A stretch of 64,000 bases of DNA from Streptomyces sp. NBC_00286 (GTDB lineage Bacteria; Actinomycetota; Actinomycetes; Streptomycetales; Streptomycetaceae): the NCBI RefSeq assembly GCF_036173125.1, contig NZ_CP108054.1, forward strand, positions 8,399,001-8,463,000. The letters are read 5' to 3'. Shown here piece by piece: positions 1 through 64,000 of the stretch; within the stretch, counting starts at the first letter, position 1, and every line of letters starts with the position of its first letter. The position numbers and the translations under genes were made by a program. Under the pieces are notes generated by a model. The model worked only from the letters and a program-made list of their open reading frames with translations. It did no database searches and was not told the origin of the DNA.

Positions 1-86
1 ACGCCAAGGACGGCCAGGACAAGACACCAGGCGAGACGAACACTCCGGCCCCTGCCGAGGCCGAAGACGAGGGGGACCTCAAGTGA
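1..86 (+). CDS. Conservon sensor kinase-like protein (CvnA/RarA type), C-terminal end only
   Basis: Only the last 27 codons are inside the window. They encode a hydrophilic tail rich in Pro, Glu, Asp and Ala that ends in DLK before a TGA at 84-86. The identification rests on position: the next four genes are cvnB-cvnC-cvnD-cvnE, and in Streptomyces conservons the gene before cvnB encodes a membrane sensor with a nitrate-sensor-like region and a histidine-kinase-type ATPase domain. The stop overlaps the GTG start of the next gene, indicating translational coupling. No catalytic residue is visible here. Confidence 0.6.
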   Translation, partial: AKDGQDKTPGETNTPAPAEAEDEGDLK

Positions 87-490
87 TCCAGCAGCGAGCC
101 AACTTCGACTGGATGCTCAAGGAGCTGTCCGACGGGGTGCCCGGGACCCGGCAGGTCGTGGTGCTCTCCGCCGACGGCCTGCGCATCGCCCGGTACGGCG
201 GTGATCCCGACGCCGCCGACCGCGTCGCCGCGGCCTGCGCCGGACTGCAGAGTCTGGCCGCGGCCGTCGCCACCGAGATCCCCGACACCGACGGCCGGAT
301 GCGGATGGTGATCATCGAGATCCACGGCGGCTACTTCTACATGATGGCCGCGGGCCCCGGCGCCTATCTCGCCGTCCTCGCCGACGAGACCGTCGACGCC
401 GGGCTCATGAGCAACCGCATGCGCGACCTCGTCGTACGGATCGGTGCCCACCTGACGAGTCCGCCCCGGCGGAACGGGACGGCCGTATGA
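83..490 (+). CDS. Roadblock/LC7-domain protein, conservon component B (CvnB/RarB)
   Basis: A 135-residue protein that is essentially one roadblock/LC7 domain: an N-terminal helix (FDWMLKEL), the typical VVVLSADGLRIA strand-turn, and a glycine-rich second half (GGYFYMMAAGPGAYLAV). In conservons the roadblock protein is thought to act on the CvnD GTPase within a membrane-associated complex. The GTG start at 83 overlaps the upstream stop by four bases, and the ATG of the next gene overlaps this stop, so the genes are co-translated. Length and order match the family exactly. Confidence 0.9.
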   Translation: MIQQRANFDWMLKELSDGVPGTRQVVVLSADGLRIARYGGDPDAADRVAAACAGLQSLAAAVATEIPDTDGRMRMVIIEIHGGYFYMMAAGPGAYLAVLADETVDAGLMSNRMRDLVVRIGAHLTSPPRRNGTAV

Positions 491-930
491 CTCCTCCGCA
501 ACGACGGCGGCGCTTCCCCAAGGAACCGCCGGAGCACAGTCCCCCGAAGATCCCTGATGCGGCGGCGGCACCGGCGCCGGTCGAGGCGCAGGGCGAGGGG
601 AACCAGCCAGGGCGGCTGTACATCCTCACCGGCCAGGTCGAGGACGGCGACCGGGCCGCGCTGGACCTGGTGACCCTGATCGTGGCGAACGACGATGTGC
701 CGCCGCCCACCGCCCAGCCGGAACAGGCGGCCCTGCTCCGGCTCTGCCGGACCCCCCTGTCCGTGGCCGAGCTCTCGGCCTATCTCAATCTGCCGTTCAG
801 CGTGGTGACCGTACTGCTGACCGAGCTGCTGACGGCCGAACTGGTACACGCGCGCGCCCCGATCGTCCGCTCGGAGCTGCCCGACCGTTCCCTCCTCGAA
901 GCGGTGATGCATGGACTTCAAAAGCTCTGA
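487..930 (+). CDS. DUF742 protein, conservon component C (CvnC/RarC)
   Basis: 147 residues. The N-terminal 40 are basic and proline-rich, followed by a DUF742 domain that begins near GRLYILTG and ends in a winged-helix-like segment (LCRTPLSVAELSAYLNLP ... LLTELLTAELV). DUF742 proteins are constant partners of roadblock proteins and small GTPases in conservons; biochemical function is poorly known. The start overlaps the cvnB stop (ATGA), and the 3' end overlaps the GTPase start by 20 bases. Confidence 0.88.
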   Translation: MTPPQRRRRFPKEPPEHSPPKIPDAAAAPAPVEAQGEGNQPGRLYILTGQVEDGDRAALDLVTLIVANDDVPPPTAQPEQAALLRLCRTPLSVAELSAYLNLPFSVVTVLLTELLTAELVHARAPIVRSELPDRSLLEAVMHGLQKL

Positions 931-1531
931 CACGGTCGCGGGCCCTCGCGCCGAGGACCATCTTCCGCATACGGCGCAGGCCGCCGTGAAGATCGTGATC
1001 GTGGGTGGCTTCGGCGTCGGCAAGACGACCATGGTGGGCTCCGTCAGCGAGATCAGGCCGCTGACCACGGAGGAGACCATGACGCAGGCCGGCGTCGGAG
1101 TCGACGACAACTACGGCTCGGACACCAAGACGGCCACCACCGTGGCCATGGACTTCGGCCGCATCAGCATCACCGAACAGCTGGTGCTGTATCTGTTCGG
1201 CACCCCCGGTCAGGAACGCTTCTGGTTTCTGTGGAACGGGCTGTTCGAGGGCGCCCTCGGGGCGGTCGTTCTGATCGACACCCGGCGCCTGGAAGTCAGC
1301 TTCGACGTCATCGGCCGCCTGGAGGAACGCGGTGTGCCGTTCGTCGTCGCCGTCAACGACTTCCCGGACGCGCCCCGTTACCCCATGGAGGACCTGCGCG
1401 CCGCGCTCGACCTTCCCGAGGAGATCCCCATCGTGAAGTGCGATGCGCGCCGCAGGGCGTCCAGCCGTGACGTGCTGATGACCCTGATGCGCTTCCTCCA
1501 CTCGATCGCCATGGCCTCCGCGCCCGCCTGA
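911..1531 (+). CDS. Conservon GTPase (CvnD/RarD)
   Basis: 206-residue Ras-like/MglA-like GTPase. The P-loop GGFGVGKTT is at residues 32-40, followed by a switch region with LTTEETMTQ and a G3-like FGTPGQERF; the NKxD element is replaced by AVNDF, as in many conservon GTPases. It is expected to cycle between GDP and GTP under control of the roadblock protein and to relay a signal from the membrane sensor. The ATG at 911 lies inside the end of the DUF742 gene. A 33-base gap separates it from the P450. Confidence 0.92.
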   Translation: MDFKSSDTVAGPRAEDHLPHTAQAAVKIVIVGGFGVGKTTMVGSVSEIRPLTTEETMTQAGVGVDDNYGSDTKTATTVAMDFGRISITEQLVLYLFGTPGQERFWFLWNGLFEGALGAVVLIDTRRLEVSFDVIGRLEERGVPFVVAVNDFPDAPRYPMEDLRAALDLPEEIPIVKCDARRRASSRDVLMTLMRFLHSIAMASAPA

Positions 1532-1564
1532 CCACCTCACACACCCCAGTTTCGGAGCACCACC

Positions 1565-3064
1565 GTGACGTCTGAATCCCCCTACCGGACCGGTATGGAC
1601 GACCCCGGTCAGTACGACCCCACGCCCGGCCCGCCGCCGGGCTGCCCCGCCCACGGCACGGGCCCCGGCGGACTGCGCCGCCTGTACGGCCCCGAGGCGG
1701 AGGACATGGGAGCCCTGTACGAGAAACTCCGCGCCGAACACGGCAACGTCGCCCCCGCGCTGCTCCACCAGGACGTGCCGATCTGGGTGGTGCTCGGCCA
1801 CACCGAGAACCTGCATATGGTCCGCACCCCCTCGCAGTACACCCGCGACAGCCGCATCTGGAACGCCGTCCGGGACGGCTCGGCGGGCCCGGACCACCCG
1901 CTCATGCCCCTCTTCGCCTGGCAGCCCATCTGCGCCATGGCCGAGGGCGACGAGCATCTGCGGCTGCGCGGGGCGGTGGTGGGCGCCATGTCGACCATCG
2001 ACCACCGCGGCATCCGCCGCTACATCAACCGCGCGACGCAGCTCCTGGTCAACCGCTTCTGCGAGGAGGGGAGCGCCGACCTGGTGAGCCAGTTCGCCGA
2101 GCACCTTCCGATGGCCGTGCTGTGCGAGATCCTCGGTATGCCCGAGGAGTACAACGACCGCATCGTGCACGCCGCCCGCGACATGATCAAGGGCACCGAG
2201 ACGGCGATCGCCAGCAACGAGTACCTCATGAGCGTCCTGAACCGGCTCACGCTGCGCCGTCGTGCCCAGCCCCAGGAGGACTTCACCAGCCACCTCATCA
2301 GGCACCCGGCAGGGCTCACCGACGACGAGGTGGCCCAGCACCTGCGCCTCGTGCTGTGCGCCGCCTACGAGGCCACCGCCAACCTCATCGCCAACGTGCT
2401 GCGCATGGTGCTCACCGACCCGCGTTTCCGCGCCCAGCTCAACGGCGGCCAGATGACGGTGCCCGAGGCGGTCGAGCAGTCCCTGTGGGACGAGCCGCCG
2501 TTCAGCGCCGTCCTGGGCTACTTCGCCAAGCAGGACACCGAGTTGGGCGGTCAGCACATCCGCAAGGGCGACGGGCTGCTGCTCGGAATGGCGCCCGGCA
2601 ACGTCGACCCACGCGTCCGCCCGGACCTCACGGCGAACATGCAGGGCAACCGCTCGCACCTCGCCTTCGGCGGCGGCCCCCACGAATGCCCCGGCCAGGA
2701 CATCGGCCGCGCCATCGCCGACGTCGGCGTCGACGCGCTTCTGATGCGACTTCCGGACATCCAACTCGCCTGCGAAGAGCATGAGTTGCGCTGGACGGCG
2801 TCCATCTCCTCACGGCACCTGGTGGAGCTCCCGGTGACGTTCATGGCGCAGCCGCCGCAGGACGACTCGCAACTGCCCGGCGCCCGCACCGCCGAGCGGC
2901 AGCCGCGGGTGGACTGGCAGGTCACCACGCCCGCCCCGGCACCCGAACCCACGCCGGCACCGCAGCCCGAGGCTCCCCGGCCCGAACCGGTGGCTCCGGA
3001 GGCCGGACCCGAGCGCCGCCTCGGCGCCTGGCAGCGCTTCGTCCGCTGGTGGAGGGGCTACTGA
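1565..3064 (+). CDS. Cytochrome P450, CYP157C-type, conservon component E (RarE)
   Basis: 499-residue P450. The haem-binding loop FGGGPHECPG is present with Cys375 as thiolate ligand. The normally invariant K-helix ExxR is replaced by EQSLW at residues 304-308, the signature reported for CYP157C1 of S. coelicolor, so the assignment to CYP157C is strong. The I-helix region is also unusual (AAYEATANLI). After about residue 415 there is a Pro/Ala/Glu-rich linker and a basic, aromatic end (RFVRWWRGY) not part of the P450 fold, perhaps for membrane or partner contact. GTG start, preceded by CGGAGC. S. coelicolor conservon 9 (rarABCDE) influences aerial mycelium formation; the substrate is unknown. 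Confidence 0.9.
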   Translation: MTSESPYRTGMDDPGQYDPTPGPPPGCPAHGTGPGGLRRLYGPEAEDMGALYEKLRAEHGNVAPALLHQDVPIWVVLGHTENLHMVRTPSQYTRDSRIWNAVRDGSAGPDHPLMPLFAWQPICAMAEGDEHLRLRGAVVGAMSTIDHRGIRRYINRATQLLVNRFCEEGSADLVSQFAEHLPMAVLCEILGMPEEYNDRIVHAARDMIKGTETAIASNEYLMSVLNRLTLRRRAQPQEDFTSHLIRHPAGLTDDEVAQHLRLVLCAAYEATANLIANVLRMVLTDPRFRAQLNGGQMTVPEAVEQSLWDEPPFSAVLGYFAKQDTELGGQHIRKGDGLLLGMAPGNVDPRVRPDLTANMQGNRSHLAFGGGPHECPGQDIGRAIADVGVDALLMRLPDIQLACEEHELRWTASISSRHLVELPVTFMAQPPQDDSQLPGARTAERQPRVDWQVTTPAPAPEPTPAPQPEAPRPEPVAPEAGPERRLGAWQRFVRWWRGY

Positions 3065-3077
3065 CGGACCAGAATCG

Positions 3078-4022
3078 TCACTGATCCGCCCAGTTCTCGT
3101 ACGCGGACCACGCCCCCAGCGTCCGGCCGCTCACGAACGAGTGGCTGTGCCCCGTGACCGGATCGGTGAACTCCAGCACCCGCGCCAGCAGTTGGAGCGG
3201 GCGCCGGAAGTCACCGGCCGGCATCGGGCCGGTCACCACCGGGTAGAGCGGGTCACCGAGGATCGGCACACCCAGCGCGTTCATGTGCACCCGCAGCTGG
3301 TGGGTCTGCCCGGTGCGGGGCAGCAGTCGGTAGCGCGCGCGTCCGCCCCGGTGCTCGAGCAGCTCGACCAGGGTCACCGCGTTCGGTTCGCCGGGGATCT
3401 CGCGGGCGGCCAGCACCCCGCGCTCCTTCTCGATCCGGCTGCGCACGGTCCGGGACAGCGCCAAGGATTCCCGGTACGGGGCCACCGCCTCGTACTCCTT
3501 GTGTACGAGCCGGTCGCGGAACAGCGACTGATACGCGCCCCGTTCCTCGGGCCGCACCGTGAACAGCACCAACCCGGCCGTGAGCCGGTCCAGCCGGTGC
3601 GCCGCCGTGAGCGACTCGATGCCGAGTTCCCGCCGCAGCCGCGCGAGAGCCGTCTCGGCGACATGACTGCCGCGCGGTGTCGTGGCCAGGAAGTGCGGCT
3701 TGTCGGCCACGACGATGTGCTCGTCGCGATACACCACATCGACATCGAACGGCACCGGCACCTCGTCGGGCAGTTCCCGGTGGAACCACACGAACATTCC
3801 CGGCACATACGCCGCGTCCGCCGCCACCGGCTGCCCGTCCGCCCCGACGATCAGCCCCGCGTCGAGCATCCCGTCGATCACCCCGGCCCCCGCCGCGAGC
3901 CGCTCCACCAGATGCTCCCGAACGGTGCCCCAAGCCCCGTCGACGGGCAATCGCACCCGCACCGGATCCACCCCCTCACGCTGCGGCAGGGGAGCGGCCG
4001 GAATGCGGTTCCTACGTCTCAC
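3078..4022 (-). CDS. RluA-family RNA pseudouridine synthase
   Basis: 314 residues. The catalytic motif HRLDRLTAG is at 142-150, with Asp145 the expected nucleophile for converting uridine to pseudouridine in rRNA or tRNA. The remainder fits the RluA core: VVYRDEHIVVADKPHFL before the motif and the TGQTHQLRVHM segment near the end. An N-terminal part around residues 30-80 may be a degenerate S4-like domain. GTG start at 4022. It converges with the P450 gene, only 13 bases apart, so terminators must be shared or overlap. Exact RNA target cannot be told from sequence. Confidence 0.88.
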   Translation of the reverse strand: MRRRNRIPAAPLPQREGVDPVRVRLPVDGAWGTVREHLVERLAAGAGVIDGMLDAGLIVGADGQPVAADAAYVPGMFVWFHRELPDEVPVPFDVDVVYRDEHIVVADKPHFLATTPRGSHVAETALARLRRELGIESLTAAHRLDRLTAGLVLFTVRPEERGAYQSLFRDRLVHKEYEAVAPYRESLALSRTVRSRIEKERGVLAAREIPGEPNAVTLVELLEHRGGRARYRLLPRTGQTHQLRVHMNALGVPILGDPLYPVVTGPMPAGDFRRPLQLLARVLEFTDPVTGHSHSFVSGRTLGAWSAYENWADQ

Positions 4023-4101
4023 CTGGTCAAGCGTACGCAGGGGCGCAGAGGCCCATCTGACTTCCTACGAGCCCAACCCACCCACCCGGTAGGCGAACCG
4101 C

Positions 4102-4950
4102 TCAACCGCCGGAGGCAGGCGCAGTCTCCTGCTCGGCCTCCACCTGCGCGTTCCAGTCCTTCTTCGCCGCCTGCCAGCCGTCCTCGTTGTGGCCGAGGCG
4201 CCAGTAGCCGGAGATCGACAGGTGCTCGCGCGGGATCTGGTGCTCTACGCGCAGCAGGCGGCGCAGCTCCTTCACGAAGGCCGCCTCGCCGTGCACGAAG
4301 GCGCACACCCGGCCCTCCGGGAACTCCAGCGCCCGTACGGCCTCGACCAGGGCCTCGCCGATCGGGCGGTCGCCGCGGTGCAGCCAGACGACCTCCACGT
4401 CGGAGGCGATCTTCTGCTCCTCGTCAGGGCCCTCGACCTCGACGAAGGCGTACACCTTGGCGCCGTCGGGCATCGCCTCCAGGGAGGCGGCGATCGCGGG
4501 CAGCGCGCTCTCGTCCCCGGCCAGCAGATGCCAGTCGGCCTCGGGATCGGGTGCGTACGCCCCGCCGGGACCCAGGAATCGTACGATCTCGCCCTGCTGG
4601 ACCCGTGTGGCCCACGGCCCGGCCAGGCCCTCGTCGCCGTGGATGACGAAGTCGAGCGTCAGCTCGCGCAGTTCGGGGTCCCAGGCGCGGACGGTGTACG
4701 TACGCGTCACCGGCCACTGCTCGCGCGGGAACTCCTCGCGGATCCGGGCGATGTCGAAGGGCTCCGGATAGGTCACGCCCTCCGCCCCGAACAGCAGCTT
4801 GACGTAATGATCGGTGCGGCTGCCCGCGGAGAATTCGGCGAGGCCCTCACCGCCGAGAACCACGCGCTGCATATGCGGGGTGAGCCGCTCCGTGCGGACA
4901 ACCCGCGCGGTGTGGGGCTTCGGAACCCTGCGTGCCGGACGCTCTGCCAT
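4102..4950 (-). CDS. Siderophore-interacting protein (ViuB/SIP-type NADPH ferric-siderophore reductase)
   Basis: 282 residues with the SIP layout: FAD-binding barrel with RTYTVR at 83-88, a Rossmann-like NAD(P)H region (LLAGDESALPAIAASLEAM), and the conserved C-terminal YWRLGHNEDGW. These cytoplasmic flavoproteins reduce ferric iron in imported siderophores to release it. The start is ATG at 4950 with GGGAGG seven to eight bases upstream. An iron-box-like palindrome lies just ahead of the gene, so repression by a DmdR/IdeR-type regulator under iron-replete conditions is likely. Confidence 0.9.
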   Translation of the reverse strand: MAERPARRVPKPHTARVVRTERLTPHMQRVVLGGEGLAEFSAGSRTDHYVKLLFGAEGVTYPEPFDIARIREEFPREQWPVTRTYTVRAWDPELRELTLDFVIHGDEGLAGPWATRVQQGEIVRFLGPGGAYAPDPEADWHLLAGDESALPAIAASLEAMPDGAKVYAFVEVEGPDEEQKIASDVEVVWLHRGDRPIGEALVEAVRALEFPEGRVCAFVHGEAAFVKELRRLLRVEHQIPREHLSISGYWRLGHNEDGWQAAKKDWNAQVEAEQETAPASGG

Positions 4951-4966
4951 GACGGCCTCCCGAACA

Positions 4967-4989
4967 TTACTAAGGCTTGCCTAAGTTAG
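4967..4989 (-). promoter_or_regulatory. Candidate iron box (DmdR/IdeR operator)
   Basis: An imperfect palindrome with core CTTAGGCAAGCCTTAG when read on the minus strand. It resembles the TTAGGTTAGGCTAACCTAA consensus recognised by DtxR-family iron repressors. It ends 17 bases upstream of the start of the siderophore-interacting protein gene, an appropriate place to block its promoter. Called by eye; not scored against a matrix. Confidence 0.65.
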
Positions 4990-5112
4990 CACCTTCCCCT
5001 AGTTAACACCTCTTGCTCCATAAGTCGATGACCAAGCTTGGGGTGTTGATGACCACATCTTGGGAAAGGCGAAAGGTCGGCCCGAGACTGGCGGAGTGCG
5101 GGGCGTCACGGA

Positions 5113-6075
5113 TCACGATCCGAGCGTCACCAGCAGCCGCTGCAACGAGCCGCCCAGACCCCAGCGCATTGCCAGCTCCTCCAGGGCCGCCGGATCGCGT
5201 GGCGCGCTCGGCAGCGCCGTGTCCACCACCGGCAGCGGTACGTCGTCGGCCACCTTGATGACCTTGGGCGCGACAGCCACGTACGGCCGTGCCTCGTCGA
5301 GGCGTCTGCGCTGCGAGGGCGTGAGCTTCGCCTTCGGGTCGTCGACCGCCGCCATGATCCCGGCCAGGTCGCCGAACTCGGCCAGCAGCTTGGCGGCCGT
5401 CTTCTCGCCGATGCCCGGCACCCCGGGCAGTCCGTCGCTCGGGTCGCCGCGCAGCAGCGCCAGGTCCGCGTACCCCGGACCGTCCACCCCATACTTCTCG
5501 CGGAGCAGAGCCTCGTCCGTGAGCTGCATGTTGCCGACGCCCTTGAGTGGATACAGCACCCGCACCTGCCGCTTGTCGTCGACCAGTTGGAACAGGTCGC
5601 GGTCGCCCGTGACGATGTCGACCGGGCCGGTGGCGCGGGCCGTGAACGTGCCGATCACATCGTCCGCCTCGTACCCCTCGACGCCCACGCGGGCGATGCC
5701 CAGCGCGTCCAGGACCGCCTCGATGATCGGCACCTGGGGCGAGAGGGTGTCGGGCACCTGCTCCTCGTCCGGGCCGGCTTCGTGCTCCTCCGCGACGCGG
5801 TGCGCCTTGTAGGAGGGGATCAGGTCGACGCGCCACTGGGGCCGCCAGTCCGCGTCCATGCAAGCCACGAGATCGTCCGGGTGGCGGTCCCGTACGAGGC
5901 GGTCGATGAATTCGAGCAGCCCCCGCACCGCGTTCACCGGTGTGCCGTCCGGGGCCTTCACGGACTCCGGGACCCCGAAATAGGCGCGGAAGTACAGCGA
6001 GGCGGTGTCGAGAAGCATGATCCGGCGAGAAGTCTGCGTCTGCTGCGTCACGCCACGCATCATGCCGTACGCCAC
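5113..6075 (-). CDS. 5'-3' exonuclease (flap-endonuclease fold)
   Basis: 320 residues, homologous to the 5'-nuclease domain of DNA polymerase I but encoded alone, as commonly seen in actinomycetes. The N-terminal metal site begins at MLLDTASLYFRAY, the central acidic cluster is YEADDVIGT and VTGDRDLFQLV, and the helix-hairpin-helix DNA-binding element is GVPGIGEKTAAKLL. It probably removes RNA primers or flaps during replication and repair. The GTG start at 6075 is the longest; a start at the ATG of MRGVTQQ is also possible. Downstream (4951-5112) I see only the iron box and no gene. Confidence 0.88.
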   Translation of the reverse strand: MAYGMMRGVTQQTQTSRRIMLLDTASLYFRAYFGVPESVKAPDGTPVNAVRGLLEFIDRLVRDRHPDDLVACMDADWRPQWRVDLIPSYKAHRVAEEHEAGPDEEQVPDTLSPQVPIIEAVLDALGIARVGVEGYEADDVIGTFTARATGPVDIVTGDRDLFQLVDDKRQVRVLYPLKGVGNMQLTDEALLREKYGVDGPGYADLALLRGDPSDGLPGVPGIGEKTAAKLLAEFGDLAGIMAAVDDPKAKLTPSQRRRLDEARPYVAVAPKVIKVADDVPLPVVDTALPSAPRDPAALEELAMRWGLGGSLQRLLVTLGS

Positions 6076-6145
6076 TGACAGTCACTGTTCGGAGCAGGGC
6101 GGTCGGTGAAAGGGAACGCCGCTACCCGCTAAACGTAAGCAGCCT

Positions 6146-6159
6146 GTGAACTGGTTCAC
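6146..6159. promoter_or_regulatory. 14-bp palindrome in the divergent region upstream of the betaine transporter
   Basis: GTGAACTGGTTCAC is two perfect 6-base arms with a two-base spacer. It sits between the divergently oriented exonuclease and ABC-transporter genes, about 180 bases upstream of the transporter start. It looks like a dimeric repressor site, possibly for osmotic or substrate-responsive control; the regulator is unknown. Confidence 0.4.
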
Positions 6160-6211
6160 GTTCGCGTTTGGTCCAGACAACCCAGGGCAGGTGCGAGCCG
6201 GAGCGAAGCCG

Positions 6212-6256
6212 GTCCCCTTTTCAACTACACCTGACAAATGGGGAGTTGAAGGGGAC
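6212..6256 (+). promoter_or_regulatory. Stem-loop in the 5' region of the betaine transporter operon
   Basis: Arms 6212-6226 and 6244-6256 can pair over 13 bases with a two-base bulge and a 17-base loop. Sequence between here and the GTG at 6340 is GC-rich. It could be an RNA control element in the leader or an operator. It does not resemble the ydaO (c-di-AMP) riboswitch consensus as I know it, and there is no U-run after the stem. Confidence 0.35.
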
Positions 6257-6339
6257 TGGCCATGCGGGCGGACCCCGCGTCGCTCCACGGCCCGTCGGCG
6301 GGGGAGGCGGGCCGTATTCGTTCGACCTGAGAGGTACAA

Positions 6340-7428
6340 GTGTCATCCAGGCTGCAGGCTGAGCACCTTTACAAGGTGTTCGGCAGACGACCCGAGAAAG
6401 CGGTGGAGCAACTCCGCGAAGGAAAGGACCGTGAGGCGCTGCGCGCCGACGGCGCCACCGCCGCGGTGGTCGACGCGTCCTTCACAGTCGAACCGGGCCA
6501 GACCTTCGTGGTCATGGGCCTGTCCGGATCGGGCAAGTCCACGCTGCTGCGCATGCTCAACGGGCTGCTGGAGCCCACCGCGGGACAGGTTCTCTTCGAC
6601 GGCCAGGACCTGACCGCCCTGAGCGACCGCGAGCTGCGCGAGGTCCGCTCGAAGAAGATCAGCATGGTCTTCCAGCACTTCGCGCTCTTCCCGCACCGCA
6701 GCGTCCTCGAGAACGCCGCATACGGCCTGGAGGTGCAGGGCGTACCGCGCGCCGAGCGCGAGTCGCGCGCCACCGACGCCCTCGCCATGTGCGGTCTTGC
6801 CGGCTGGGAGAAGTCCTGGCCCGACGAGCTGTCCGGCGGTATGCAGCAGCGCGTGGGTCTGGCCCGGGCGCTGGCCACCGACGCCGACCTGCTCCTGATG
6901 GACGAGTCCTTCAGCGCACTCGACCCGCTGATCCGCCGCGATATGCAGGACCAGCTGATCGAGCTCCAGAAGAAGCTCAAGAAGACCATCGTCTTCATCA
7001 CGCACGACCTCAACGAGGCCATGCGCCTGGGCGACCGTATCGCCGTGATGCGCGACGGCCGCATCGTCCAGATCGGCACCGCCGAGGACATCCTGATCCG
7101 TCCCGCAAACGATTACGTCGCCTCCTTCACCAAGGACGTCGACCGCTCCCGCGTCCTCACGGCCGACGCCGTCATGGACACGAACCTGCGGGGCGACGAG
7201 GCGGACTGCGGCTGCGAGACCGCGCGGCCCGACAGCTCCTTCGTGGACCTCTGCGCGATCAGCGCCCGCGTGCCGCACTCGGTCGCGGTGCTCGACAAGG
7301 CGCAGACACTCGTCGGGGTCGTACCGCGGCAGCGCCTGATCGGCTTCCTCGGTGACGAACAGGGCGAGCCCAGGCCCTGCGACACGCCGCGTGACAAGGT
7401 TGTCAAGGCGGTGAAGGCCGATGCCTAG
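6340..7428 (+). CDS. proV: Glycine betaine/proline ABC transporter ATP-binding protein
   Basis: 362 residues of the ProV/OpuAA family. Walker A GLSGSGKST begins at residue 60, the signature LSGGMQQR is at 164-171, Walker B LLLMDES at 184-190, and the switch histidine is in ITHDLNEAM. A C-terminal extension replaces the tandem CBS pair of OpuAA with a shortened regulatory region (SFVDLCAISARVPHSVAVLDKAQTLVGVV). It energises import of compatible solutes. GTG start with GAGAGG ten bases upstream. Its last eight bases overlap the permease start, so the two are co-translated. Confidence 0.93.
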   Translation: MSSRLQAEHLYKVFGRRPEKAVEQLREGKDREALRADGATAAVVDASFTVEPGQTFVVMGLSGSGKSTLLRMLNGLLEPTAGQVLFDGQDLTALSDRELREVRSKKISMVFQHFALFPHRSVLENAAYGLEVQGVPRAERESRATDALAMCGLAGWEKSWPDELSGGMQQRVGLARALATDADLLLMDESFSALDPLIRRDMQDQLIELQKKLKKTIVFITHDLNEAMRLGDRIAVMRDGRIVQIGTAEDILIRPANDYVASFTKDVDRSRVLTADAVMDTNLRGDEADCGCETARPDSSFVDLCAISARVPHSVAVLDKAQTLVGVVPRQRLIGFLGDEQGEPRPCDTPRDKVVKAVKADA

Positions 7429-10033
7429 GATCCCCTTCGGCGACTGGGTCAACGACACGGTCGACTGGCTGCTCGAGCACATGGCGTGGCTCTTCGACTT
7501 CTTCAAGGCGATCTTCGAAGGCACGTACGACGGAATCAACGCCGTCCTCCAGGCCCCGGAACCGCTCCTCCTCGCGGGCATCTTCGCCGTGATCGCGTTC
7601 TGGCTGCGCGGCACCTCAGCCGGTGTCCTCACCTTCCTCGGGTTCGCCTTCATCGACTCCGTCGAACTGTGGGAAGACGCGATGGTGACCCTGTCGCTGG
7701 TCCTCGTGGCGACGATCATCGCGCTCGCCGTCGCGGTACCCGTGGGCATCTGGGCGGCGCGCTCCGACCGGGTGAGCAACACGGTCCGGCCGGTGCTCGA
7801 CTTCATGCAGACGCTGCCGGCGATGATCTACCTCATCCCGGCGATCCTGTTCTTCGGCACCGGCGCCCCCGCGGGCATCGTGGCCACCATGATCTTCGCC
7901 CTGGCGCCCGGCGTCCGGATGACGGAACTGGGCATCCGCCAGGTCGACAAGGAACTGGTCGAAGCCGCCGACGCGTTCGGCACCACCCCCGGCAACACCC
8001 TGCTGCGCATCCAGCTCCCGCTGGCGTTGCCCACAGTCATGGCCGGCGTCAACCAGGTCATCATGCTGGGCCTGTCCATGGCCGCCATCGCGGGCATGGT
8101 CGGCGCGGGCGGACTCGGCGGCGACGTGAACGAAGCCCTCGGCCAGCTGAACGTGGGCCTGGGCTCCGAGGCCGGCGTCGCCATCGTCATCCTGGCGATC
8201 TACCTGGATCGTATGACCAGCTCGCTCGGCACCCAGGTCTCGCCGCTCGGCCGCCGCGCCCTCGCCAGGCTGCGCGCCGCGCAGGGCCTGAAGATCTGGT
8301 CCTACCGTCCCCGGCCCGCCGTGGCCATGATCGGTGTCGTCGTACTCGCACTGGTCGCAGGCGGCATGGGCGTCTTCGGCGGTACGAACTCCGAGACCAC
8401 CGCCGCCGACTCCTCGAACGTCGGCCAGGGCAAGAAGATCACCATCGGCTACATCCCGTGGGACGAGGGCGTCGCCTCCACCTTCCTCTGGAAGGAGATC
8501 CTCGAGGAACGCGGCTACCAGGTCGAGACCAAGCAGCTCGAAGCCGGCCCGATGTACACCTCCCTCGCCGCCGGCGACATCGACTTCCAGACGGACGCCT
8601 GGCTGCCGACCACCCACGAGCAGTACTGGAAGAAGTACGGCAAGAAACTCGAAGACCTGGGCTCCTGGTACGGACCGACGTCCTTGGAGCTGAGCGTGCC
8701 CTCCTACATGAAGGGCATCGACTCCCTGGAGGACCTCAAGGGCAAGGCCTCGGAGTTCGGCGGCAAGATCACCGGCATCGAGTCCAGCGCCGGAATGATG
8801 GGCCTGCTGAAGGACAAGGTCCTGGGGGAGTACGGCCTCGACAAGGAGTACAAGGTCGTCGACAGCTCCACGCCCGCCATGCTGGCCGAGCTGAAGCGCG
8901 CGTACGCCAAGCAGGAGCCCATCGTCGTCACGCTGTGGTCGCCGCACTGGGCGTACAACGACTACAAGCTGACGAAGCTCAAGGACCCGAAGGGCGCCTG
9001 GGGCAAGGGCGACGACGTGCACACGGTCTCCCGCAAGGGCTTCGCCGCGGACAACCCGGTCGTCGGCCAGTGGCTCAAGAACTTCAAGATGACCGAGAAG
9101 CAGCTCACCAGCCTCGAGGCGGAGATCAACAAGGCGGGCGAGGGCAACCAGCCGCAGGCCGTGAAGGCCTGGCTGAAGTCGAACCCCGGCGTCGTCGACA
9201 AGCTGGCCCCGGTCGAGAACTCCACGGGCGGTGACCTGGCGGAGGCGAAGCGTCCGGTGGACGTCGCCTTCTTCCCCTGGGACGAGAACGTCGCCGTCAC
9301 CTACCTGTGGAAGAACGTCCTGGCCCGCCGCGGCTACACGCTGAACCTCAAGCAGATGGACGTCGGTCCGGTCTACACGGGCCTGTCCACCGGCGACATC
9401 GACGTCAACTTCGACGCGTGGCTGCCGTACGCCCAGGCGAACTACTGGGACAAGTACAAGAACAACCTGAGAGACCTGGGCACCTGGTACCAGCCGACCT
9501 CGCTGGAGCTCGCCGTGCCCTCGTACGTGAAGGACGTGAAGTCCCTGGCGGATCTCAAGGGCAAGGCCGACACCTTCGGCGGCAAGATCATCGGCATCGA
9601 GCCGGGCACCGGCGAGATGAACCTGCTCAAGAAGGACGTCCTGCCGGGCTACGGCCTGGACAAGGAGTACGAGGTCGTCGACGGCTCCACGCCCGCGATG
9701 CTGGCCGAGCTGAAGCGCGCGTACGCCAAGAAGGAGCCGATCATCGCCGTCCTTTGGTCCCCGCACTGGGCCTACAGCGAGTACGACCTCACCAAGCTGT
9801 CGGACGAGAAGAAGCTCTTCGGCGAGGGGAACACGATCCGCACGATCACCAACAAGGCGTTCCCCGGCCAGTACCCGCAGCTCACGAAGTGGATCAAGAA
9901 CTTCAAGATGAGCGAGGACGAACTCGGCACCCTGGAGGCCGAGATCAAGGACCGCGGCCAGGGCAACGAGGAGGAGGCCGTCGAAGCGTGGCTCAAGGAG
10001 CACCCGGACATGGTGAGCCGGATGACTCCGTAG
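7421..10033 (+). CDS. Betaine ABC transporter permease fused to two tandem substrate-binding domains
   Basis: 870 residues. Residues 1-290 form a ProW/OpuAB permease with about six membrane spans and the ATPase-contacting loop EAADAFGTTPGNTLLRIQLP (181-200). A further hydrophobic segment (298-320) anchors the extracellular part. Then come two OpuAC-type binding domains, about 338-600 and 608-870, similar over their whole length (FxPWDE start, GDID with TDAWLP or FDAWLP, LWSPHWAY). The conserved Trp and aromatic residues of the betaine site appear in both. Permease-binding domain fusions are known (OpuABC), but two binding domains in series in this gene are unusual. The 870-residue length reflects the second copy. 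A strong terminator follows. Confidence 0.9.
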   Translation: MPRIPFGDWVNDTVDWLLEHMAWLFDFFKAIFEGTYDGINAVLQAPEPLLLAGIFAVIAFWLRGTSAGVLTFLGFAFIDSVELWEDAMVTLSLVLVATIIALAVAVPVGIWAARSDRVSNTVRPVLDFMQTLPAMIYLIPAILFFGTGAPAGIVATMIFALAPGVRMTELGIRQVDKELVEAADAFGTTPGNTLLRIQLPLALPTVMAGVNQVIMLGLSMAAIAGMVGAGGLGGDVNEALGQLNVGLGSEAGVAIVILAIYLDRMTSSLGTQVSPLGRRALARLRAAQGLKIWSYRPRPAVAMIGVVVLALVAGGMGVFGGTNSETTAADSSNVGQGKKITIGYIPWDEGVASTFLWKEILEERGYQVETKQLEAGPMYTSLAAGDIDFQTDAWLPTTHEQYWKKYGKKLEDLGSWYGPTSLELSVPSYMKGIDSLEDLKGKASEFGGKITGIESSAGMMGLLKDKVLGEYGLDKEYKVVDSSTPAMLAELKRAYAKQEPIVVTLWSPHWAYNDYKLTKLKDPKGAWGKGDDVHTVSRKGFAADNPVVGQWLKNFKMTEKQLTSLEAEINKAGEGNQPQAVKAWLKSNPGVVDKLAPVENSTGGDLAEAKRPVDVAFFPWDENVAVTYLWKNVLARRGYTLNLKQMDVGPVYTGLSTGDIDVNFDAWLPYAQANYWDKYKNNLRDLGTWYQPTSLELAVPSYVKDVKSLADLKGKADTFGGKIIGIEPGTGEMNLLKKDVLPGYGLDKEYEVVDGSTPAMLAELKRAYAKKEPIIAVLWSPHWAYSEYDLTKLSDEKKLFGEGNTIRTITNKAFPGQYPQLTKWIKNFKMSEDELGTLEAEIKDRGQGNEEEAVEAWLKEHPDMVSRMTP

Positions 10034-10062
10034 CGATGCGGTAGTACGGCAGCAGTCCACTG

Positions 10063-10123
10063 AGGGGTGGGCTTCGCCCGCGGGGACCGTGCGGTTCCGG
10101 TGCGGCGAAAGCCCGCCCCTTTG
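10063..10123 (+). terminator. Terminator of the betaine transporter operon
   Basis: Arms around 10064-10078 and 10104-10119 form a long GC-rich stem (GGGCTTCGCC pairing with GGCGAAAGCCC), followed by TTTGTTT. It lies 30 bases after the transporter stop codon. Confidence 0.75.
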
Positions 10124-10200
10124 TTTACGGCCTTGTGACGGCCGCATGAAACGGTTTGCCGAACGTGCGTAGGGTGCAAACAAAACATCGGGAGACATTG

Positions 10201-10259
10201 GCTCGTACGTTCCTCGTATGTAGTACTCCGGACGTACGAGAGGTACGAGACGTACGAGC
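10201..10259. promoter_or_regulatory. Operator-like repeats upstream of the XRE-cupin gene
   Basis: Three 9-base direct repeats related to ACGTACGAG occupy 10232-10258, and a reverse-oriented copy starts at 10202 (CTCGTACGT). Together they make an imperfect inverted repeat of roughly 17 bases per arm. It lies 70-125 bases before the regulator start, which suggests autoregulation by the XRE protein. Confidence 0.45.
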
Positions 10260-10326
10260 ACCGGGCTGTCACCGAGCCGCCCGCACCGATCCACGCACCG
10301 ACGACGCACAGGAGGGAGCCGAAGCG

Positions 10327-10893
10327 ATGGACGACAACAAAGACGCCCTTCGGGTGGGCGCGGCCGTCCGGCGGCGGCGCCGGGCACTGGAGCTCACCCT
10401 CGCCGTCGTCGCCGAGCGCAGCGGACTGTCGGTGCCGTTCCTGAGCCAGGTCGAGAACGAGCGGGCCCGGCCGAGCATGCGCTCCCTGCAGCGCGTCGCC
10501 GACGCCCTCGGGACGACCTGCGTCGAACTCCTCGCCGCCGCCGACCCGGCGCGCAGCGTGGACGTCGTGCGCTCCGACGACTCGGAGTTCACCCCCCACG
10601 AGCCCCTCGTGCGCCCCCTGGTGCGCGGTCACCACCAGTTGCACGCCATGGAGTTCAGCGGCGACCACGACGCCGGGCGCGAATTCCAGCACCGCAACGA
10701 CGAGTTGATGTACGTCGCGGACGGCGCCGTCGAGGTCGAGGCGGAGGGCCGCGCGTACCGGCTGGGGCGCGGCGACACGCTGTACATGACCGGTGGCGTA
10801 CGGCACCGGTGGCGGGCGACCGTGCCGGACACACGTGTGCTGGTCGTGGCGGTCGCGGACCATATCGAGGCGGCGGAGGACGCGCAGCGGTGA
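10327..10893 (+). CDS. XRE-family transcriptional regulator with C-terminal cupin domain
   Basis: 188 residues from the ATG at 10327, which is chosen because of the AGGAGG ten bases upstream. Longer upstream starts run through the operator-like repeats. Residues about 10-65 are a Cro/C1-type helix-turn-helix (TLAVVAERSGLSVPFLSQVEN), and residues about 105-180 are a cupin (HRNDELMYVADGAVEVEAEGR, GDTLYMTGGVRHRW). This architecture (MmsR/PuuR-like) usually controls amine, amino acid or osmolyte metabolism. It follows the betaine transporter but after a terminator, so it is a separate transcription unit. Ligand unknown. Confidence 0.85.
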   Translation: MDDNKDALRVGAAVRRRRRALELTLAVVAERSGLSVPFLSQVENERARPSMRSLQRVADALGTTCVELLAAADPARSVDVVRSDDSEFTPHEPLVRPLVRGHHQLHAMEFSGDHDAGREFQHRNDELMYVADGAVEVEAEGRAYRLGRGDTLYMTGGVRHRWRATVPDTRVLVVAVADHIEAAEDAQR

Positions 10894-10917
10894 GGGACGC
10901 ACTGCGGTGAGGGTGGT

Positions 10918-11643
10918 GTGCCGGTGAGGGTGGTGTCTCTGGTCCCGTCCCTCACGGAGGCGGTGGCCGCCTCGGCGCCGGACTCGCCGGGCCTGTTGGT
11001 CGGGGCGACGGACTGGTGCAGCCATCCCGCCGATCTCGATGTCGTACGGATCGGGGGCACGAAGAACCCGGATGTCGAGCGGATCGTACGGCTCGCGCCC
11101 GACCTCGTGATCGCCAACGAGGAGGAGAACCGGGAGCCGGATCTGACCGCCCTGCGGGAGACGGGGCTCGAGGTCCTGGTGACCGAAGTGCGGGATGTGC
11201 CGCAGGCGTTTCGTGAGCTGGAGCGGGTGCTTGAGGCCTGTGGGGTTCGGGCGCGCCCGCGGTGGCTGGACGAGGCGGAGGCGGTGTGGGCGGACCTGCC
11301 GGTGCCGGCGCGTCGCCGCCGTGCCGTTGTGCCGATCTGGCGGCGGCCGTGGATGGTGCTCGGGCGGGACACCTTCGCGGGTGACGTACTGGCGCGGCTG
11401 GGCGTGGACAACGTGTACGCCGGTCATGCGGAGCGCTATCCGCGGGTGCCGATCGAGGAGTTGAGGTCCGCGGAGTACGTCGTGCTGCCGGACGAGCCGT
11501 ACCGTTTCACGGCCGAGGACGGCCCCGAGGCGTTCGAGGGTCGGCCTTGCGCACTGGTCAGCGGGCGGCATCTCACTTGGTACGGCCCTTCGTTGGTCGA
11601 GGCACCGGGAGTACTCGGCAGAGCAATTGCCTCCACCGGTTGA
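10918..11643 (+). CDS. Helical-backbone metal/cobalamin-binding-type protein (BtuF-like), no signal peptide
   Basis: 241 residues. The N-terminus RVVSLVPSLTEAV, the DVERIVRLAPDLVIANEEENR segment and the DVLARLGVDNVYAG segment are typical of the BtuF/periplasmic-binding-protein-like cobalamin or chelate binders. There is no secretory signal or lipobox, so the protein should be cytoplasmic, unlike transporter-linked binding proteins, and no ABC transporter gene adjoins. The GTG start at 10918 is 24 bases after the XRE stop, with a possible alternative GTG six bases downstream. Family firm, function uncertain. Confidence 0.75.
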   Translation: MPVRVVSLVPSLTEAVAASAPDSPGLLVGATDWCSHPADLDVVRIGGTKNPDVERIVRLAPDLVIANEEENREPDLTALRETGLEVLVTEVRDVPQAFRELERVLEACGVRARPRWLDEAEAVWADLPVPARRRRAVVPIWRRPWMVLGRDTFAGDVLARLGVDNVYAGHAERYPRVPIEELRSAEYVVLPDEPYRFTAEDGPEAFEGRPCALVSGRHLTWYGPSLVEAPGVLGRAIASTG

Positions 11644-11710
11644 GCAGCTTCCCAAAGAGCCCGCACCCCTACCGACCCGCTTGCCCACGGCCCCGACCCA
11701 CCACGGACCT

Positions 11711-11826
11711 AAGGGGCGCGGGGCTGTGTCAATTTGCGGCTCCGCCGCGATGGGGGTCCCCCCGCTCATGGGGGTCCCCCCGCTCGAGCGAAGCCGAGAG
11801 TGGGGGAGCAGCCGAGAGTGGGGGAG
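11711..11826. repeat. Dispersed Streptomyces palindromic repeat cluster
   Basis: After the BtuF-like gene the intergenic region (11644-11923) contains a GGGGCGCGGGGCTGTG motif, a TGCGGCTCCGCCGC hairpin, then two GGGGGTCCCCC-type units followed by GCTCGAGCGAAGCCGAGAG and a run of G. The same modules recur at 12960-13055, 25982-26015 with 27541-27603, and 32761-32803. Such elements are extragenic and strongly self-complementary; here they may also terminate transcription. No gene is seen in this gap. Confidence 0.7.
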
Positions 11827-11923
11827 CGACCAGCCACCCATAACCCGCACCAAACAACGAACCCAACCGCCGGAGGCCAGGCGCGAGCCCCAAGGGCTTG
11901 GCGCTCCCACATAGGGTGGGCTT

Positions 11924-12859
11924 ATGAGTGTGGCTGAACAGGAGTTTCCCGGCTTCTCCGGAGGGCTGGCACGGCGGGTGCCCGAGCTCGGGGCGTTGGA
12001 GTTGCTGCTTGCCGTGGCGCGGCTGGGGAGTCTGGGGCGGGCGGCGCGGGAACTGGGGATCACGCAGCCGGCGGCCAGCAGCCGGATTCGGTCGATGGAG
12101 CGGCAGTTGGGGGTGGCTCTGGTGGACCGTTCGCCCACCGGGTCGCGGCTCACGGACGCCGGTGCGCTGGTGACGGACTGGGCGCAGCGGATCGTGGAGG
12201 CGGCGGAGGCCTTCGATGCCGGGGCGCAGGCGCTGCGGGACCGGCGTGACTCGAGGTTGCGGGTCGCCGCGAGCATGACGATCGCCGAGTATCTGCTGCC
12301 GGGATGGCTGATCGCGCTGCGCGCTCAGCGTCCGGATACGGCTGTGTCGTTGCTCGCCGGGAACTCCGCCGTCGTGGCCGAGCGGCTTCTCGCCGACGAG
12401 GCCGACCTCGGCTTCGTGGAGGGGTTGTCCGTGCCGACCGGGCTCGACTCGGCGATCATCGCCCATGACCGGCTGATCGTGGTGACGGCGCCGGGGCATC
12501 CGTGGGCGCGGCGGCGTCGGCCGCTGGCGGCTGCGGAGTTGGCGGAGACGCCGCTGATCCTTCGGGAGAAGGGGTCTGGTACGCGCCAGGTCCTGGAGTC
12601 GGCCCTCGGTGGGCTGGCCCGGCCGTTGATCGAGCTGTCGTCGACGACGGCGGTGAAGGCCTCTGCGGTCAGTGGCGCGGGGCCGGCGGTACTGAGCGAG
12701 CTGGCGCTCGGCGAGGAGTTGTCGGCTCGCCGGCTTGTCTCGATTCCTGTGGCGGATGTGCGCCTCAGTCGGGCGCTGCGGGCGGTGTGGCCGGTGGGGC
12801 ATCGGCCGACGGGGCCGGCGCGGGATCTTTTGTCGTTGACAGTTGCCTCCGGCGGTTGA
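11924..12859 (+). CDS. LysR-family transcriptional regulator
   Basis: 311 residues. The winged helix-turn-helix is at about 22-80 (LELLLAVARLGSLGRAARELGITQPAASSRI in outline), followed by a coinducer-binding domain (RVAASMTIAEYLLPGWL ... LILREKGSGTRQVLE). The ATG at 11924 gives MSVAEQEF; the usual N-terminal length is exceeded by about 20 residues. It is isolated between two repeat clusters, and the neighbouring gene (minus strand) encodes a GATase hydrolase of the amine cluster. Its regulon cannot be deduced. Confidence 0.88.
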   Translation: MSVAEQEFPGFSGGLARRVPELGALELLLAVARLGSLGRAARELGITQPAASSRIRSMERQLGVALVDRSPTGSRLTDAGALVTDWAQRIVEAAEAFDAGAQALRDRRDSRLRVAASMTIAEYLLPGWLIALRAQRPDTAVSLLAGNSAVVAERLLADEADLGFVEGLSVPTGLDSAIIAHDRLIVVTAPGHPWARRRRPLAAAELAETPLILREKGSGTRQVLESALGGLARPLIELSSTTAVKASAVSGAGPAVLSELALGEELSARRLVSIPVADVRLSRALRAVWPVGHRPTGPARDLLSLTVASGG

Positions 12860-12959
12860 GCGGGTGCCTCCGGCGGTTGGGCGGTTGGGTTCGTTGTCTG
12901 CCACGACGCACCCGCAGTCGCGACACGATCCCAACCCCCCACCCCGGTAGGCGCCCCAC

Positions 12960-13055
12960 CCACCCGCCGGAGGCGCCCCACCCAGCCGGAGGCGGGGGGC
13001 CTGGGGGGCGCAGCCCCCCACGCGGCGGAGCCGCAAATTGATACAGCCGGGAAGG
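12960..13055. repeat. Palindromic repeat modules between convergent genes
   Basis: The 225-base gap between the LysR and hydrolase genes holds CCGCCGGAGGCG units, a GGGGGGCGCAGCCCCCC hairpin (about 13004-13020) and an inverted copy of the GCGGCGGAGCCGC-AAATTG module found at 11726. The genes converge here, so the hairpins probably act as a bidirectional terminator. Confidence 0.6.
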
Positions 13056-13084
13056 GGCGGGGCTGGGGAAAGGAACACTCTCGT

Positions 13085-13768
13085 TCAGGTGGCCGCGCGC
13101 ACAAGCCCTCGCATCACACGCACGTCGTCCCCCATCTCCGGATGCCACTGAACCCCCAGCACCCACGCCGGACCGGCAAGTTCCAGCGCCTCCACCGTCC
13201 CGTCCGACGCATGCGCAGCAGCCGTGAGACCGGAGCCGAGGTGGTCCACGGACTGATGGTGGTAGGTGGGGACGGAGGTCTCCTCAGGCACCAGCCCGGC
13301 GTACAGAGAGCCGGGAACCGGCTTCACGGTGTGGCGACCGAAGACGCCCACCACCTCGGCATGCCCCTCGATGTGCTGCACGAGCGTCCCCCCGAGGGCG
13401 ACGTTCAGCAGCTGCATCCCCCGGCAGATCCCCAGCAGCGGAGTGCCGGAGGCGAGCGCGGCGTCGATCAGGGCGAGTTCCCAACTGTCCCGCTCACCGG
13501 CCGCGGGCCCGGTACGAGGCTCACGAGCGGCCCCGTACCGCGCCGGATCCACATCCGGACCCCCCGCGATCACGAGCCCGTCGAGCCGGGCGACGACCGC
13601 CGCGGCATGCGCGGGATCGTCGGGCGGCAGCATCGCGGCCAGCCCGCCCGCGTCCCGCACCAGCCGCGGATACCCGACGGGCAGCAGCGCCGCCTCCAGC
13701 TCCCACACACCCCAGCGCGCGGACTCCAGATACGTACTGACTCCGATCAGCGGCCTGCCGCCCACCAT
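13085..13768 (-). CDS. Gamma-glutamyl-gamma-aminobutyrate hydrolase family protein (PuuD-like class I GATase)
   Basis: 227 residues from the ATG at 13768 (GAGAAGGGG upstream); longer reading would run into the permease gene. Catalytic Cys115 lies in GICRGMQLLN, and the His209/Glu211 pair in GVQWHPE completes the triad. PuuD-type enzymes split gamma-glutamyl amides to release glutamate. With the glutamine-synthetase-like ligase and aldehyde dehydrogenase of this cluster, it would perform the last step: hydrolysis of a gamma-glutamylated acid such as gamma-glutamylglycine. It sits 25 bases downstream of the permease, in the same operon. Confidence 0.85.
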   Translation of the reverse strand: MVGGRPLIGVSTYLESARWGVWELEAALLPVGYPRLVRDAGGLAAMLPPDDPAHAAAVVARLDGLVIAGGPDVDPARYGAAREPRTGPAAGERDSWELALIDAALASGTPLLGICRGMQLLNVALGGTLVQHIEGHAEVVGVFGRHTVKPVPGSLYAGLVPEETSVPTYHHQSVDHLGSGLTAAAHASDGTVEALELAGPAWVLGVQWHPEMGDDVRVMRGLVRAAT

Positions 13769-13793
13769 GAACCCCTTCTCGTGGTCTCCTGGA

Positions 13794-15239
<1,446 letters not shown>

Positions 15240-15422
15240 GGGTGGACTCCCCAAAGGGCGGTGGACGCTCGGGTGAAAGGGGCCCGAGGCACACGAGGGG
15301 CCCCCGGCGGCACAGCAAAGCGCAATGGAACGGATCCATACCTTTGCGGGCCACGGGGGCAGAAAGCAAGAGGCGTGCGTTACGCGCCCGTTAATCGCGT
15401 CTCGCGTGGCAGCCGCGGCACG

Positions 15423-16169
15423 TCACGCGAGGAAGCCGCGCAGCAGGGCGGCGGTTCCCTCACAGTGCTCGCGCATCATCTCCCGCGCCCCGTCGGCGTC
15501 CCCGTCGAGCACGGCCTCCACCAGGGCGGTGTGCTGCTGCTGGGAATGCTCCAGGTTCCGTACCAGGAGGGGGATGCAGTCGAGGAGGTCGTTCACTGGC
15601 GCGCGTACGGCGGCGTACTGGGCGGTGAGGGTCGGCGAACCGCACAGTTCGGCGAGCGTGAGGTGCAGCATCGTGTCCAGGCGCCGGTAGTCGGCGAGCG
15701 GCGCGTCGTGCGTGCGGGCGAGGGCCTCGCGCAGGCGCGCCGACTGGTCGGCGGACAGGCCGTGGGCCGCGCAGAGGCCGGCCGCGCCCACCTCCAGGAC
15801 CTCGCGGAAGCGCAATACGTCCTCGATGTCCACACCCTCGACCCGGCGGCGCAACTCCGCCTCACCGGGCGCCTCGGTCCTGGGCCGGACGAACGTTCCG
15901 CCGTACCGTCCGCGCCGCGACTCCACCAGACCCTGGTCCTGGAGCACCTTCAGCACCTCGCGCAGCGTCACCCGGCTGATCCCGAGCCGGTCCGCCAACT
16001 CCCGTTCGGCGGGCAGCCGTTCACCACCGGGCACCAGACCGAGCCGTACCACCTGGAGGATCTGCTCCAGTGCCTCCTCGAAGCCGTTGCCCGCGCGGAC
16101 CGGCCGCAGGACGGGTGCCAGCTGATCGCCCGGCCGGTCGTTCACACCGTGCGCATCCGGCTGCGTCAT
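15423..16169 (-). CDS. GntR-family (FadR/FCD subgroup) transcriptional regulator
   Basis: 248 residues from ATG 16169 (GTG at 16202 would add 11 residues). The winged helix at roughly 25-95 contains PAERELADRLGISRVTLREVLKVLQ, and the C-terminal all-helical FCD domain carries metal- or ligand-binding histidines (HLTLAEL, HTALVEA). It is divergent from the ligase gene, with a short gap of fewer than 80 bases holding both promoters. It most likely controls the gamma-glutamylation cluster in response to the amine or an intermediate. Confidence 0.85.
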   Translation of the reverse strand: MTQPDAHGVNDRPGDQLAPVLRPVRAGNGFEEALEQILQVVRLGLVPGGERLPAERELADRLGISRVTLREVLKVLQDQGLVESRRGRYGGTFVRPRTEAPGEAELRRRVEGVDIEDVLRFREVLEVGAAGLCAAHGLSADQSARLREALARTHDAPLADYRRLDTMLHLTLAELCGSPTLTAQYAAVRAPVNDLLDCIPLLVRNLEHSQQQHTALVEAVLDGDADGAREMMREHCEGTAALLRGFLA

Positions 16170-16246
16170 CTCGCCGTGCCCCCTTCCCAAGCAATGGTTC
16201 ACGGCAATACCTTATGGCTCTCGGCTGACCGAAGGAGGCCTTTCCC

Positions 16247-17611
16247 GTGGCCCACCGCACACCACCACTCAGCGTGGAGGAGCTGCACGCTCTCGTCGCG
16301 AGCGGCGAGATCGACACTGTCGTCCTGGCCTTCCCGGACATGCAGGGGCGGCTTCAGGGCAAGCGGTTCGCCGCGCGCTTCTTCCTGGACGACGTCCTCC
16401 ACCACGGTACGGAGGGCTGCAACTACCTCCTCGCGGTCGACACCGAGATGAACACGGTCGACGGCTACGAGATGTCCTCCTGGGACCGCGGCTACGGCGA
16501 CTTCGCCATGCGTCCGGATCTCAGTACGTTGCGCAAGGTGCCGTGGAACGCTGGCACCGCCATGCTCATCGCCGACCTCGCCTGGAACAACGACTCGCCC
16601 GTCGTCGCCGCGCCCCGCCAGATACTCCGCCGCCAACTGGAACGCCTCGCCGAATACGGCTACACCGCGCAGGTCGGCACCGAGTTGGAGTTCATCGTCT
16701 TCAAGGACACGTACGAGCAGGCCTGGGACGCCAATTATCGGGGGCTGACCCCGGCGAACCAGTACAACATCGACTATTCGGTGCTTGGTACGGGCCGTAT
16801 CGAGCCTCTACTGCGTCGTATCCGCAATGAGATGCAGGCCGCGGGGCTGATCGTCGAGTCCGCCAAGGGCGAGTGCAATCCCGGGCAGCACGAGATCGCG
16901 TTCAAGTACGACGAGGCCCTGGTCACCTGTGATCAGCACGCCATCTACAAGACCGGGGCCAAGGAGATCGCCGCTCAGGAGGGCGTCTCACTCACGTTCA
17001 TGGCGAAGTACAACGAGCGCGAGGGCAACTCCTGTCACATCCACCTCTCGCTCGCCGACAAGGACGGCCGTAACGCCATGGCCGGTGACGGGCCCGGCGG
17101 CATGTCCGACGTCATGCGGCACTTCCTCGCCGGGCAGCTGGCAGCGCTGAGGGACTTCTCGCTGCTGTACGCGCCCAACATCAACTCGTACAAGAGATTC
17201 CAGCCGGGATCGTTCGCCCCGACCGCCGTCGCCTGGGGCTACGACAACCGCACCTGCTCGCTGCGGGTGGTCGGCCACGGGCGCTCGATGCGCTTCGAGA
17301 ACCGGCTGCCCGGCGGCGACGTCAATCCGTACCTGGCCGTCGCGGGACTCGTCGCGGCCGGTCTGTACGGCATAGAGCAGCAGCTCGAGCTGCCGGAGGT
17401 GTGCGCGGGGAACGCCTACACCGGCGAGTACGAGCACGTCCCCACCACCCTGCACGAGGCCGCCGAGCTCTGGGAAACCAGTCCCATCGCCAAGGCCGCC
17501 TTCGGGGACGAGGTCGTCGCCCACTACCGCAATATGGCCCGCGTCGAACTCCAGGCCTTCGACGCCGCGGTGACCGACTGGGAGCTTCGCCGCTCCTTCG
17601 AACGCATGTAG
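16247..17611 (+). CDS. glnA4: Glutamine synthetase-like gamma-glutamyl-amine ligase (GlnA4/PuuA type)
   Basis: 454 residues of the type I glutamine synthetase fold, but of the PuuA/GlnA4 clade rather than the ammonia-assimilating GlnA. Visible features are the N-terminal DTVVLAFPDMQGRLQGKRF, the metal-binding GTELEFIVF and GECNPGQHEIAFK, the CHIHLSL motif, and the NINSYKRFQPGSFAP / ENRLPGGDVNPYLA substrate loops. Such enzymes use ATP to join glutamate to an amine. The S. coelicolor homologue SCO1613 (GlnA4) has been described as gamma-glutamylethanolamide synthetase, and the gene neighbourhood here matches. GTG start with GAAGGAGG nine bases upstream, a strong ribosome site. Confidence 0.88.
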   Translation: MAHRTPPLSVEELHALVASGEIDTVVLAFPDMQGRLQGKRFAARFFLDDVLHHGTEGCNYLLAVDTEMNTVDGYEMSSWDRGYGDFAMRPDLSTLRKVPWNAGTAMLIADLAWNNDSPVVAAPRQILRRQLERLAEYGYTAQVGTELEFIVFKDTYEQAWDANYRGLTPANQYNIDYSVLGTGRIEPLLRRIRNEMQAAGLIVESAKGECNPGQHEIAFKYDEALVTCDQHAIYKTGAKEIAAQEGVSLTFMAKYNEREGNSCHIHLSLADKDGRNAMAGDGPGGMSDVMRHFLAGQLAALRDFSLLYAPNINSYKRFQPGSFAPTAVAWGYDNRTCSLRVVGHGRSMRFENRLPGGDVNPYLAVAGLVAAGLYGIEQQLELPEVCAGNAYTGEYEHVPTTLHEAAELWETSPIAKAAFGDEVVAHYRNMARVELQAFDAAVTDWELRRSFERM

Positions 17612-17623
17612 AAAGGTCCGTCC

Positions 17624-19003
17624 GTGTCGTACGAGCATCAGCTCCAGGTCCTCAATCCGGCGACGGAGGAGGTCATCGCCACCGTTGCGGCAGCCGGCGC
17701 TGAGGACGTCGACTCCGCCGTCGTACGGGCGGCGAAGGCGCAGTCCCGGTGGGCCGCCCTCGCGCCGGGCGAGCGGGCCCGGCTGCTGCGCCGCTTTGCC
17801 GTCGTCGTCGACGAACACCTCGAGGAACTCGCCCAGTTGGAGGTGCGGGAGGCCGGACACACCATCGGCAACGCCCGCTGGGAAGCCGGCAACGTACGCG
17901 ATCTGCTCGACTACGCGGCCGGGGGAGTGGAGCGGCTGACCGGGCGGCAGATCCCCGTTGCCGGCGGGTTCGACGTCACGATCCTCGAACCCCTCGGGGT
18001 GGTCGGTGTGATCGCGCCCTGGAACTTCCCGATGCCCATCGCCGCCTGGGGCACCGCTCCGGCCCTCGCGGCGGGCAACGCCGTCATCCTCAAGCCCGCC
18101 GAGACGACCCCGCTGACGGCACTGCGGCTGGCCGAACTCGGCCTGGAGGCGGGGCTGCCGGAAGGGCTGTTCCAGGTGCTGCCGGGCGAAGGGCCCGTTG
18201 CGGGCAACGCCCTCGTCGAGCACGCTGGCGTCGCGAAGATCGTATTCACCGGGTCAACGCCCGTGGGCAAACAGGTGTTGGCAAAGGGCTCGGCGCTCCT
18301 GAAGCCCGTCACCCTCGAACTCGGCGGCAAGAGCCCGAACATCGTCTTCGCCGACTCCGACATCGAAGCCGCCGCCGCGGCCACCCCCATGTCCTTCCTC
18401 GACAACTCCGGCCAGGACTGCTGCGCCCGCACCCGCATCCTCGTGCAGCGCACGGCGTACGACCGCTTCCTCGAACTCCTCGCCCCCGCCGTCGAGTCCG
18501 TCCTCGTCGGCGACCCGGCCGACGAGAAGACCGCGATGGGGCCGCTGATCTCCAAGGTCCAGCTGGAGCGCGTACGTTCGTACGTCACCGATGACCTGGA
18601 AGGCATCCGTGGCACCGCCCCCGAAAGCCCCGGCTTCTGGTTCCCGCCCACGGTCCTGACCGGAATCGAGCCGCACGCGCGCGTGGCCGTCGAGGAGGTC
18701 TTCGGACCGGTCGCCGTCGTGCTGCCCTTCGAGGACGAGGCGGACGCGATCCGGCTCGCCAACGCCACCGAGTACGGGCTGTCCGGCTCCATCTGGACCC
18801 GCGACGTCGGCAGGGCGCTGCGCGTGTCCCAGGCCGTACGGGCCGGGAACCTGTCCGTCAACTCCCATGCCAGCGTCCGCTATTGGACCCCGTTCGGCGG
18901 CTACAAGCAGTCCGGGCTCGGCCGTGAACTCGGCCCGGACGCACTCACCGCCTTCACCGAGACCAAGAACGTCTTCATCAGCACGGAAGGTCCCGCACAG
19001 TGA
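17624..19003 (+). CDS. NAD(P)-dependent aldehyde dehydrogenase
   Basis: 459 residues. Catalytic Cys266 is in SGQDCCARTR, the general base Glu232 in LELGGKSPN, and the NAD fold begins near GVIAPWNFPMP (129-138). It is separated from the ligase by 12 bases and overlaps the SDR gene, so the three form one operon. Expected role: oxidation of the gamma-glutamylated aldehyde to the acid, as PuuC does in putrescine use. GTG start. Substrate assignment is inferred from context. Confidence 0.9.
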   Translation: MSYEHQLQVLNPATEEVIATVAAAGAEDVDSAVVRAAKAQSRWAALAPGERARLLRRFAVVVDEHLEELAQLEVREAGHTIGNARWEAGNVRDLLDYAAGGVERLTGRQIPVAGGFDVTILEPLGVVGVIAPWNFPMPIAAWGTAPALAAGNAVILKPAETTPLTALRLAELGLEAGLPEGLFQVLPGEGPVAGNALVEHAGVAKIVFTGSTPVGKQVLAKGSALLKPVTLELGGKSPNIVFADSDIEAAAAATPMSFLDNSGQDCCARTRILVQRTAYDRFLELLAPAVESVLVGDPADEKTAMGPLISKVQLERVRSYVTDDLEGIRGTAPESPGFWFPPTVLTGIEPHARVAVEEVFGPVAVVLPFEDEADAIRLANATEYGLSGSIWTRDVGRALRVSQAVRAGNLSVNSHASVRYWTPFGGYKQSGLGRELGPDALTAFTETKNVFISTEGPAQ

Positions 19004-19782
19004 CCGAAGAGAGCATCTGCCGCCGCCTTGTCGGCCGCACCGCCGTCATCACCGGTGCCGGCAGCGGCATCGGCCTCGCCACCGCGCGCCGCCTCGCCTC
19101 CGAGGGCGCCCATGTCGTCTGCGGCGACGTGGACGAGCAGCGTGGCAAGGGGGCCGCCGAGGAGGTGGGCGGGACCTTCGTGAAGGTCGACGTCACCGAC
19201 GCCGAGCAGGTCGAGGCGCTGTTCCGGACGGCGTACGAGACGTATGGCTCGGTCGACATCGCCTTCAACAACGCGGGGATCTCGCCGCCGGACGACGACT
19301 CCATCCTGGAGACGGGACTCGAGGCGTGGAAGCGGGTCCAGGAGGTCAACCTCACCTCCGTGTACCTGTGTTGCAAGGCCGCGATCCCCTACATGCGGCG
19401 CCAGGGCAAGGGTTCCATCATCAACACGGCGTCGTTCGTGGCCCGGATGGGCGCGGCGACCTCCCAGATCTCCTACACCGCGTCCAAGGGCGGCGTCCTC
19501 GCCATGTCCCGCGAACTGGGCGTGCAGTTCGCCCGCGAGGGCATCCGCGTCAACGCCCTGTGCCCCGGGCCGGTCAACACCCCGCTCCTCCAGGAGCTGT
19601 TCGCCAAGGACCCGGAGCGGGCCGCGCGCCGTCTCGTGCACATCCCGGTCGGGCGGTTCGCGGAAGCCGAGGAGATGGCCGCGGCGGTCGCCTTCCTCGC
19701 CAGCGACGACTCCTCGTTCGTGAACGCGACCGACTTCCTCGTGGACGGCGGGATTTCGGGCGCGTACGTCACGCCCCTGTAG
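19000..19782 (+). CDS. Short-chain dehydrogenase/reductase (classical SDR)
   Basis: 260 residues. Cofactor motif TGAGSGIG at 18-25, NNAG near 90-93, catalytic Ser145, Tyr159 and Lys163 (YTASK), and the classical PGPVNTPLL loop. The GTG start overlaps the aldehyde dehydrogenase stop (GTGA). In the ethanolamine scheme a dehydrogenase is needed to turn the hydroxyl of gamma-glutamylethanolamide into an aldehyde before the next enzyme; this SDR is a natural candidate, but that is inference. Automatic annotation would call it 3-oxoacyl-ACP reductase. Confidence 0.88.
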   Translation: MTEESICRRLVGRTAVITGAGSGIGLATARRLASEGAHVVCGDVDEQRGKGAAEEVGGTFVKVDVTDAEQVEALFRTAYETYGSVDIAFNNAGISPPDDDSILETGLEAWKRVQEVNLTSVYLCCKAAIPYMRRQGKGSIINTASFVARMGAATSQISYTASKGGVLAMSRELGVQFAREGIRVNALCPGPVNTPLLQELFAKDPERAARRLVHIPVGRFAEAEEMAAAVAFLASDDSSFVNATDFLVDGGISGAYVTPL

Positions 19783-19824
19783 GGGGCCGTGCACTGAGGG
19801 TGGAGCGGCGCTTACAGTGCCCGA

Positions 19825-20766
19825 ATGAGCATGACGCCACCGCCCGGCTGGTACCCCGACCCCTCGGCGCCGCATGTCGAGCGCTGGTGGGACGGGACCA
19901 GGTGGACCGAGCACATGCGCGCTCCCGAGACGGTGCCCCAACAGCCCTTGGCGCAGCCCGGGTTCGCCCCCACGCCCGGTGGCGCCGGCGGCGGCTCCGG
20001 CCGGGCGAAGGTCATCGCCATCGTCGCCGCGGCAGCCGTGCTGGTCGCCGCGATCGTCACCGGAGCCGTCGTCCTGAACCGGGACGACGGCTCCCCCGAG
20101 GCGAACACCACCCCGGCGCCCCAGTCCTCCGCGCCCACGAGCGACCCGCCGTCGCCCACACCCTCGGAGTCCACCTCCGAACCGTCCGCCGACGACCCCC
20201 TCACGGTCGTGGACGAGCTCAACGGCATCACCTTTCCGCTCCTCGACGGCTGGGTCAGACCCGAGTACGTCTCCGAGAAGAACGTCGTGATGGTCACGCC
20301 CGACACCTACACCTGCCCGGGCGACGACGGACAGTGCCGCCACGGCAAGGTCATCTCACGCACGGTGACCGCGAACGACGAGGAGTCCCCCGAGGCGCTC
20401 GCCAAGGGCGACATCTCGGAGGCGGCGGACCAGGCGTACGACCGCGACCAGCTCGACCGCCGTCCCTACGGCGGCATCACATCCAAGAAGCTGGTCAAGC
20501 AGGGGCCGGTCGCGGTCGCGGGCCGTACCGGGTACTTCGTGCGCTGGCGGGTCAAGACCGAGAAGGGCTCCGGGGGTTACGTCCAGTCGCTGGCGTTCCC
20601 GTCCAGCGTCGGCTCCGGGGCGCCGGTCATGGTGCGATACGTGATCGACGCCGGGGAGGACGCGCCGCCGCTCACCGACATGGACAAGATCACCAAGGGG
20701 ATCCGGCCGCTGGGGGACGGGGACACGAGCGGAGGGGTGGGCAGCAGCGTGGGGCCCACGCGGTAG
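19825..20766 (+). CDS. DUF2510 membrane-anchored protein
   Basis: 313 residues. A DUF2510 motif (PPGWYPDPSAPHVERWWDGTRWTEH) lies at 6-30, followed by a proline-rich linker and one membrane span at about 62-84. The C-terminal 200 residues are predicted extracellular, begin with a Ser/Pro/Thr-rich stretch, and contain a globular domain with two Cys residues (YTCPGDDGQCR) that could form a disulfide. ATG start. It is in its own transcription unit and unrelated to the amine cluster. Function unknown. Confidence 0.8.
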   Translation: MSMTPPPGWYPDPSAPHVERWWDGTRWTEHMRAPETVPQQPLAQPGFAPTPGGAGGGSGRAKVIAIVAAAAVLVAAIVTGAVVLNRDDGSPEANTTPAPQSSAPTSDPPSPTPSESTSEPSADDPLTVVDELNGITFPLLDGWVRPEYVSEKNVVMVTPDTYTCPGDDGQCRHGKVISRTVTANDEESPEALAKGDISEAADQAYDRDQLDRRPYGGITSKKLVKQGPVAVAGRTGYFVRWRVKTEKGSGGYVQSLAFPSSVGSGAPVMVRYVIDAGEDAPPLTDMDKITKGIRPLGDGDTSGGVGSSVGPTR

Positions 20767-20792
20767 CCGCGTACGGCCGATTGCTGGTGCGG

Positions 20793-21995
20793 CTACAGGT
20801 AGGTGTGGCCTTCGCCTCGATACGTCGGGACTGTCGCCGTCACCGCGTCGCCCTCCACGAGGTGCAGTACCTCGAACCGTTCGCACAGTTCACCGGCCTT
20901 GGCGTGCCGGAACCACACCTTGTCGCCGATCAGCAGATCGTCGGCGGGGGAGCCGAGCAGCGGTGTCTGCACCTCGCCGGCTCCCTCCTGAGGGTCGTAT
21001 CGCAGACCCTCGGGGAGGTACGGCTCGGGCAGCCGGTCGGCTCCCGGCGCACCCGAGGCCGGGTAGCCGCCGCCGAGGACGGTCACGACGCCCAGGCCTG
21101 GCCTGCGGACGACCGGCTGGGCGAAGAGGGCGGCCGGACGCCCGCTGAACGAGGTGTAGTTGTCGAACAGACGCGGGACGTAGAGCCCCGATCCGGCCGC
21201 GATCTCGGTGACGGAGTCCTCCGCGGCGGTGTGCTGGACGCTGCCCGTGCCGCCGCCGTTGACGAACTCGAGGTCCGGCGCCACGGCCCGTACCGCGTGC
21301 ACCACCTCGGCGCGCCGCTGGGCCAGTTCCCTGCGGGCGGTGGCCTGCATCAGCCGGATGGCACGCGACCGCAGCGGCCGTCCGCGCAAGGCGTCGCCGA
21401 CACCGGCGATATGCCCCTCGTACGCCATGATCCCCACCAGCCGGAAGCCGGGCCGCCGGGCGACCGTACGGGCCATCTCGGCGACCTGGGCGGGGGAGTG
21501 CAGTGGCGAACGGCGGGCGCCGACGCGTACCCGCCCGCCGAGCAGCTTCAGCGAGGTGTCCAACTCCAGGCAGACGCGCACCACTTCGCGTCCACCGTCC
21601 CGGGCGTCGTCGATCAGCTTCAGCTGTGCCGGGTCGTCGATCATGACGGTGACGGAGGCCGCGAGCTTGGGGTCGCTCGCCAGTTCCGCGTACGCCTTGC
21701 GGTCCGCGGACGGGTAGGCGAGCAGTACGTCCTCGAATCCGGAGCGGGCCAGCCACAGCGACTCGTCCAGCGTGAACGACATGATCCCGGCGAAGCCGTC
21801 CCGGGCCAGGACGCGTTCGAGAAGGGCCCGGCAGCGTACGGATTTGCTCGCGACGCGTATGGGCTTGCCGGCCGCTCTTCGTGTCAGATCCTCCGCATTG
21901 GCGTCGAACGCCTCCAGGTCCACGATGGCGACGGGGGCGTCGAGATGGGCGGTGGCCCGGTCGTAGCGGGCCCTGTCTGCGGCGCGGCCAGTCAT
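20793..21995 (-). CDS. PLP-dependent amino acid deaminase/aldolase of the alanine racemase / D-threonine aldolase fold
   Basis: 400 residues. The N-terminal TIM-barrel has IVDLEAFDANAEDL and VASKSVR, with the Lys as probable PLP-bearing residue. The FVNGGGTGSVQ phosphate-binding glycines and a C-terminal beta-domain (GDKVWFRHAKAGELCERF) follow. This family includes D-threonine aldolase and D-serine deaminase-like enzymes; the substrate here is unknown. ATG at 21995. It converges with the DUF2510 gene, separated by 26 bases. Confidence 0.78.
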   Translation of the reverse strand: MTGRAADRARYDRATAHLDAPVAIVDLEAFDANAEDLTRRAAGKPIRVASKSVRCRALLERVLARDGFAGIMSFTLDESLWLARSGFEDVLLAYPSADRKAYAELASDPKLAASVTVMIDDPAQLKLIDDARDGGREVVRVCLELDTSLKLLGGRVRVGARRSPLHSPAQVAEMARTVARRPGFRLVGIMAYEGHIAGVGDALRGRPLRSRAIRLMQATARRELAQRRAEVVHAVRAVAPDLEFVNGGGTGSVQHTAAEDSVTEIAAGSGLYVPRLFDNYTSFSGRPAALFAQPVVRRPGLGVVTVLGGGYPASGAPGADRLPEPYLPEGLRYDPQEGAGEVQTPLLGSPADDLLIGDKVWFRHAKAGELCERFEVLHLVEGDAVTATVPTYRGEGHTYL

Positions 21996-22141
21996 GCCCT
22001 GAAGCCTGCCAGACGTGATTACCCCAGGGTAGGGGGACGTTCCGGGCAGATGCCGCGGGCCCGCGTACTGGTTCCCACTCGCACAGTGTCAGCCCGTAGA
22101 GTGACGCGCACGCAGGAAGGGAACGGTCCGGAGGAGTTCCT

Positions 22142-24406
22142 TTGGCGGGCCAGTTGCCCGAGCACGAGGAAACGGGGGGTGCATTGAGCACGGAAGCGCG
22201 TCGCATCCCCGTCCCTCCACGCCCGTCGACCCCGCCGAGCGGGACGCCGGGCGCACCGGGGGACGAGCCCGCCGAGACCGCCCCTCAGGCCGCCGAAACG
22301 ACGGGCCCACTGCCGAGACGCGACCCCGACACCGCGCCGCGAAGGCCGGGCATCGCGGGGGCACTGCCGGGGAGTGGGACGGTTCGCCCACGAGGCCTCG
22401 CCGGGGACGATCGCGCAACGTCCGAGGCTGCCGACGACCGCGGCACCTTCGAGGCTGACGACCGCGGAACCCTCGAGGCTGACTACCGCCGCACCTTCGA
22501 GGCTGATGACCGCGGAACCTCCGAGGGTGACGAACGCGGAACCCCCGAGGGTGACGAACGCGGAACATTCGAGGGTGCCGACGACCGCGAGCCCCCACCG
22601 GTCGGGCCCCTCCGCTTCCCGGACCTCCGGCCCACTGAGCGTCAGCAGCGCCCGCCCGTGACCCCACCGCCTCCGCCGGCGTCGGCCCGTTTCCCGGACA
22701 CGCCGCCTCCGGCGACCGGTTCCGTGCCGCGCGTCGGGGGGACGGACGTCCCGCCGGGCGCGGAGGCCCAGTGGGATCCGACCGTGCGGAACGCCGACGG
22801 CCCCTCACCCGAGGCGCGCCCGGCTTCGAGGAACGCCGACGGTTCAGTCGTCTCGCCACGTCCGACGGCTGAGCCGAGGACGACTGCGAGGGGCGACGAG
22901 GGTCCGGGCGTGCCGCGTCCGGCCACGGAGCCGCGCGGAGCGGCTGAGTGGCGTCCGGGTGCGCGGAACGTCGACGGCTTGGTGGCCGAGCCGCGCTCCG
23001 CCACGGGCTATGCCGAGGGCTCAATTGTGCCGCCGCGTCCGGTAGTTGAGCCGGAGGCGGCTGTGAGGGGCAGGGAGCGCTCGGGCGCTGCGTCGGGTGT
23101 GGCGGCTGAGCGGCGTCCGGCGTCGCGGAGCGTTGACGGCTCGGTGGTCGAGCCACGCACGACCACGAAGAACGCCGACGGTTCAGTCGTACCGCCGCGT
23201 CCCGCCGCCGAGCCACGCTCGGCCACCAGCTACGTCGACGGCTCAGTCATCCCGCCGCGTCCCGCCGCCGAGCCGCGCTCGACAGCCCGGGACGCCGGAG
23301 GCTCAGCCGTGCCGTCGACGTCCGCCGCCGAGGCGAAGGCGGCAGTCGGGCCCCAGCGGGCAGCCCCCGGCTTTCCACAGCGGCCCTTTGCGCCGCCGCG
23401 GCCGAGTGTCCCGGCTCCGCCGGGCGTTCCGCCGGGGCGGGGGCAGGTGCCTGAGGAGGGCTTCAGCGAGACCACGCGGCGGCTTCGGCCCATTCCCGCC
23501 GAACCGCCCGCCGAGCCTCCCGCGAAGCCGGAGCCGGAGCCGGCGCCGGAGCCGGCGTCCGTCGGGGTTCCCGCGGGGCGCCCTTTCGTGTCGTTCGCGC
23601 CCCCGGACACGTACGACCATGACACTGCGCGGCTGCTGCCCGTGGGGCCCCGGGTTCGGCCTCGGGTCGCGGCTGCCGCGGCCTGTGTCGTGCTCGGGCT
23701 TGGGCTCATCGGGGGTGCGGTGGCCGGGAGTTGGCTGACCGGGGACGGTGGAGGGAACGCCGGGTCGCGGGATTCGTTCGCGGCGGCCGGGGATCTCTGG
23801 CACAGCGTTCCCGTGGACGAGCTCTTTCCGCCGACCGTGGAGGGGGAGGGCGCGGGGCCGGGCGGAGCCGACCGGACTTGGACCCGTATCGCCGTCGCGC
23901 CGGACAGCGGCTGCGCGGACGCCTTCGACCCGCTGCTGCGCAAGGCCCTCGCGCCGGCGGGCTGCCTGCGGCTCCTGCGCGCTACGTACACCGACGCGAC
24001 GCGCAGTCATGTCACCACCGTCGGCCTGCTGTTCACGAAGGCGGACTCCGCGGCCATGGGCGCGCTGAGCAGCCAGTTCGAGGACGAGGGGCTCGCGGAG
24101 CGGCGCGACCTGATGCCCCGCCCGTACGCCGCGAAGGGCACCGTCGCCGCCGGTTTCGGCGACGCCCAGCGCTCCTCCTGGACGGTGTCGGTCCTGACCG
24201 ACGCCCCCGTGGTCGTCTACGCAGTCTCCGGCTTCGCCGACGGCCGCGCCGTCACCGAGCCGGAGCCCGCCGAGGATGCCATGAAGGCAGACGCCACCAC
24301 AGCGCCCGCCCAGGCGGGCCTCGGCCACGACGCACAAGGCCTCGCCGACCGCATCGAGCGCGGCCTCCGTAAAACCGTCAACTCGGCCACGGAGAAGCCG
24401 TCATGA
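22142..24406 (+). CDS. Repeat-rich proline protein with one membrane span, coupled to the mycosin-like gene
   Basis: 754 residues from a TTG start, chosen because GGAGGAG lies five bases upstream. Residues 1-500 are disordered and repetitive: an 8-residue repeat DDRGTFEA and variants (about 89-145), then longer imperfect repeats of the form NADGSVVPPRPxAEPRSA. A single membrane segment is at about 507-530, and the C-terminal 220 residues form an extracellular domain with two Cys. The stop overlaps the ATG of the S8 protease, so the pair is co-translated. No family recognised beyond this; a link with type VII-like secretion is suggested only by the mycosin. Confidence 0.7.
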   Translation: MAGQLPEHEETGGALSTEARRIPVPPRPSTPPSGTPGAPGDEPAETAPQAAETTGPLPRRDPDTAPRRPGIAGALPGSGTVRPRGLAGDDRATSEAADDRGTFEADDRGTLEADYRRTFEADDRGTSEGDERGTPEGDERGTFEGADDREPPPVGPLRFPDLRPTERQQRPPVTPPPPPASARFPDTPPPATGSVPRVGGTDVPPGAEAQWDPTVRNADGPSPEARPASRNADGSVVSPRPTAEPRTTARGDEGPGVPRPATEPRGAAEWRPGARNVDGLVAEPRSATGYAEGSIVPPRPVVEPEAAVRGRERSGAASGVAAERRPASRSVDGSVVEPRTTTKNADGSVVPPRPAAEPRSATSYVDGSVIPPRPAAEPRSTARDAGGSAVPSTSAAEAKAAVGPQRAAPGFPQRPFAPPRPSVPAPPGVPPGRGQVPEEGFSETTRRLRPIPAEPPAEPPAKPEPEPAPEPASVGVPAGRPFVSFAPPDTYDHDTARLLPVGPRVRPRVAAAAACVVLGLGLIGGAVAGSWLTGDGGGNAGSRDSFAAAGDLWHSVPVDELFPPTVEGEGAGPGGADRTWTRIAVAPDSGCADAFDPLLRKALAPAGCLRLLRATYTDATRSHVTTVGLLFTKADSAAMGALSSQFEDEGLAERRDLMPRPYAAKGTVAAGFGDAQRSSWTVSVLTDAPVVVYAVSGFADGRAVTEPEPAEDAMKADATTAPAQAGLGHDAQGLADRIERGLRKTVNSATEKPS
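22406..22576 (+). repeat. 24-bp tandem coding repeats
   Basis: About seven imperfect 24-base units (GACGACCGCGGCACCTTCGA and variants), with one 3-base spacer after the first, encode DDRGTFEA-type octapeptides near the N-terminus of the membrane protein. Copy number is likely to vary between strains. Confidence 0.8.
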
Positions 24407-25929
24407 CCCGCAAGGCCCCAGGGCGTGTTGCGAAGGTCCCTCCCCCAGCCTCCGGCCGGGAGGTGCCCCCAGCCTGGCGACGCCTGGCACGCGCCCCCAT
24501 CCTCGAACCGGCTTCGCACGGCTCGGACGGGGGGACCCCCTTCGCCGCACCGGCCGAAAGCCCAAGTACGTCCGGTCCATCGACGGGGCCTTCCGGCCGG
24601 CACTCCCCCAGCCTCCGGCCGGGGGGACCCCCAGAGCACACTCCCCCACGCTCGAACCCGAGTTCGCGCGGGGGGACCCCATCGCCGCCGCCCGGCCCGC
24701 CCTCCGGGCGAACGACGGGACCTTCGCAACACGTCCTGGCAACGGTCGGCGCCCGCAGGACCGGAGTCCTCGCCACCCTCCTCGCCGCCTCGCTCGCCCT
24801 CGTCCCGCCCAGCACCGCCCACGCCGCCGACGGCATACGCGCCCAGCAGTGGCCCCTGGAAGCGATGCGGGCCAAGGAGGCCTGGCAGACGACGAAGGGC
24901 GAGGGCATTACCGTCGCCGTCCTCGACACGGGCGTCGACGCCCAGCACCCGGACCTCGCCGGCAACGTCCTCGCCGGCAAGGACATGGTCGGCTTCGGCG
25001 CCGGCCGCGGCGACCGCGCCTGGGCCCGCCACGGCACCGCGATGGCCGGCATCATCGCCGGCCACGGACACGGCCCCGGCAACGCCGACGGAGTCATGGG
25101 CATCGCCCCCGAGGCCAAGATCCTCCCGGTTCGCGTCATCCTCGAAGACGGCGACTCGGCCCGCGGCAAGGCCCGCAACACCCGCGGCAACGCCCTCGCC
25201 GAAGGCATCCGCTGGGCCGCCGACAACGGCGCCGACGTCATCAACCTCTCCCTGGGCGACGACTCCAAGTCCGCCCACCCAGAAGCCACCGAGGACGCCG
25301 CCGTCCAGTACGCCCTGAAGAAGGGCGCCGTCGTCGTCGCCTCGGCCGGCAACGGCGGCGAGAAAGGCGACCACATCTCGTACCCGGCCGCCTACCCGGG
25401 CGTCATCGCCGCCACCGCCGTCGACAAGTACGGCACCCGCGCCTCGTTCTCCACCCGCCGCTGGTACGCCACCGTCAGCGCACCCGGCGTCGACGTCGTC
25501 ATCGCCGACCCGGACCGCAAGTACTACGAAGGCTGGGGCACCAGCGCCGCCTCAGCCTTCGTCTCCGGCGCCGTAGCCCTCGTCCGCGCCGCCCACCCGA
25601 ACCTGGCTCCGGCCCAGATCAAGGAGCTCCTGGAGGACACGGCCCGCAACGCCCCCAGCGGCGGCCGCGACGACTCTCGCGGCTTCGGCTTCGTCGACCC
25701 CGCGGCCGCCATCAAGCAGGGCGGCAAGCTCAAGCCGGAAGGGCTGCGCTCGGCCTACGGCGAAAAGTACTTCGGCCCGGGCCCGGACGCCGCGGACGAC
25801 GACTCCTCGACCGGCTGGACGGGCCCCGTCGCGGGCACCCTCGGCGGCGTACTCCTGATCGGCGCGGTCATCCTCTGGCGCGGCCGCCGCGAACCACGCC
25901 CAACGCCTACCGGCGACCCCGACTACTAA
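24403..25929 (+). CDS. S8 subtilisin-like serine protease, mycosin type, with an inserted N-terminal extension
   Basis: 508 residues. Catalytic triad Asp175 (AVLDTGVD), His210 (RHGTAMAG) and Ser381 (GTSAASAF), oxyanion Asn317; a C-terminal membrane span at 477-491 with a basic tail, as in MycP-type proteases. The hydrophobic signal-like segment TGVLATLLAASLALV is at 120-134 with a probable cut after AHA (about 141), far from the start. Residues about 6-112 are encoded by a MITE-like insertion. Removing it leaves MTRKATVGARRTG followed by the hydrophobic core, a normal signal peptide. Translation from 24403 with an internal signal may impair secretion. It is coupled to the upstream membrane protein. 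Confidence 0.85.
   Translation: MTRKAPGRVAKVPPPASGREVPPAWRRLARAPILEPASHGSDGGTPFAAPAESPSTSGPSTGPSGRHSPSLRPGGPPEHTPPRSNPSSRGGTPSPPPGPPSGRTTGPSQHVLATVGARRTGVLATLLAASLALVPPSTAHAADGIRAQQWPLEAMRAKEAWQTTKGEGITVAVLDTGVDAQHPDLAGNVLAGKDMVGFGAGRGDRAWARHGTAMAGIIAGHGHGPGNADGVMGIAPEAKILPVRVILEDGDSARGKARNTRGNALAEGIRWAADNGADVINLSLGDDSKSAHPEATEDAAVQYALKKGAVVVASAGNGGEKGDHISYPAAYPGVIAATAVDKYGTRASFSTRRWYATVSAPGVDVVIADPDRKYYEGWGTSAASAFVSGAVALVRAAHPNLAPAQIKELLEDTARNAPSGGRDDSRGFGFVDPAAAIKQGGKLKPEGLRSAYGEKYFGPGPDAADDDSSTGWTGPVAGTLGGVLLIGAVILWRGRREPRPTPTGDPDY
24416..24740. mobile_element. MITE-like insertion inside the protease gene
   Basis: About 321-324 bases bounded by inverted repeats at 24418-24440 and 24717-24739 that match at 22 of 23 positions (core GTGTTGCGAAGGTCCC). 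GGC flanks both sides (24414-24416 and 24738-24740), a possible 3-base target duplication. The inside consists of GGGGGACCCCC-type palindromes and carries no transposase. Its length together with the duplication is a multiple of three, so the protease frame is kept. Confidence 0.7.
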
Positions 25930-25981
25930 GCGCTCCGCGGGAAGAACGGTGCTGAACCCGCGGGCCGGTGGGGGCTGGTCG

Positions 25982-26015
25982 CTCCCCCACTCTCGGCTCC
26001 GCTCGAGCGGGGGGG
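25982..26015. repeat. Left half of a palindromic repeat interrupted by the IS110 element
   Basis: GCTCCCCCACTCTCGGCTCC followed by GCTCGAGC and a run of seven G is the reverse complement of the module at 11780-11826. Its continuation (GGGGACCCCC with ATCGCGGCGG) is found at 27540 on the other side of the insertion element. Confidence 0.75.
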
Positions 26016-26071
26016 TGCCTCTATGTCCTTCGTCAACCCTGCCGTGTCTGCCTTGTTCCTGAATGTGCCGG

Positions 26072-27280
26072 TTATGCGGGGGCTGTTTCGGGGGTGCGGG
26101 GTTCGTAGACGGTGCCGTCGCGGAGCATCGCGAACAGGACGCTGATGCGGTGGCGGGCGAGGCGGAGGAGGGCTTGGGTGTGGGTCTTCTTGCGGTCGCG
26201 TTGTTTGTCGTAGTAGGTGCGGGAGGCCGGATCGTGCAGGGCGGCGAAGGCGGACAGGAACATCGCGCGTTTGAGCTGCCGGTTGCCGCCTCTGGGGGCG
26301 TGTTCGCCGTGGATCGACGTGCCGGACGACTTCGTGGTGGGGGCAAGGCCGGCGTAGGAGGCGAGGTGGGCGGCGGTGGGGAAGCTGGTGCCGTCGCCGA
26401 CGGTGACCAGCAGGACGGCGGCGGTCCTGACGCCGACGCCTGGCATCGAGGTCAGGACCGGGGAAAGAGGGTGGGCCTCCAGCAGCGCGTTGATCTGGGC
26501 TTCCAGGGCCCGGCGCTGTTCGTGGACGGCTCCGAGCGAGCGGGCCAGCGACGGGATCACGACATCGAGGGTGCCGCTCCCGGGCACCACGACGGTCTGC
26601 TCGTCCAGCGCGGTAAAGACCTCGTCGATCAGCCGCTGGGCCATGCGCGGGGCCTTGGGCCGGATCACCTCCACGAGCCTGCGGCGGCCGGCTTTCCGCA
26701 AGCTCGCCGGGGATCCGTAGCGTTCCAGCAGCCAGGTGACGGCGGGGTGGTCGAGGCGTGGGCCCAGGACGCGTTCCAGGCTGGGGTGGAACTGGGTGAG
26801 CAGGCCGCGTATCCGGTTGGAGGTGCGGGTGGCCTCGGCCGCGAGGTCCTGGTCGAAGCCGACGAGCACGGTCAGCTCGGCGGTGATCTCGTCGGTGAGT
26901 TCCAGCGAGCGCAGCGCGTGGGGCAGGGTGCGGGCGGCGTCCGCGATGACCGCGGCGTCCTTGGCGTCGGTCTTGGCCTCGCCCGGATACAGGTCGGCGA
27001 TCCGGCGCATGGCCAGGCCGGGCAGGTAGGCGACCTTGCAGCCCGCGTCGCGGGCGACGGTCAGGGGCAGGGCGCCGATGGAGGCGGGCTGGTCCACGAT
27101 CACCAGCACGGTGCCGAACTTCGCAGTCAGCTTGTCGAAGACGGCCCGCAGTTTCGGCTCGCTGTTCGGCAGCTGCTTGTCGAAGACCTTCTTGCCGGCC
27201 GGGGTCAGCCCGTGCCCGTGATGGGCACTTTTGCCGACGTCCAGGCCGAGGAACACGCCCACGTCTTCGGTGTCGAACAT
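26072..27280 (-). CDS. IS110-family DEDD transposase (bridge-RNA-type recombinase)
   Basis: 402 residues from ATG 27280 (MFDTEDVG; GGAAGG upstream). The N-terminal RuvC-like domain has acidic residues Asp14 (GLDVGK), Asp63 (IVDQPAS), Asp105 and Asp108 (KTDAKDA). The C-terminal Transposase_20 domain has MPGVGVRTAAVLL and SYAGLAPTTKSSGTS, where the serine nucleophile of the family lies. IS110 recombinases insert site-specifically, guided by an RNA transcribed from the element's non-coding end. No frameshift or stop is seen, so the gene looks intact. Confidence 0.93.
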   Translation of the reverse strand: MFDTEDVGVFLGLDVGKSAHHGHGLTPAGKKVFDKQLPNSEPKLRAVFDKLTAKFGTVLVIVDQPASIGALPLTVARDAGCKVAYLPGLAMRRIADLYPGEAKTDAKDAAVIADAARTLPHALRSLELTDEITAELTVLVGFDQDLAAEATRTSNRIRGLLTQFHPSLERVLGPRLDHPAVTWLLERYGSPASLRKAGRRRLVEVIRPKAPRMAQRLIDEVFTALDEQTVVVPGSGTLDVVIPSLARSLGAVHEQRRALEAQINALLEAHPLSPVLTSMPGVGVRTAAVLLVTVGDGTSFPTAAHLASYAGLAPTTKSSGTSIHGEHAPRGGNRQLKRAMFLSAFAALHDPASRTYYDKQRDRKKTHTQALLRLARHRISVLFAMLRDGTVYEPRTPETAPA

Positions 27281-27540
27281 CGCGCCCTTCCAGGGAAGTT
27301 GCATGGTCTGGCCTCGGCAGCGGTGTCGTACGCGCGCATCCACGTTATGCAGACCTGCCGCCCGCGAGCTGTCCGGCATTGCGCCGGACCGGGTGGTGGT
27401 CGGGCCTCTGATCAGCGTCTCCGACGGCACCTTCCGGGCCCGGTGACACCACCCCCCAGGTCATCCCTTCGACAGGGGGGAACAGTCATGCCGGGCCCGG
27501 AGGCCAGCGGCCCTCTTGCAGGACCGCGGAAAACATAACG
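27281..27540 (-). ncRNA. Candidate bridge-RNA region of the IS110 element
   Basis: The non-coding end upstream of the recombinase is where IS110-group bridge RNAs are encoded. It is rich in potential stems, including CCCCCC at 27452-27457 facing GGGGGG at 27475-27480 around a 17-base loop. These G/C runs could also pair with the G-rich target in which the element sits. Boundaries and loops are not defined; this is family knowledge plus visual inspection. Confidence 0.45.
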
Positions 27541-27603
27541 GGGGACCCCCCATCGCGGCGGAGCCGCATATCAAACACAGCCCCGCGCCCCTTACGGGGC
27601 GCT
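27541..27603. repeat. Right half of the interrupted palindromic repeat
   Basis: GGGGACCCCCCATCGCGGCG, then GAGCCGCATATC and CCCCGCGCCCCTTACGGGGC. This is the reverse complement of the 11711-11760 module. It lies 29 bases after the 3' end of the beta-lactamase-like gene and may terminate it. Confidence 0.7.
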
Positions 27604-27631
27604 TTACCGCACCGAACTTCACCAAGCTCGT

Positions 27632-28624
27632 TCAGACGTCCGCATCCCGCAGCGACGACACCGCGGCCCTGGCCGCAGCCTCCACCAGCGAAATCCCCTT
27701 CGCCTTCGTGGAGTTGCCCTGCGACAGCGCGGCGACCAGGTACGCGTGCCCGTCCACCGTCACCCGCCCAATGCTGTTGATCACCCACAGCCCGGTCTGA
27801 CTGCGCGGCAACCACCCGTTCTTCAGGGCGAATTGAGGTTCGGCTCCGACGGCCGACACCCCCCAGTCCTGACCCACCGCGACGTCTCCCATGAGCCCCC
27901 GCAGATACGCCCGCGAGGCCTCGTTCAGCACCGACTCCTCCCCGAACACCTGCTCAAGCAGGGCGAGTTGATCGGCCGCCGTGGTCTGCGTCAGCCCCCA
28001 CAACGTCCCGTCCCCGCCCTCGGTGCCGCTCAGCCCGAACCGCTCGTTCGCCGCCGCCAGGCCCTTCGCCCGCCCGATCGTGTCCCACAGCTCGCTCGCC
28101 GACACATTGTCGCTGCTCTTGATCATCGCGGTCGCGTACGACTTCTCCGTCGCCGTCAGCCCTCGCCCCGCGTCCTGCGCCTGAAGCAACAGCGCCGCCA
28201 GGATGTCGACCTTGACGATGCTCGCGGTGTCGAAGGACCCGTCCCCGTACACCGCGCTCCGCCCGGACTCCGGATCCAGCACCGCCACCGACACCCGCGC
28301 GCCGTCCTCCACGGCCACGGACTCCATCGCCTCGGCGAGCAGCGCGTCCCGGTCCACGGCAGGAACCGTAGGCGCCGGGCTCGCCGTCGTCGCCACCGAT
28401 TCCACTGTCGCCTCCGGGGTCCGGGATGCGTCCGCCGCCTGCGCGCCCGCGGTGGGCGACGCCGAGGACGATACGAGACCGGTGCCGCCGCGCGCCTGCG
28501 CCTTCACATGCGTGGTCCCGGAGGCCGTGACGCCGACGAGCACGGCGGAGGCCACCGCCGTGTAGAGGAGAGGCCCGCACCAGGACGGGCGGGCGCCGGG
28601 CCGACGAGCTGTCTGCGGGTCCAT
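27632..28624 (-). CDS. Class A beta-lactamase-like serine hydrolase, membrane-anchored or secreted
   Basis: 330 residues. One N-terminal hydrophobic segment (18-34), then a Ser/Thr/Ala-rich linker to about residue 90. Penicillin-recognising motifs are SIVK (Ser135, Lys138), SDN (171-173) and KNG (268-270) in place of KTG. The usual Glu of the omega loop is not obvious. It may be a low-activity beta-lactamase or a cell-wall-related hydrolase. Single gene, ATG at 28624, with the upstream region 28625-28774 divergent to the SseB gene and no other gene between. Confidence 0.8.
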   Translation of the reverse strand: MDPQTARRPGARPSWCGPLLYTAVASAVLVGVTASGTTHVKAQARGGTGLVSSSASPTAGAQAADASRTPEATVESVATTASPAPTVPAVDRDALLAEAMESVAVEDGARVSVAVLDPESGRSAVYGDGSFDTASIVKVDILAALLLQAQDAGRGLTATEKSYATAMIKSSDNVSASELWDTIGRAKGLAAANERFGLSGTEGGDGTLWGLTQTTAADQLALLEQVFGEESVLNEASRAYLRGLMGDVAVGQDWGVSAVGAEPQFALKNGWLPRSQTGLWVINSIGRVTVDGHAYLVAALSQGNSTKAKGISLVEAAARAAVSSLRDADV

Positions 28625-28774
28625 CCCGCGATGCTGTGGCCTTCCGCTGTGTCTCCGGTTAGCCGCACGTCAGAAGCATGTAAGGGATCCCTGAGAAAAC
28701 CCTGAACCACGTGAACACCATGTTTCCGGGGCCGCGGAAAGCATGCGAGCAACACCGGCATAGAGTCGGTGCCC

Positions 28775-29551
28775 GTGGCGAACAAGAACATCCCCGACTC
28801 CGGCTTCTCCGACGACGACGGCTCCGCCGACCCCCGGCTGACCGCCGCGCTCGCGGCCTGGGCCGAGGACCGGTCCGCCCACGCACCGGTCCTGGAGGCG
28901 CTCAAGGGCGCCCGGCTCCTCGTACCCGTCGTGGCCGTCCTGGGGGAGACCGAGGAGGACAATCAGGAGGGGCGCGAAGCTCCCAAGAAGGGCGGTGGTG
29001 GGAGACGGGAGGGATTGCGCCGCGAGAAGACCAGCGACATGGCCGTCCCCACGCTCAAGGCCGGCACCCGGACCGCCCTGCCCGCCTTCACGTCCACCGA
29101 GTCGCTCGCCCGCTGGGACCCGACGGCCCGCCCCGTCGCCGTACCCCTGCACCGGGCCCTGCAGGCCGCCGCCCACGAGAAGGCCGACACACTCGTGCTC
29201 GACCTCGCCGGACCCGTGCCGTACGAAGTCACCGGCCCCGCCCTGCTCGCCCTCGCCGAGGGCCGCACCAGCACGGACCCGCTCACCGATCCCGCCGTGA
29301 CCGATGCCGTACGTGCCGCCGTCGCCGCCGAGCCCGCCGTACTCCGCGCCCACCTCGGCCCCGGCCAGGCCGACGGCACCCTCGCCCTCGTACTGGACCC
29401 CTCCGCGCCCCCCGCCGAGACCGCCCGCTCCGTCGCCCGCCGCCTGGCGGCCGACGACACACTGAGGGCCCGCCTGGTACACGGCCTCGACCTGGCACTC
29501 CTGCCGACCGAGGCGACACCACCGGGCGAGCCCCTTTACGTACGGCCCTGA
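28775..29551 (+). CDS. SseB-family protein
   Basis: 258 residues from the GTG at 28775 (MANKNIPDSGFS); a GTG six bases upstream is equally possible. The SseB domain covers most of the protein, with LEALKGARLLVPVVAVLGE and the later TLKAGTRTALPAFTSTESLARW. A Lys/Gly/Arg-rich insertion lies between them at about 70-88. SseB proteins in actinomycetes are soluble proteins of unknown function. Conserved position near infC supports a core-genome gene. Confidence 0.8.
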   Translation: MANKNIPDSGFSDDDGSADPRLTAALAAWAEDRSAHAPVLEALKGARLLVPVVAVLGETEEDNQEGREAPKKGGGGRREGLRREKTSDMAVPTLKAGTRTALPAFTSTESLARWDPTARPVAVPLHRALQAAAHEKADTLVLDLAGPVPYEVTGPALLALAEGRTSTDPLTDPAVTDAVRAAVAAEPAVLRAHLGPGQADGTLALVLDPSAPPAETARSVARRLAADDTLRARLVHGLDLALLPTEATPPGEPLYVRP

Positions 29552-29605
29552 AGCCCCGTACGCCCTTGTCGTTCGTGCTTCTCTCGTACGTCCCTGGAGT
29601 CGGCC

Positions 29606-29962
29606 TCAGCCGAAGACCGGACCCGTGTACTTCTCGCCCGGCCCCTGGCCCGGCTCGTCCGGGACGGACGACGCTTCGCGGAACGCCAGCTGCAGCGACT
29701 TCAGGCCGTCGCGCAGCGGTGCCGCGTGGAAGGAGCTGATCTCGGTCGCGCTCGCGTCCAGCAGCCCGGCAAGGGCGTGCACCAGCTTGCGCGCCTCGTC
29801 CAGGTCCTTGTGCTTCTCGCCCTCCTCCGTCAGACCGAGCTTCACGGCGGCGGCGCTCATCAGGTTGACGGCGACCGTCACGATCACCTCGACCGCCGGG
29901 ACCTCGGCGATGTCGCGGGTCATGGCGTCGAAGTCGGGGGTCTCAGGAGGGGTGTCACTCAT
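29606..29962 (-). CDS. DUF1844 family protein
   Basis: 118 residues from the ATG at 29962 (MSDTPPETPDFD). The core VEVIVTVAVNLMSAAAVKLGL and the helical LDEARKLVHALAGLLD match DUF1844, a small protein conserved next to infC in actinobacteria. Function unknown. It converges with the SseB gene, 54 bases apart. The divergent region up to infC (29963-30373) contains no other gene. Confidence 0.85.
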   Translation of the reverse strand: MSDTPPETPDFDAMTRDIAEVPAVEVIVTVAVNLMSAAAVKLGLTEEGEKHKDLDEARKLVHALAGLLDASATEISSFHAAPLRDGLKSLQLAFREASSVPDEPGQGPGEKYTGPVFG

Positions 29963-30253
29963 GCCCCACACGATAGGGCCAGGTGCGCGCCTCCTTGACA
30001 GCAGGAGGTGCCGGGCACCTGGTTAGCGCGGTCCTTCGGGAGCTGCTAACCTTGTGTAACGACCGGTCGGATGCGCCCAGACATGTCCGCATGTCAGCGT
30101 TTTCGACCCGCAAGTGGAGGCTCCGATCTCCCACCTGACCGTCCCCCGGGACGGCGGGTCACCCGGTCAGGCGGCGACCATCGTTCCGTACGGACGATGG
30201 AGCCGCAGGATATGCGCCCCGCGGGCTTCCGCGGCGGTGCTCCGGTTGTCATT

Positions 30254-30287
30254 GGAGCCCCGCCTGCGTCCCGTCCGGGGCATTTTT
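30254..30287 (+). terminator. Attenuator-like terminator in the infC leader
   Basis: GCCCCG at 30257-30262 pairs with CGGGGC at 30276-30281, followed directly by ATTTTT. It is 87 bases before the infC start, in a leader of up to 400 bases. GGAGCC at its 5' side (30254-30259) can alternatively pair with GGCTCC at 30291-30296, a potential antiterminator. This suggests transcriptional attenuation of the IF-3/L35/L20 operon. Confidence 0.6.
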
Positions 30288-30330
30288 CATGGCTCCCGGT
30301 GGTTGGTCCCAGTTGAAGAGACGTACGCGA

Positions 30331-30347
30331 GCTGTCTGCCAGACAGC
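30331..30347 (+). promoter_or_regulatory. Hairpin just upstream of the infC ribosome-binding site
   Basis: GCTGTCT (30331-30337) and AGACAGC (30341-30347) form a perfect 7-bp stem with a 3-base loop. It ends 15 bases before the GAGGAGG Shine-Dalgarno at 30363-30369, so it could affect ribosome entry. Confidence 0.45.
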
Positions 30348-30373
30348 CGTGTGGTGCTAACCGAGGAGGATCC

Positions 30374-31009
30374 ATCAGCGCCGAGCCCCGCATCAACGAC
30401 CGGATTCGCGTTCCCGAGGTGCGACTTGTCGGTCCCAGCGGCGAGCAGGTCGGGATTGTTCCGCTTGCCAAGGCCCTGGAGCTTGCGCAGGAGTACGACC
30501 TCGACCTGGTCGAGGTGGCCGCGAACGCACGTCCGCCGGTCTGCAAGCTCATGGACTACGGGAAGTTCAAGTACGAGTCGGCCATGAAGGCCCGTGAGGC
30601 GCGCAAGAACCAGGCGCACACGGTCATCAAGGAGATGAAGCTCCGGCCGAAGATCGACCCGCACGACTATGACACCAAGAAGGGTCACGTCGTCCGGTTC
30701 CTCAAGCAGGGCGACAAGGTCAAGATCACGATCATGTTCCGTGGTCGCGAGCAGTCCCGGCCGGAGCTCGGCTACCGACTGCTGCAGCGTCTCGCGGAGG
30801 ACGTGGCCGACCTCGGGTTCGTGGAGTCGAACCCGAAGCAGGACGGCCGGAACATGATCATGGTTCTCGGTCCGCACAAGAAGAAGACCGAGGCGATGGC
30901 CGAGGCCCGCCAGGCGCAGGAAGCCCGGAAGGCGGAAGCGAAGGCCAACCCTGGCAAGTCGCAGAACGTCGCCGAAGAGGCTCCGGCCGAGGCTTCCGCC
31001 GACGCCTGA
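30374..31009 (+). CDS. infC: Translation initiation factor IF-3, with AUC start codon
   Basis: 211 residues beginning [20 protein letters not shown] if started at ATC 30374-30376. This start is chosen because GAGGAGG lies five bases upstream and because IF-3 homology (RINDRIR) begins here. No in-frame ATG, GTG or TTG exists between the upstream stop at 30314 and this point; the first ordinary start (GTG 30419) would delete the conserved N-terminus. IF-3 prevents subunit re-association and rejects non-standard starts, so an AUC start gives autoregulation, as the AUU start does in E. coli. The C-terminal domain carries the usual KHHxx-like [19 protein letters not shown]. First gene of infC-rpmI-rplT. 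A short acidic-basic tail follows. Confidence 0.9.
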
Positions 31010-31079
31010 TTCCAGGACGCAGGTCCTGGGGTCCAGCTCTCCGGATGAGAGTCCGGGGAGGCCAACCGATACATCTGAC

Positions 31080-31117
31080 GTTCCGCCGTGCCCGGTTTCA
31101 CGACCGGGCATCGGAAC
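31080..31117 (+). promoter_or_regulatory. Stem-loop between infC and rpmI
   Basis: GTTCCG/CGGAAC (31080-31085 with 31112-31117) and TGCCCGGT/ACCGGGCA (31089-31096 with 31103-31110) make a long, nearly continuous stem. A second stem, CCAGGA/TCCTGG, is at 31013-31030. There is no U-run, so this is more likely an RNA processing or L20-type autoregulatory structure than a terminator. Confidence 0.5.
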
Positions 31118-31143
31118 GCCACTGACGAGGAGAGAACGGCGCT

Positions 31144-31338
31144 ATGCCGAAGAACAAGTCGCACAGCGGTTCCAGGAAGCGCTTCAAGGTCACCGGCTCC
31201 GGCAAGGTGCTCCGTGAGCGCGCCGGCAAGCGCCACTATCTCGAGCACAAGTCGTCCCGTCTGACGCGTCGCCTCACCGGCAACGCCGAGATGGCCCCGG
31301 GCGACGCCAAGAAGATCAAGAAGCTTCTCGGCAAGTGA
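31144..31338 (+). CDS. rpmI: 50S ribosomal protein L35
   Basis: 64 residues, highly basic, with the family start [20 protein letters not shown] and the conserved [18 protein letters not shown] start with GAGGAGAG ten bases upstream. Second gene of the infC operon; expected in the large ribosomal subunit. Confidence 0.98.
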
Positions 31339-31435
31339 CGTCGGGAACGCGCCGCGTACCTGATCTCTGACCGGGACCCAATCGATTTCGGGTCGTGTGA
31401 GTCCAACCACGGCCCCGCTACAAGGAGTTAATCAA

Positions 31436-31819
31436 GTGGCACGCGTCAAGCGGGCAGTCAACGCCCACAAGAAGCGCCGGGCGATCCTCGAGCAGGCCTC
31501 CGGCTACCGCGGTCAGCGTTCGCGCCTGTACCGCAAGGCCAAGGAGCAGGTCACCCACTCGCTGGTCTACAACTACAACGACCGCAAGAAGCGCAAGGGT
31601 GACTTCCGGCAGCTGTGGATTCAGCGCATCAATGCGGCTGCTCGCGCCAACGGCATCACGTACAACCGGTTCATCCAGGGCCTGAAGGCCGCGAACGTCG
31701 AGGTCGACCGCAAGATCCTCGCGGACCTCGCCGTCAACGACGCCAACGCGTTCGCCGCGCTCGTCGAGGTCGCGCAGAAGGCGCTGCCGTCGGACGTGAA
31801 CGCGCCGAAGGCGGCGTGA
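31436..31819 (+). CDS. rplT: 50S ribosomal protein L20
   Basis: 127 residues from the GTG at 31436, which has AAGGAG eight bases upstream; a longer reading from 31397 is not needed. The family sequence is clear: [35 protein letters not shown], and the C-terminal [18 protein letters not shown]20 is an early 50S assembly protein and in other bacteria represses its own operon by binding the leader mRNA. Confidence 0.98.
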
Positions 31820-31855
31820 CGCTGCGCTCGGCTTCAGCCGCGTACGCAACGTCAA

Positions 31856-31891
31856 CCGGACCCGCAGGCTGTCCACCGCCTGCGGGTCCGG
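31856..31891 (+). terminator. Terminator of the infC-rpmI-rplT operon
   Basis: A perfect 14-bp stem (CCGGACCCGCAGGC with GCCTGCGGGTCCGG) around an 8-base loop, 37 bases after rplT. There is no U-run, as is common in Streptomyces. Confidence 0.8.
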
Positions 31892-31943
31892 CTGCGTGCG
31901 GGGCCGGTTCTTTCGCCCCCGCCGCCCCTACCCGTCCCACACC

Positions 31944-32385
31944 AAGGGGCTCCGCCCCTGGACCCCGCTGGGGGCTACGCCCCCAGACCCCCTCGGGGCT
32001 GCGCCACTGCCCCCTCGGGGCGCTCTGCCCCGGACCCCGTGTGGGGCTGTGCCACTGACCATCCTCGGGGCTCTGCCCCGGACCCCTCGGGGCTCCGCCC
32101 CAGGCCTCTCGGGGCTCTGCCCCAGGCCCCTCGGGCTCTGCCCCAGGCCTCTCGGGGCTCCGCCCCAGACCCCTCGGGGCTCTGCCCCGGACCCCGTGTG
32201 GGGCTGCGCCACTGACCATCCTCAGGACTCCGCCCTAGACCCCTCGGGCTCTGCCCCAGACCCCTCGGGACTCCGCCCCAGACCCCTCGGGACTCCGCCC
32301 CAGACCCCTCGGGACTCCGCCCCAGACCCCTCGGACTCCGCCCCAGACCCCGTTTCGGGGGCCAGCCCCCGCACCCCGCTCCTCA
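31944..32385. repeat. Array of about 22-bp GC-rich repeats
   Basis: About twenty imperfect units of the type CCCCAGACCCCTCGGGACTC + CG (period 22 in the best part, 32240-32345), each able to fold as GGGGC-N-GCCCC. It begins 50 bases after the rplT terminator. No gene, promoter or coding signal was seen in the whole 31820-32864 gap. Open frames crossing it are products of the repeats. Confidence 0.8.
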
Positions 32386-32805
32386 AACGCAGGAGGGGCT
32401 GATTGTTCGCGGCTCGGGCTTGCATTCCGCCGGACGGCGCTGATTTCCGCCCCCCCCCGGGCCGATTTCCGCCGGGCGGGCTGAGTTCCGCCCGGCGGCT
32501 GATGTCCGCCCGGAGGGGCTGATCTTGGCGCAGCCTCGGCTGAACTTTGCAGCCGAGGCCTGCACCAATCAGCCCGTCCGGCGTTTGAGGACGAGGCCGT
32601 TCAGGCCGAAGGGGGTCTGGGGCGCAGCCCCAGCGGGGTCCAGGGGCGGAGCCCCGGTGGTGGTCCGGGGGCGCAGCCCCGAGCGGGGTCCAGGGCGCAG
32701 CCCCGAGCGGGGTCCAGGGGCTCCGCCCCTGGTGGGGTTCGGGGCGCAGCCCCGAGGATGATGGGGGTCCCCCCGCTCGAGCGAAGCCGAGAGTGGGGGA
32801 GGGTA
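32386..32805. repeat. Inverted counterpart of the repeat array
   Basis: CCTCAAACGCAGGAGGGGCT at 32383 is mirrored by AGCCCGTCCGGCGTTTGAGG ending at 32590. Between them are TGATTTCCGCC-type units, and beyond them a series of GGGGCGCAGCCCC units, opposite in orientation to the left array. The right edge is the GGGGGTCCCCCCGCTCGAGC module (32764-32805). The whole 31.94-32.80 kb segment is a large imperfect palindrome. Confidence 0.7.
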
Positions 32806-32864
32806 GGGGCGGCGGGGGCGAGAAAACCACACGACCCGCCCGCCATCCCACCGAAGGTGAACCC

Positions 32865-33707
32865 ATGACACCCGCCCCGGAGTTGATCTCCCCCCGTTCG
32901 CCCCGCGTCACGGCCGCCCGCCGGCTCGTCAAGCGGAACTTTCGGGTCAAGGAACGGCTGTTCCTTGCCGAGGGCCCGCAGGCCGTGCGGGAGGCGGCCG
33001 GGCATCGGGGCGGCGCGGGGGCCACGCTGGTCGAGCTGTTCGCGACGGTCGACGCCGCGGAGCGGTATGCCGACATCGTGGGCGAGGCCCGAGCGGCGGG
33101 CGCGCGCGTGCACCTCGCCGCCGAGGACGTGATCGCCGATATTTCGACGACCGTGACCCCGCAGGGGCTCGTCGGGGTCTGTCGGTTCCTGGACACGTCG
33201 TTCGAGGACATCCTCGAGACGGTGCCGCGACTGGTCGCCGTACTGGCCCATGTGCGGGACCCCGGAAACGCCGGAACCGTCCTGCGATGCGCGGACGCCG
33301 CTGGAGCAGACGCCGTCGTCCTCACCGACGCGTCCGTCGACGTCTACAACCCCAAGGCGGTGCGAGCGTCGGTCGGTTCGCTGTTCCACCTGCCCGTCGC
33401 CGTGGGCGTACCCGTGGCGGACGCCGTCGCCGGGCTCAAGGGCGCCGGTGTACGCGTACTGGCCGCAGACGGGGCCGGCGAGCACGACCTGGACGACGAA
33501 CTCGACCGCGGCACCATGGGCGGGCCCACGGCCTGGGTGTTCGGGAACGAGGCATGGGGCCTGCCGGAGGAGACGCGGGCGCTCACCGACGCCGTCGTAC
33601 GCGTACCCATTCACGGAAAGGCCGAGAGCCTGAACCTCGCGACCGCGGCCGCCGTATGTCTCTACGCGTCCGCCCGTGCGCAACGCACCTGCGGTGCACG
33701 TCCCTGA
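32865..33707 (+). CDS. TrmH/SpoU-family RNA 2'-O-methyltransferase
   Basis: 280 residues from ATG 32865 (GAAGGTG upstream). The N-terminal substrate-binding domain has FLAEGPQAVREAA, and the SPOUT catalytic domain carries the three family motifs: PGNAGTVLRCADAAGAD, VFGNEAWGL, and ESLNLATAAAVCLY. It uses S-adenosylmethionine to methylate a ribose of rRNA or tRNA. Conserved position between rplT and pheS in Streptomyces. The avilamycin-resistance-type AviRb group has the same layout; no target claimed. Confidence 0.88.
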   Translation: MTPAPELISPRSPRVTAARRLVKRNFRVKERLFLAEGPQAVREAAGHRGGAGATLVELFATVDAAERYADIVGEARAAGARVHLAAEDVIADISTTVTPQGLVGVCRFLDTSFEDILETVPRLVAVLAHVRDPGNAGTVLRCADAAGADAVVLTDASVDVYNPKAVRASVGSLFHLPVAVGVPVADAVAGLKGAGVRVLAADGAGEHDLDDELDRGTMGGPTAWVFGNEAWGLPEETRALTDAVVRVPIHGKAESLNLATAAAVCLYASARAQRTCGARP

Positions 33708-33789
33708 GGGGGTCTGTTCCGTCACTGACAGCTAGTAGGGTGACGAACTCGGGGGCCCACTCGCCAGGTCCGAGAGGTGGGGTACGGGG

Positions 33790-34944
33790 ATGAGTGTCGG
33801 AACGAGCGGTGCGAAAAGGGCGCTGCGAGCACGCGACGTGCACAGCGCGCCCGCGTCCCCGCGCGGTGATCTCACCGACCTCACCGACCTCGGCATCGAC
33901 CCCGACGACCTGCCCGACGGACTCGTGATCGCCGACGAGCGCGGCCGCGTCATCTGCTTCAACGCCGCCGCCGCCCGCATCACCGCAGTCCCCGCCGCCG
34001 ACGCGCTCGGCCGGCAGCTGGAATGGGCGCTCCCATTAGAGGACCTGGAAGGCCGCCGCTGGTGGCAGCTGACCGACCCGTACGGCGGTCTGGCGATCCG
34101 CGTCGCGCAGCCCGAGCGCAATCTGCTGCTCCCGGGCGGACGTGAAGTGCTGGTCTCCGCGCGCTATGTACGCACCGCGCCCACCGGCCCCGTCCGCCGC
34201 GTCGTCGTCTCGCTGCGCGACACCGAGGCCCGCCGCCGCACCGAGCGCAGCCACGCCGAGCTGATCGCCACGGTCGCCCATGAACTCCGCTCCCCGCTCA
34301 CCTCCGTGAAGGGCTTCACGGCGACGCTGCTCGCCAAGTGGGAACGGTTCACCGACGACCAGAAGAAGCTGATGCTGGAGACCGTCGACGCCGATGCGAA
34401 CCGGGTCACCCGGCTCATCGCCGAGCTTCTCGACATATCCCGCATCGACTCCGGACGCCTCGAGCTACGCCGCCAGCCCGTCGACCTGGGCGTCGCCGTC
34501 GGCCGGCACATCCAGTCGTACGTCGCCTCCGGCCAGTCTGCCGACCGCTTCCTGCTCCGTATCAGCCAGCCGTTGCCCGACCTGTGGGCCGACCCCGACA
34601 AGGTCGACCAGGTGCTCAGCAACCTGCTGGAAAATGCGGTGCGGCACGGCGAGGGAACCGTCACCATTGACGTAGAGCCCGCGCCGTCGCCCCGCGAACG
34701 GGAATGCGCCGGTACGTCGGTCACGGTGAGCGACGAGGGCCCCGGCATCCCGGAGGAGTCCATGAACCGCGTCTTCACCCGCTTCTGGCGGGGCAGCAAG
34801 CGCGGCGGCACCGGCCTCGGGCTGTACATCGTCAAGGGCATCGTCGAAGCCCACGGCGGCACCATCACGGTCGGCCGCGCCCCCGGCGGCGGCGCACAGT
34901 TCCGATTTACGTTGCCCGTGGGCACCCCGGCGTATCTGCTGTAA
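33790..34944 (+). CDS. Orphan PAS-containing sensor histidine kinase with a TTA codon
   Basis: 384 residues, soluble. A PAS domain (about 40-145: [24 protein letters not shown]), HisKA with His164 in [15 protein letters not shown], then HATPase_c with [17 protein letters not shown] and [11 protein letters not shown]. No response regulator gene adjoins, so the partner is elsewhere. Codon 83 (34036-34038) is TTA, so expression probably depends on the bldA tRNA. It lies between the methyltransferase and pheS; the gap to pheS (34945-35125) holds no gene and a TAGACT hexamer at 35025 could be a -10 element for pheS. Confidence 0.88.
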
Positions 34945-35125
34945 CGCCGACGAGGCCCACGGGCGCATTCGCACACCTGCGGGACCCCTCGGACCGGGCG
35001 TCCGAGAGAGGCCCTCACCCCCGTTAGACTCGGCCTTTGGCACCTTGCGTCCTCTTTTCAGGACGACGCGTCCCCCGAGTCGCAGACGGGGACCCACCGC
35101 CAGCCAACCGGAAGCACGGGAAGAG

Positions 35126-36256
35126 ATGTCGGCACCGAACAAGTCGTACGACCCTGTAGAGGTCGAGGCACTGAAACCGGAACAGATCGAGCGCATGCGG
35201 GACGAGGCGCTCGCCGCCTTCGCCGCCGCGGACTCCCTCGACGCGCTCCATGAGGCCAAGGTCGCCCACACCGGCCCCACCTCGCCGCTGGCCCTCGCCA
35301 ACCGCGAGATCGGCGCCCTGCCCCCGCAGGCCAAGGCGGAGGCCGGCAAGCGGGTCGGCCAGGCCCGCGGCGCCGTGAACAAGGGGCTCGCCGCCCGCCA
35401 GGTCGAGCTGGAGGCCGAGCGCGACGCACGAGTGCTGGTCGAGGAGGCCGTGGACGTCACGCTGCCGTACGACCGCGTCCCGGCCGGAGCCCGGCACCCG
35501 CTGACCACGATGATGGAGCGGGTCGCGGACGTCTTCGTGTCCATGGGATACGAGATCGCGGAGGGCCCCGAGGTCGAGGCCGAGTGGTTCAACTTCGACG
35601 CCCTGAACTTCGGCCCGGACCACCCGGCCCGGCAGATGCAGGACACCTTCTTCGTCCAGGGCCCCAAGGGTGCTGACAGCGACGGCGAGTCCGGAGTCGT
35701 ACTCCGCACCCACACCTCGCCCGTACAGGCCCGCGCCATGCTGGACCGCGAGCCGCCGGTCTACGTCGTCTGCCCCGGCCGGGTGTTCCGCACGGACGAG
35801 CTGGACGCCACGCACACCCCCGTCTTCCACCAGATCGAGCTGCTGGCCGTCGACGAGGGCCTGACCATGGCCGACCTCAAGGGCACCCTCGACCACATGG
35901 TCCAGTCGCTCTTCGGCGCCGACATGAAGACCCGGCTGCGCCCGAACTACTTCCCGTTCACCGAGCCGTCCGCCGAGATGGACATGCTCTGCTACGTCTG
36001 CAAGGGCGAGTCCGTCGGCAACCCCGACCGCCCCTGCCGCACCTGCTCCAGCGAGGGCTGGATCGAGCTCGGCGGCTGCGGAATGGTCAACCCGCGGGTG
36101 CTGACCGCCTGCGGTGTGGACCCGGAGAAGTACAGCGGATTCGCCTTCGGGTTCGGGATCGAGCGGATGCTGATGTTCCGCCACAACGTCGAAGACATGC
36201 GAGACATGGTCGAGGGTGACGTCCGGTTCACCCGGCCGTTCGGGATGGAGATCTGA
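35126..36256 (+). CDS. pheS: Phenylalanyl-tRNA synthetase alpha subunit
   Basis: 376 residues from ATG 35126 (GGGAAGAG just upstream); longer in-frame reading to 35045 is not supported by homology. The N-terminal coiled-coil arm, the class II motifs ([40 protein letters not shown]) and a CYVCKG...CRTC zinc-finger-like pair (as in many bacterial PheS) are present. It forms the alpha2beta2 enzyme that charges tRNA-Phe. Its stop overlaps the pheT start by one base. Confidence 0.98.
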
Positions 36257-38769
36257 TGCGGGTCCCGCTTTCTTGGCTGCGGGAGTACGTCGACCTGCCG
36301 GCGACGGAGACCGGGCGCGACGTCCAGGCCAAGCTCATCGCTGCCGGTCTCGAGGTCGAGACCGTCGAGCAGCTCGGCGACGGCCTCAAGGGGCCGCTCG
36401 TCGTCGGCAAGGTGCTGACCATCGAGGAGCTGACGGAGTTCAAGAAGCCGATCCGCTTCTGCACCGTCGACGTGGGTCAGGCGAACGGTACGGGTGAGCC
36501 CCAGGAGATCGTCTGCGGTGCCCGCAACTTCGCCGTCGGCGACAAGGTCGTCGTGGTCCTGCCGGGCGCCGTGCTGCCCGGCGGCTTCGAGATCTCCGCG
36601 CGCAAGACGTACGGCAGGACCTCGCACGGCATGATCTGCTCCAGCGACGAGCTGGGCATGGGCGACGACGGCAGCAAGGGCATCATCGTGCTGCCGCCGC
36701 AGCACGAGGTCGGCACCGACGCGATCGAGCTGCTCGAACTCGTCGACGAGGTCCTCGACATCGCGGTCACCCCCGACCGCGGCTACTGCCTCTCGCTGCG
36801 CGGCGTCGCCCGCGAGGCCGCCATCGCCTACGGGGTGCCGTTGCGCGACCCGGCCCTGCTCGACGTACCGGGGCCGAACGAGTTCGGCTACCCCGTCGAG
36901 GTGTCCGACCCGCTCGGCTGCGACCACTTCACCGCCCGTACGGTCACCGGTCTCGACCCGGAGGCGCGCTCCCCGATCTGGCTGCGGCGCCGGCTGCAGA
37001 AGGCCGGGATGCGCCCGGTCTCCCTCGCCGTCGACATCACCAACTACGTGATGCTGGAGCTGGGCCAGCCCCTGCACGCGTACGACCGCACCCGCGTCCA
37101 GGGCGCGATCGGTGTGCGCCGGGCCGAGCCGGGCGAGAAGCTCACCACCCTCGACGGCGTCGTGCGCACGCTGGACGCCGAGGACCTGCTGATCACCGAC
37201 GACCGCGGGCCGATCGGCCTCGCGGGCGTCATGGGCGGCGCCAACACCGAGATCGCGGACCACGACGACGAAGCGGGTGTCACCACCGAAGTCGTCATCG
37301 AGGCCGCGCACTTCGACCCGGTCTCCATCGCGCGTACGGCCCGCCGTCACAAGCTGGCCTCCGAGGCGTCCAAGCGCTTCGAGCGCGGCATCGACCCGCT
37401 GGCCGCGTCCGCCGCGGCCCAGCGGACGGTCGACCTGCTCATGCTCCTCGCGGGCGGCACCGCCGAGGCCGGCGTCACCGAGGTCATCGCGCCTTCCGCG
37501 CCGCGCACCATCACCATCCCGGCCGACCACCCGGACAAGGTCGCGGGCGTCGCGTACGGCCGCGAGACCGTCGTACGCCGTCTCCAGCAGATCGGCTGTG
37601 ACGTCTACGGCCAGGACCGGCTGACCGTCACCGTGCCGTCCTGGCGGCCCGACCTGACCGACCCGAACGACCTGGCCGAAGAGGTCATCCGGCTCGAGGG
37701 CTACGAGAACCTGCCCTCGACCCTGCCCAAGCCCCCCGCGGGCCTGGGCCTGACCGACCGGCAGCGGCTGCACCGCCGGGTCGGCCGCGCGCTGGCCGGA
37801 GCCGGATACGTCGAGGCGCTGAACTACCCCTTCATCGGGACCGAGGTCCTCGACCAGCTCGGCCTGGAGGCCGACGACCCGCGCCGCTCCCTGGTCAAGC
37901 TGGTCAACCCGCTCTCCGACGAAGAGCCGGCGATGCGCACCACCCTGCTGCCGGGGCTGCTCGGCGCGCTGCGGCGCAACGACGGCCGTGGCTCGCACGA
38001 CCTGGCGCTCTTCGAGACCGGCCTGGTCTTCCGGCCGACCGGCGAGGAGCACACGGCCGAGCGCCTGCCCGTCGACCGTCGGCCCACCGACGAGGAGGTC
38101 GCCGGGATCAACTCCGCGCTGCCGCGCCAGCCGCGCCGCGTCGCCGTCGTCCTCGCGGGCGCCCGCGAGCAGGCCGGCTGGTGGGGCAAGGGCCGTCCGG
38201 CGGACTGGGCGGACGCCGTCGAGGCCGCTCGTACGGTCGCCCGTGAGGCCGGTGTCGAGCTGACCGTGCGCGCCGACCAGCACGCTCCCTGGCACCCGGG
38301 CCGCTGCGCCGCGCTGTACGTCACGGTGAACGGCGAGGAGACGCTCGTCGGTCACGCCGGTGAGCTGCACCCGCGCGTCATCAAGGCGCTGCACCTTCCG
38401 GAGCGCAGCTGCGCCATGGAGGTCGAGCTCGACCTCCTGGAGCAGGCGGGCACCGGCGCCCTTCAGGCACCGCGCATCTCCGCCTTCCCGGTCGCCACGC
38501 AGGACGTCGCGCTGGTCGTCTCGCGGGACGTTCCGGCGGCCGATGTGGAGACCGCGCTGCGCGAGGGCGCGGGTGAACTCCTCGAGTCCATCCGGCTGTT
38601 CGACGTCTACGAGAGCGAGCAGCTCGGCAAGGGGCGCAAGTCCCTGGCGTACGCGCTGCGTTTCCGCGCCGACGACCGCACGCTGACCGTCGAGGAGGCC
38701 TCGGCCGCCCGCGACGCGGCGATCGCTCTCGCCGGCGAGCGCACGGGGGCGGTGCTGCGCGGGGCGTGA
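36256..38769 (+). CDS. pheT: Phenylalanyl-tRNA synthetase beta subunit
   Basis: 837 residues with all usual domains: tRNA-binding OB fold (about 40-150), B3/B4 editing region, B5, the class II-like core and the FDX-ACB anticodon-binding domain at the end ([19 protein letters not shown]). Coupled to pheS through TGATG. Normal length for actinobacteria. Confidence 0.98.
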
Positions 38770-38796
38770 CCCCGGCACATGCCCGCTGACCTGCGA

Positions 38797-38832
38797 TGAG
38801 GGACACTTCCGGAGCCACGGAGGTGTCCCTCA
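38797..38832 (+). terminator. Terminator after pheST
   Basis: GAGGGACAC (38798-38806) pairs with GTGTCCCTC (38823-38831) around a 16-base loop, 28 bases after pheT. Confidence 0.8.
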
Positions 38833-38973
38833 CTCATTCGGGTGAGAATTCGGTGCCAACGGGCTATTCGGGTATAGACGCCGACAGAATCGATCCGGTC
38901 GATCGGCCGTCCATGAGTTGCCGACCAGGGAAGGCCCCGCGACCGCCGCACCGCAGCTTGGGGGTCCGTCGGC

Positions 38974-40143
38974 ATGATCCGTACCATCGCCCGGGGCGGC
39001 ACGCGCGTCGGTGCCTCCCGTGCGTGGCGGACACTCGTTCTCGTACTGCCGGGCCTCTGGGTCGCCACCGTCCTCCTGTGGGAGATCCTCTCTCCGCCCC
39101 AGGCCCAGCTGATCCAGCTCCTGGCCGCCGCGCCCGCCATCGCCTGCGCCGGCACCGGCCGCCGCTCATGCGTACTGCTCGGCGGCCTGTGCGCGGCCTT
39201 CGCGCTCGTCCCGATCGGCACGGCCGGTCGGGACGAGAGCCTCGGCACCCGGTGCGGCACCTTCGCGGCCATCCTCGCCGTCGTCCTGGCCAGCTATCTC
39301 ACGGCCGGCCGCCGCGCCCGCCTGCAGCGCGAACTCGAAAGCGCCCGCGCCGTAGCCGACGCCGCCCAGGCCGTGGTGCTCCGCCCGCTGCCGCCACGAC
39401 TCGACGGACTCGCCCTGGCCGCCGGGCAGTTGTCCGCGAGCAGAGGAGCGGCGGTCGGCGGCGATCTGTACGAGGTGGTGGCCACCGCCCACGGGGTGCG
39501 CGTGGTCATGGGAGATGTACGAGGCCACGGCCTGGCCGCGATAGGAACGGTCGCGGCACTCCTCGGCAGCTTCCGCGACGCGGCCCACGAGGAGACCGAG
39601 TTCGCCGACGTACTGCGCCGCCTGGAACGCGCCCTGGACCGCCACCACCGCGAACGCTCCCGCCACGAACACCCGGCGGCCTCCGCCACGGACCCGCCGA
39701 GCCCGGTAGCCGAGGACTTCGTCACCGTACTGCTCCTGGAAATCCGCCCCGACGGCACGGTCCAAGCCCTCAACTGCGGCCACCCCTGGCCCTACCTCCT
39801 CACCCCAGGCCAAGCGAAACCCTTCGCACAAGCCGAACCCCTGCCCCCACTGGGCCTGTTCCCCCTCCCCGACAAACTCCCGCCCATCGACTGCGGCCAA
39901 CTCCACCCCGGCGAGGCCCTGTTCCTCCACACGGACGGAGCAGAGGACGCGAGAGACGGGAAGGGCCACTTCTTTCCGCTATTGGCCGCGCTGACCGAGG
40001 CCGCCAAGGAGCACCCTGTCTCCCCGAAGGACGTCCTGCGCGACGTCTTCACCGCACTCCAGCGCCACACAGCGGGAAACACGACGGACGACATCGCGAT
40101 ACTGGTACTACGCAATGACCGCCCAGCACTAGCCCCCCTTTAG
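38974..40143 (+). CDS. Membrane PP2C-family phosphatase (SpoIIE-type, RsbU-like)
   Basis: 389 residues. The N-terminal 110 residues contain about four membrane segments, and the cytoplasmic part is a SpoIIE-type PP2C phosphatase. The metal-binding residues are in AVGGDLYEV, VMGDVRGHG, HTDGAEDARDG and NTTDDIAILVL. Such proteins dephosphorylate anti-sigma factor antagonists and control stress or developmental sigma factors. No sigma or antagonist gene adjoins. ATG at 38974; the 204-base upstream gap holds only the pheT terminator. Confidence 0.88.
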   Translation: MIRTIARGGTRVGASRAWRTLVLVLPGLWVATVLLWEILSPPQAQLIQLLAAAPAIACAGTGRRSCVLLGGLCAAFALVPIGTAGRDESLGTRCGTFAAILAVVLASYLTAGRRARLQRELESARAVADAAQAVVLRPLPPRLDGLALAAGQLSASRGAAVGGDLYEVVATAHGVRVVMGDVRGHGLAAIGTVAALLGSFRDAAHEETEFADVLRRLERALDRHHRERSRHEHPAASATDPPSPVAEDFVTVLLLEIRPDGTVQALNCGHPWPYLLTPGQAKPFAQAEPLPPLGLFPLPDKLPPIDCGQLHPGEALFLHTDGAEDARDGKGHFFPLLAALTEAAKEHPVSPKDVLRDVFTALQRHTAGNTTDDIAILVLRNDRPALAPL

Positions 40144-40488
40144 GGACGCGGGGAACTGCGCGAGAAACCACAACGCACCCGCAGCCGACAACCAACTCGC
40201 AGCCCCCTCTGCTTAGTCGGACCTGCTCAACCCAAGCGGAGCGACGCCGTCCGCCCCAGCCACGGAGTGTCGGGCAGGCAGCTGGGCGGACGGCGCGAAG
40301 GCGGGCCACCGCACTGTACGAGGGGGAGCCGGCGGCCCGGCGGGCCTCTTTGCGAGGCATTTCAGTCAAGCGGCCGGAAACTCTCCGCAACAGCGCGCGT
40401 ACGGTGCGGATTCGAGCACTCCGTTCACACCCCGTGTGAACCCGCACGCACTACGCTTTTCCGCACCGAGCCACCCGGAGGGCATTCC
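40144..40488. other. Intergenic region with repeat module and long hairpin
   Basis: 345 bases without a gene. At its left edge is GGGACGCGGGGAACTGCGCG, a dispersed Streptomyces element. At 40245-40295 a near-perfect 15-bp stem (CGCCGTCCGCCCC / GGGCGGACGGCG) around a 20-base loop could terminate the phosphatase gene. The promoter of the following regulator should lie at about 40380-40470, where GTGTGAACCCG occurs; no convincing -35/-10 pair was identified. Confidence 0.6.
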
Positions 40489-41829
40489 ATGCAGCCCAAC
40501 ACCCTGCTCGACGCGATTCTCGACGAGGCCGGGATCTCCCACGCGGGACTCGCCGCCCATGTGAACCAGGCGGGGCGCAGCCGTGGCCTGGCACTGCGTT
40601 ACGAACACACCGCCGTGGCCCGGTGGTTGAAGGGCCAGCGCCCGCGCGGACAGGTGCCCGACCTGATCTGCGAGGTGCTCGCCACCCGCTTGCAGCGACC
40701 CGTCACACTCGACGACATAGGCCTCGGCGTACCCGGCGAGTCGGCCTCTCCGCAGGGCACGACCCTCTCCGGATTCGTCGAGCGGGCCACCGCCCTGTGG
40801 CGCTCCGACGAGCAGCAGCGCCCGCACATCCTCGGCGCCCCCGCCGTCACCGGAACGCCCGCCGTGATGCCCGTATGGGAATGGGAGAACCCGCCCGAGG
40901 ACACCGACGTCTCGCGCGGCGGACGGCAGCGCGTGAGCATGGCCGACATCGAGATGCTGCGCGCCGCCCGCGCCCACTACGAGCAGATGTACCGCAAGGC
41001 CGGCGGCGTCGCGACCCGCAGCCGTATCGTCGGCTTCCTCAACTCCGAGACCGCGCCCCTGCTCAGAGGCAGCTACACCGACGCCACCGGCCGCCAACTC
41101 CACCGCGCGACAGGGGGGTTGGTGGCCATCGCGGGCATCTGCGCGTACGACTCGGATGCGCACGGCCTCGCTCAGCGCTACTTCCACCAGGCGCTCAGGC
41201 TCGCAAAGGCCAGCGGCGACCGGGGACTTGGTGCGTATGTCATCGCCCTGCTCGTCAACCAGTCGCTGTTCATGCGCGAGTACCGGCAGGCCGTCGCCTT
41301 CGCCGAGGCCGCGCTGCGCGCCGCGGGGCGGCACATCACACCGGCGCTGGCCGCCGACCTCTATGCGATGCAGGCCAAGGCGTACGCACACCTCGGCGAC
41401 GGCAGCAGCGCCCTGTCCTGCATCCGGCGTGCCGAGTCGGCCGCCGAACGCATCCGGCGCGGTTACGAGCCGGACGAGACCGGCTATGTCCAGCCGGGCC
41501 TGGTCAACGTGCAAGTAGCGGAGGCGCTGTTGAGTCTCGGTGACCTGACCGGCGCTCAGGAGCACGCAGCGGCCGCCGTGGACACTCCGGCGCACGACCG
41601 GGGGCGGGTGCACCGGCTCGCGATGCTCAGTCAGATCGAGCTGCGCCAGGGCAATGCGGACAAGGCCGTGGTCACCGCGGTCGAAATGGCCGAGCAGGCG
41701 CGGGGAATGGAGTCCCAGCGGCTGCGCGACAGACTCCGGGCGGTACGCGAACATCTGGTGGCCAGTGACTGCGCGGGAACCTCCGAGGCTGCCGAACTCA
41801 TCGCCGGGGCACTGCGCGTACCGCTGTAG
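40489..41829 (+). CDS. Streptomyces TPR-type transcriptional regulator (NsdA/NsdB-like)
   Basis: 446 residues from ATG 40489 (GGAGGG seven to twelve bases upstream). The N-terminal 80 residues form a helical DNA-binding-like domain (LDAILDEAGISHAGLAAHVN ... YEHTAVARWLKGQRPRG). The rest is a superhelix of TPR-like repeats (LAQRYFHQALRLAKASGD, AYAHLGDGSSALSCIRRAE). Proteins of this type, such as NsdA, repress differentiation and antibiotic production in Streptomyces; that identification is by resemblance only. Single gene, same strand as the following Nudix gene. Confidence 0.7.
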   Translation: MQPNTLLDAILDEAGISHAGLAAHVNQAGRSRGLALRYEHTAVARWLKGQRPRGQVPDLICEVLATRLQRPVTLDDIGLGVPGESASPQGTTLSGFVERATALWRSDEQQRPHILGAPAVTGTPAVMPVWEWENPPEDTDVSRGGRQRVSMADIEMLRAARAHYEQMYRKAGGVATRSRIVGFLNSETAPLLRGSYTDATGRQLHRATGGLVAIAGICAYDSDAHGLAQRYFHQALRLAKASGDRGLGAYVIALLVNQSLFMREYRQAVAFAEAALRAAGRHITPALAADLYAMQAKAYAHLGDGSSALSCIRRAESAAERIRRGYEPDETGYVQPGLVNVQVAEALLSLGDLTGAQEHAAAAVDTPAHDRGRVHRLAMLSQIELRQGNADKAVVTAVEMAEQARGMESQRLRDRLRAVREHLVASDCAGTSEAAELIAGALRVPL

Positions 41830-41950
41830 GGAGAAGCCCCGGGCACTGCGCCTACCGCCGCGAGCGGACCGCCGACGGACCACCATGAGTCTGCTGTGAA
41901 GACGCTCCTGCTGCGATATTGCCATCTACTCGGCGGAAGGTGGCAGAACC

Positions 41951-42496
41951 GTGCAGTGGACGAAGCAGAACGAACAAACTGTGTACGCAAACCGCTGGTT
42001 CAGCGTCAATCTCGCGGATGTGGAGCTGCCGGACGGTCAGCACCTCGATCACTTCTTGATACGGCTGCGGCCCGTCGCCGTGGCCACCGTGGTGAACGAG
42101 GCCAACGAGGTGCTGCTGCTGTGGCGGCACCGCTTCATCACCGACAGTTGGGGGTGGGAGCTCGCCGCGGGCGTCGTCGAGGACGGCGAGGACATCGCCG
42201 TCGCGGCGGCCCGTGAACTGGAGGAGGAGACCGGATGGCGGCCGGGACCCCTGCGCCATCTGATGAGCGTCGAGCCCTCCAACGGGCTCACCGACGCCCG
42301 GCACCACATCTACTGGGCCGACGAAGGCGCGTACATCGGACACCCCGTGGACGACTTCGAGTCGGACCGTCGGGAATGGGTTCCACTCAAGCTCATCCCC
42401 GACATGGTCGCCCGCGGAGAGGTCCCGGCCGCCAACATGGCAGCCGCGCTGCTCCTCCTGCACCATCTCAGGCTCGGGCAGGACGCTTTGCCCTGA
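41951..42496 (+). CDS. Nudix hydrolase (ADP-ribose pyrophosphatase-like)
   Basis: 181 residues. The complete Nudix box, G74-x5-E80-x7-REL-x-EE-x-GW, lies at 74-96. The preceding VNEANEVLLLWRHRF and the following SVEPSNGLTDARHHIYWA resemble ADP-ribose or nucleoside-diphosphate-sugar hydrolases. GTG start with GGAAGGTGG upstream. It would sanitise nucleotide derivatives; the substrate cannot be specified. Confidence 0.88.
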   Translation: MQWTKQNEQTVYANRWFSVNLADVELPDGQHLDHFLIRLRPVAVATVVNEANEVLLLWRHRFITDSWGWELAAGVVEDGEDIAVAAARELEEETGWRPGPLRHLMSVEPSNGLTDARHHIYWADEGAYIGHPVDDFESDRREWVPLKLIPDMVARGEVPAANMAAALLLLHHLRLGQDALP

Positions 42497-42521
42497 TACC
42501 CCCCCCACCGCGTCCTGGTCC

Positions 42522-42779
42522 CTAGTGGCCCAGAGCCTGCCAGACCGCCACGGCGAGTGCGCCCACAGCCGTGACGACCGCGACTGCGCGCAGTGGCCAG
42601 CGGGTGTGTTCCAGTGCGACGACGCGTGCGCTGAGGTCGTCGAGATCCTTGGCGGTCTGTTCGGCGCGGTGACTGAGCAGCGCCTGTCCTCCCTCGACGC
42701 GCGCATGCGCCACATCGAGGCGACGGCGTAACTCTGCGAGTTCTCCTTGGACCACGGGATGCTCCGGGTCGGCGGTCAC
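42522..42779 (-). CDS. Small coiled-coil protein with C-terminal membrane anchor
   Basis: 85 residues from the GTG at 42779, chosen for GAAAGGAG upstream. Residues about 8-60 form a heptad-rich helix (LAELRRRLDVAHARVEGGQA, TAKDLDDLSARVVALEHTR), and residues 60-82 a single hydrophobic segment near the C-terminus, making it a tail-anchored protein facing the cytoplasm. Conserved hypothetical. It converges with the Nudix gene. Confidence 0.7.
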   Translation of the reverse strand: MTADPEHPVVQGELAELRRRLDVAHARVEGGQALLSHRAEQTAKDLDDLSARVVALEHTRWPLRAVAVVTAVGALAVAVWQALGH

Positions 42780-42908
42780 GAGTCCGCTCCTTTCAGTAGT
42801 CGTCACATCCCTTACGTGCGCACGGAAAGTCAACCGGCCCTGGTGGGCACTGGGGAGCGTGTGCGAGGGGCATATGCGGGCCCGGTGCGCACACGGTGTG
42901 TGAACGGC

Positions 42909-42941
42909 GCGGGCCCGGCGCTCGGAAGAGAGCCGGGCCCG
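42909..42941. terminator. Terminator between the dehydrogenase and small-protein genes
   Basis: GGGCCCGGC (42911-42919) pairs with GCCGGGCCC (42932-42940) around a 12-base loop, about 40 bases downstream of the 3-hydroxybutyryl-CoA dehydrogenase stop on the minus strand. Confidence 0.75.
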
Positions 42942-42983
42942 TAGGCCAGAGATGTACGGACCGTAGTCGGTACGAGGATGACG

Positions 42984-43856
42984 CTAGGGGTAGGTGTAGA
43001 AGCCCGAGCTCGACTTCCGGCCCAGGCGGCCCGCGTCGACCATGCGCTGGAGCAGCGGGGGAGCGGCGTACAGGGGCTCCTTGTACTCCTCGTACATCGA
43101 GTACGCGACCGACGCGACCGTGTCCAGGCCGATCAGGTCGGTCAGCTTCAGCGGGCCCATCGGGTGGGCGCAGCCCATCTCCATGCCGTTGTCGATGTCC
43201 TCGCGGCTCGCGATGCCCGACTCGAACATCCTTATGGCGGACAGGAGATACGGGATCAGCAGGGCGTTGACCACGAAACCCGAGCGGTCCTGGGCCCGGA
43301 TCGAGTGCTTGCCCAGGATCTTCTCGACCAGCGCCTGCGCCCGGCTGATCGTGCCCTCGGAGGTGGTGAGCGCCGGGATCAGCTCGACCAGCTTCTGCAC
43401 GGGCGCCGGGTTGAAGAAGTGGATGCCGATGACCTGGTCGGGACGCGAGGTGGCGACGGCGAGCTTCACCAGCGGGATGGAGGAGGTGTTGGAGGCGAGG
43501 ATCGCGTCCTGACGGGTCACCACCTGGTCGAGCACCTGGAAGATCTCCGTCTTCACCATCTCGTTCTCGACGACGGCCTCGATCACCAGGTCGCGGTCGG
43601 CGAACTCGCCCAGATCGGTGGTGAAGGTGAGCCGCGCCTGTGTGGCGGCCAGCTCCTCCTCGGAGATCTTGCCGCGCTCGGCGGCCTTGGAGAGCGAGTT
43701 GTAGAGCCGGGTCCGGCCGATCTCGAGGGCCTCGCCGGTGGTCTCGGCGACCATCACATCGAGCCCGGCACGGGCGGACACCTCGGCGATGCCCGCTCCC
43801 ATCTGGCCGCAGCCCACCACTCCGACACGTGAGATGTCTCCGAAGGTGTCCGTCAC
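42984..43856 (-). CDS. 3-hydroxybutyryl-CoA dehydrogenase
   Basis: 290 residues from GTG 43856 (AAAGGGA upstream). The Rossmann motif GVVGCGQMGAG is at 12-22, catalytic His is in IGIHFFNPAPVQKLVE, and the C-terminal dimer domain ends in GRKSSSGFYTYP, the usual end of this family. It interconverts acetoacetyl-CoA and 3-hydroxybutyryl-CoA with NAD(P), in butyrate/PHB or ethylmalonyl-CoA metabolism. Divergent from the GHL10 gene; the 164-base gap should hold both promoters. Confidence 0.92.
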   Translation of the reverse strand: MTDTFGDISRVGVVGCGQMGAGIAEVSARAGLDVMVAETTGEALEIGRTRLYNSLSKAAERGKISEEELAATQARLTFTTDLGEFADRDLVIEAVVENEMVKTEIFQVLDQVVTRQDAILASNTSSIPLVKLAVATSRPDQVIGIHFFNPAPVQKLVELIPALTTSEGTISRAQALVEKILGKHSIRAQDRSGFVVNALLIPYLLSAIRMFESGIASREDIDNGMEMGCAHPMGPLKLTDLIGLDTVASVAYSMYEEYKEPLYAAPPLLQRMVDAGRLGRKSSSGFYTYP

Positions 43857-44020
43857 ATCGTCCCTTTCGCTGTTCCATGAGGGGCGCAGGGGCCCGGGGG
43901 CGCCTGCTCCATTCGTGAACGTTACTCTCGGGGTCCCGATGATCGATCGTGCGGGTGCGGCATGCTGTCTGCCCGGAAGCGATACGTGAGCAGGCCGATC
44001 CGGTGCGTATGGGGGGACCC

Positions 44021-45286
44021 ATGGGGCGAGTGACACGAAGGGCGTTCGCGGGAGCGATGCTGGCCGGGCTCACGGCTGCCGGAGGCGCGGCGGCCTGGGC
44101 CGCGACGACCGGCGGCGAGACGGATGAGGACGAGAAGGCCGAGGCCCGGCGCCGCGCCGGCTCCGGCGAGATGCGCGGCGTGTGGCTGTCGACCGTCACC
44201 AACCGCGACTGGCCGTCCAAGACCGGGCTGACCGCCGCCGAGCAGCGCTCCGAACTGCTCGCCCACCTCGACACGGCCGTACGCTGCCGGCTCAACACGG
44301 TGATCTTCCAGGTGCGCCCCACCGCCGACGCCCTGTGGCCCTCTCCGTACGAGCCCTGGTCGCAGTACCTCACCGGCACCCAGGGCAAGGACCCCGGCTG
44401 GGACCCGCTCGGCACCGCGGTCAAGGAAGCGCACGCGCGCGGCCTGGAACTGCACGCCTGGTTCAACCCGTACCGGATCGCCAACCACGCCGACCTCACC
44501 AAGCTGGTCGCCTCGCACCCCGCCCGCGAGCACCCCGACTGGGTCGTGCCGTACGGCGGGAAGCTCTACTACAACCCCGGGCTGCCCGAGGTCCGCGCCT
44601 TCGTCCAGGACGCGATGCTCGACGCGTTGAAGAAGTACGCCATCGACGCCGTGCACTGGGACGACTACTTCTACCCGTACCCGGTCGAGGGCGAGGTCTT
44701 CGACGACGACGCGGCGTACCAGCGGTACGGCGGCGGCTTCGAGGACCGTGCGGCCTGGCGGCGGGACAACATAGACAAACTCGTGCGCGAGACGGCGGCC
44801 CGCGTCAAGAAGATCCGGCCGGGCACGCAGTTCGGGATCAGCCCGTTCGGAGTGTGGCGCAACGCCTCGACGGACTCGCAGGGCTCGGACACCCAGGCCG
44901 GCGTGCAGACGTACGACGACCTGCACGCGGACACCAGGAAATGGGTGCGCGAGGGCTGGATCGACTACATCTGCCCGCAGATCTACTGGAACATCGGCTT
45001 CGCCGCCGCCGACTACGCGAAGCTGCTGCCCTGGTGGGCGGAGGTCGCCGAGGGCAGCAGTACGCGGCTGTATGTGGGCGAGGCGTTGTACAAGGCCGGG
45101 GATCCCGCGCAGCCCGAGCCCTGGCAGGACCCGGCCGAGCTGTCCCGGCACCTCACCCTGGTCAAGGAGCACCCGGAGGCGCAGGGCCACGTGTTCTTCG
45201 CGGCCAGGGAGGTCAGGGAGGACAAGATCGGGGCCATGGCCCGGGTGGTCGCCGACCACTACCAGCGGCCGGCGCGGACGCCCTGA
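44021..45286 (+). CDS. Secreted GHL10-family glycoside hydrolase-like protein (DUF187), Tat signal
   Basis: 421 residues from ATG 44021 (GGGGGGA upstream). The twin-arginine signal VTRRAFAGAMLAGLTAAGG fits Tat export. The TIM-barrel begins at EMRGVWLSTVTNRDWP and contains FQVRPTADALWPSPYEPWS, HAWFNPYR, the catalytic-looking HWDDYFYPYP and ISPFGVWRN, all typical of the FenI/YngK group. Substrates are thought to be cell-wall or polysaccharide glycosides. The last 77 codons are duplicated 4.3 kb downstream, after the large lyase gene. Confidence 0.88.
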   Translation: MGRVTRRAFAGAMLAGLTAAGGAAAWAATTGGETDEDEKAEARRRAGSGEMRGVWLSTVTNRDWPSKTGLTAAEQRSELLAHLDTAVRCRLNTVIFQVRPTADALWPSPYEPWSQYLTGTQGKDPGWDPLGTAVKEAHARGLELHAWFNPYRIANHADLTKLVASHPAREHPDWVVPYGGKLYYNPGLPEVRAFVQDAMLDALKKYAIDAVHWDDYFYPYPVEGEVFDDDAAYQRYGGGFEDRAAWRRDNIDKLVRETAARVKKIRPGTQFGISPFGVWRNASTDSQGSDTQAGVQTYDDLHADTRKWVREGWIDYICPQIYWNIGFAAADYAKLLPWWAEVAEGSSTRLYVGEALYKAGDPAQPEPWQDPAELSRHLTLVKEHPEAQGHVFFAAREVREDKIGAMARVVADHYQRPARTP

Positions 45287-45294
45287 TGATTGAG

Positions 45295-45316
45295 GAGCGC
45301 CCCCTACGGGGTGCTC
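45295..45316 (+). terminator. Terminator after the GHL10 gene
   Basis: GAGCGCCCC pairs with GGGGTGCTC around a short loop, nine bases after the stop. The rest of the gap (45317-45639) holds no gene; it is less regular in composition than its surroundings and carries an inverted repeat at 45590-45614. Confidence 0.65.
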
Positions 45317-45589
45317 ACACGTCCCCTGGGTGATGGCCTGCCTGCCGCCCTACCCCTTTTCCTCGGGACCCCTCCCGAAGCTTGCCGTCTACGGTCACGC
45401 CTGACGACGCCTCACGGTTCCGGTGACGCTCTACGGCCCGCCGCGGCGGCGACGCCGGCGTCCTGACCGGCCATCCGTTTGCCAGAGCGTGGCGGATGAG
45501 CTGGGACGAGCTCTCCGACGCGGCCGTGGCTTTGCGAACGCGGTATCGCCGTGCGCCGCCTCGCGGTGTTCAACCACACCGTTCAGCCA

Positions 45590-45614
45590 CCGATCAGCCG
45601 CCTCGGTTGATCGG
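45590..45614. promoter_or_regulatory. Inverted repeat upstream of the polysaccharide lyase gene
   Basis: CCGATCA (45590-45596) and TGATCGG (45608-45614) are perfect arms with an 11-base spacer, 25 bases before the lyase start codon. It is well placed as an operator for repression. Confidence 0.45.
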
Positions 45615-45639
45615 ATTCCTCCCACCAAAGTGAGGATCT

Positions 45640-48600
45640 ATGAGACGTATGAGACGAATGCATCGCGCACTCTTAGTGGGCGCGTTGGCCGTCGGAATGT
45701 CAGGCGTGTACTACCCGGTGGCGTCGGCCGCGCCGGCTGACCCCCCTCCGCTGGAGGTCCAGAACGTCACGGCGAGTCCCGATGACGGCAACGTTCCCGC
45801 CAACACCCTGGACAACAACCTGAGTACCCGCTGGTCGTCGCAGGGCGACGGGGCGTGGATCCGTTACGACCTCGGCTCGGCGCAGACCGTCGGGTCGGCG
45901 TCGGTCGCCTGGCACCAGGGGAACAGCAGGAAGAACACCTTCGACATCCAGCTCTCCGACGACGGATCGTCCTGGAAGACGGTCCTGGCCCGGAAGACCA
46001 GCAGCGGCAGCACACTTGAGCAGCAGAAGTACGACTTCGCCGACGCCTCGGCCCGCTATGTGCGGATCGTCGGCCATGGCAACACGGTCAACGACTGGAC
46101 CAGCATCACCGAGACCGACATCTACGGAGCCGACGGCACCGGCGGCGGTGGCGGCGGCTCCTGCGCGTACCCGGCCGAGGTGCTGGACCTGAAGAACTGG
46201 TACATCGGGCTGCCGGTGGGCGAGGAGGAGTCCCCCACCAACGTCTACCAGCCGGAACTCGCGACATACGCCAACGACCCGTGGTTCGTCACGAGTGACG
46301 ACTGCACGGCCGTCCGGTTCCGCGCCCCGGTCAACGGGGTCACGACCAGCGGCTCCAAGAACCCCCGCTCGGAGCTGCGGGAGATGACGGACTCCGGGGA
46401 GACCAAAGCGAGTTGGTCGTCCACGTCCGGCACCCACACGATGGTGATCGACCAGGCCATCACCACGGCTCCCAAGGAGAAGCCGGAAGTCGTGGCCGGG
46501 CAGATCCACGACGCGTCCGACGACGTCAGCGTCTTCCGCCTGGAAGGCAAGAAGCTCTACGTCACCGACGGCAACGAAAAGCATCACAAGCTGGTGGACG
46601 AGAACTACGAGCTGGGGAAGCGGTTCCAGGCGAAGTTCGTGGTCAGCGACGGCAAGATCAAGGCCTACTACAACGGCCAGTTGCAGACCACGCTGTCGAA
46701 GAAGTTCTCCGGCGCCTACTTCAAGGCGGGCGCGTACACCCAGGCCAACTGCACCAACTCGAAGCCGTGCAGCAGTGACAACTACGGCCAAGTGAAGATC
46801 TACGACCTGAAGGTCACGCACGGCGACGGTGGTGACGGGGGCGACGGCGGCAGCGGCGGCGACGGGGACTCGACCGAGGCCGCCAAGCGGCACGGCTGGG
46901 GCACGCCGCTGCCGATATCCGATGAGTTCAACTACACCGGCCCGGTGGATCCCACGAAGTGGGACGTACCGTCCGGCAGCGTCGGCGGCACGCCCCAATG
47001 CTGGGAAGGCCATAGCGGAAACGGCCGCCGGTGCGGGAAGAACAGCACCGTCGCGGACGGCATGATGACCATGCGCGGTGAGGCGAACGGCGACACCGGG
47101 TGGATCAGGCAGCACGAGCCCACCCAGTACGGCCGATGGGAAATCCGGTCCCGCTCACGGAACACCGGCTCCGAGGGCGAGCCCTACCATCCGCTGCACC
47201 TGATCTGGCCCACTGAGGGCAACCGGTTCGAACGCGGCGAGTACGACTGGGTCGAGTACTCGGACCCCGACGCGCAGTGCCTCGGGGCGTTCCTGCACTA
47301 CCCGAAGAGCCCGTCGGACAAGAAGGAACACGAAGAGATCTGCCCCGTGGACATGACGAAGTGGCACAACTTCGCGTTCGAGTGGACGTCCAAGGCGCTG
47401 GTCGGCTACGTCGACGGTGTCCAATGGTTCCGGTTCGCGGACGGCGCGAACGCCGACCGGGGGAACATCCAGGACATGCCCCTGGGGAACCTCGTCATCC
47501 AACTGGACAACTTCGCTGAAAACGGCGGTCCGCGCCCGGCCGTGTTCGAGGTCGACTGGGTTCGGACGTACGACGTCGATGCGGGCGAGGACCCCACGGA
47601 CCCGACTGACCCCACCGATCCGACCGATCCGACTGACCCCGGCGGGGACTCTCCGGTCCCGGTCGCGGACGTCACGGCGAGTCCCGATGACGGCAACGTT
47701 CCCGCCAACACCCTGGACAACAACCTGAGCACCCGCTGGTCGTCGCAGGGCGACGGGGCGTGGATCCGCTACGACCTCGGCTCGGCGAAGACCGTCGGGT
47801 CGGCGTCGGTCGCCTGGCACCAGGGGAACAGCAGGAAGAACACGTTCGACATCCAGCTCTCCGACGACGGATCGTCCTGGAAGACGGTCCTGGCCCGGAA
47901 GACCAGCAGCGGCAGCACACTTGAGCAGCAGAAGTACGACTTCGCCGACACCTCGGCCCGCTATGTGCGGATCGTCGGCCATGGCAACACGGTCAACGAC
48001 TGGACCAGCATCACCGAGACCGACATCTACGGAGCCGACGGGGGCGGTGACGGCGGCGGGGATCCGACCGACCCAACGGACCCGACAGATCCGACCGACC
48101 CAACGGACCCGACAGATCCGACCGACCCAACAGACCCAACGGATCCGGCCCCCGTCCGTACGGTCCGTGTCGCGGACTCCACCGCGTTGAAGAGCGCGTT
48201 CGGCGACGCGCGGCCCGGCGATCGCATCGTCCTCGCGGACGGCACGTACTCGATCGGCAAGATGACCGGCAAGAACGGAACGGCCGCCCAGCCCATCACC
48301 GTCGTCGCGGAGAACCGCGGCAAGGCGGTGATCGGCGCCGGGCAGCTGGAGGTGGCGAACTCCTCCTACGTCGTCTTCCAGGGGCTGAAGTTCACGAACA
48401 GCAACACCCTGAAGATCACCGGCTCGAACAACGTACGGCTGACCCGCAATCACTTCCGGCTGACCGAGGAGTCCACGCTGAAGTGGGTGATCATCCAGGG
48501 TGAGAACAGCCACCACAATCGGATCGATCACAACCTGTTCGAGGAGAAGCGCCAGCGCGGGAACTTCATCACCATCGACGGATCCGAGAAGCAGCAGTCA

Positions 48601-49497
48601 CAGCACGACCGCATCGACCACAACCACTTCCGTGACATCGGCCCCCGCGCGACCAACGAGATGGAGGCCATCCGGGTCGGAGAGAGCAGCCTCTCCCAGT
48701 CGAGCGGATTCACCGTCGTCGAGTCGAACCTCTTCGAGAGGTGCGACGGCGACCCGGAGATCGTCTCCGTGAAGAGCAACGACAACATCGTCCGCCACAA
48801 CACCTTCCGCGCCTCGCAGGGTGTTCTGTCCCAACGGCACGGGAACCGCGGTGAGTTCTACGGCAACTTCTTCTTCGGGGAGGGCAAGGCGGGAACCGGC
48901 GGGATCCGCATCTACGGTCAGGACCACAAGGTCTACAACAACTACTTCGAGGGCCTGACCGGCACCGGCCACGACGCCGCGCTGCAGATCGACGGCGGCG
49001 ACGTGGACACCTCGGGCGCGTTGAACGCACACTGGCGCGTCTACCGGGCGACCGTCGTGAACAACACCTTCGTGAACAACGTGTCGAACATCGAGATCGG
49101 CGCCAACTACAACCTTGCCCCGGTCGATTCGGTCATCGCCGACAACGTCATCACGGGCAGCCGGGGCAAGCTGCTCAACGAGGTCAAGAAACCCGTGCGC
49201 ATGACCTACGCCGGGAACATCGCGTGGCCGACCGGATCGGCGACCGTCGGCGTGTCCGTGCCCTCCGGCTCCGTCAGGGCGGTCGACCCGCTGCTCGCCT
49301 CCGACGGATCGCTGTACCGGATCGGCGCGGGAAGCCCGGCGATCGACGCCGGCACCGGCGGCCACGCCTTCGTGACCGACGACATGGACGGCCAGGCTCG
49401 CAGCGGTGGCGTCGACGCCGGCGCCGACGAGCGGTCGTCGTCCCCGGCCACACGGGCCCCGCTCAGCGCGACGGACGTCGGCCCAGGCGCCGCGTAG
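45640..49497 (+). CDS. Secreted multidomain polysaccharide lyase: CBM32-PL7-GH16-CBM32-PL6
   Basis: 1285 residues. A Sec signal (1-30, cut near ASA) is followed by F5/8C domain 1 (about 38-164). PL7 alginate lyase (about 175-394) has RSELREM (243-249), QIH (288-290) and YFKAGAYTQ (360-368). GH16 (about 417-647) has ExDxxE as E534-Y-D536-W-V-E539. A DPT-repeat linker, F5/8C domain 2 (about 674-801), another DPT linker, and PL6 beta-helix (about 838-1265) follow, with catalytic Lys1045 (VSVKS) and Arg1066 (SQRHGNR). PL7 and PL6 cleave alginate; QIH is linked in PL7 to G-rich or mixed substrates. GH16 with this motif suits laminarin-type or algal glucans. Codon 12 is TTA. ATG with GTGAGG upstream. 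Confidence 0.9.
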   Translation: MRRMRRMHRALLVGALAVGMSGVYYPVASAAPADPPPLEVQNVTASPDDGNVPANTLDNNLSTRWSSQGDGAWIRYDLGSAQTVGSASVAWHQGNSRKNTFDIQLSDDGSSWKTVLARKTSSGSTLEQQKYDFADASARYVRIVGHGNTVNDWTSITETDIYGADGTGGGGGGSCAYPAEVLDLKNWYIGLPVGEEESPTNVYQPELATYANDPWFVTSDDCTAVRFRAPVNGVTTSGSKNPRSELREMTDSGETKASWSSTSGTHTMVIDQAITTAPKEKPEVVAGQIHDASDDVSVFRLEGKKLYVTDGNEKHHKLVDENYELGKRFQAKFVVSDGKIKAYYNGQLQTTLSKKFSGAYFKAGAYTQANCTNSKPCSSDNYGQVKIYDLKVTHGDGGDGGDGGSGGDGDSTEAAKRHGWGTPLPISDEFNYTGPVDPTKWDVPSGSVGGTPQCWEGHSGNGRRCGKNSTVADGMMTMRGEANGDTGWIRQHEPTQYGRWEIRSRSRNTGSEGEPYHPLHLIWPTEGNRFERGEYDWVEYSDPDAQCLGAFLHYPKSPSDKKEHEEICPVDMTKWHNFAFEWTSKALVGYVDGVQWFRFADGANADRGNIQDMPLGNLVIQLDNFAENGGPRPAVFEVDWVRTYDVDAGEDPTDPTDPTDPTDPTDPGGDSPVPVADVTASPDDGNVPANTLDNNLSTRWSSQGDGAWIRYDLGSAKTVGSASVAWHQGNSRKNTFDIQLSDDGSSWKTVLARKTSSGSTLEQQKYDFADTSARYVRIVGHGNTVNDWTSITETDIYGADGGGDGGGDPTDPTDPTDPTDPTDPTDPTDPTDPTDPAPVRTVRVADSTALKSAFGDARPGDRIVLADGTYSIGKMTGKNGTAAQPITVVAENRGKAVIGAGQLEVANSSYVVFQGLKFTNSNTLKITGSNNVRLTRNHFRLTEESTLKWVIIQGENSHHNRIDHNLFEEKRQRGNFITIDGSEKQQSQHDRIDHNHFRDIGPRATNEMEAIRVGESSLSQSSGFTVVESNLFERCDGDPEIVSVKSNDNIVRHNTFRASQGVLSQRHGNRGEFYGNFFFGEGKAGTGGIRIYGQDHKVYNNYFEGLTGTGHDAALQIDGGDVDTSGALNAHWRVYRATVVNNTFVNNVSNIEIGANYNLAPVDSVIADNVITGSRGKLLNEVKKPVRMTYAGNIAWPTGSATVGVSVPSGSVRAVDPLLASDGSLYRIGAGSPAIDAGTGGHAFVTDDMDGQARSGGVDAGADERSSSPATRAPLSATDVGPGAA
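45766..46136 (+). repeat. Direct repeat copy 1 (F5/8C domain 1)
   Basis: 371 bases nearly identical to 47671-48041, with five mismatches found by eye. It encodes the first discoidin-like carbohydrate-binding domain. Such identity points to recent duplication or gene conversion. Confidence 0.9.
47671..48041 (+). repeat. Direct repeat copy 2 (F5/8C domain 2)
   Basis: Second copy of the 371-base repeat, 1905 bases downstream of the first. Only two of the visible differences change the protein (Gln/Lys near AKTV and Ala/Thr in FADTSA). Confidence 0.9.
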
Positions 49498-49537
49498 GAC
49501 GCGCAAAGCGACCGGTGGCGGCTCACCCGCCACCGGT

Positions 49538-49781
49538 CGTGCCCGACGGCAGTACGCGGCTGTATGCGGGGGAGGCGCTGTACAAGGCCGGAGACCCCGC
49601 GCAGCCCGAGCCCTGGCAGGACCCGGCCGAGCTGTCCCGGCACCTCACCTTCGCCCGCGATCACCCGCAGGTGCGGGGGCATGTCTTCTTCGCGGCCAGG
49701 GAGGTCGGCGCCGACCCGATCGGCGCCATGGCACGCGTGGTCGCCGACCACTATCAGCGGTCGGCGAAGCCGCCGCGTTGA
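49538..49781 (+). pseudogene. 3' fragment duplicate of the GHL10 hydrolase gene
   Basis: Encodes GSTRLYAGEALYKAGDPAQP and onward to VVADHYQRSAKPPR, closely matching the last 77 residues of the intact gene at 45057-45286. Similarity starts abruptly at GGCAGTACGCGGCTGTATG (49547), about 50 bases after the lyase stop, and continues to the stop at 49781. There is no start codon or signal. It is a remnant, either of a second copy replaced by the lyase or of donor DNA that recombined into the 3' end of the gene. Confidence 0.85.
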
Positions 49782-49815
49782 ACTGACTGTTGAACTGACT
49801 TACGAGGTCTGACTC

Positions 49816-50019
49816 TTACTGGGTCTTGGTCTCGCTGACGTGATGCTGGACTGTGGTGTCAGGACCGGGGGACATCACGGTCTCGTGGCCGTCCTCGAAG
49901 CGGACGCGGAACGGCGGGTTGCCGTCCGGCCCCAGTACTTCGACGACTTCCCCGACCCGGTCGTGCTGTCCGACGATCCTGCCGTGCACCAGCAGGTGGT
50001 CGCCTTTGCTTGCACGCAT
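49816..50019 (-). CDS. DUF1918 family protein
   Basis: 67 residues from ATG 50019. The family core GDHLLVHGRIVGQHDRVGEV followed by PPFRVRFEDGHETVMSPGPD is an SH3-like beta barrel. Common small actinobacterial protein of unknown function. A longer frame to 50094 exists but lacks homology. Confidence 0.8.
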   Translation of the reverse strand: MRASKGDHLLVHGRIVGQHDRVGEVVEVLGPDGNPPFRVRFEDGHETVMSPGPDTTVQHHVSETKTQ

Positions 50020-50125
50020 GTGGAGGGCCTCCTCGTCTCGCACGGGAGTAGCGTTCCGTGGGTTCAGTCTAGGGCGGGTGGAGCCGGTTGCCACCGGTGT
50101 GTGCCGGTCAGCCCGGTATTGCCGG

Positions 50126-51067
50126 TCAGGCGCGTGCTCGCTGGGCGACCGCTATGCAGACCAGTACGGCCGCGGCGGCCAGGGGTGCGGCGGGTGTGAG
50201 CTGCTCACCGAGGAGCAGCACCGACCAGACCAGTGTGAGCAGGGGCTGAGCCAGCTGCAACTGGCTGGCCTTCGGAATGCCGATCGCCGCCATGCCCCGG
50301 TACCACACCACCAGCCCCAGGAACTGTGAGCCGACCGCGACCCACAGCAGCCCGGTCACGCTGTGCGCCGTCAGCTGTACGGGCTCGTACGCGAGCGCCA
50401 CCGCGGCCGCTGGAACCGTGAGCGGCAGGCACAGCACCAGAGCCCAGCCGATGACATGCCAGCCGGGCATCACACGGGCCAGCCTGCCGCCCTCCGTGTA
50501 ACCGGCCGCGCAGACCAGCAGCGCCCCGAAGAGGTACGCGTCCGCGCTGCTGAGGGCGCCGCCGCTCTGTGTCACGGTGAACGCGATGACCACGGCGGAG
50601 CCCGCGAGTGCCGCGGCCCAGAAGGCACGGGAGGGGCGGGAGCCGACGCGCAGGGCCGAGAACAGCGCGGTGGTCACGGGGAGCAGGCCGACCACGACGG
50701 CGGCGTGGGCGGTGGTCGAGGTCTCCAGGGCGAGAGTCGTGAGCATGGGGAAGCCGAGTACGACTCCGGCGGCCACGACGGACAGGCCCGGCCAGTGGCG
50801 GCGGGCGGGCAGCGGTACGCGGAGGGCGAGCAGACAGATACCGGCGATGATCGCGGCGAGGACGCTCCGCGTGGCTACGAGTGACCAGGGGCCGAAGCCC
50901 TCGAGGCCCCAGGCGGTGGCGGGGAAGGTGAGGGAGAAGGCGGTGACTCCGAGGGCGGCCAGGAGGACGCCACGGGGTGACAGCTGTGGACTTGCGGTGG
51001 CCGTTCGGGCCCGGGCGGCGGAGACCGCTACTGGCGTCGGTGTAGTAGCGCTACTCTGTGCTCTCAT
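50126..51067 (-). CDS. EamA-family (DMT superfamily) transporter
   Basis: 313 residues with about ten membrane segments in two EamA repeats (VLLAALGVTAFSLTFPAT..., AYLFGALLVCAAGYTEGGRL...). Probable exporter of amino acids, metabolites or drugs. The ATG at 51067 overlaps the start codon of the divergent MocR gene. A palindrome recognised probably by MocR lies inside the first codons (51044-51055). This suggests direct control, unless translation really starts further downstream. Confidence 0.85.
   Translation of the reverse strand: MRAQSSATTPTPVAVSAARARTATASPQLSPRGVLLAALGVTAFSLTFPATAWGLEGFGPWSLVATRSVLAAIIAGICLLALRVPLPARRHWPGLSVVAAGVVLGFPMLTTLALETSTTAHAAVVVGLLPVTTALFSALRVGSRPSRAFWAAALAGSAVVIAFTVTQSGGALSSADAYLFGALLVCAAGYTEGGRLARVMPGWHVIGWALVLCLPLTVPAAAVALAYEPVQLTAHSVTGLLWVAVGSQFLGLVVWYRGMAAIGIPKASQLQLAQPLLTLVWSVLLLGEQLTPAAPLAAAAVLVCIAVAQRARA
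51044..51055. promoter_or_regulatory. MocR operator candidate
   Basis: AGTAGCGCTACT is a perfect 12-base palindrome immediately upstream of the MocR start. Related half-sites CGCTACT (51026) and GCGTAGCAGTG (51072) flank it. MocR-type regulators bind such repeated sites near divergent targets. Confidence 0.5.
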
Positions 51068-52511
51068 GCAAGAGCGTAGCAGTGTGGGCGAACTGGCGAA
51101 CCAGTTGAGAAGCGAGCTGGACCGCTACTCTCCTGGTGGAAAGCTGCCGTCGAGCCGAGCGCTCGTCGAGCGGTTCCGGGTGAGCCCGGTGACCGTGTCG
51201 AGGGCGCTGGCGCAGCTGGCGGCCGAAGGGCTGGTGGTGACCCGGCCAGGGGCCGGCGCGTTCCGGGCTCGGCCGCGGGGCGACGGGCCGGTCGTGGGTG
51301 ACACCTCCTGGCAGGAGCTCGCGCTCACCGCGGATGCCAGCGCCGAACTCGTGCCGCGTACCGTCGACGCCTCCGGAGTGCTCGTCACGCTGGCCGCCCC
51401 GCCGCCCGGAGTCATCGAGTTCAACGGCGGCTATCTGCACCCCTCGTTGCAGCCGGAGCGGGCGATGGCCGCCGCGCTGGCCCGGGCGGGCCGCCGTCCA
51501 GGCGCCTGGGGGCGACCACCGGTGGACGGGCTGCCGGAACTGCGCGAGTGGTTCGCGCGGGGCATCGGCGGCGCGATCACCGCCGCCGAGGTGCTGATCA
51601 CGGCGGGCGGCCAGTCCGCGCTGACCACCGCCCTGCGCGCCCTCGCTCCGCCAGGCGCGCCGGTGCTCGTCGAATCGCCCACGTATCCCGGCATGCTGGC
51701 GATCGCCAGAGCGGCCGGGCTCCGCCCCGTACCCGTACCGGTCGATGCCGACGGTGTACGGCCCCACCTGCTCGCCGACGCGTTCAGGGCGACCGGAGCG
51801 CGTGTGTTCGTCTGTCAGCCGCTGTTCCAGAACCCGACGGGTGCCATGCTCGCGCCCGAGCGTCGCGGTGAGGTGCTGCGGATCGTGCGCGAGGCCGGTG
51901 CGTTCGTCGTGGAGGACGACTTCGTACGGCGTCTCGTGCACGAGGACGCGGGGCCGTTGCCGCGCCCGCTGGCCTCGGACGATCCCGACGGAGTCGTCGT
52001 GCACGTGTGCTCCCTGACCAAGGCGACCTCGCCGAGCTTCCGGGTGAGCGCGCTCGCCGCCCGCGGGCCCGTGCTGGAGCGGCTGCGGGCCATCCAGGTC
52101 GTCGACACCTTCTTCGTGCCGCGCCCGCTCCAGGAGGCGGCCCTGGAACTCGTCGGTTCGCCCGCCTGGCCCCGCCATCTGCGTGCCGTGGCCGCGGAGC
52201 TGAAGAACCGCCGCGACACGATGACCGCCGCACTGCGGCTGCACCTGCCCGAGTTTGCCCTCCCGCACATCCCCGCCGGCGGCTACCACCTTTGGCTCCG
52301 CCTCCCCGACGGCACGGACGAGACGGCCCTGGCCGCCACCGCCCTGCGCGCGGGCGTGGCCATCACCCCGGGCCGCCCCTACTTCAGCGCCGAACCAGCC
52401 GCCGCGCACCTGAGGCTGAGCTTCGCGGCGGTGGCGAGTACCGCCGAGATCGAGGAGGGCGTACGCAGGCTGCGCACGGCCTTCGAGCAGGGGGCTGCTC
52501 ACCCCGGGTAA
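51066..52511 (+). CDS. MocR/PdxR-type GntR-aminotransferase regulator
   Basis: 481 residues from ATG 51066. An N-terminal GntR winged helix (about 5-75: LPSSRALVERFRVSPVTVSRALAQL) is fused to a class I aminotransferase fold with a PLP-binding Lys319 (SLTKATSPSFR). These proteins sense PLP or amine adducts and control vitamin B6, GABA, taurine or export genes. The adjacent EamA transporter is the natural target. Confidence 0.9.
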   Translation: MQERSSVGELANQLRSELDRYSPGGKLPSSRALVERFRVSPVTVSRALAQLAAEGLVVTRPGAGAFRARPRGDGPVVGDTSWQELALTADASAELVPRTVDASGVLVTLAAPPPGVIEFNGGYLHPSLQPERAMAAALARAGRRPGAWGRPPVDGLPELREWFARGIGGAITAAEVLITAGGQSALTTALRALAPPGAPVLVESPTYPGMLAIARAAGLRPVPVPVDADGVRPHLLADAFRATGARVFVCQPLFQNPTGAMLAPERRGEVLRIVREAGAFVVEDDFVRRLVHEDAGPLPRPLASDDPDGVVVHVCSLTKATSPSFRVSALAARGPVLERLRAIQVVDTFFVPRPLQEAALELVGSPAWPRHLRAVAAELKNRRDTMTAALRLHLPEFALPHIPAGGYHLWLRLPDGTDETALAATALRAGVAITPGRPYFSAEPAAAHLRLSFAAVASTAEIEEGVRRLRTAFEQGAAHPG

Positions 52512-52563
52512 CTCCTGAGTTACGTCTCTTGCCATTGGCACTTGTGCGGCTCACCATCACCGC

Positions 52564-53148
52564 ATGCAGCTTCGGGTCACGTTCGTCGCCGCCGCGCGCA
52601 GCTCGCCGTTGCTCGCCGAGCGGTTCGGGGACGACCGGCCCCTCGACCGGGAGGGCTGGGACGAGGTGCAGCGCGCGGCGCCGCTGCTGCTGCCGTTGGC
52701 GGCGGCCGAGCTGCGCTACTGCTCGCCGACGCCGCGCAGCCGAGCCACCGGGGACGCCCTCGGCTACACCCCGCTCGTCCAGCCCGCCCTGCGGGACTGC
52801 GACATGGGCCGCTGGCAGGGCTTCACGCTCGGCGAGGCGATGGCCCGCGAGCCCGACGCAGTGGACGCCTGGCTCGCCGATCCCGGCTCCGCCCCGCACG
52901 GCGGCGAGTCACTGCTGGCCTTCATCCAGCGGGTGGGCGGCTGGCTCGACACCCGGCCCGCCGACGGGGGCGTCAAGATCGTCGCGGTGGCCGAGCCGGC
53001 GGTCATACGCGCCGCGCTCGTGTACGCGCTGAAGGCGCCCCCGTCGACGTACTGGAACATCGACGTCCGCCCCCTGTCGACGGTCACGCTGATGGGCCGG
53101 GCGGGGCGCTGGAACCTGCGCCTAGAAGGTCAGCCCTCGCGCGTGTAG
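52564..53148 (+). CDS. Histidine phosphatase superfamily protein lacking both catalytic histidines
   Basis: 194 residues with the fold of phosphoglycerate mutase-like proteins: the DREGWDEVQRAAPLL start, CSPTPRSRATGDALG, and LRDCDMGRWQGFTLGEA. But the RHG motif is replaced by VAAARSSP (residues 8-15) and the second catalytic His, normally in SHGGVIRAAL, by AEPAVIRAAL. It is therefore likely to be a binding or regulatory protein rather than an enzyme. ATG start. Its last 19 bases overlap the stop of the convergent DUF6314-like gene. Confidence 0.8.
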   Translation: MQLRVTFVAAARSSPLLAERFGDDRPLDREGWDEVQRAAPLLLPLAAAELRYCSPTPRSRATGDALGYTPLVQPALRDCDMGRWQGFTLGEAMAREPDAVDAWLADPGSAPHGGESLLAFIQRVGGWLDTRPADGGVKIVAVAEPAVIRAALVYALKAPPSTYWNIDVRPLSTVTLMGRAGRWNLRLEGQPSRV

Positions 53149-53630
53149 TCCGTCGTCAGCGTCAAGTCCTTGTCCGGACCGCCGACTTGCCACACGGTTC
53201 GCCAGTGGTTCGCGTCGTGCACGGTGAACTCGCCCCGGTAGAGGTCCGTGGCACACGGGTGGTCGGCGGTGTGCCGGCCGGAGGCCAGATCCAGGTCGTG
53301 GAAGGGGCGGCCGTCGGCGAACCGTACGTCGGCGCGGCTCGGCGCAGTGCCCGGCAGGAACCGCAGTGTCCGCTCGGCGGGGCGGGCGACGCCCTGCCAG
53401 ACGAAGGTGCCGGACTCGTGATGGAGCAGGCCGCCCGCTTCGAGCGGTGCGAAGTCCGTCGTGCCGCGGAAGGTCCCCTCGGCCCCGCTCGCGTGGTCCC
53501 GTACGGAACGCTCCACGCGCCAACTCCCCGCCAGATACGCCAAAACGTCGGCCACCGGCCAGAAATCGTCCACGCTGGTCCGCCTCCCTGCCCCCGTCTC
53601 TGACGTGTACTGCGCAAACCATTGACTCAC
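53130..53630 (-). CDS. DUF6314 family protein
   Basis: 166 residues from GTG 53630; an ATG at 53681 would add 17. Core features: VADVLAYLAGSWRVERSVRDHASG, GLLHHESGTFVWQG, RTLRFLPG, and ATDLYRGEFTVHDANHWRTVW, a lipocalin-like beta-barrel. Function unknown. Convergent with the phosphatase-like gene and divergent from the GH51 gene. Confidence 0.75.
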   Translation of the reverse strand: MSQWFAQYTSETGAGRRTSVDDFWPVADVLAYLAGSWRVERSVRDHASGAEGTFRGTTDFAPLEAGGLLHHESGTFVWQGVARPAERTLRFLPGTAPSRADVRFADGRPFHDLDLASGRHTADHPCATDLYRGEFTVHDANHWRTVWQVGGPDKDLTLTTDYTREG

Positions 53631-53653
53631 TCCAGCCCCCTCCCTATCTTGCC

Positions 53654-53688
53654 GTTCGAAGTATTGATCATTGTTCGACATTTCGAAC
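53654..53688. promoter_or_regulatory. Operator-like TTCGAA repeats upstream of the arabinofuranosidase
   Basis: GTTCGAA (53654-53660), TTGTTCGAC (53671-53679) and TTTCGAAC (53681-53688) form an inverted and a direct repeat in the AT-richer divergent region. Such sites fit a LacI-type sugar regulator. It lies 57 bases from the GH51 start. Confidence 0.45.
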
Positions 53689-53744
53689 CATCGAGAACCG
53701 CTGAGAACAGCCGAGACAACCGACACCAGAGCCGCGGAGTATCC

Positions 53745-56228
53745 ATGTCACGCACCCGCACCCGCTGGAGACTCGCCCTGACGGCCACAGGCATCATGGC
53801 CGCCTCGCTCCTTGTCCCCGCCGCCCCGGGGAACGCCGCAGCCGAGGACACCACCGACTATGCGATCACCGTCGACCCGAAGACCAAGGGCGCGAAGATC
53901 GACGACACGATGTACGGCGTCTTCTTCGAGGACATCAACCGGGCCGCGGACGGCGGCATATATCCGGAGCTCGTACAGAACCGGTCCTTCGAGTACTCGA
54001 CAGCCGACCACGCCTCGTACACGCCCCTCACCTCCTGGGCCACCACGGGCACCGCGAAGACCGTGAACGACGAGGGCCGCCTCCACGAACGCAACCGCAC
54101 CTACCTCTCCCTGGACGGCGGTTCATCCGTCACCAACTCCGGTTACAACACCGGGATTTCGGTCGAGAAGGGCAAGGTCTACAACTTCTCGGTCTGGGCC
54201 CGCGCCGACCAGGCCGCCGCCCTCACCGTGACCCTGGCGGACGCCGACGGCGCGCTCGCCGAGGCCCGGCGGGTCACCGCGCGCGGCGGCTGGGCGAAGT
54301 ACACGGCGAAGTTCACCGCGAGCCGCACCAGCACGACCGGCCGTCTCACGGTCACCGCCGCCAGCCCCGTAGCCCTGGACATGATCTCGCTGCTGCCGCG
54401 CGAGACGTACAAGGGCCACGGCCTGCGCAAGGACCTCGCCGAGAAGATCGCCGCTCTCGACCCGTCCTTCGTGCGCTTCCCGGGCGGCTGCCTGGTCAAC
54501 ACCGGCAGCATGGAGGGATACGACGAGGCCTCCGGCTGGCAGCGCAAGCGCTCGTACCAGTGGAAGGACACCATCGGGCCCGTCGAGCAGCGCGCCACCA
54601 ACGCCAACTTCTGGGGCTACAACCAGAGTTACGGCCTCGGCTACTACGAGTACTTCCAGTTCTCCGAGGACATCGGCGCGATGCCGCTGCCCGTCGTGCC
54701 CGCCCTCGTCACCGGCTGCGGCCAGAACAAGGCCACGGATGACGACGCTCTGCTGAAGCGGCACATCCAGGACACTCTCGATCTCATCGAGTTCGCCAAC
54801 GGCCCCGTGACCAGCGAGTGGGGCAAGAAGCGGGCGCAGATGGGCCACCCGAAGCCCTTCAACCTCACCCACCTCGGCGTCGGCAACGAGGAGAACCTGC
54901 CGAACGAGTTCTTCGAACGGTTCAAGCAGTTCCGCGCGGCCATCGAGGCGAAGTACCCGGACATCACCGTCATCTCCAACTCCGGCCCGGACGACAGCGG
55001 TTCGACCTTCGACACGGCCTGGAAGCTCAACCGTGAGGGCAACGTCGACATGGTCGACGAGCACTACTACAACAGCCCGCAGTGGTTCCTGCAGAACAAC
55101 GACCGCTACGACTCGTACGACAGGAACGGCCCCAAGGTCTTCCTCGGCGAGTACGCCTCCCAGGGCAACGCCTTCAAGAACGCCCTCTCCGAAGCCGCGT
55201 TCATGACCGGCCTGGAGCGCAACGCGGACATCGTGAAGCTCGCCTCGTACGCCCCGCTGCTCGCCAACGAGGACTACGTGCAGTGGCGTCCCGACATGAT
55301 CTGGTTCAACAACCACGCCTCCTGGAACTCGGCCAGCTACGAGGTCCAGAAGCTGTTCATGCGCAACGTCGGCGACCGGGTCGTGCCCTCCAAGGCGACC
55401 GGTACGCCCTCGGTGAGCGGCCCGATCTCGGGTGCGGTCGGTCTGTCGACCTGGGCGACGAGTGCCGCGTACGACGATGTGAAGGTGACCGGCGCGGACG
55501 GTTCGACGCTGCTCAGCGACGACTTCTCCGGTGACGCCTCGAAGTGGACACACACGGGCGGCGGCAGCTGGAGCGTCCAGGACGGGCAGTACGTGCAGAC
55601 CGACGAGGCCGCCGAGAACACCATGGTGTCGGCGGGCGACCCGGCCTGGCACGACTACGACCTGCATGTGAAGGCCACCAAGAAGTCCGGCAAGGAGGGC
55701 TTCCTCGTAGCCTTCGGCGTCAAGGACACCGGCAACTACTACTGGTGGAACCTCGGCGGCTGGAACAACACCCAGTCCGCCGTGGAACAGGCCTCGGACG
55801 GCGGCAAGTCGACGCTCATCTCCAAGGCCGGATCGATCGAGACGGGCCGCGCGTACGACGTCGACGTCAAGGTCCGCGGCCGCCAGGTGACCCTCTACCT
55901 CGACGGCAAGGAGTGGGGCAGCTTCAAGGACGACAAGCCGGCCGAGCCGTTCCGCCAGGTCGTCACGCGGGACGCGAAGACCGGCGATGTGATCGTCAAG
56001 GTGGTCAACGCCCAGGCGGCGGACGCCCGTACGGCGATCGACCTCGGCGGCCTCAAGACGTCGAAGAAGGCCGCCGTGACCACGCTGAAGGCGGCACCAG
56101 ACGCGGTCAACTCCGAGACGGAGACGCCTGTTGCCCCGGTGAGGTCCACCTTCGAGGGCGTGAGCAGCAAGTTCACGTACACCTTCCCGGGGAACTCGGT
56201 CACGTTCCTGAGGATCAAGGAGAGGTGA
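53745..56228 (+). CDS. Secreted GH51 alpha-L-arabinofuranosidase with inserted beta-sandwich domain
   Basis: 827 residues from ATG 53745 (CGGAG upstream; RRW-type basic N-terminus and Sec signal to about residue 33). A CBM-like beta domain (about 110-215) follows, then a GH51 barrel with acid/base Glu382 (GVGNEEN) and nucleophile Glu469 (FLGEYASQG). A lectin/LamG-like domain (about 575-720: LLSDDFSGDASKWTH, YYWWNLGGWNNT) is inserted into the C-terminal beta-sandwich. Secretion is less common for GH51 enzymes, which are often cytoplasmic. Releases arabinose from arabinoxylan or arabinan. A strong terminator follows. Confidence 0.93.
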   Translation: MSRTRTRWRLALTATGIMAASLLVPAAPGNAAAEDTTDYAITVDPKTKGAKIDDTMYGVFFEDINRAADGGIYPELVQNRSFEYSTADHASYTPLTSWATTGTAKTVNDEGRLHERNRTYLSLDGGSSVTNSGYNTGISVEKGKVYNFSVWARADQAAALTVTLADADGALAEARRVTARGGWAKYTAKFTASRTSTTGRLTVTAASPVALDMISLLPRETYKGHGLRKDLAEKIAALDPSFVRFPGGCLVNTGSMEGYDEASGWQRKRSYQWKDTIGPVEQRATNANFWGYNQSYGLGYYEYFQFSEDIGAMPLPVVPALVTGCGQNKATDDDALLKRHIQDTLDLIEFANGPVTSEWGKKRAQMGHPKPFNLTHLGVGNEENLPNEFFERFKQFRAAIEAKYPDITVISNSGPDDSGSTFDTAWKLNREGNVDMVDEHYYNSPQWFLQNNDRYDSYDRNGPKVFLGEYASQGNAFKNALSEAAFMTGLERNADIVKLASYAPLLANEDYVQWRPDMIWFNNHASWNSASYEVQKLFMRNVGDRVVPSKATGTPSVSGPISGAVGLSTWATSAAYDDVKVTGADGSTLLSDDFSGDASKWTHTGGGSWSVQDGQYVQTDEAAENTMVSAGDPAWHDYDLHVKATKKSGKEGFLVAFGVKDTGNYYWWNLGGWNNTQSAVEQASDGGKSTLISKAGSIETGRAYDVDVKVRGRQVTLYLDGKEWGSFKDDKPAEPFRQVVTRDAKTGDVIVKVVNAQAADARTAIDLGGLKTSKKAAVTTLKAAPDAVNSETETPVAPVRSTFEGVSSKFTYTFPGNSVTFLRIKER

Positions 56229-56304
56229 TCCGACGGATCACGGAAGTGTGACCCGAAGGATCAGGAAGAAGTGATCCGACAGGACCCCCGGAAAGGTGGT
56301 CCGG

Positions 56305-56342
56305 CGGGCGGCTCAGGTGCCGAAGTACGCCTGAGCCGCCCG
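56305..56342. terminator. Terminator after the arabinofuranosidase gene
   Basis: A perfect 13-bp stem CGGGCGGCTCAGG / CCTGAGCCGCCCG with a 12-base loop, between the convergent GH51 and ABC permease genes, so it can serve both. A smaller perfect stem, GTGATCC-GAC-GGATCAC, overlaps the GH51 stop at 56225-56241. Confidence 0.85.
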
Positions 56343-56381
56343 CACTCCCTCGGCCGGCGTGTCGACCCTCCGCCGTGACGT

Positions 56382-57236
56382 TCACACGTCGCGGCGGCGC
56401 ACGACGGCCACGGCGAGTGCGACTGCGATCAGTGGCCAGAGCGCGTACACGATCCAGGAGCCGGGGACCGTGGGGATGAAGATGTGAGTGTCGGGCGACG
56501 GCTCCCAGTTCTGGACCAGACGCCTCCAGGCACTCACCACCATCGTGTGGTTGATGTCGGCGGACCAGCGCGCGCTCTGCGAGAAGAGCGTGGGCAGCAT
56601 CAGCAGCGTGAAGGCGCCGGTGAGCACGGTCGCTGCGCTGTGCCGGATCAGGACGCCGAGGCCCAGGCCGGTCAGTGCGCAGACCGGGGCCAGTAGCGCG
56701 GATGCCGCCAGCGCCCGGAACACCCCGGGGTGGGTGATCGGGACGCCGGCCTGCTGCCCGTTCAGGATGGCCTGGGAGATCAGGAAGGAACCGGTGGAGA
56801 TGGCCATGCCGACCACGGTCCACAGCGTGGCGGTGACGACCGCCTTGGCCAGCACCACCGAGCCGCGGGCGGGGACGGCCACGGTGGTCGTGCGGATCAG
56901 GCCGCTGCTGTACTCGCTGACGACGGTGAGGGCGCCGATGCTGCCGGCGACGAGCATCAGCGTCATGTAGCCGGCCGGCGGATAGGCGTCAAAGGGCAGG
57001 AAGCCGCGGGGCTCCCGCGTACTCGCGCCGGAGTCCGCGAGGCTGTTGTAGCCCGCCAGCGCCGCCGCGGCGGAGGACCCGATGACGAACAGAGTGGTGA
57101 GTGCGATGACCCACGGGGTGGAGCGCAGGGACCGCACCTTGATCCACTCGGCGGCGGCCAGGTCGCGGAAGCGGGCGGACGGTTCGGCGACGGGCGCGGC
57201 CGAGCTGGGCGGGGGACCGGAGGGGAGTGTGCTCAT
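56382..57236 (-). CDS. ABC transporter permease (ABC-2 type)
   Basis: 284 residues with six membrane segments and an N-terminal cytoplasmic Pro/Ser/Ala tail. The layout (AAAEWIKVRSLRSTPWVIAL, a large second segment region, SEYSSGLIRTTTVAVPARG) is typical of the permease of exporters with a separate ATPase. The ATG overlaps the ATPase stop by one base, so the two genes form one unit. The two-component genes 1.1 kb away are a plausible regulator, as in bacitracin-like detoxification modules. Confidence 0.85.
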   Translation of the reverse strand: MSTLPSGPPPSSAAPVAEPSARFRDLAAAEWIKVRSLRSTPWVIALTTLFVIGSSAAAALAGYNSLADSGASTREPRGFLPFDAYPPAGYMTLMLVAGSIGALTVVSEYSSGLIRTTTVAVPARGSVVLAKAVVTATLWTVVGMAISTGSFLISQAILNGQQAGVPITHPGVFRALAASALLAPVCALTGLGLGVLIRHSAATVLTGAFTLLMLPTLFSQSARWSADINHTMVVSAWRRLVQNWEPSPDTHIFIPTVPGSWIVYALWPLIAVALAVAVVRRRDV

Positions 57237-58153
57237 CAGGGCTGTCCTGCCAGGTATTCGACGCTGTCGGCGGTGAGTTCCATGAAGGCCTCCTCCAGTG
57301 AGGCGGTCCGGGTGGTCAGCTCGTTCAGCAGGATCTGGTTCTCGAAGGCGAGCGCTGCGATTCGGTCCGCCGGCAGCCCGGTCACGGCAAGCTTCTCGGC
57401 GCCCGCCGAGCCCTCCGGCTCGACCGACGCGCCCGCGGCGGTCAGCACCGCTGTCAGCTCGGCGGCCTGCTGCGTGCCCACCACGACGCTGCGGCGGGTG
57501 CTGCGGGCGGCGAAGTCCCGTAGTGACTCGGCGGCGATGAGCCGGCCCCGGCCGATGACGATGAGGTGGTCGGCGGTGTTCTCCATCTCCGACATCAGGT
57601 GACTGGAGAGGAAGACCGTGCGATCCTCGGCCGCCAGGCGCCTGAAGAGGCGGCGCATCCAGAGCACGCCCTCCGGGTCCATCCCGTTGACCGGCTCGTC
57701 GAACATCAGCACTGGCGGGTCGCCGAGCAGCGCGGTGGCGATCCCGAGCCGCTGCTTCATGCCGAGCGAGAACCCGCCGATGCGGCGGGTCGCCGCCTCG
57801 GCCAGCCCCACCTCCTGTAGCACCTCGTCCACCCGGCGCAGCGGGATGCCGTTGCTGCGGGCCAGGGCGGACAGGTGCGCCGCGGCGCTGCGTCCGCCGT
57901 GGACCTGGTTGGCGTCGAGGAGGGCGCCGACGTGCCGCAGCCCGCGCCGGTGGCTGCGGAAGGGGACGCCGCTGACGGTGGCGGTGCCGCCGGTGGGCAC
58001 CTCCAGGCCGAGGATCATCCGCAGGGTGGTGGTCTTGCCTGCTCCGTTGGGGCCGAGGAATCCGGTGACCTGGCCCGGCCGCACGGTGAAGGACAGCTGG
58101 TCGACGGCCGTCTTGCTGCCGTAGCGCTTGGTGAGTTCGTTGACTTCGATCAC
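57236..58153 (-). CDS. ABC transporter ATP-binding protein
   Basis: 305 residues. Walker A GPNGAGKTT at 34-42, a signature FSLGMKQR in place of LSGGQ, and Walker B VLMFDEPVNGMDP. It pairs with the downstream ABC-2 permease, probably for export of a peptide, lipid or antibiotic. ATG at 58153; upstream is a 206-base region shared with the divergent kinase gene. Confidence 0.9.
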   Translation of the reverse strand: MIEVNELTKRYGSKTAVDQLSFTVRPGQVTGFLGPNGAGKTTTLRMILGLEVPTGGTATVSGVPFRSHRRGLRHVGALLDANQVHGGRSAAAHLSALARSNGIPLRRVDEVLQEVGLAEAATRRIGGFSLGMKQRLGIATALLGDPPVLMFDEPVNGMDPEGVLWMRRLFRRLAAEDRTVFLSSHLMSEMENTADHLIVIGRGRLIAAESLRDFAARSTRRSVVVGTQQAAELTAVLTAAGASVEPEGSAGAEKLAVTGLPADRIAALAFENQILLNELTTRTASLEEAFMELTADSVEYLAGQP

Positions 58154-58359
58154 AAGGCAACCCTGCCGGGAGGCCCCCGCCCGGTCATGGGGCCGTGGGC
58201 GGCAATCGCGCGGCCGGGTTGGCCCGCGGGCGTACGTCCCCGGGCCGATGACGCGCGGGCGGCGGCTGGTTAGTCTCGCGGCATGGACGCCACATCAACT
58301 GCCCCGCTACCTGCACGCGTTGCGCATCGCGGCCGCTCACTCGACAGGGCACACCGCAG

Positions 58360-59535
58360 ATGACGAGGACGAAGGCCACGGCCTGGGTGGGGGGCGTCCT
58401 CTACCTTTTCGTGCTGGTTCTGCTGGTGGGGGGTGCGACGCGGGCTTCGGGCACGGTCCATGGCGTCGGGTCTCTGCTGGCGGTGAGCCTGCTCGTCGGG
58501 GTGCTGCGACGGATGCCGCTGCTGGCTCTGGCCCTGACGCTCTTCGGAGCCACCGCCGTGGTGGTGTTCACTCCCGGCTCCGTCCATCCGAGCCTGTCGG
58601 TGTCGTACCAGGGCCAGTTCCTGTCGTATCTGGCGGTGGACCTCGTCCTGGGCTTCATTGTCGCCACCTGCACGCGCCGGGCTTCGATCGCCGCCGTGGC
58701 CGTGTCTTTCGCCGTGCAGCTTCTGGTGATCGGCAGCTTCGCGCACGGGGACAGCCTGACCGTCAACGCAGTGATCGCCCTCTTGGCGATGGCCGCGTCC
58801 TGCATGGCCGGTCTGCTGAGCCGCGAGCGCCACCAGCACGCGGTGGCGCTGCGTTCGCAGGAGGTGGCCGAGGCCGTGACCGCCGAACGGCTGCGGATCG
58901 CACGGGAACTGCACGACATGATCGCGCACAGTATCGGCATCATCGCCATCCAGGCCGGGGTGGGGAGCCGGGTCATCCAGACGCAGCCTGCAGAGGCCCG
59001 CGAGGCCCTGCGCGCCATCGAGACGACCAGCAGAGAGACCCTCTCGGGCCTTCGGCGCACACTGGTGGCGCTCCGTCAGGCCGACCTGGACGCGGCGACT
59101 TCGGGGAAGGCAGCGCTCGCACCCTCGCCGGGGCTGGCGGACCTCGAACGGCTGGCGGCGGCGACGGCGGACGCGGGGGTACGCGTCGACGTGCGCCGCA
59201 GCGGAGAGCAGCGTCCCCTGCCTGCCGACATCGACCTGTCCGCCTACCGGATCGTGCAGGAGGCACTGACCAACGTGGTCCGCCACGCGGATACCGGGCG
59301 TTGCCGGGTGGCCATCCGCTACGGAGACGAGGAGCTGTCCGTGGAGGTCGTCGACGACGGGCGCGGCGCCACCGCGAACGGCCCGGCCCACGGCTTCGGC
59401 CTCGTGGGTATGCGGGAGCGGGTCGGCCTGCTGAACGGCCACCTCAGCGCCGGGCCACGTCCCGAGGGCGGCTTCCGGGTGGCGGCGCGGCTGCCGCTGC
59501 CCGAACTTGTCGGAGTCCCAGTGGAGGCCCGATGA
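58360..59535 (+). CDS. NarL-group membrane sensor histidine kinase
   Basis: 391 residues. About five membrane segments occupy 1-150. HisKA_3 follows with His185 in ERLRIARELHDMIAHS, and the HATPase domain ends in DDGRGATANGPAHGFGLVGMRERV. The stop overlaps the response regulator start (ATGA). It is divergent from the ABC exporter, which it may control. Confidence 0.92.
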   Translation: MTRTKATAWVGGVLYLFVLVLLVGGATRASGTVHGVGSLLAVSLLVGVLRRMPLLALALTLFGATAVVVFTPGSVHPSLSVSYQGQFLSYLAVDLVLGFIVATCTRRASIAAVAVSFAVQLLVIGSFAHGDSLTVNAVIALLAMAASCMAGLLSRERHQHAVALRSQEVAEAVTAERLRIARELHDMIAHSIGIIAIQAGVGSRVIQTQPAEAREALRAIETTSRETLSGLRRTLVALRQADLDAATSGKAALAPSPGLADLERLAAATADAGVRVDVRRSGEQRPLPADIDLSAYRIVQEALTNVVRHADTGRCRVAIRYGDEELSVEVVDDGRGATANGPAHGFGLVGMRERVGLLNGHLSAGPRPEGGFRVAARLPLPELVGVPVEAR

Positions 59536-60194
59536 CCGTCCGGGTCGTGCTCGCCGACGACCAGCCGCTGGTGCGGTCCGGTCTGCGCGTGCTCCTGGCC
59601 GACCACCCCGACCTGGAGGTCGTCGGTGAGGCCGCCACCGGGGCCGAGGCGGTCCAACTGGTCAGGGATGTCAGCCCCGACGTTGCGGTGATGGACATCC
59701 GGATGCCCGGCATGGACGGCATCGAGGCCACTCGCCTGATCACGGCCGGTCCGGCGACGACCCGCGTCCTCGTCCTGACCACCTTCGACGAGGACGACCA
59801 CGTCTACGGCGCGCTCCGGGCAGGCGCAAGCGGCTTCATGGTCAAGGACATGGCGCTGGACGACATCCTCGCGGCCATCCGCGTGGTCGCCGCCGGCGAC
59901 GCACTGATCGCACCGAGTGTGACGCGCCGTCTGATCGCGGACTTCGTCGGGCGCCCCGCGGCCGTCCCGGAGCCCTCCCCACGGCCGGTCGAGGGCATCA
60001 CCGAGCGGGAACGGGAAGTCCTGACCCTGGTCGGACGCGGCCGGTCGAACACCGAGATCGCGGAGGATCTCTTCATCACGGTGGCCACCGCCAAGTCGCA
60101 CGTGTCCCGACTCCTCACCAAACTGGGCGCCCGAGACCGGGTCCAACTCGTGATCACCGCCTATGAGACGGGGCTCGTCACACTGCCTCGCTGA
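59532..60194 (+). CDS. LuxR/NarL-family response regulator
   Basis: 220 residues. Receiver domain with Asp9/Asp10, phospho-acceptor Asp55 (VAVMDIRMPG) and Lys105. The LuxR helix-turn-helix is at about 154-215 (LTLVGRGRSNTEIAEDLFIT). Co-translated with the upstream kinase. Confidence 0.93.
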   Translation: MTVRVVLADDQPLVRSGLRVLLADHPDLEVVGEAATGAEAVQLVRDVSPDVAVMDIRMPGMDGIEATRLITAGPATTRVLVLTTFDEDDHVYGALRAGASGFMVKDMALDDILAAIRVVAAGDALIAPSVTRRLIADFVGRPAAVPEPSPRPVEGITEREREVLTLVGRGRSNTEIAEDLFITVATAKSHVSRLLTKLGARDRVQLVITAYETGLVTLPR

Positions 60195-60331
60195 GAACTC
60201 CCTGGACCCATGATGAAGCCGAAAGGGCGTGTCATCCCCGCAGCTGCGTGGTGCACGACGAAGTGCGGTAACCGGCTGCGGGAGCGGCGCGGGGCCTACG
60301 CGGCTCGCAAGGGGCGGGGAGGGGAGAGGGC

Positions 60332-60448
60332 GCGTACCTGGAGCACGGCGGCACCGGCATCGCGCCCGGCCGTTATGTCGTACGTCGTCAGCGGGAGCGC
60401 AACACCGCGCGCAGGGGATGGTTCGGCAACCGGATGATCGCGGACTGA
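60332..60448 (+). pseudogene. Possible C-terminal gene remnant
   Basis: In the 60195-60479 gap, a frame ending at TGA 60446 reads AYLEHGGTGIAPGRYVVRRQ and onward to NRMIAD. Its residue composition looks like protein rather than random, but no start codon or upstream frame of any length is joined to it. No other gene or clear signal is visible in this gap. Confidence 0.25.
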
Positions 60449-60479
60449 GCTGCCTCAGCGGGCTGATGGGCCTGCCCGG

Positions 60480-63236
60480 CTACTCGCGTACCGTCACCGA
60501 CACGGATGCCTGCGCCGGGGCGTGCGCCCTGTTGTACGCCCGGACCCAGATCTCGTGGCGACCCGGCCGAAGGCGCAGGGTGGCCGTCAGCCGTCCGGTG
60601 GCCGGGTCGTAGTGGCAGGGCGCGCGTCGGCCGTCGACCTCGACATCGACGCGCGCCGCGTCCACGCCCGACAGCGTGTCGGTGATCCGGGCCTGTACAC
60701 AGACCTCGGGACCGTCGACCGTGGCCCCGCCGGCCGGTGTGAGCCGGGTGATGGAGGGGGCGAGCGGGATCGGCCTGCCGCGCCTGCGGGATCTGCGCTG
60801 GATACGGGAGACGGAGGGCGGGACGGTGCGGTCGCCGTCCGCGGTGGGAATCGTCGCCTCGAAGACCAGCGGGTAGTCCACGCCCCGGCGCACTCCCTCC
60901 CCGGCGACGACGGTGAACTCCACGCTCGTACGGCCCTTGGGTGGCACGGTGATCCGGTCCCGCGGCCGGGTAGGCCGTACCGTCCAGCCGCCGAAGGCGC
61001 GGCCGGTCAGCTCGACGGTCTGGGGCCTGGCGTTGAAGTTGTAGGCGTCGACGGCCATCCGGGTCGTGGTGGACAGCCGGTAGCCGAGGGGCGGTTCGGC
61101 GTCGCCGTCGGCCTTGTTGGGCGCGGCGTTCGCGAGGTCGAATCGCTGGCTGAGCACGATGTGCTCGGCGACCGACAGGTTCCGGGTGGCGGGGTGGGAG
61201 TCAGAGTCCTCCACCGGCAGCACTTCCCGTATGCCTTCTTGTACGACATAGACGGGGTCCTGCGCGACCTTCACCCGCCCTTCGGGCCCGACGGCCCCCA
61301 CGCGGCGGCCCATGATGTCGTACACCTCGGCTGTCACCCCGGACACCACCGGAATCTCCACCTCCGACACCGCCTCCGCTGTCGGTCCCCAGGCCACCGT
61401 GACGCGCCGTCCCGCCCCCGCTGCGAACATGTAGCACGTGTCGGACAGCCGCTCCAGGAAACGTGCCTCGCCGAGCAGCGAGGTGAGCGCGGCGTGGGCG
61501 CTGTAGGCGGGCCAGGGCTGGAAGTCGCGGCTGAGCAGCCCGAAGTACACGCCCTCGTCGTGGATGGGCGGCGCGCCGAACCAGAACTGTTTCCCCGTAC
61601 CGGCCGCCAGGCTCAGCACGGTCGCGCGGACGAGATAGCGGGCCTGGACGGCCTGTTGGGCAGGAGTGAGATCCTTGCCGGGCCGCGCGTTGAGCATGAC
61701 TCCGGACTCGGTCATCCACATCGGCTGCCGCGTGGCCCCGTAGAGACGGCGCAACTCCCTTTGCGCATCGGCCGATTCGGGGACCTCGGGTTCGTCCTGG
61801 TCCCTCGGGTCCGGGTAGCCGTGGAAGCCCCAGGCGTCGGCGTAACGGGCCACGTCGTTCTGCAGCATCAAGATCTGGAAGTAGCTGCCCGCGTCGGCGA
61901 TGCCGGGCAGCACGGTGACCGTGGTGGCCGGACCCGCGTCCGCGATCCCGAGCGCCGCCGCCTTCACGAAGGCCGCGTGCTGGTCGCCGGTGGAGCTTGT
62001 CGTGTCGACGTCGGGCTCGTTCGACAGCTGGATCGCGTCGGGCGAGGCGGCGGCCAGATGGGCGGCGTAACGGTACGCGTCCCGCAGATCGGCGGCCAGC
62101 GGCAACGAGGCCTCCGTCATCGCCCACTCCGGGGCGGTGGTCAGTACGTCGAGCGTTGGGAGCCCGTGGCGGTGGAAGGCCCGCCGGACGTCGTCGTACA
62201 CCTGCGTGTCGTACGTGCCGGGGCGCGGCTCGGCCGCGGGCCAGGACATCCCGTCGCGTACGTATCCGGCGCCCATGTCCTTCATCGCGGCGGCGAAGGC
62301 ATCGAGGCGGGAGGGCGGGACGAGGGAGAAGATGTAGGTGTTGACGCCGAAGCGGTTGCCGGGGCCGGTGACGGGCCGTCGCTCGGGGAGCCGGGCGAAG
62401 CAGCCGGTGACGCCGGGGGCTGTCACCCGGTAGTGGCCCGGGGGCAGTTGGCGCAGTGCTGGGAGTGCGATCGATGTCTGCGCCTGGCCGGTCGGGATGG
62501 TCGCCTGGCCTCGCGCGACCTCGTTGCCGAAGTAGTCGGTGACGGTGAAAGGCAGCGTGCGGCGCTGTTGCGTGCGCGCTTCCAGGACGAAGGTCAGTTG
62601 CGGGAGTTGGGGCTCGTCGCCCCGGTACGTACCCAGGTTGCGGGACGGAGCCCCGAGGTGGACGCCGAGCGGCGCGACGCGGGCGACGGGCGTGAGCGTG
62701 AAGCGGTCGAGGAGGAAGCGGTAACCGGTGGAGTCGGCCAGCACGGTCGGTTCGTCGACGACGAAGGTGATCGTATTTCGACCGCGTTCCAACTCGACGA
62801 CCGCTAGGGCGAGTTCGGAGAGATCGCCCCATGCGGGCACGGATTCGTACCAGTACGGCTGCGAGCGGGCGACCGGCACGAGGGGCCCGTCGCCCACCGC
62901 GAGCTTGAAGTAGCAGCCGATCTCCTCGATATGCGGCTGCTCGACGGGCACCGTGGCCACCGCCATCAGCCGGTAGGGCCCTTCGGCGGGGACATCGACC
63001 TCGTACGTCGCGTACCAGCCCTTTTCCGGGGGAGGTTGAGGGGTCGCCAGGGCCAGTAACGCGCCGCCCGAGGCCCGGCGGTCCCGGCCCGTCGGGATGT
63101 CGGTACGGGCGGCCGACTCGCCCTGCACAGTGATCGCCGCCTTGCGATTCTCCGGGCCGCTTCTGAACCCCAACGAACCGATCCCCAAGGAACCGAGCCC
63201 CAACGCCTGCACCGCCGTTCGCCTGTTCATCGCCAT
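60480..63236 (-). CDS. Secreted GH39-like clan GH-A multidomain protein with a TTA codon
   Basis: 918 residues. A Tat-like start (MNRRTAVQALG). Beta-rich domains fill about 30-285. A TIM barrel (about 300-620) has the acid/base Glu in QLSNEPDVD and nucleophile Glu in WMTESGV, matching GH39/PslG-like glycosidases. C-terminal beta domains (about 640-918) include Ig-like modules, the last one with two Cys. The whole is predicted to be secreted and to act on a polysaccharide, perhaps the cell's own matrix. Codon 60 (63057-63059) is TTA. The ATG at 63236 has no strong ribosome site; MNRR at 63230 is an alternative. Confidence 0.75.
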   Translation of the reverse strand: MAMNRRTAVQALGLGSLGIGSLGFRSGPENRKAAITVQGESAARTDIPTGRDRRASGGALLALATPQPPPEKGWYATYEVDVPAEGPYRLMAVATVPVEQPHIEEIGCYFKLAVGDGPLVPVARSQPYWYESVPAWGDLSELALAVVELERGRNTITFVVDEPTVLADSTGYRFLLDRFTLTPVARVAPLGVHLGAPSRNLGTYRGDEPQLPQLTFVLEARTQQRRTLPFTVTDYFGNEVARGQATIPTGQAQTSIALPALRQLPPGHYRVTAPGVTGCFARLPERRPVTGPGNRFGVNTYIFSLVPPSRLDAFAAAMKDMGAGYVRDGMSWPAAEPRPGTYDTQVYDDVRRAFHRHGLPTLDVLTTAPEWAMTEASLPLAADLRDAYRYAAHLAAASPDAIQLSNEPDVDTTSSTGDQHAAFVKAAALGIADAGPATTVTVLPGIADAGSYFQILMLQNDVARYADAWGFHGYPDPRDQDEPEVPESADAQRELRRLYGATRQPMWMTESGVMLNARPGKDLTPAQQAVQARYLVRATVLSLAAGTGKQFWFGAPPIHDEGVYFGLLSRDFQPWPAYSAHAALTSLLGEARFLERLSDTCYMFAAGAGRRVTVAWGPTAEAVSEVEIPVVSGVTAEVYDIMGRRVGAVGPEGRVKVAQDPVYVVQEGIREVLPVEDSDSHPATRNLSVAEHIVLSQRFDLANAAPNKADGDAEPPLGYRLSTTTRMAVDAYNFNARPQTVELTGRAFGGWTVRPTRPRDRITVPPKGRTSVEFTVVAGEGVRRGVDYPLVFEATIPTADGDRTVPPSVSRIQRRSRRRGRPIPLAPSITRLTPAGGATVDGPEVCVQARITDTLSGVDAARVDVEVDGRRAPCHYDPATGRLTATLRLRPGRHEIWVRAYNRAHAPAQASVSVTVRE

Positions 63237-63375
63237 GCAATCCAGCGGACCATGGGGCCGGTACCACGGGCGTCGTGCGGAGGGAGGGGCCTATCCCTGG
63301 GGCTGCTCCGGGGACGCCTCCTTCTACGGACGGAGAGCGACCCTGAGTTGCCGTGTCCTTGTGAGCCCGGCGTAC

Positions 63376-64000
63376 TCAGCCTCCGGACCGGTCACATTCC
63401 ATGATCGCGTTGTGCCCAGGTGCCAGTACCGGCGGGGCACTGTCGTCGGGAGGCGGCGGAAAGTCGGCGACGGCCAGCTCCACGTCCGCCGTGCACGCCT
63501 CGTTGCCGCATTCACACGCGAACCCGTACACCGTGCTCAGCGCACCCGGCGGAGCCCAGGGCCGGGCGGCGAACTGCTGGTGCTGGAAGACGACGGCTCT
63601 GTTGGCGTACCGCAGAAGTCGTCGGCGCTCGGCCGCCGTCGCCGCCACGGGCCCTTCGGCCAGGGCGTCGGCGAACAGCGCCTCGACCGCGGCGACGGTG
63701 TTCGCCACGCTCTGACGCCCGTCGACGATCAGCTTGCGCCCGCCGTACTCCTCGACCTGCGTCTCGATTTCCCGCCGCAGCGCCTGATACAGCCGGAAGG
63801 CGCCCACGCCCGCCGCCATACCCCGATCGACGAGCCGGTCGTGCTGGACCTCGGCCGTCGGCAGCAGCCATACCGCCCGGCCGGACGGACCCGTGACGGG
63901 CGGTGTGACGGGCGTGCCCTCCACGATGACGAGGGGCGAGGGCGGGAGCGCGCGTACGTCGTCGACGATCATCCGGCCACGCTCATGATGAAGCGACATC
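63376..64000 (-). CDS. Incomplete ATP/GTP-binding or kinase-like protein, N-terminus outside window
   Basis: At least 207 residues; the frame is open to the window edge. LVIVEGTPVTPP, VWLLPTAEVQHDRLVDRG and RKLIVDGRQSVANTVAAVEAL resemble the lid and substrate part of a P-loop kinase, whose P-loop would be in the missing part. The C-terminal ACECGNEAC has three Cys that may bind metal. It could be a nucleoside-type kinase; not firmly recognised. Confidence 0.5.
   Translation of the reverse strand, partial: MSLHHERGRMIVDDVRALPPSPLVIVEGTPVTPPVTGPSGRAVWLLPTAEVQHDRLVDRGMAAGVGAFRLYQALRREIETQVEEYGGRKLIVDGRQSVANTVAAVEALFADALAEGPVAATAAERRRLLRYANRAVVFQHQQFAARPWAPPGALSTVYGFACECGNEACTADVELAVADFPPPPDDSAPPVLAPGHNAIMECDRSGG

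What the first reader, a model, noticed from the sequence alone, without database searches (positions are those of the whole stretch)
45640..49497. One secreted protein joins two alginate-lyase folds and a GH16 fold
The order CBM32-PL7-GH16-CBM32-PL6 is visible from intact motifs in every domain: RSELREM, QIH and YFKAGAYTQ for PL7; E534-x-D536-x-x-E539 for GH16; Lys1045 and Arg1066 for PL6. PL7 and PL6 degrade alginate, while GH16 enzymes with this motif degrade laminarin-type or algal glucans. A single enzyme attacking both main polymers of brown-algal walls would be unusual, and I do not know of this architecture being described. The sequence shows the domains; activity and substrate are inference.
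Basis: partly seen in the sequence, partly recalled or inferred. Interest (0 to 1): 0.88.

Follow-up and report, generated by a model that had tools for sequence, protein, structure and literature searches.

The report
Two alginate lyases fused to glucanase
A Streptomyces-type bacterium carries a probably secreted enzyme with two alginate-cutting domains and one glucan-cutting domain in one chain; the same layout was published in 2026, but similar sets of domains in virus tail-region genes suggest its targets may reach beyond brown seaweed.

Summary
ORF 45640-49497 (+) encodes one 1285-residue protein with the order CBM32-PL7-GH16-CBM32-PL6 and intact catalytic residues in all three enzyme domains. 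The novelty claim does not. A May 2026 ISME J paper (PMC13235733, section 20) lists PL7+GH16+PL6 enzymes with exactly this arrangement and reports, for one marine representative per type, alginate lyase activity plus activity on beta-1,3/1,4-glucan and CMC. So this is a member of a published enzyme type. Of 392 sampled same-genus genomes, 5 (own included) carry it in one complete frame, one more runs off a contig end and one is split over two frames. The GH16 domain is below Pfam's cut-off but folds like laminarinases and beta-1,3(4)-glucanases. The paper's main text does not mention phages, yet the same GH16 clade is also joined to PL6, PL7 and an alginate-lyase-like beta-helix in viral tail-region genes, apparently independently, and lies unfused beside CBM32-PL7-PL6 genes in Pseudonocardiales. 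This supports functional coupling and weakens a purely brown-algal reading.

The parts
45640..49497 (+). CDS, 1285 aa: CBM32-PL7-GH16-CBM32-PL6 enzyme
45640..45729 (+). putative Sec signal peptide (residues 1-30, ASA|A)
   Evidence: read by eye from the translation; no predictor was available
45757..46134 (+). CBM32 copy 1 (residues 40-165)
   Evidence: (PF22633/PF00754); coordinates
46165..46824 (+). PL7 alginate lyase domain (residues 176-395); R243, Q288, H290, Y366 conserved with 1uai
   Evidence: PF08787 4.8e-46; 1uai polyguluronate lyase 306 bits; coordinates
46882..47589 (+). GH16-fold domain (residues 415-650); expected nucleophile E534, D536, acid/base E539
   Evidence: Pfam below cut-off; coordinates
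47590..47661 (+). linker rich in DPT repeats
   Evidence: sequence
47662..48039 (+). CBM32 copy 2 (residues 675-800), 96% DNA identity to copy 1 over 300 nt; nearest solved CBM32 is that of AlyQ, 7d29
   Evidence: coordinates
48040..48150 (+). linker rich in DPT repeats
   Evidence: sequence
48151..49434 (+). PL6 beta-helix alginate lyase domain (residues 838-1265); K1045 and R1066
   Evidence: PF14592 4.7e-54; (7o84 163 bits, AlyGC 5gkd 161 bits); coordinates
43949..45286 (+). GHL10 glycosidase-like gene upstream (context, not part of the enzyme)
   Evidence: PF02638 2.4e-85
49549..49781 (+). 3' relic of a second GHL10 copy, 85% identical to 45057-45289 (context)

Best explanation
It is a probably secreted, three-enzyme depolymerase of an actinobacterium. 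Two CBM32 modules hold it on an alginate-rich matrix. PL7 (nearest solved: polyguluronate lyase 1uai) and PL6 (Lys/Arg beta-helix lyase) cut alginate by beta-elimination, and the GH16 domain hydrolyses a beta-1,3(4)- or mixed-linkage glucan that the alginate covers. Shown here: domains, order, catalytic residues, fold, recurrence in relatives. Shown by others for a representative of this architecture: alginate lyase activity plus activity on beta-1,3/1,4-glucan and CMC. Inferred: that this exact protein has these activities, that it is exported, that its CBM32s bind alginate, and the order of attack.
For: Domains and catalytic residues. GH16 fold and ExDxxE: the three catalytic positions agree in 69 of 69 full-length GH16 segments aligned (5 of the 74 proteins, whose GH16 domain was in pieces, were left out) and are invariant in the 47-row alignment. 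Published representative with alginate and glucan activity (PMC13235733 section 20). Mixed-linkage glucan lies under alginate in brown-algal walls (PMC5460208 abstract). Architecture conserved in other Streptomyces. Of the 80 genome loci kept out of 267, 32 of the 40 nearest (65-92% identity) have the GH16 fused to, or in the fetched flank of, PL7 and/or PL6; 1 of the 40 more distant (43-51%) does.
Against: GH16 is below Pfam's cut-off and solved GH16 enzymes share only 16-23% identity with it in the fold comparison, so glucan specificity is not predicted by homology alone. The tested enzyme is named in a supplementary table I did not see, so how close it is to this protein is unknown. No shared or dedicated alginate locus was seen around the gene.
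Confidence: 0.8

Rival explanations
1. The natural target is not (only) brown alga but a bacterial or other terrestrial matrix that combines alginate-like uronan with beta-glucan (for example biofilm exopolysaccharide of soil bacteria). The enzyme set is a matrix-penetration kit shared by streptomycetes and phages.
For: Three IMG/VR contigs encode, 3' of a tape-measure homologue, a tail-region gene ending in PL7 and then PL6, PL7 and GH16; in one of them (L137) these lie in two overlapping frames with a beta-helix domain added. Among other relatives, P0054 and P0072, P0061, P0069 and, weakly, P0067 and P0023 match PHROG tail families. The GH16 tree rejects one clade of the 41 PL-bearing rows (of 97): p-AU 2e-15.
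Against: The only activity data are from marine-derived enzymes. No isolated phage record matched (0 of 50,697). Four of the viral-type proteins scanned match no PHROG family (P0044, P0050, P0062; P0063), and some viral-type proteins are labelled as from bacterial MAGs (P0050 Blastococcus, P0064 Gemmatimonadetes). Hosts and habitats of the viral contigs are unknown. Several losses instead of several gains are not excluded.
Confidence: 0.35
2. The GH16 domain acts on another glycan (a galactan, or an alginate-associated polymer) rather than glucan.
Against: The best profile hits are laminarinases and beta-1,3-glucanases; a published representative has beta-1,3/1,4-glucan and CMC activity.
Confidence: 0.12
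3. One or more domains are dead passengers and the protein works as a plain alginate lyase.
For: No assay of this protein exists in what I saw.
Against: Catalytic residues are intact in all three domains; all five modules are kept in one frame in relatives.
Confidence: 0.06

Closest known systems
PL7+GH16+PL6 brown-algal-wall enzymes of Xu et al. 2026, ISME J (PMC13235733)
   Same: Identical module order CBM32-PL7-GH16-CBM32-PL6; alginate plus beta-glucan activity reported for a representative; host strains of the types other than GH5+PL31 described as primarily Actinomycetes.
   Different: The tested one is marine-derived and its sequence was not seen here; this one sits in an unnamed Streptomyces-type genome.
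CelAly (GH5+PL31), Aquimarina (PMC13235733)
   Same: Principle of glucanase plus alginate lyase plus binding modules in one chain.
   Different: Different catalytic families and accessory modules; Bacteroidota.
1uai polyguluronate lyase (PL7; ALY-1, name recalled)
   Same: PL7 domain aligns end to end, 306 bits, motifs identical.
   Different: PL7 domain alone in the solved chain (224 residues).
AlyGC 5gkd and 7o84 (PL6)
   Same: Lys/Arg pair and surrounding stretch aligned.
   Different: AlyGC chain is 726 residues with a second, weak match; this PL6 domain matches mainly its first part.
AlyQ (PL7 with CBM32), 5xnr / 7d29
   Same: CBM32 next to PL7 (5xnr matches residues 40-394); AlyQ CBM32 similar, 121 bits.
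   Different: No GH16 or PL6 in the matched AlyQ chains.
ZgLamA and bacterial laminarinases (GH16), 4bq1/4bpz
   Same: Fold, catalytic motif, best profile and fold hit.
   Different: 18-20% identity.

Membership tests
PL7 alginate lyase | PF08787 over cut-off and R / Q-x-H / Y catalytic set | tested here: met
   157.8 bits against 29.7; R243, Q288, H290, Y366 aligned to 1uai; the catalytic roles of these residues are recalled
PL6 alginate lyase | PF14592 over cut-off and Lys/Arg catalytic pair | tested here: met
   184.5 bits against 24; K1045/R1066 aligned to AlyGC, R1066 at the site of R241A; the role of the Lys is recalled
PL6 alginate lyase | Ca2+ dependence and substrate (M or G blocks) | not testable with these tools
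   needs assay
GH16 | Pfam PF00722 over gathering score | tested here: not met
   15.1 bits against 22 for this protein; two distant members of the same clade do pass, 28.2 and 29.1 bits (P0062, P0044)
GH16 | ExDxxE motif and jelly-roll aligning to solved GH16 | tested here: met
GH16 laminarinase subfamily | substrate-specific subfamily placement | tested here: inconclusive
   laminarinases, carrageenase, agarase and porphyranase nearly tied in fold
CBM32 | F5/8 type C domain | tested here: met
   two copies
CBM32 | alginate binding | not tested
   resemblance to AlyQ CBM32 only
PL7+GH16+PL6 enzymes of PMC13235733 | module order CBM32-PL7-GH16-CBM32-PL6 | tested here: met
PL7+GH16+PL6 enzymes of PMC13235733 | activity on alginate and beta-glucan | not testable with these tools
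   reported for a representative only

The most novel reading that the evidence does not exclude
PL6, PL7, an alginate-lyase-like beta-helix and this GH16 clade form a recurrent module set assembled more than once: in secreted actinobacterial enzymes or gene clusters, and in tail-region proteins of uncultivated phages. It evolved to breach a mixed uronan/beta-glucan matrix that is common outside the sea, probably microbial, so the brown-algal-wall use is only one case. The beta-helix would then be a new alginate (or related uronan) lyase family.
Probability: 0.35. Interest if true: 0.7.

Novelty: new member of a known kind. Interest (0 to 1): 0.38.

Why it matters
For the finding as given: it is a clean further example of a published multifunctional enzyme type, useful for seaweed saccharification. 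The wider pattern matters more. If phage tail-region proteins carry alginate-lyase folds together with this beta-glucanase-like clade, there may be a mixed uronan/beta-glucan matrix in non-marine habitats that has not been recognised, and the phage and Streptomyces enzymes would be direct probes for it.

Tried and rejected
Considered: GH16 motif by chance. Rejected: the catalytic E, D, E agree in 69 of 69 aligned segments and the fold model is confident. Considered: architecture unique to this genome. Rejected. Considered: architecture undescribed. Rejected after one search listed PMC13235733 and section 20 was read. Considered: gene belongs to a conserved local alginate locus. Not seen: none of 11 window neighbour proteins matched (E up to 1e-10) in the fetched stretches around 10 same-genus relatives, of which one is only 6 kb and one 10 kb. 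The own-genome PF07940 hit lies among genes that I read by eye as an exopolysaccharide-type cluster. Considered: the beta-helix partner also in this genome. Not found (0 of 21 genomes), while the same family query rang in 5 of 22 genomes chosen for having the GH16 (four strong, one weak at 1.6e-11). Considered: strong concerted evolution of the two CBM32 copies. Weakened: only in 7 of 19 two-copy proteins is the internal pair at least as similar as any pair with another protein, and the window's own pair (0.960) is just below its best outside pair (0.968) (which corrects the narrower comparison).

Led nowhere: tblastn of the GH16 domain and of the L015 PL6-PL7-GH16 protein against 50,697 phage records gave no match. 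P0062 gave no viral contig. The profile of the beta-helix family found no PDB chain at E up to 1. P0044, P0050, P0062 and P0063 matched no PHROG family, nor did L015's PL6-PL7-GH16 protein itself. Promoter/terminator scan upstream empty. Plasmid collection: 43 records with a match, none covering 80% of the protein. Paper searches listed no paper whose title or shown start of abstract describes this set in phages; absence in those listings only, and listings were capped.

Limits: the homologue search accepts only long proteins, so partner frequencies from it are biased; the genome loci were used as well. In the tree, 9 near-identical Streptomyces rows and 88 of 137 partner-less rows were left out (97 of 194 rows used). 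Partner domains were called with the window's and three viral-type query domains, so distant lyases can be missed. Genomes overlap and are not independent counts.

Full report

MECHANISM. Shown: modules, catalytic residues, fold. Inferred: export (signal peptide by eye), alginate binding by CBM32 (nearest solved domain is from AlyQ), alginate beta-elimination by PL7 and PL6, glucan hydrolysis by GH16. [quoted passage not shown] Of the same paper I also read the outline and abstract, the methods, sections 21 and 22 and the passages; supplements were not seen. The abstract of PMC5460208 reports mixed-linkage glucan in brown-algal walls, unmasked by alginate lyase, which would explain pairing these activities. 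In the main text of PMC13235733 the words phage and Streptomyces do not occur, and laminarin occurs three times, none of them for these enzymes.

DISTRIBUTION. Searching the GH16 domain in 392 same-genus genomes (own included) gives hits in 22. Five carry the whole enzyme in one frame: the own genome, G047, G050, G105, G184. G022 has all five modules but its frame runs off a contig end, and G082 has them split over two frames. Four have CBM32-PL7-GH16 without PL6 (G037, G121, G186, G298). The remaining 11 have a GH16 match in other contexts; of these only G009, G031, G045 and G067 were scanned, and showed GH16 alone. In the named-genome collection 267 loci encode a relative, of which the best 80 were kept. 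Seven of 80 show the full order in one frame, all titled Streptomyces, and Kribbella albertanoniae (L100) has CBM32-PL7-GH16-PL6 at 48% GH16 identity. Among the 40 nearest loci (65-92% identity), 26 are fused to PL7 and/or PL6 and 6 more have a separate gene with PL7 and/or PL6 in the fetched flank (L065 Actinosynnema, L081 Kibdelosporangium, L083, L085, L086 and L088 Saccharothrix). Among the 40 more distant loci (43-51%) only L100 does. Several loci are cut by contig ends and three genomes contribute two loci each to the nearer 40, so these are counts of loci, not species. The unfused clusters suggest that the single chain grew from a gene cluster (inference).

VIRAL RELATIVES. Many distant homologues have no signal peptide (by eye, in those I read) and carry PL6, PL7, other lyase or chitosanase domains. 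P0054 and P0072 match PHROG tail families, as do P0061, P0069 and, weakly, P0067 and P0023; P0024 matches phage families of unknown or other function. P0044, P0050, P0062, P0063 and L015's own PL6-PL7-GH16 protein match none, and P0050 and P0064 are labelled as from bacterial MAGs. In IMG/VR the GH16 profile found 7 loci. A query with P0050 found 3 loci, one of them on the contig of L015. In all three a tape-measure homologue (PHROG-tested only in L015) is followed by a gene ending in PL7 and then by PL6, PL7 and GH16; in L137 the latter lie in two overlapping frames with a beta-helix domain. The GH16 tree (97 rows, quick method, SH-aLRT only) separates the secreted Streptomyces group from the viral-type rows, with a starred branch (98) around the 59 rows that hold the latter, and one clade of all 41 PL-bearing rows is rejected (p-AU 2e-15). 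The group was defined by domain content before the tree was built; several losses are not excluded.

LOCUS HISTORY. The gene lies between a full GHL10 gene and a 233-nt 3' relic of a second GHL10 copy, 85% identical. Its GC is 66.3% against 70.2% for the window, though its third-position GC is 0.91, and none of the relatives' fetched stretches shares the window's neighbours. This fits acquisition at this site but does not prove it. The two CBM32 copies are 96% identical in DNA over 300 nt; gene conversion is plausible in some relatives (7 of 19 proteins) but not shown for this one.

VERDICT. Real, ordinary as an architecture, already in print in May 2026; new member of a known kind. The open and more interesting question is why viral tail-region genes carry a similar enzyme set.

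Noticed in passing
L015:7718-10705; L135:8684-12976; L136:9974-12982; L137:9983-13773: Viral contigs (L015 and L136 are the same contig) carry PL6, PL7 and GH16 (with a beta-helix in L137) 3' of a tape-measure homologue; a further PL7 sits in the preceding tail-region gene.
   Followed up: partly
L039:11763-13244; L061:8459-9925; L060:8491-9927; L065:3189-4718: CBM32 plus uncharacterised beta-helix gene beside the fused enzyme or the GH16 gene; its model is closest to alginate lyase 6kfn. Possible new lyase family; 101 homologues listed.
   Followed up: partly
window 43949-45286 and 49549-49781: GHL10 gene and a 3' relic of a second copy flank the enzyme gene.
   Followed up: partly
window 45746-46045 and 47651-47950: CBM32 copies 96% identical in DNA; whether by gene conversion is open.
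   Followed up: partly
G000:C1:3179989-3180732 (L002; L037:9056-9838, - strand): Second PL7 in the own genome, a 260-aa single-domain protein; the TGA reported inside the match is its own stop codon.
   Followed up: yes
G000:C1:7198038-7198895 and four further places: Five PF05426 (Alginate_lyase) hits in the own genome, the best at 301 bits, and two KDPG-aldolase hits, none near the window.
   Followed up: no
P0054, P0071: Homologues that also carry a chitosanase domain (PF01374); P0054 has PL7 and a tail-protein match as well.
   Followed up: no
window 49315-49431 (residues 1226-1264): Weak match to choice-of-anchor Q domain at the end of PL6, 23.8 bits against a cut-off of 25.
   Followed up: no
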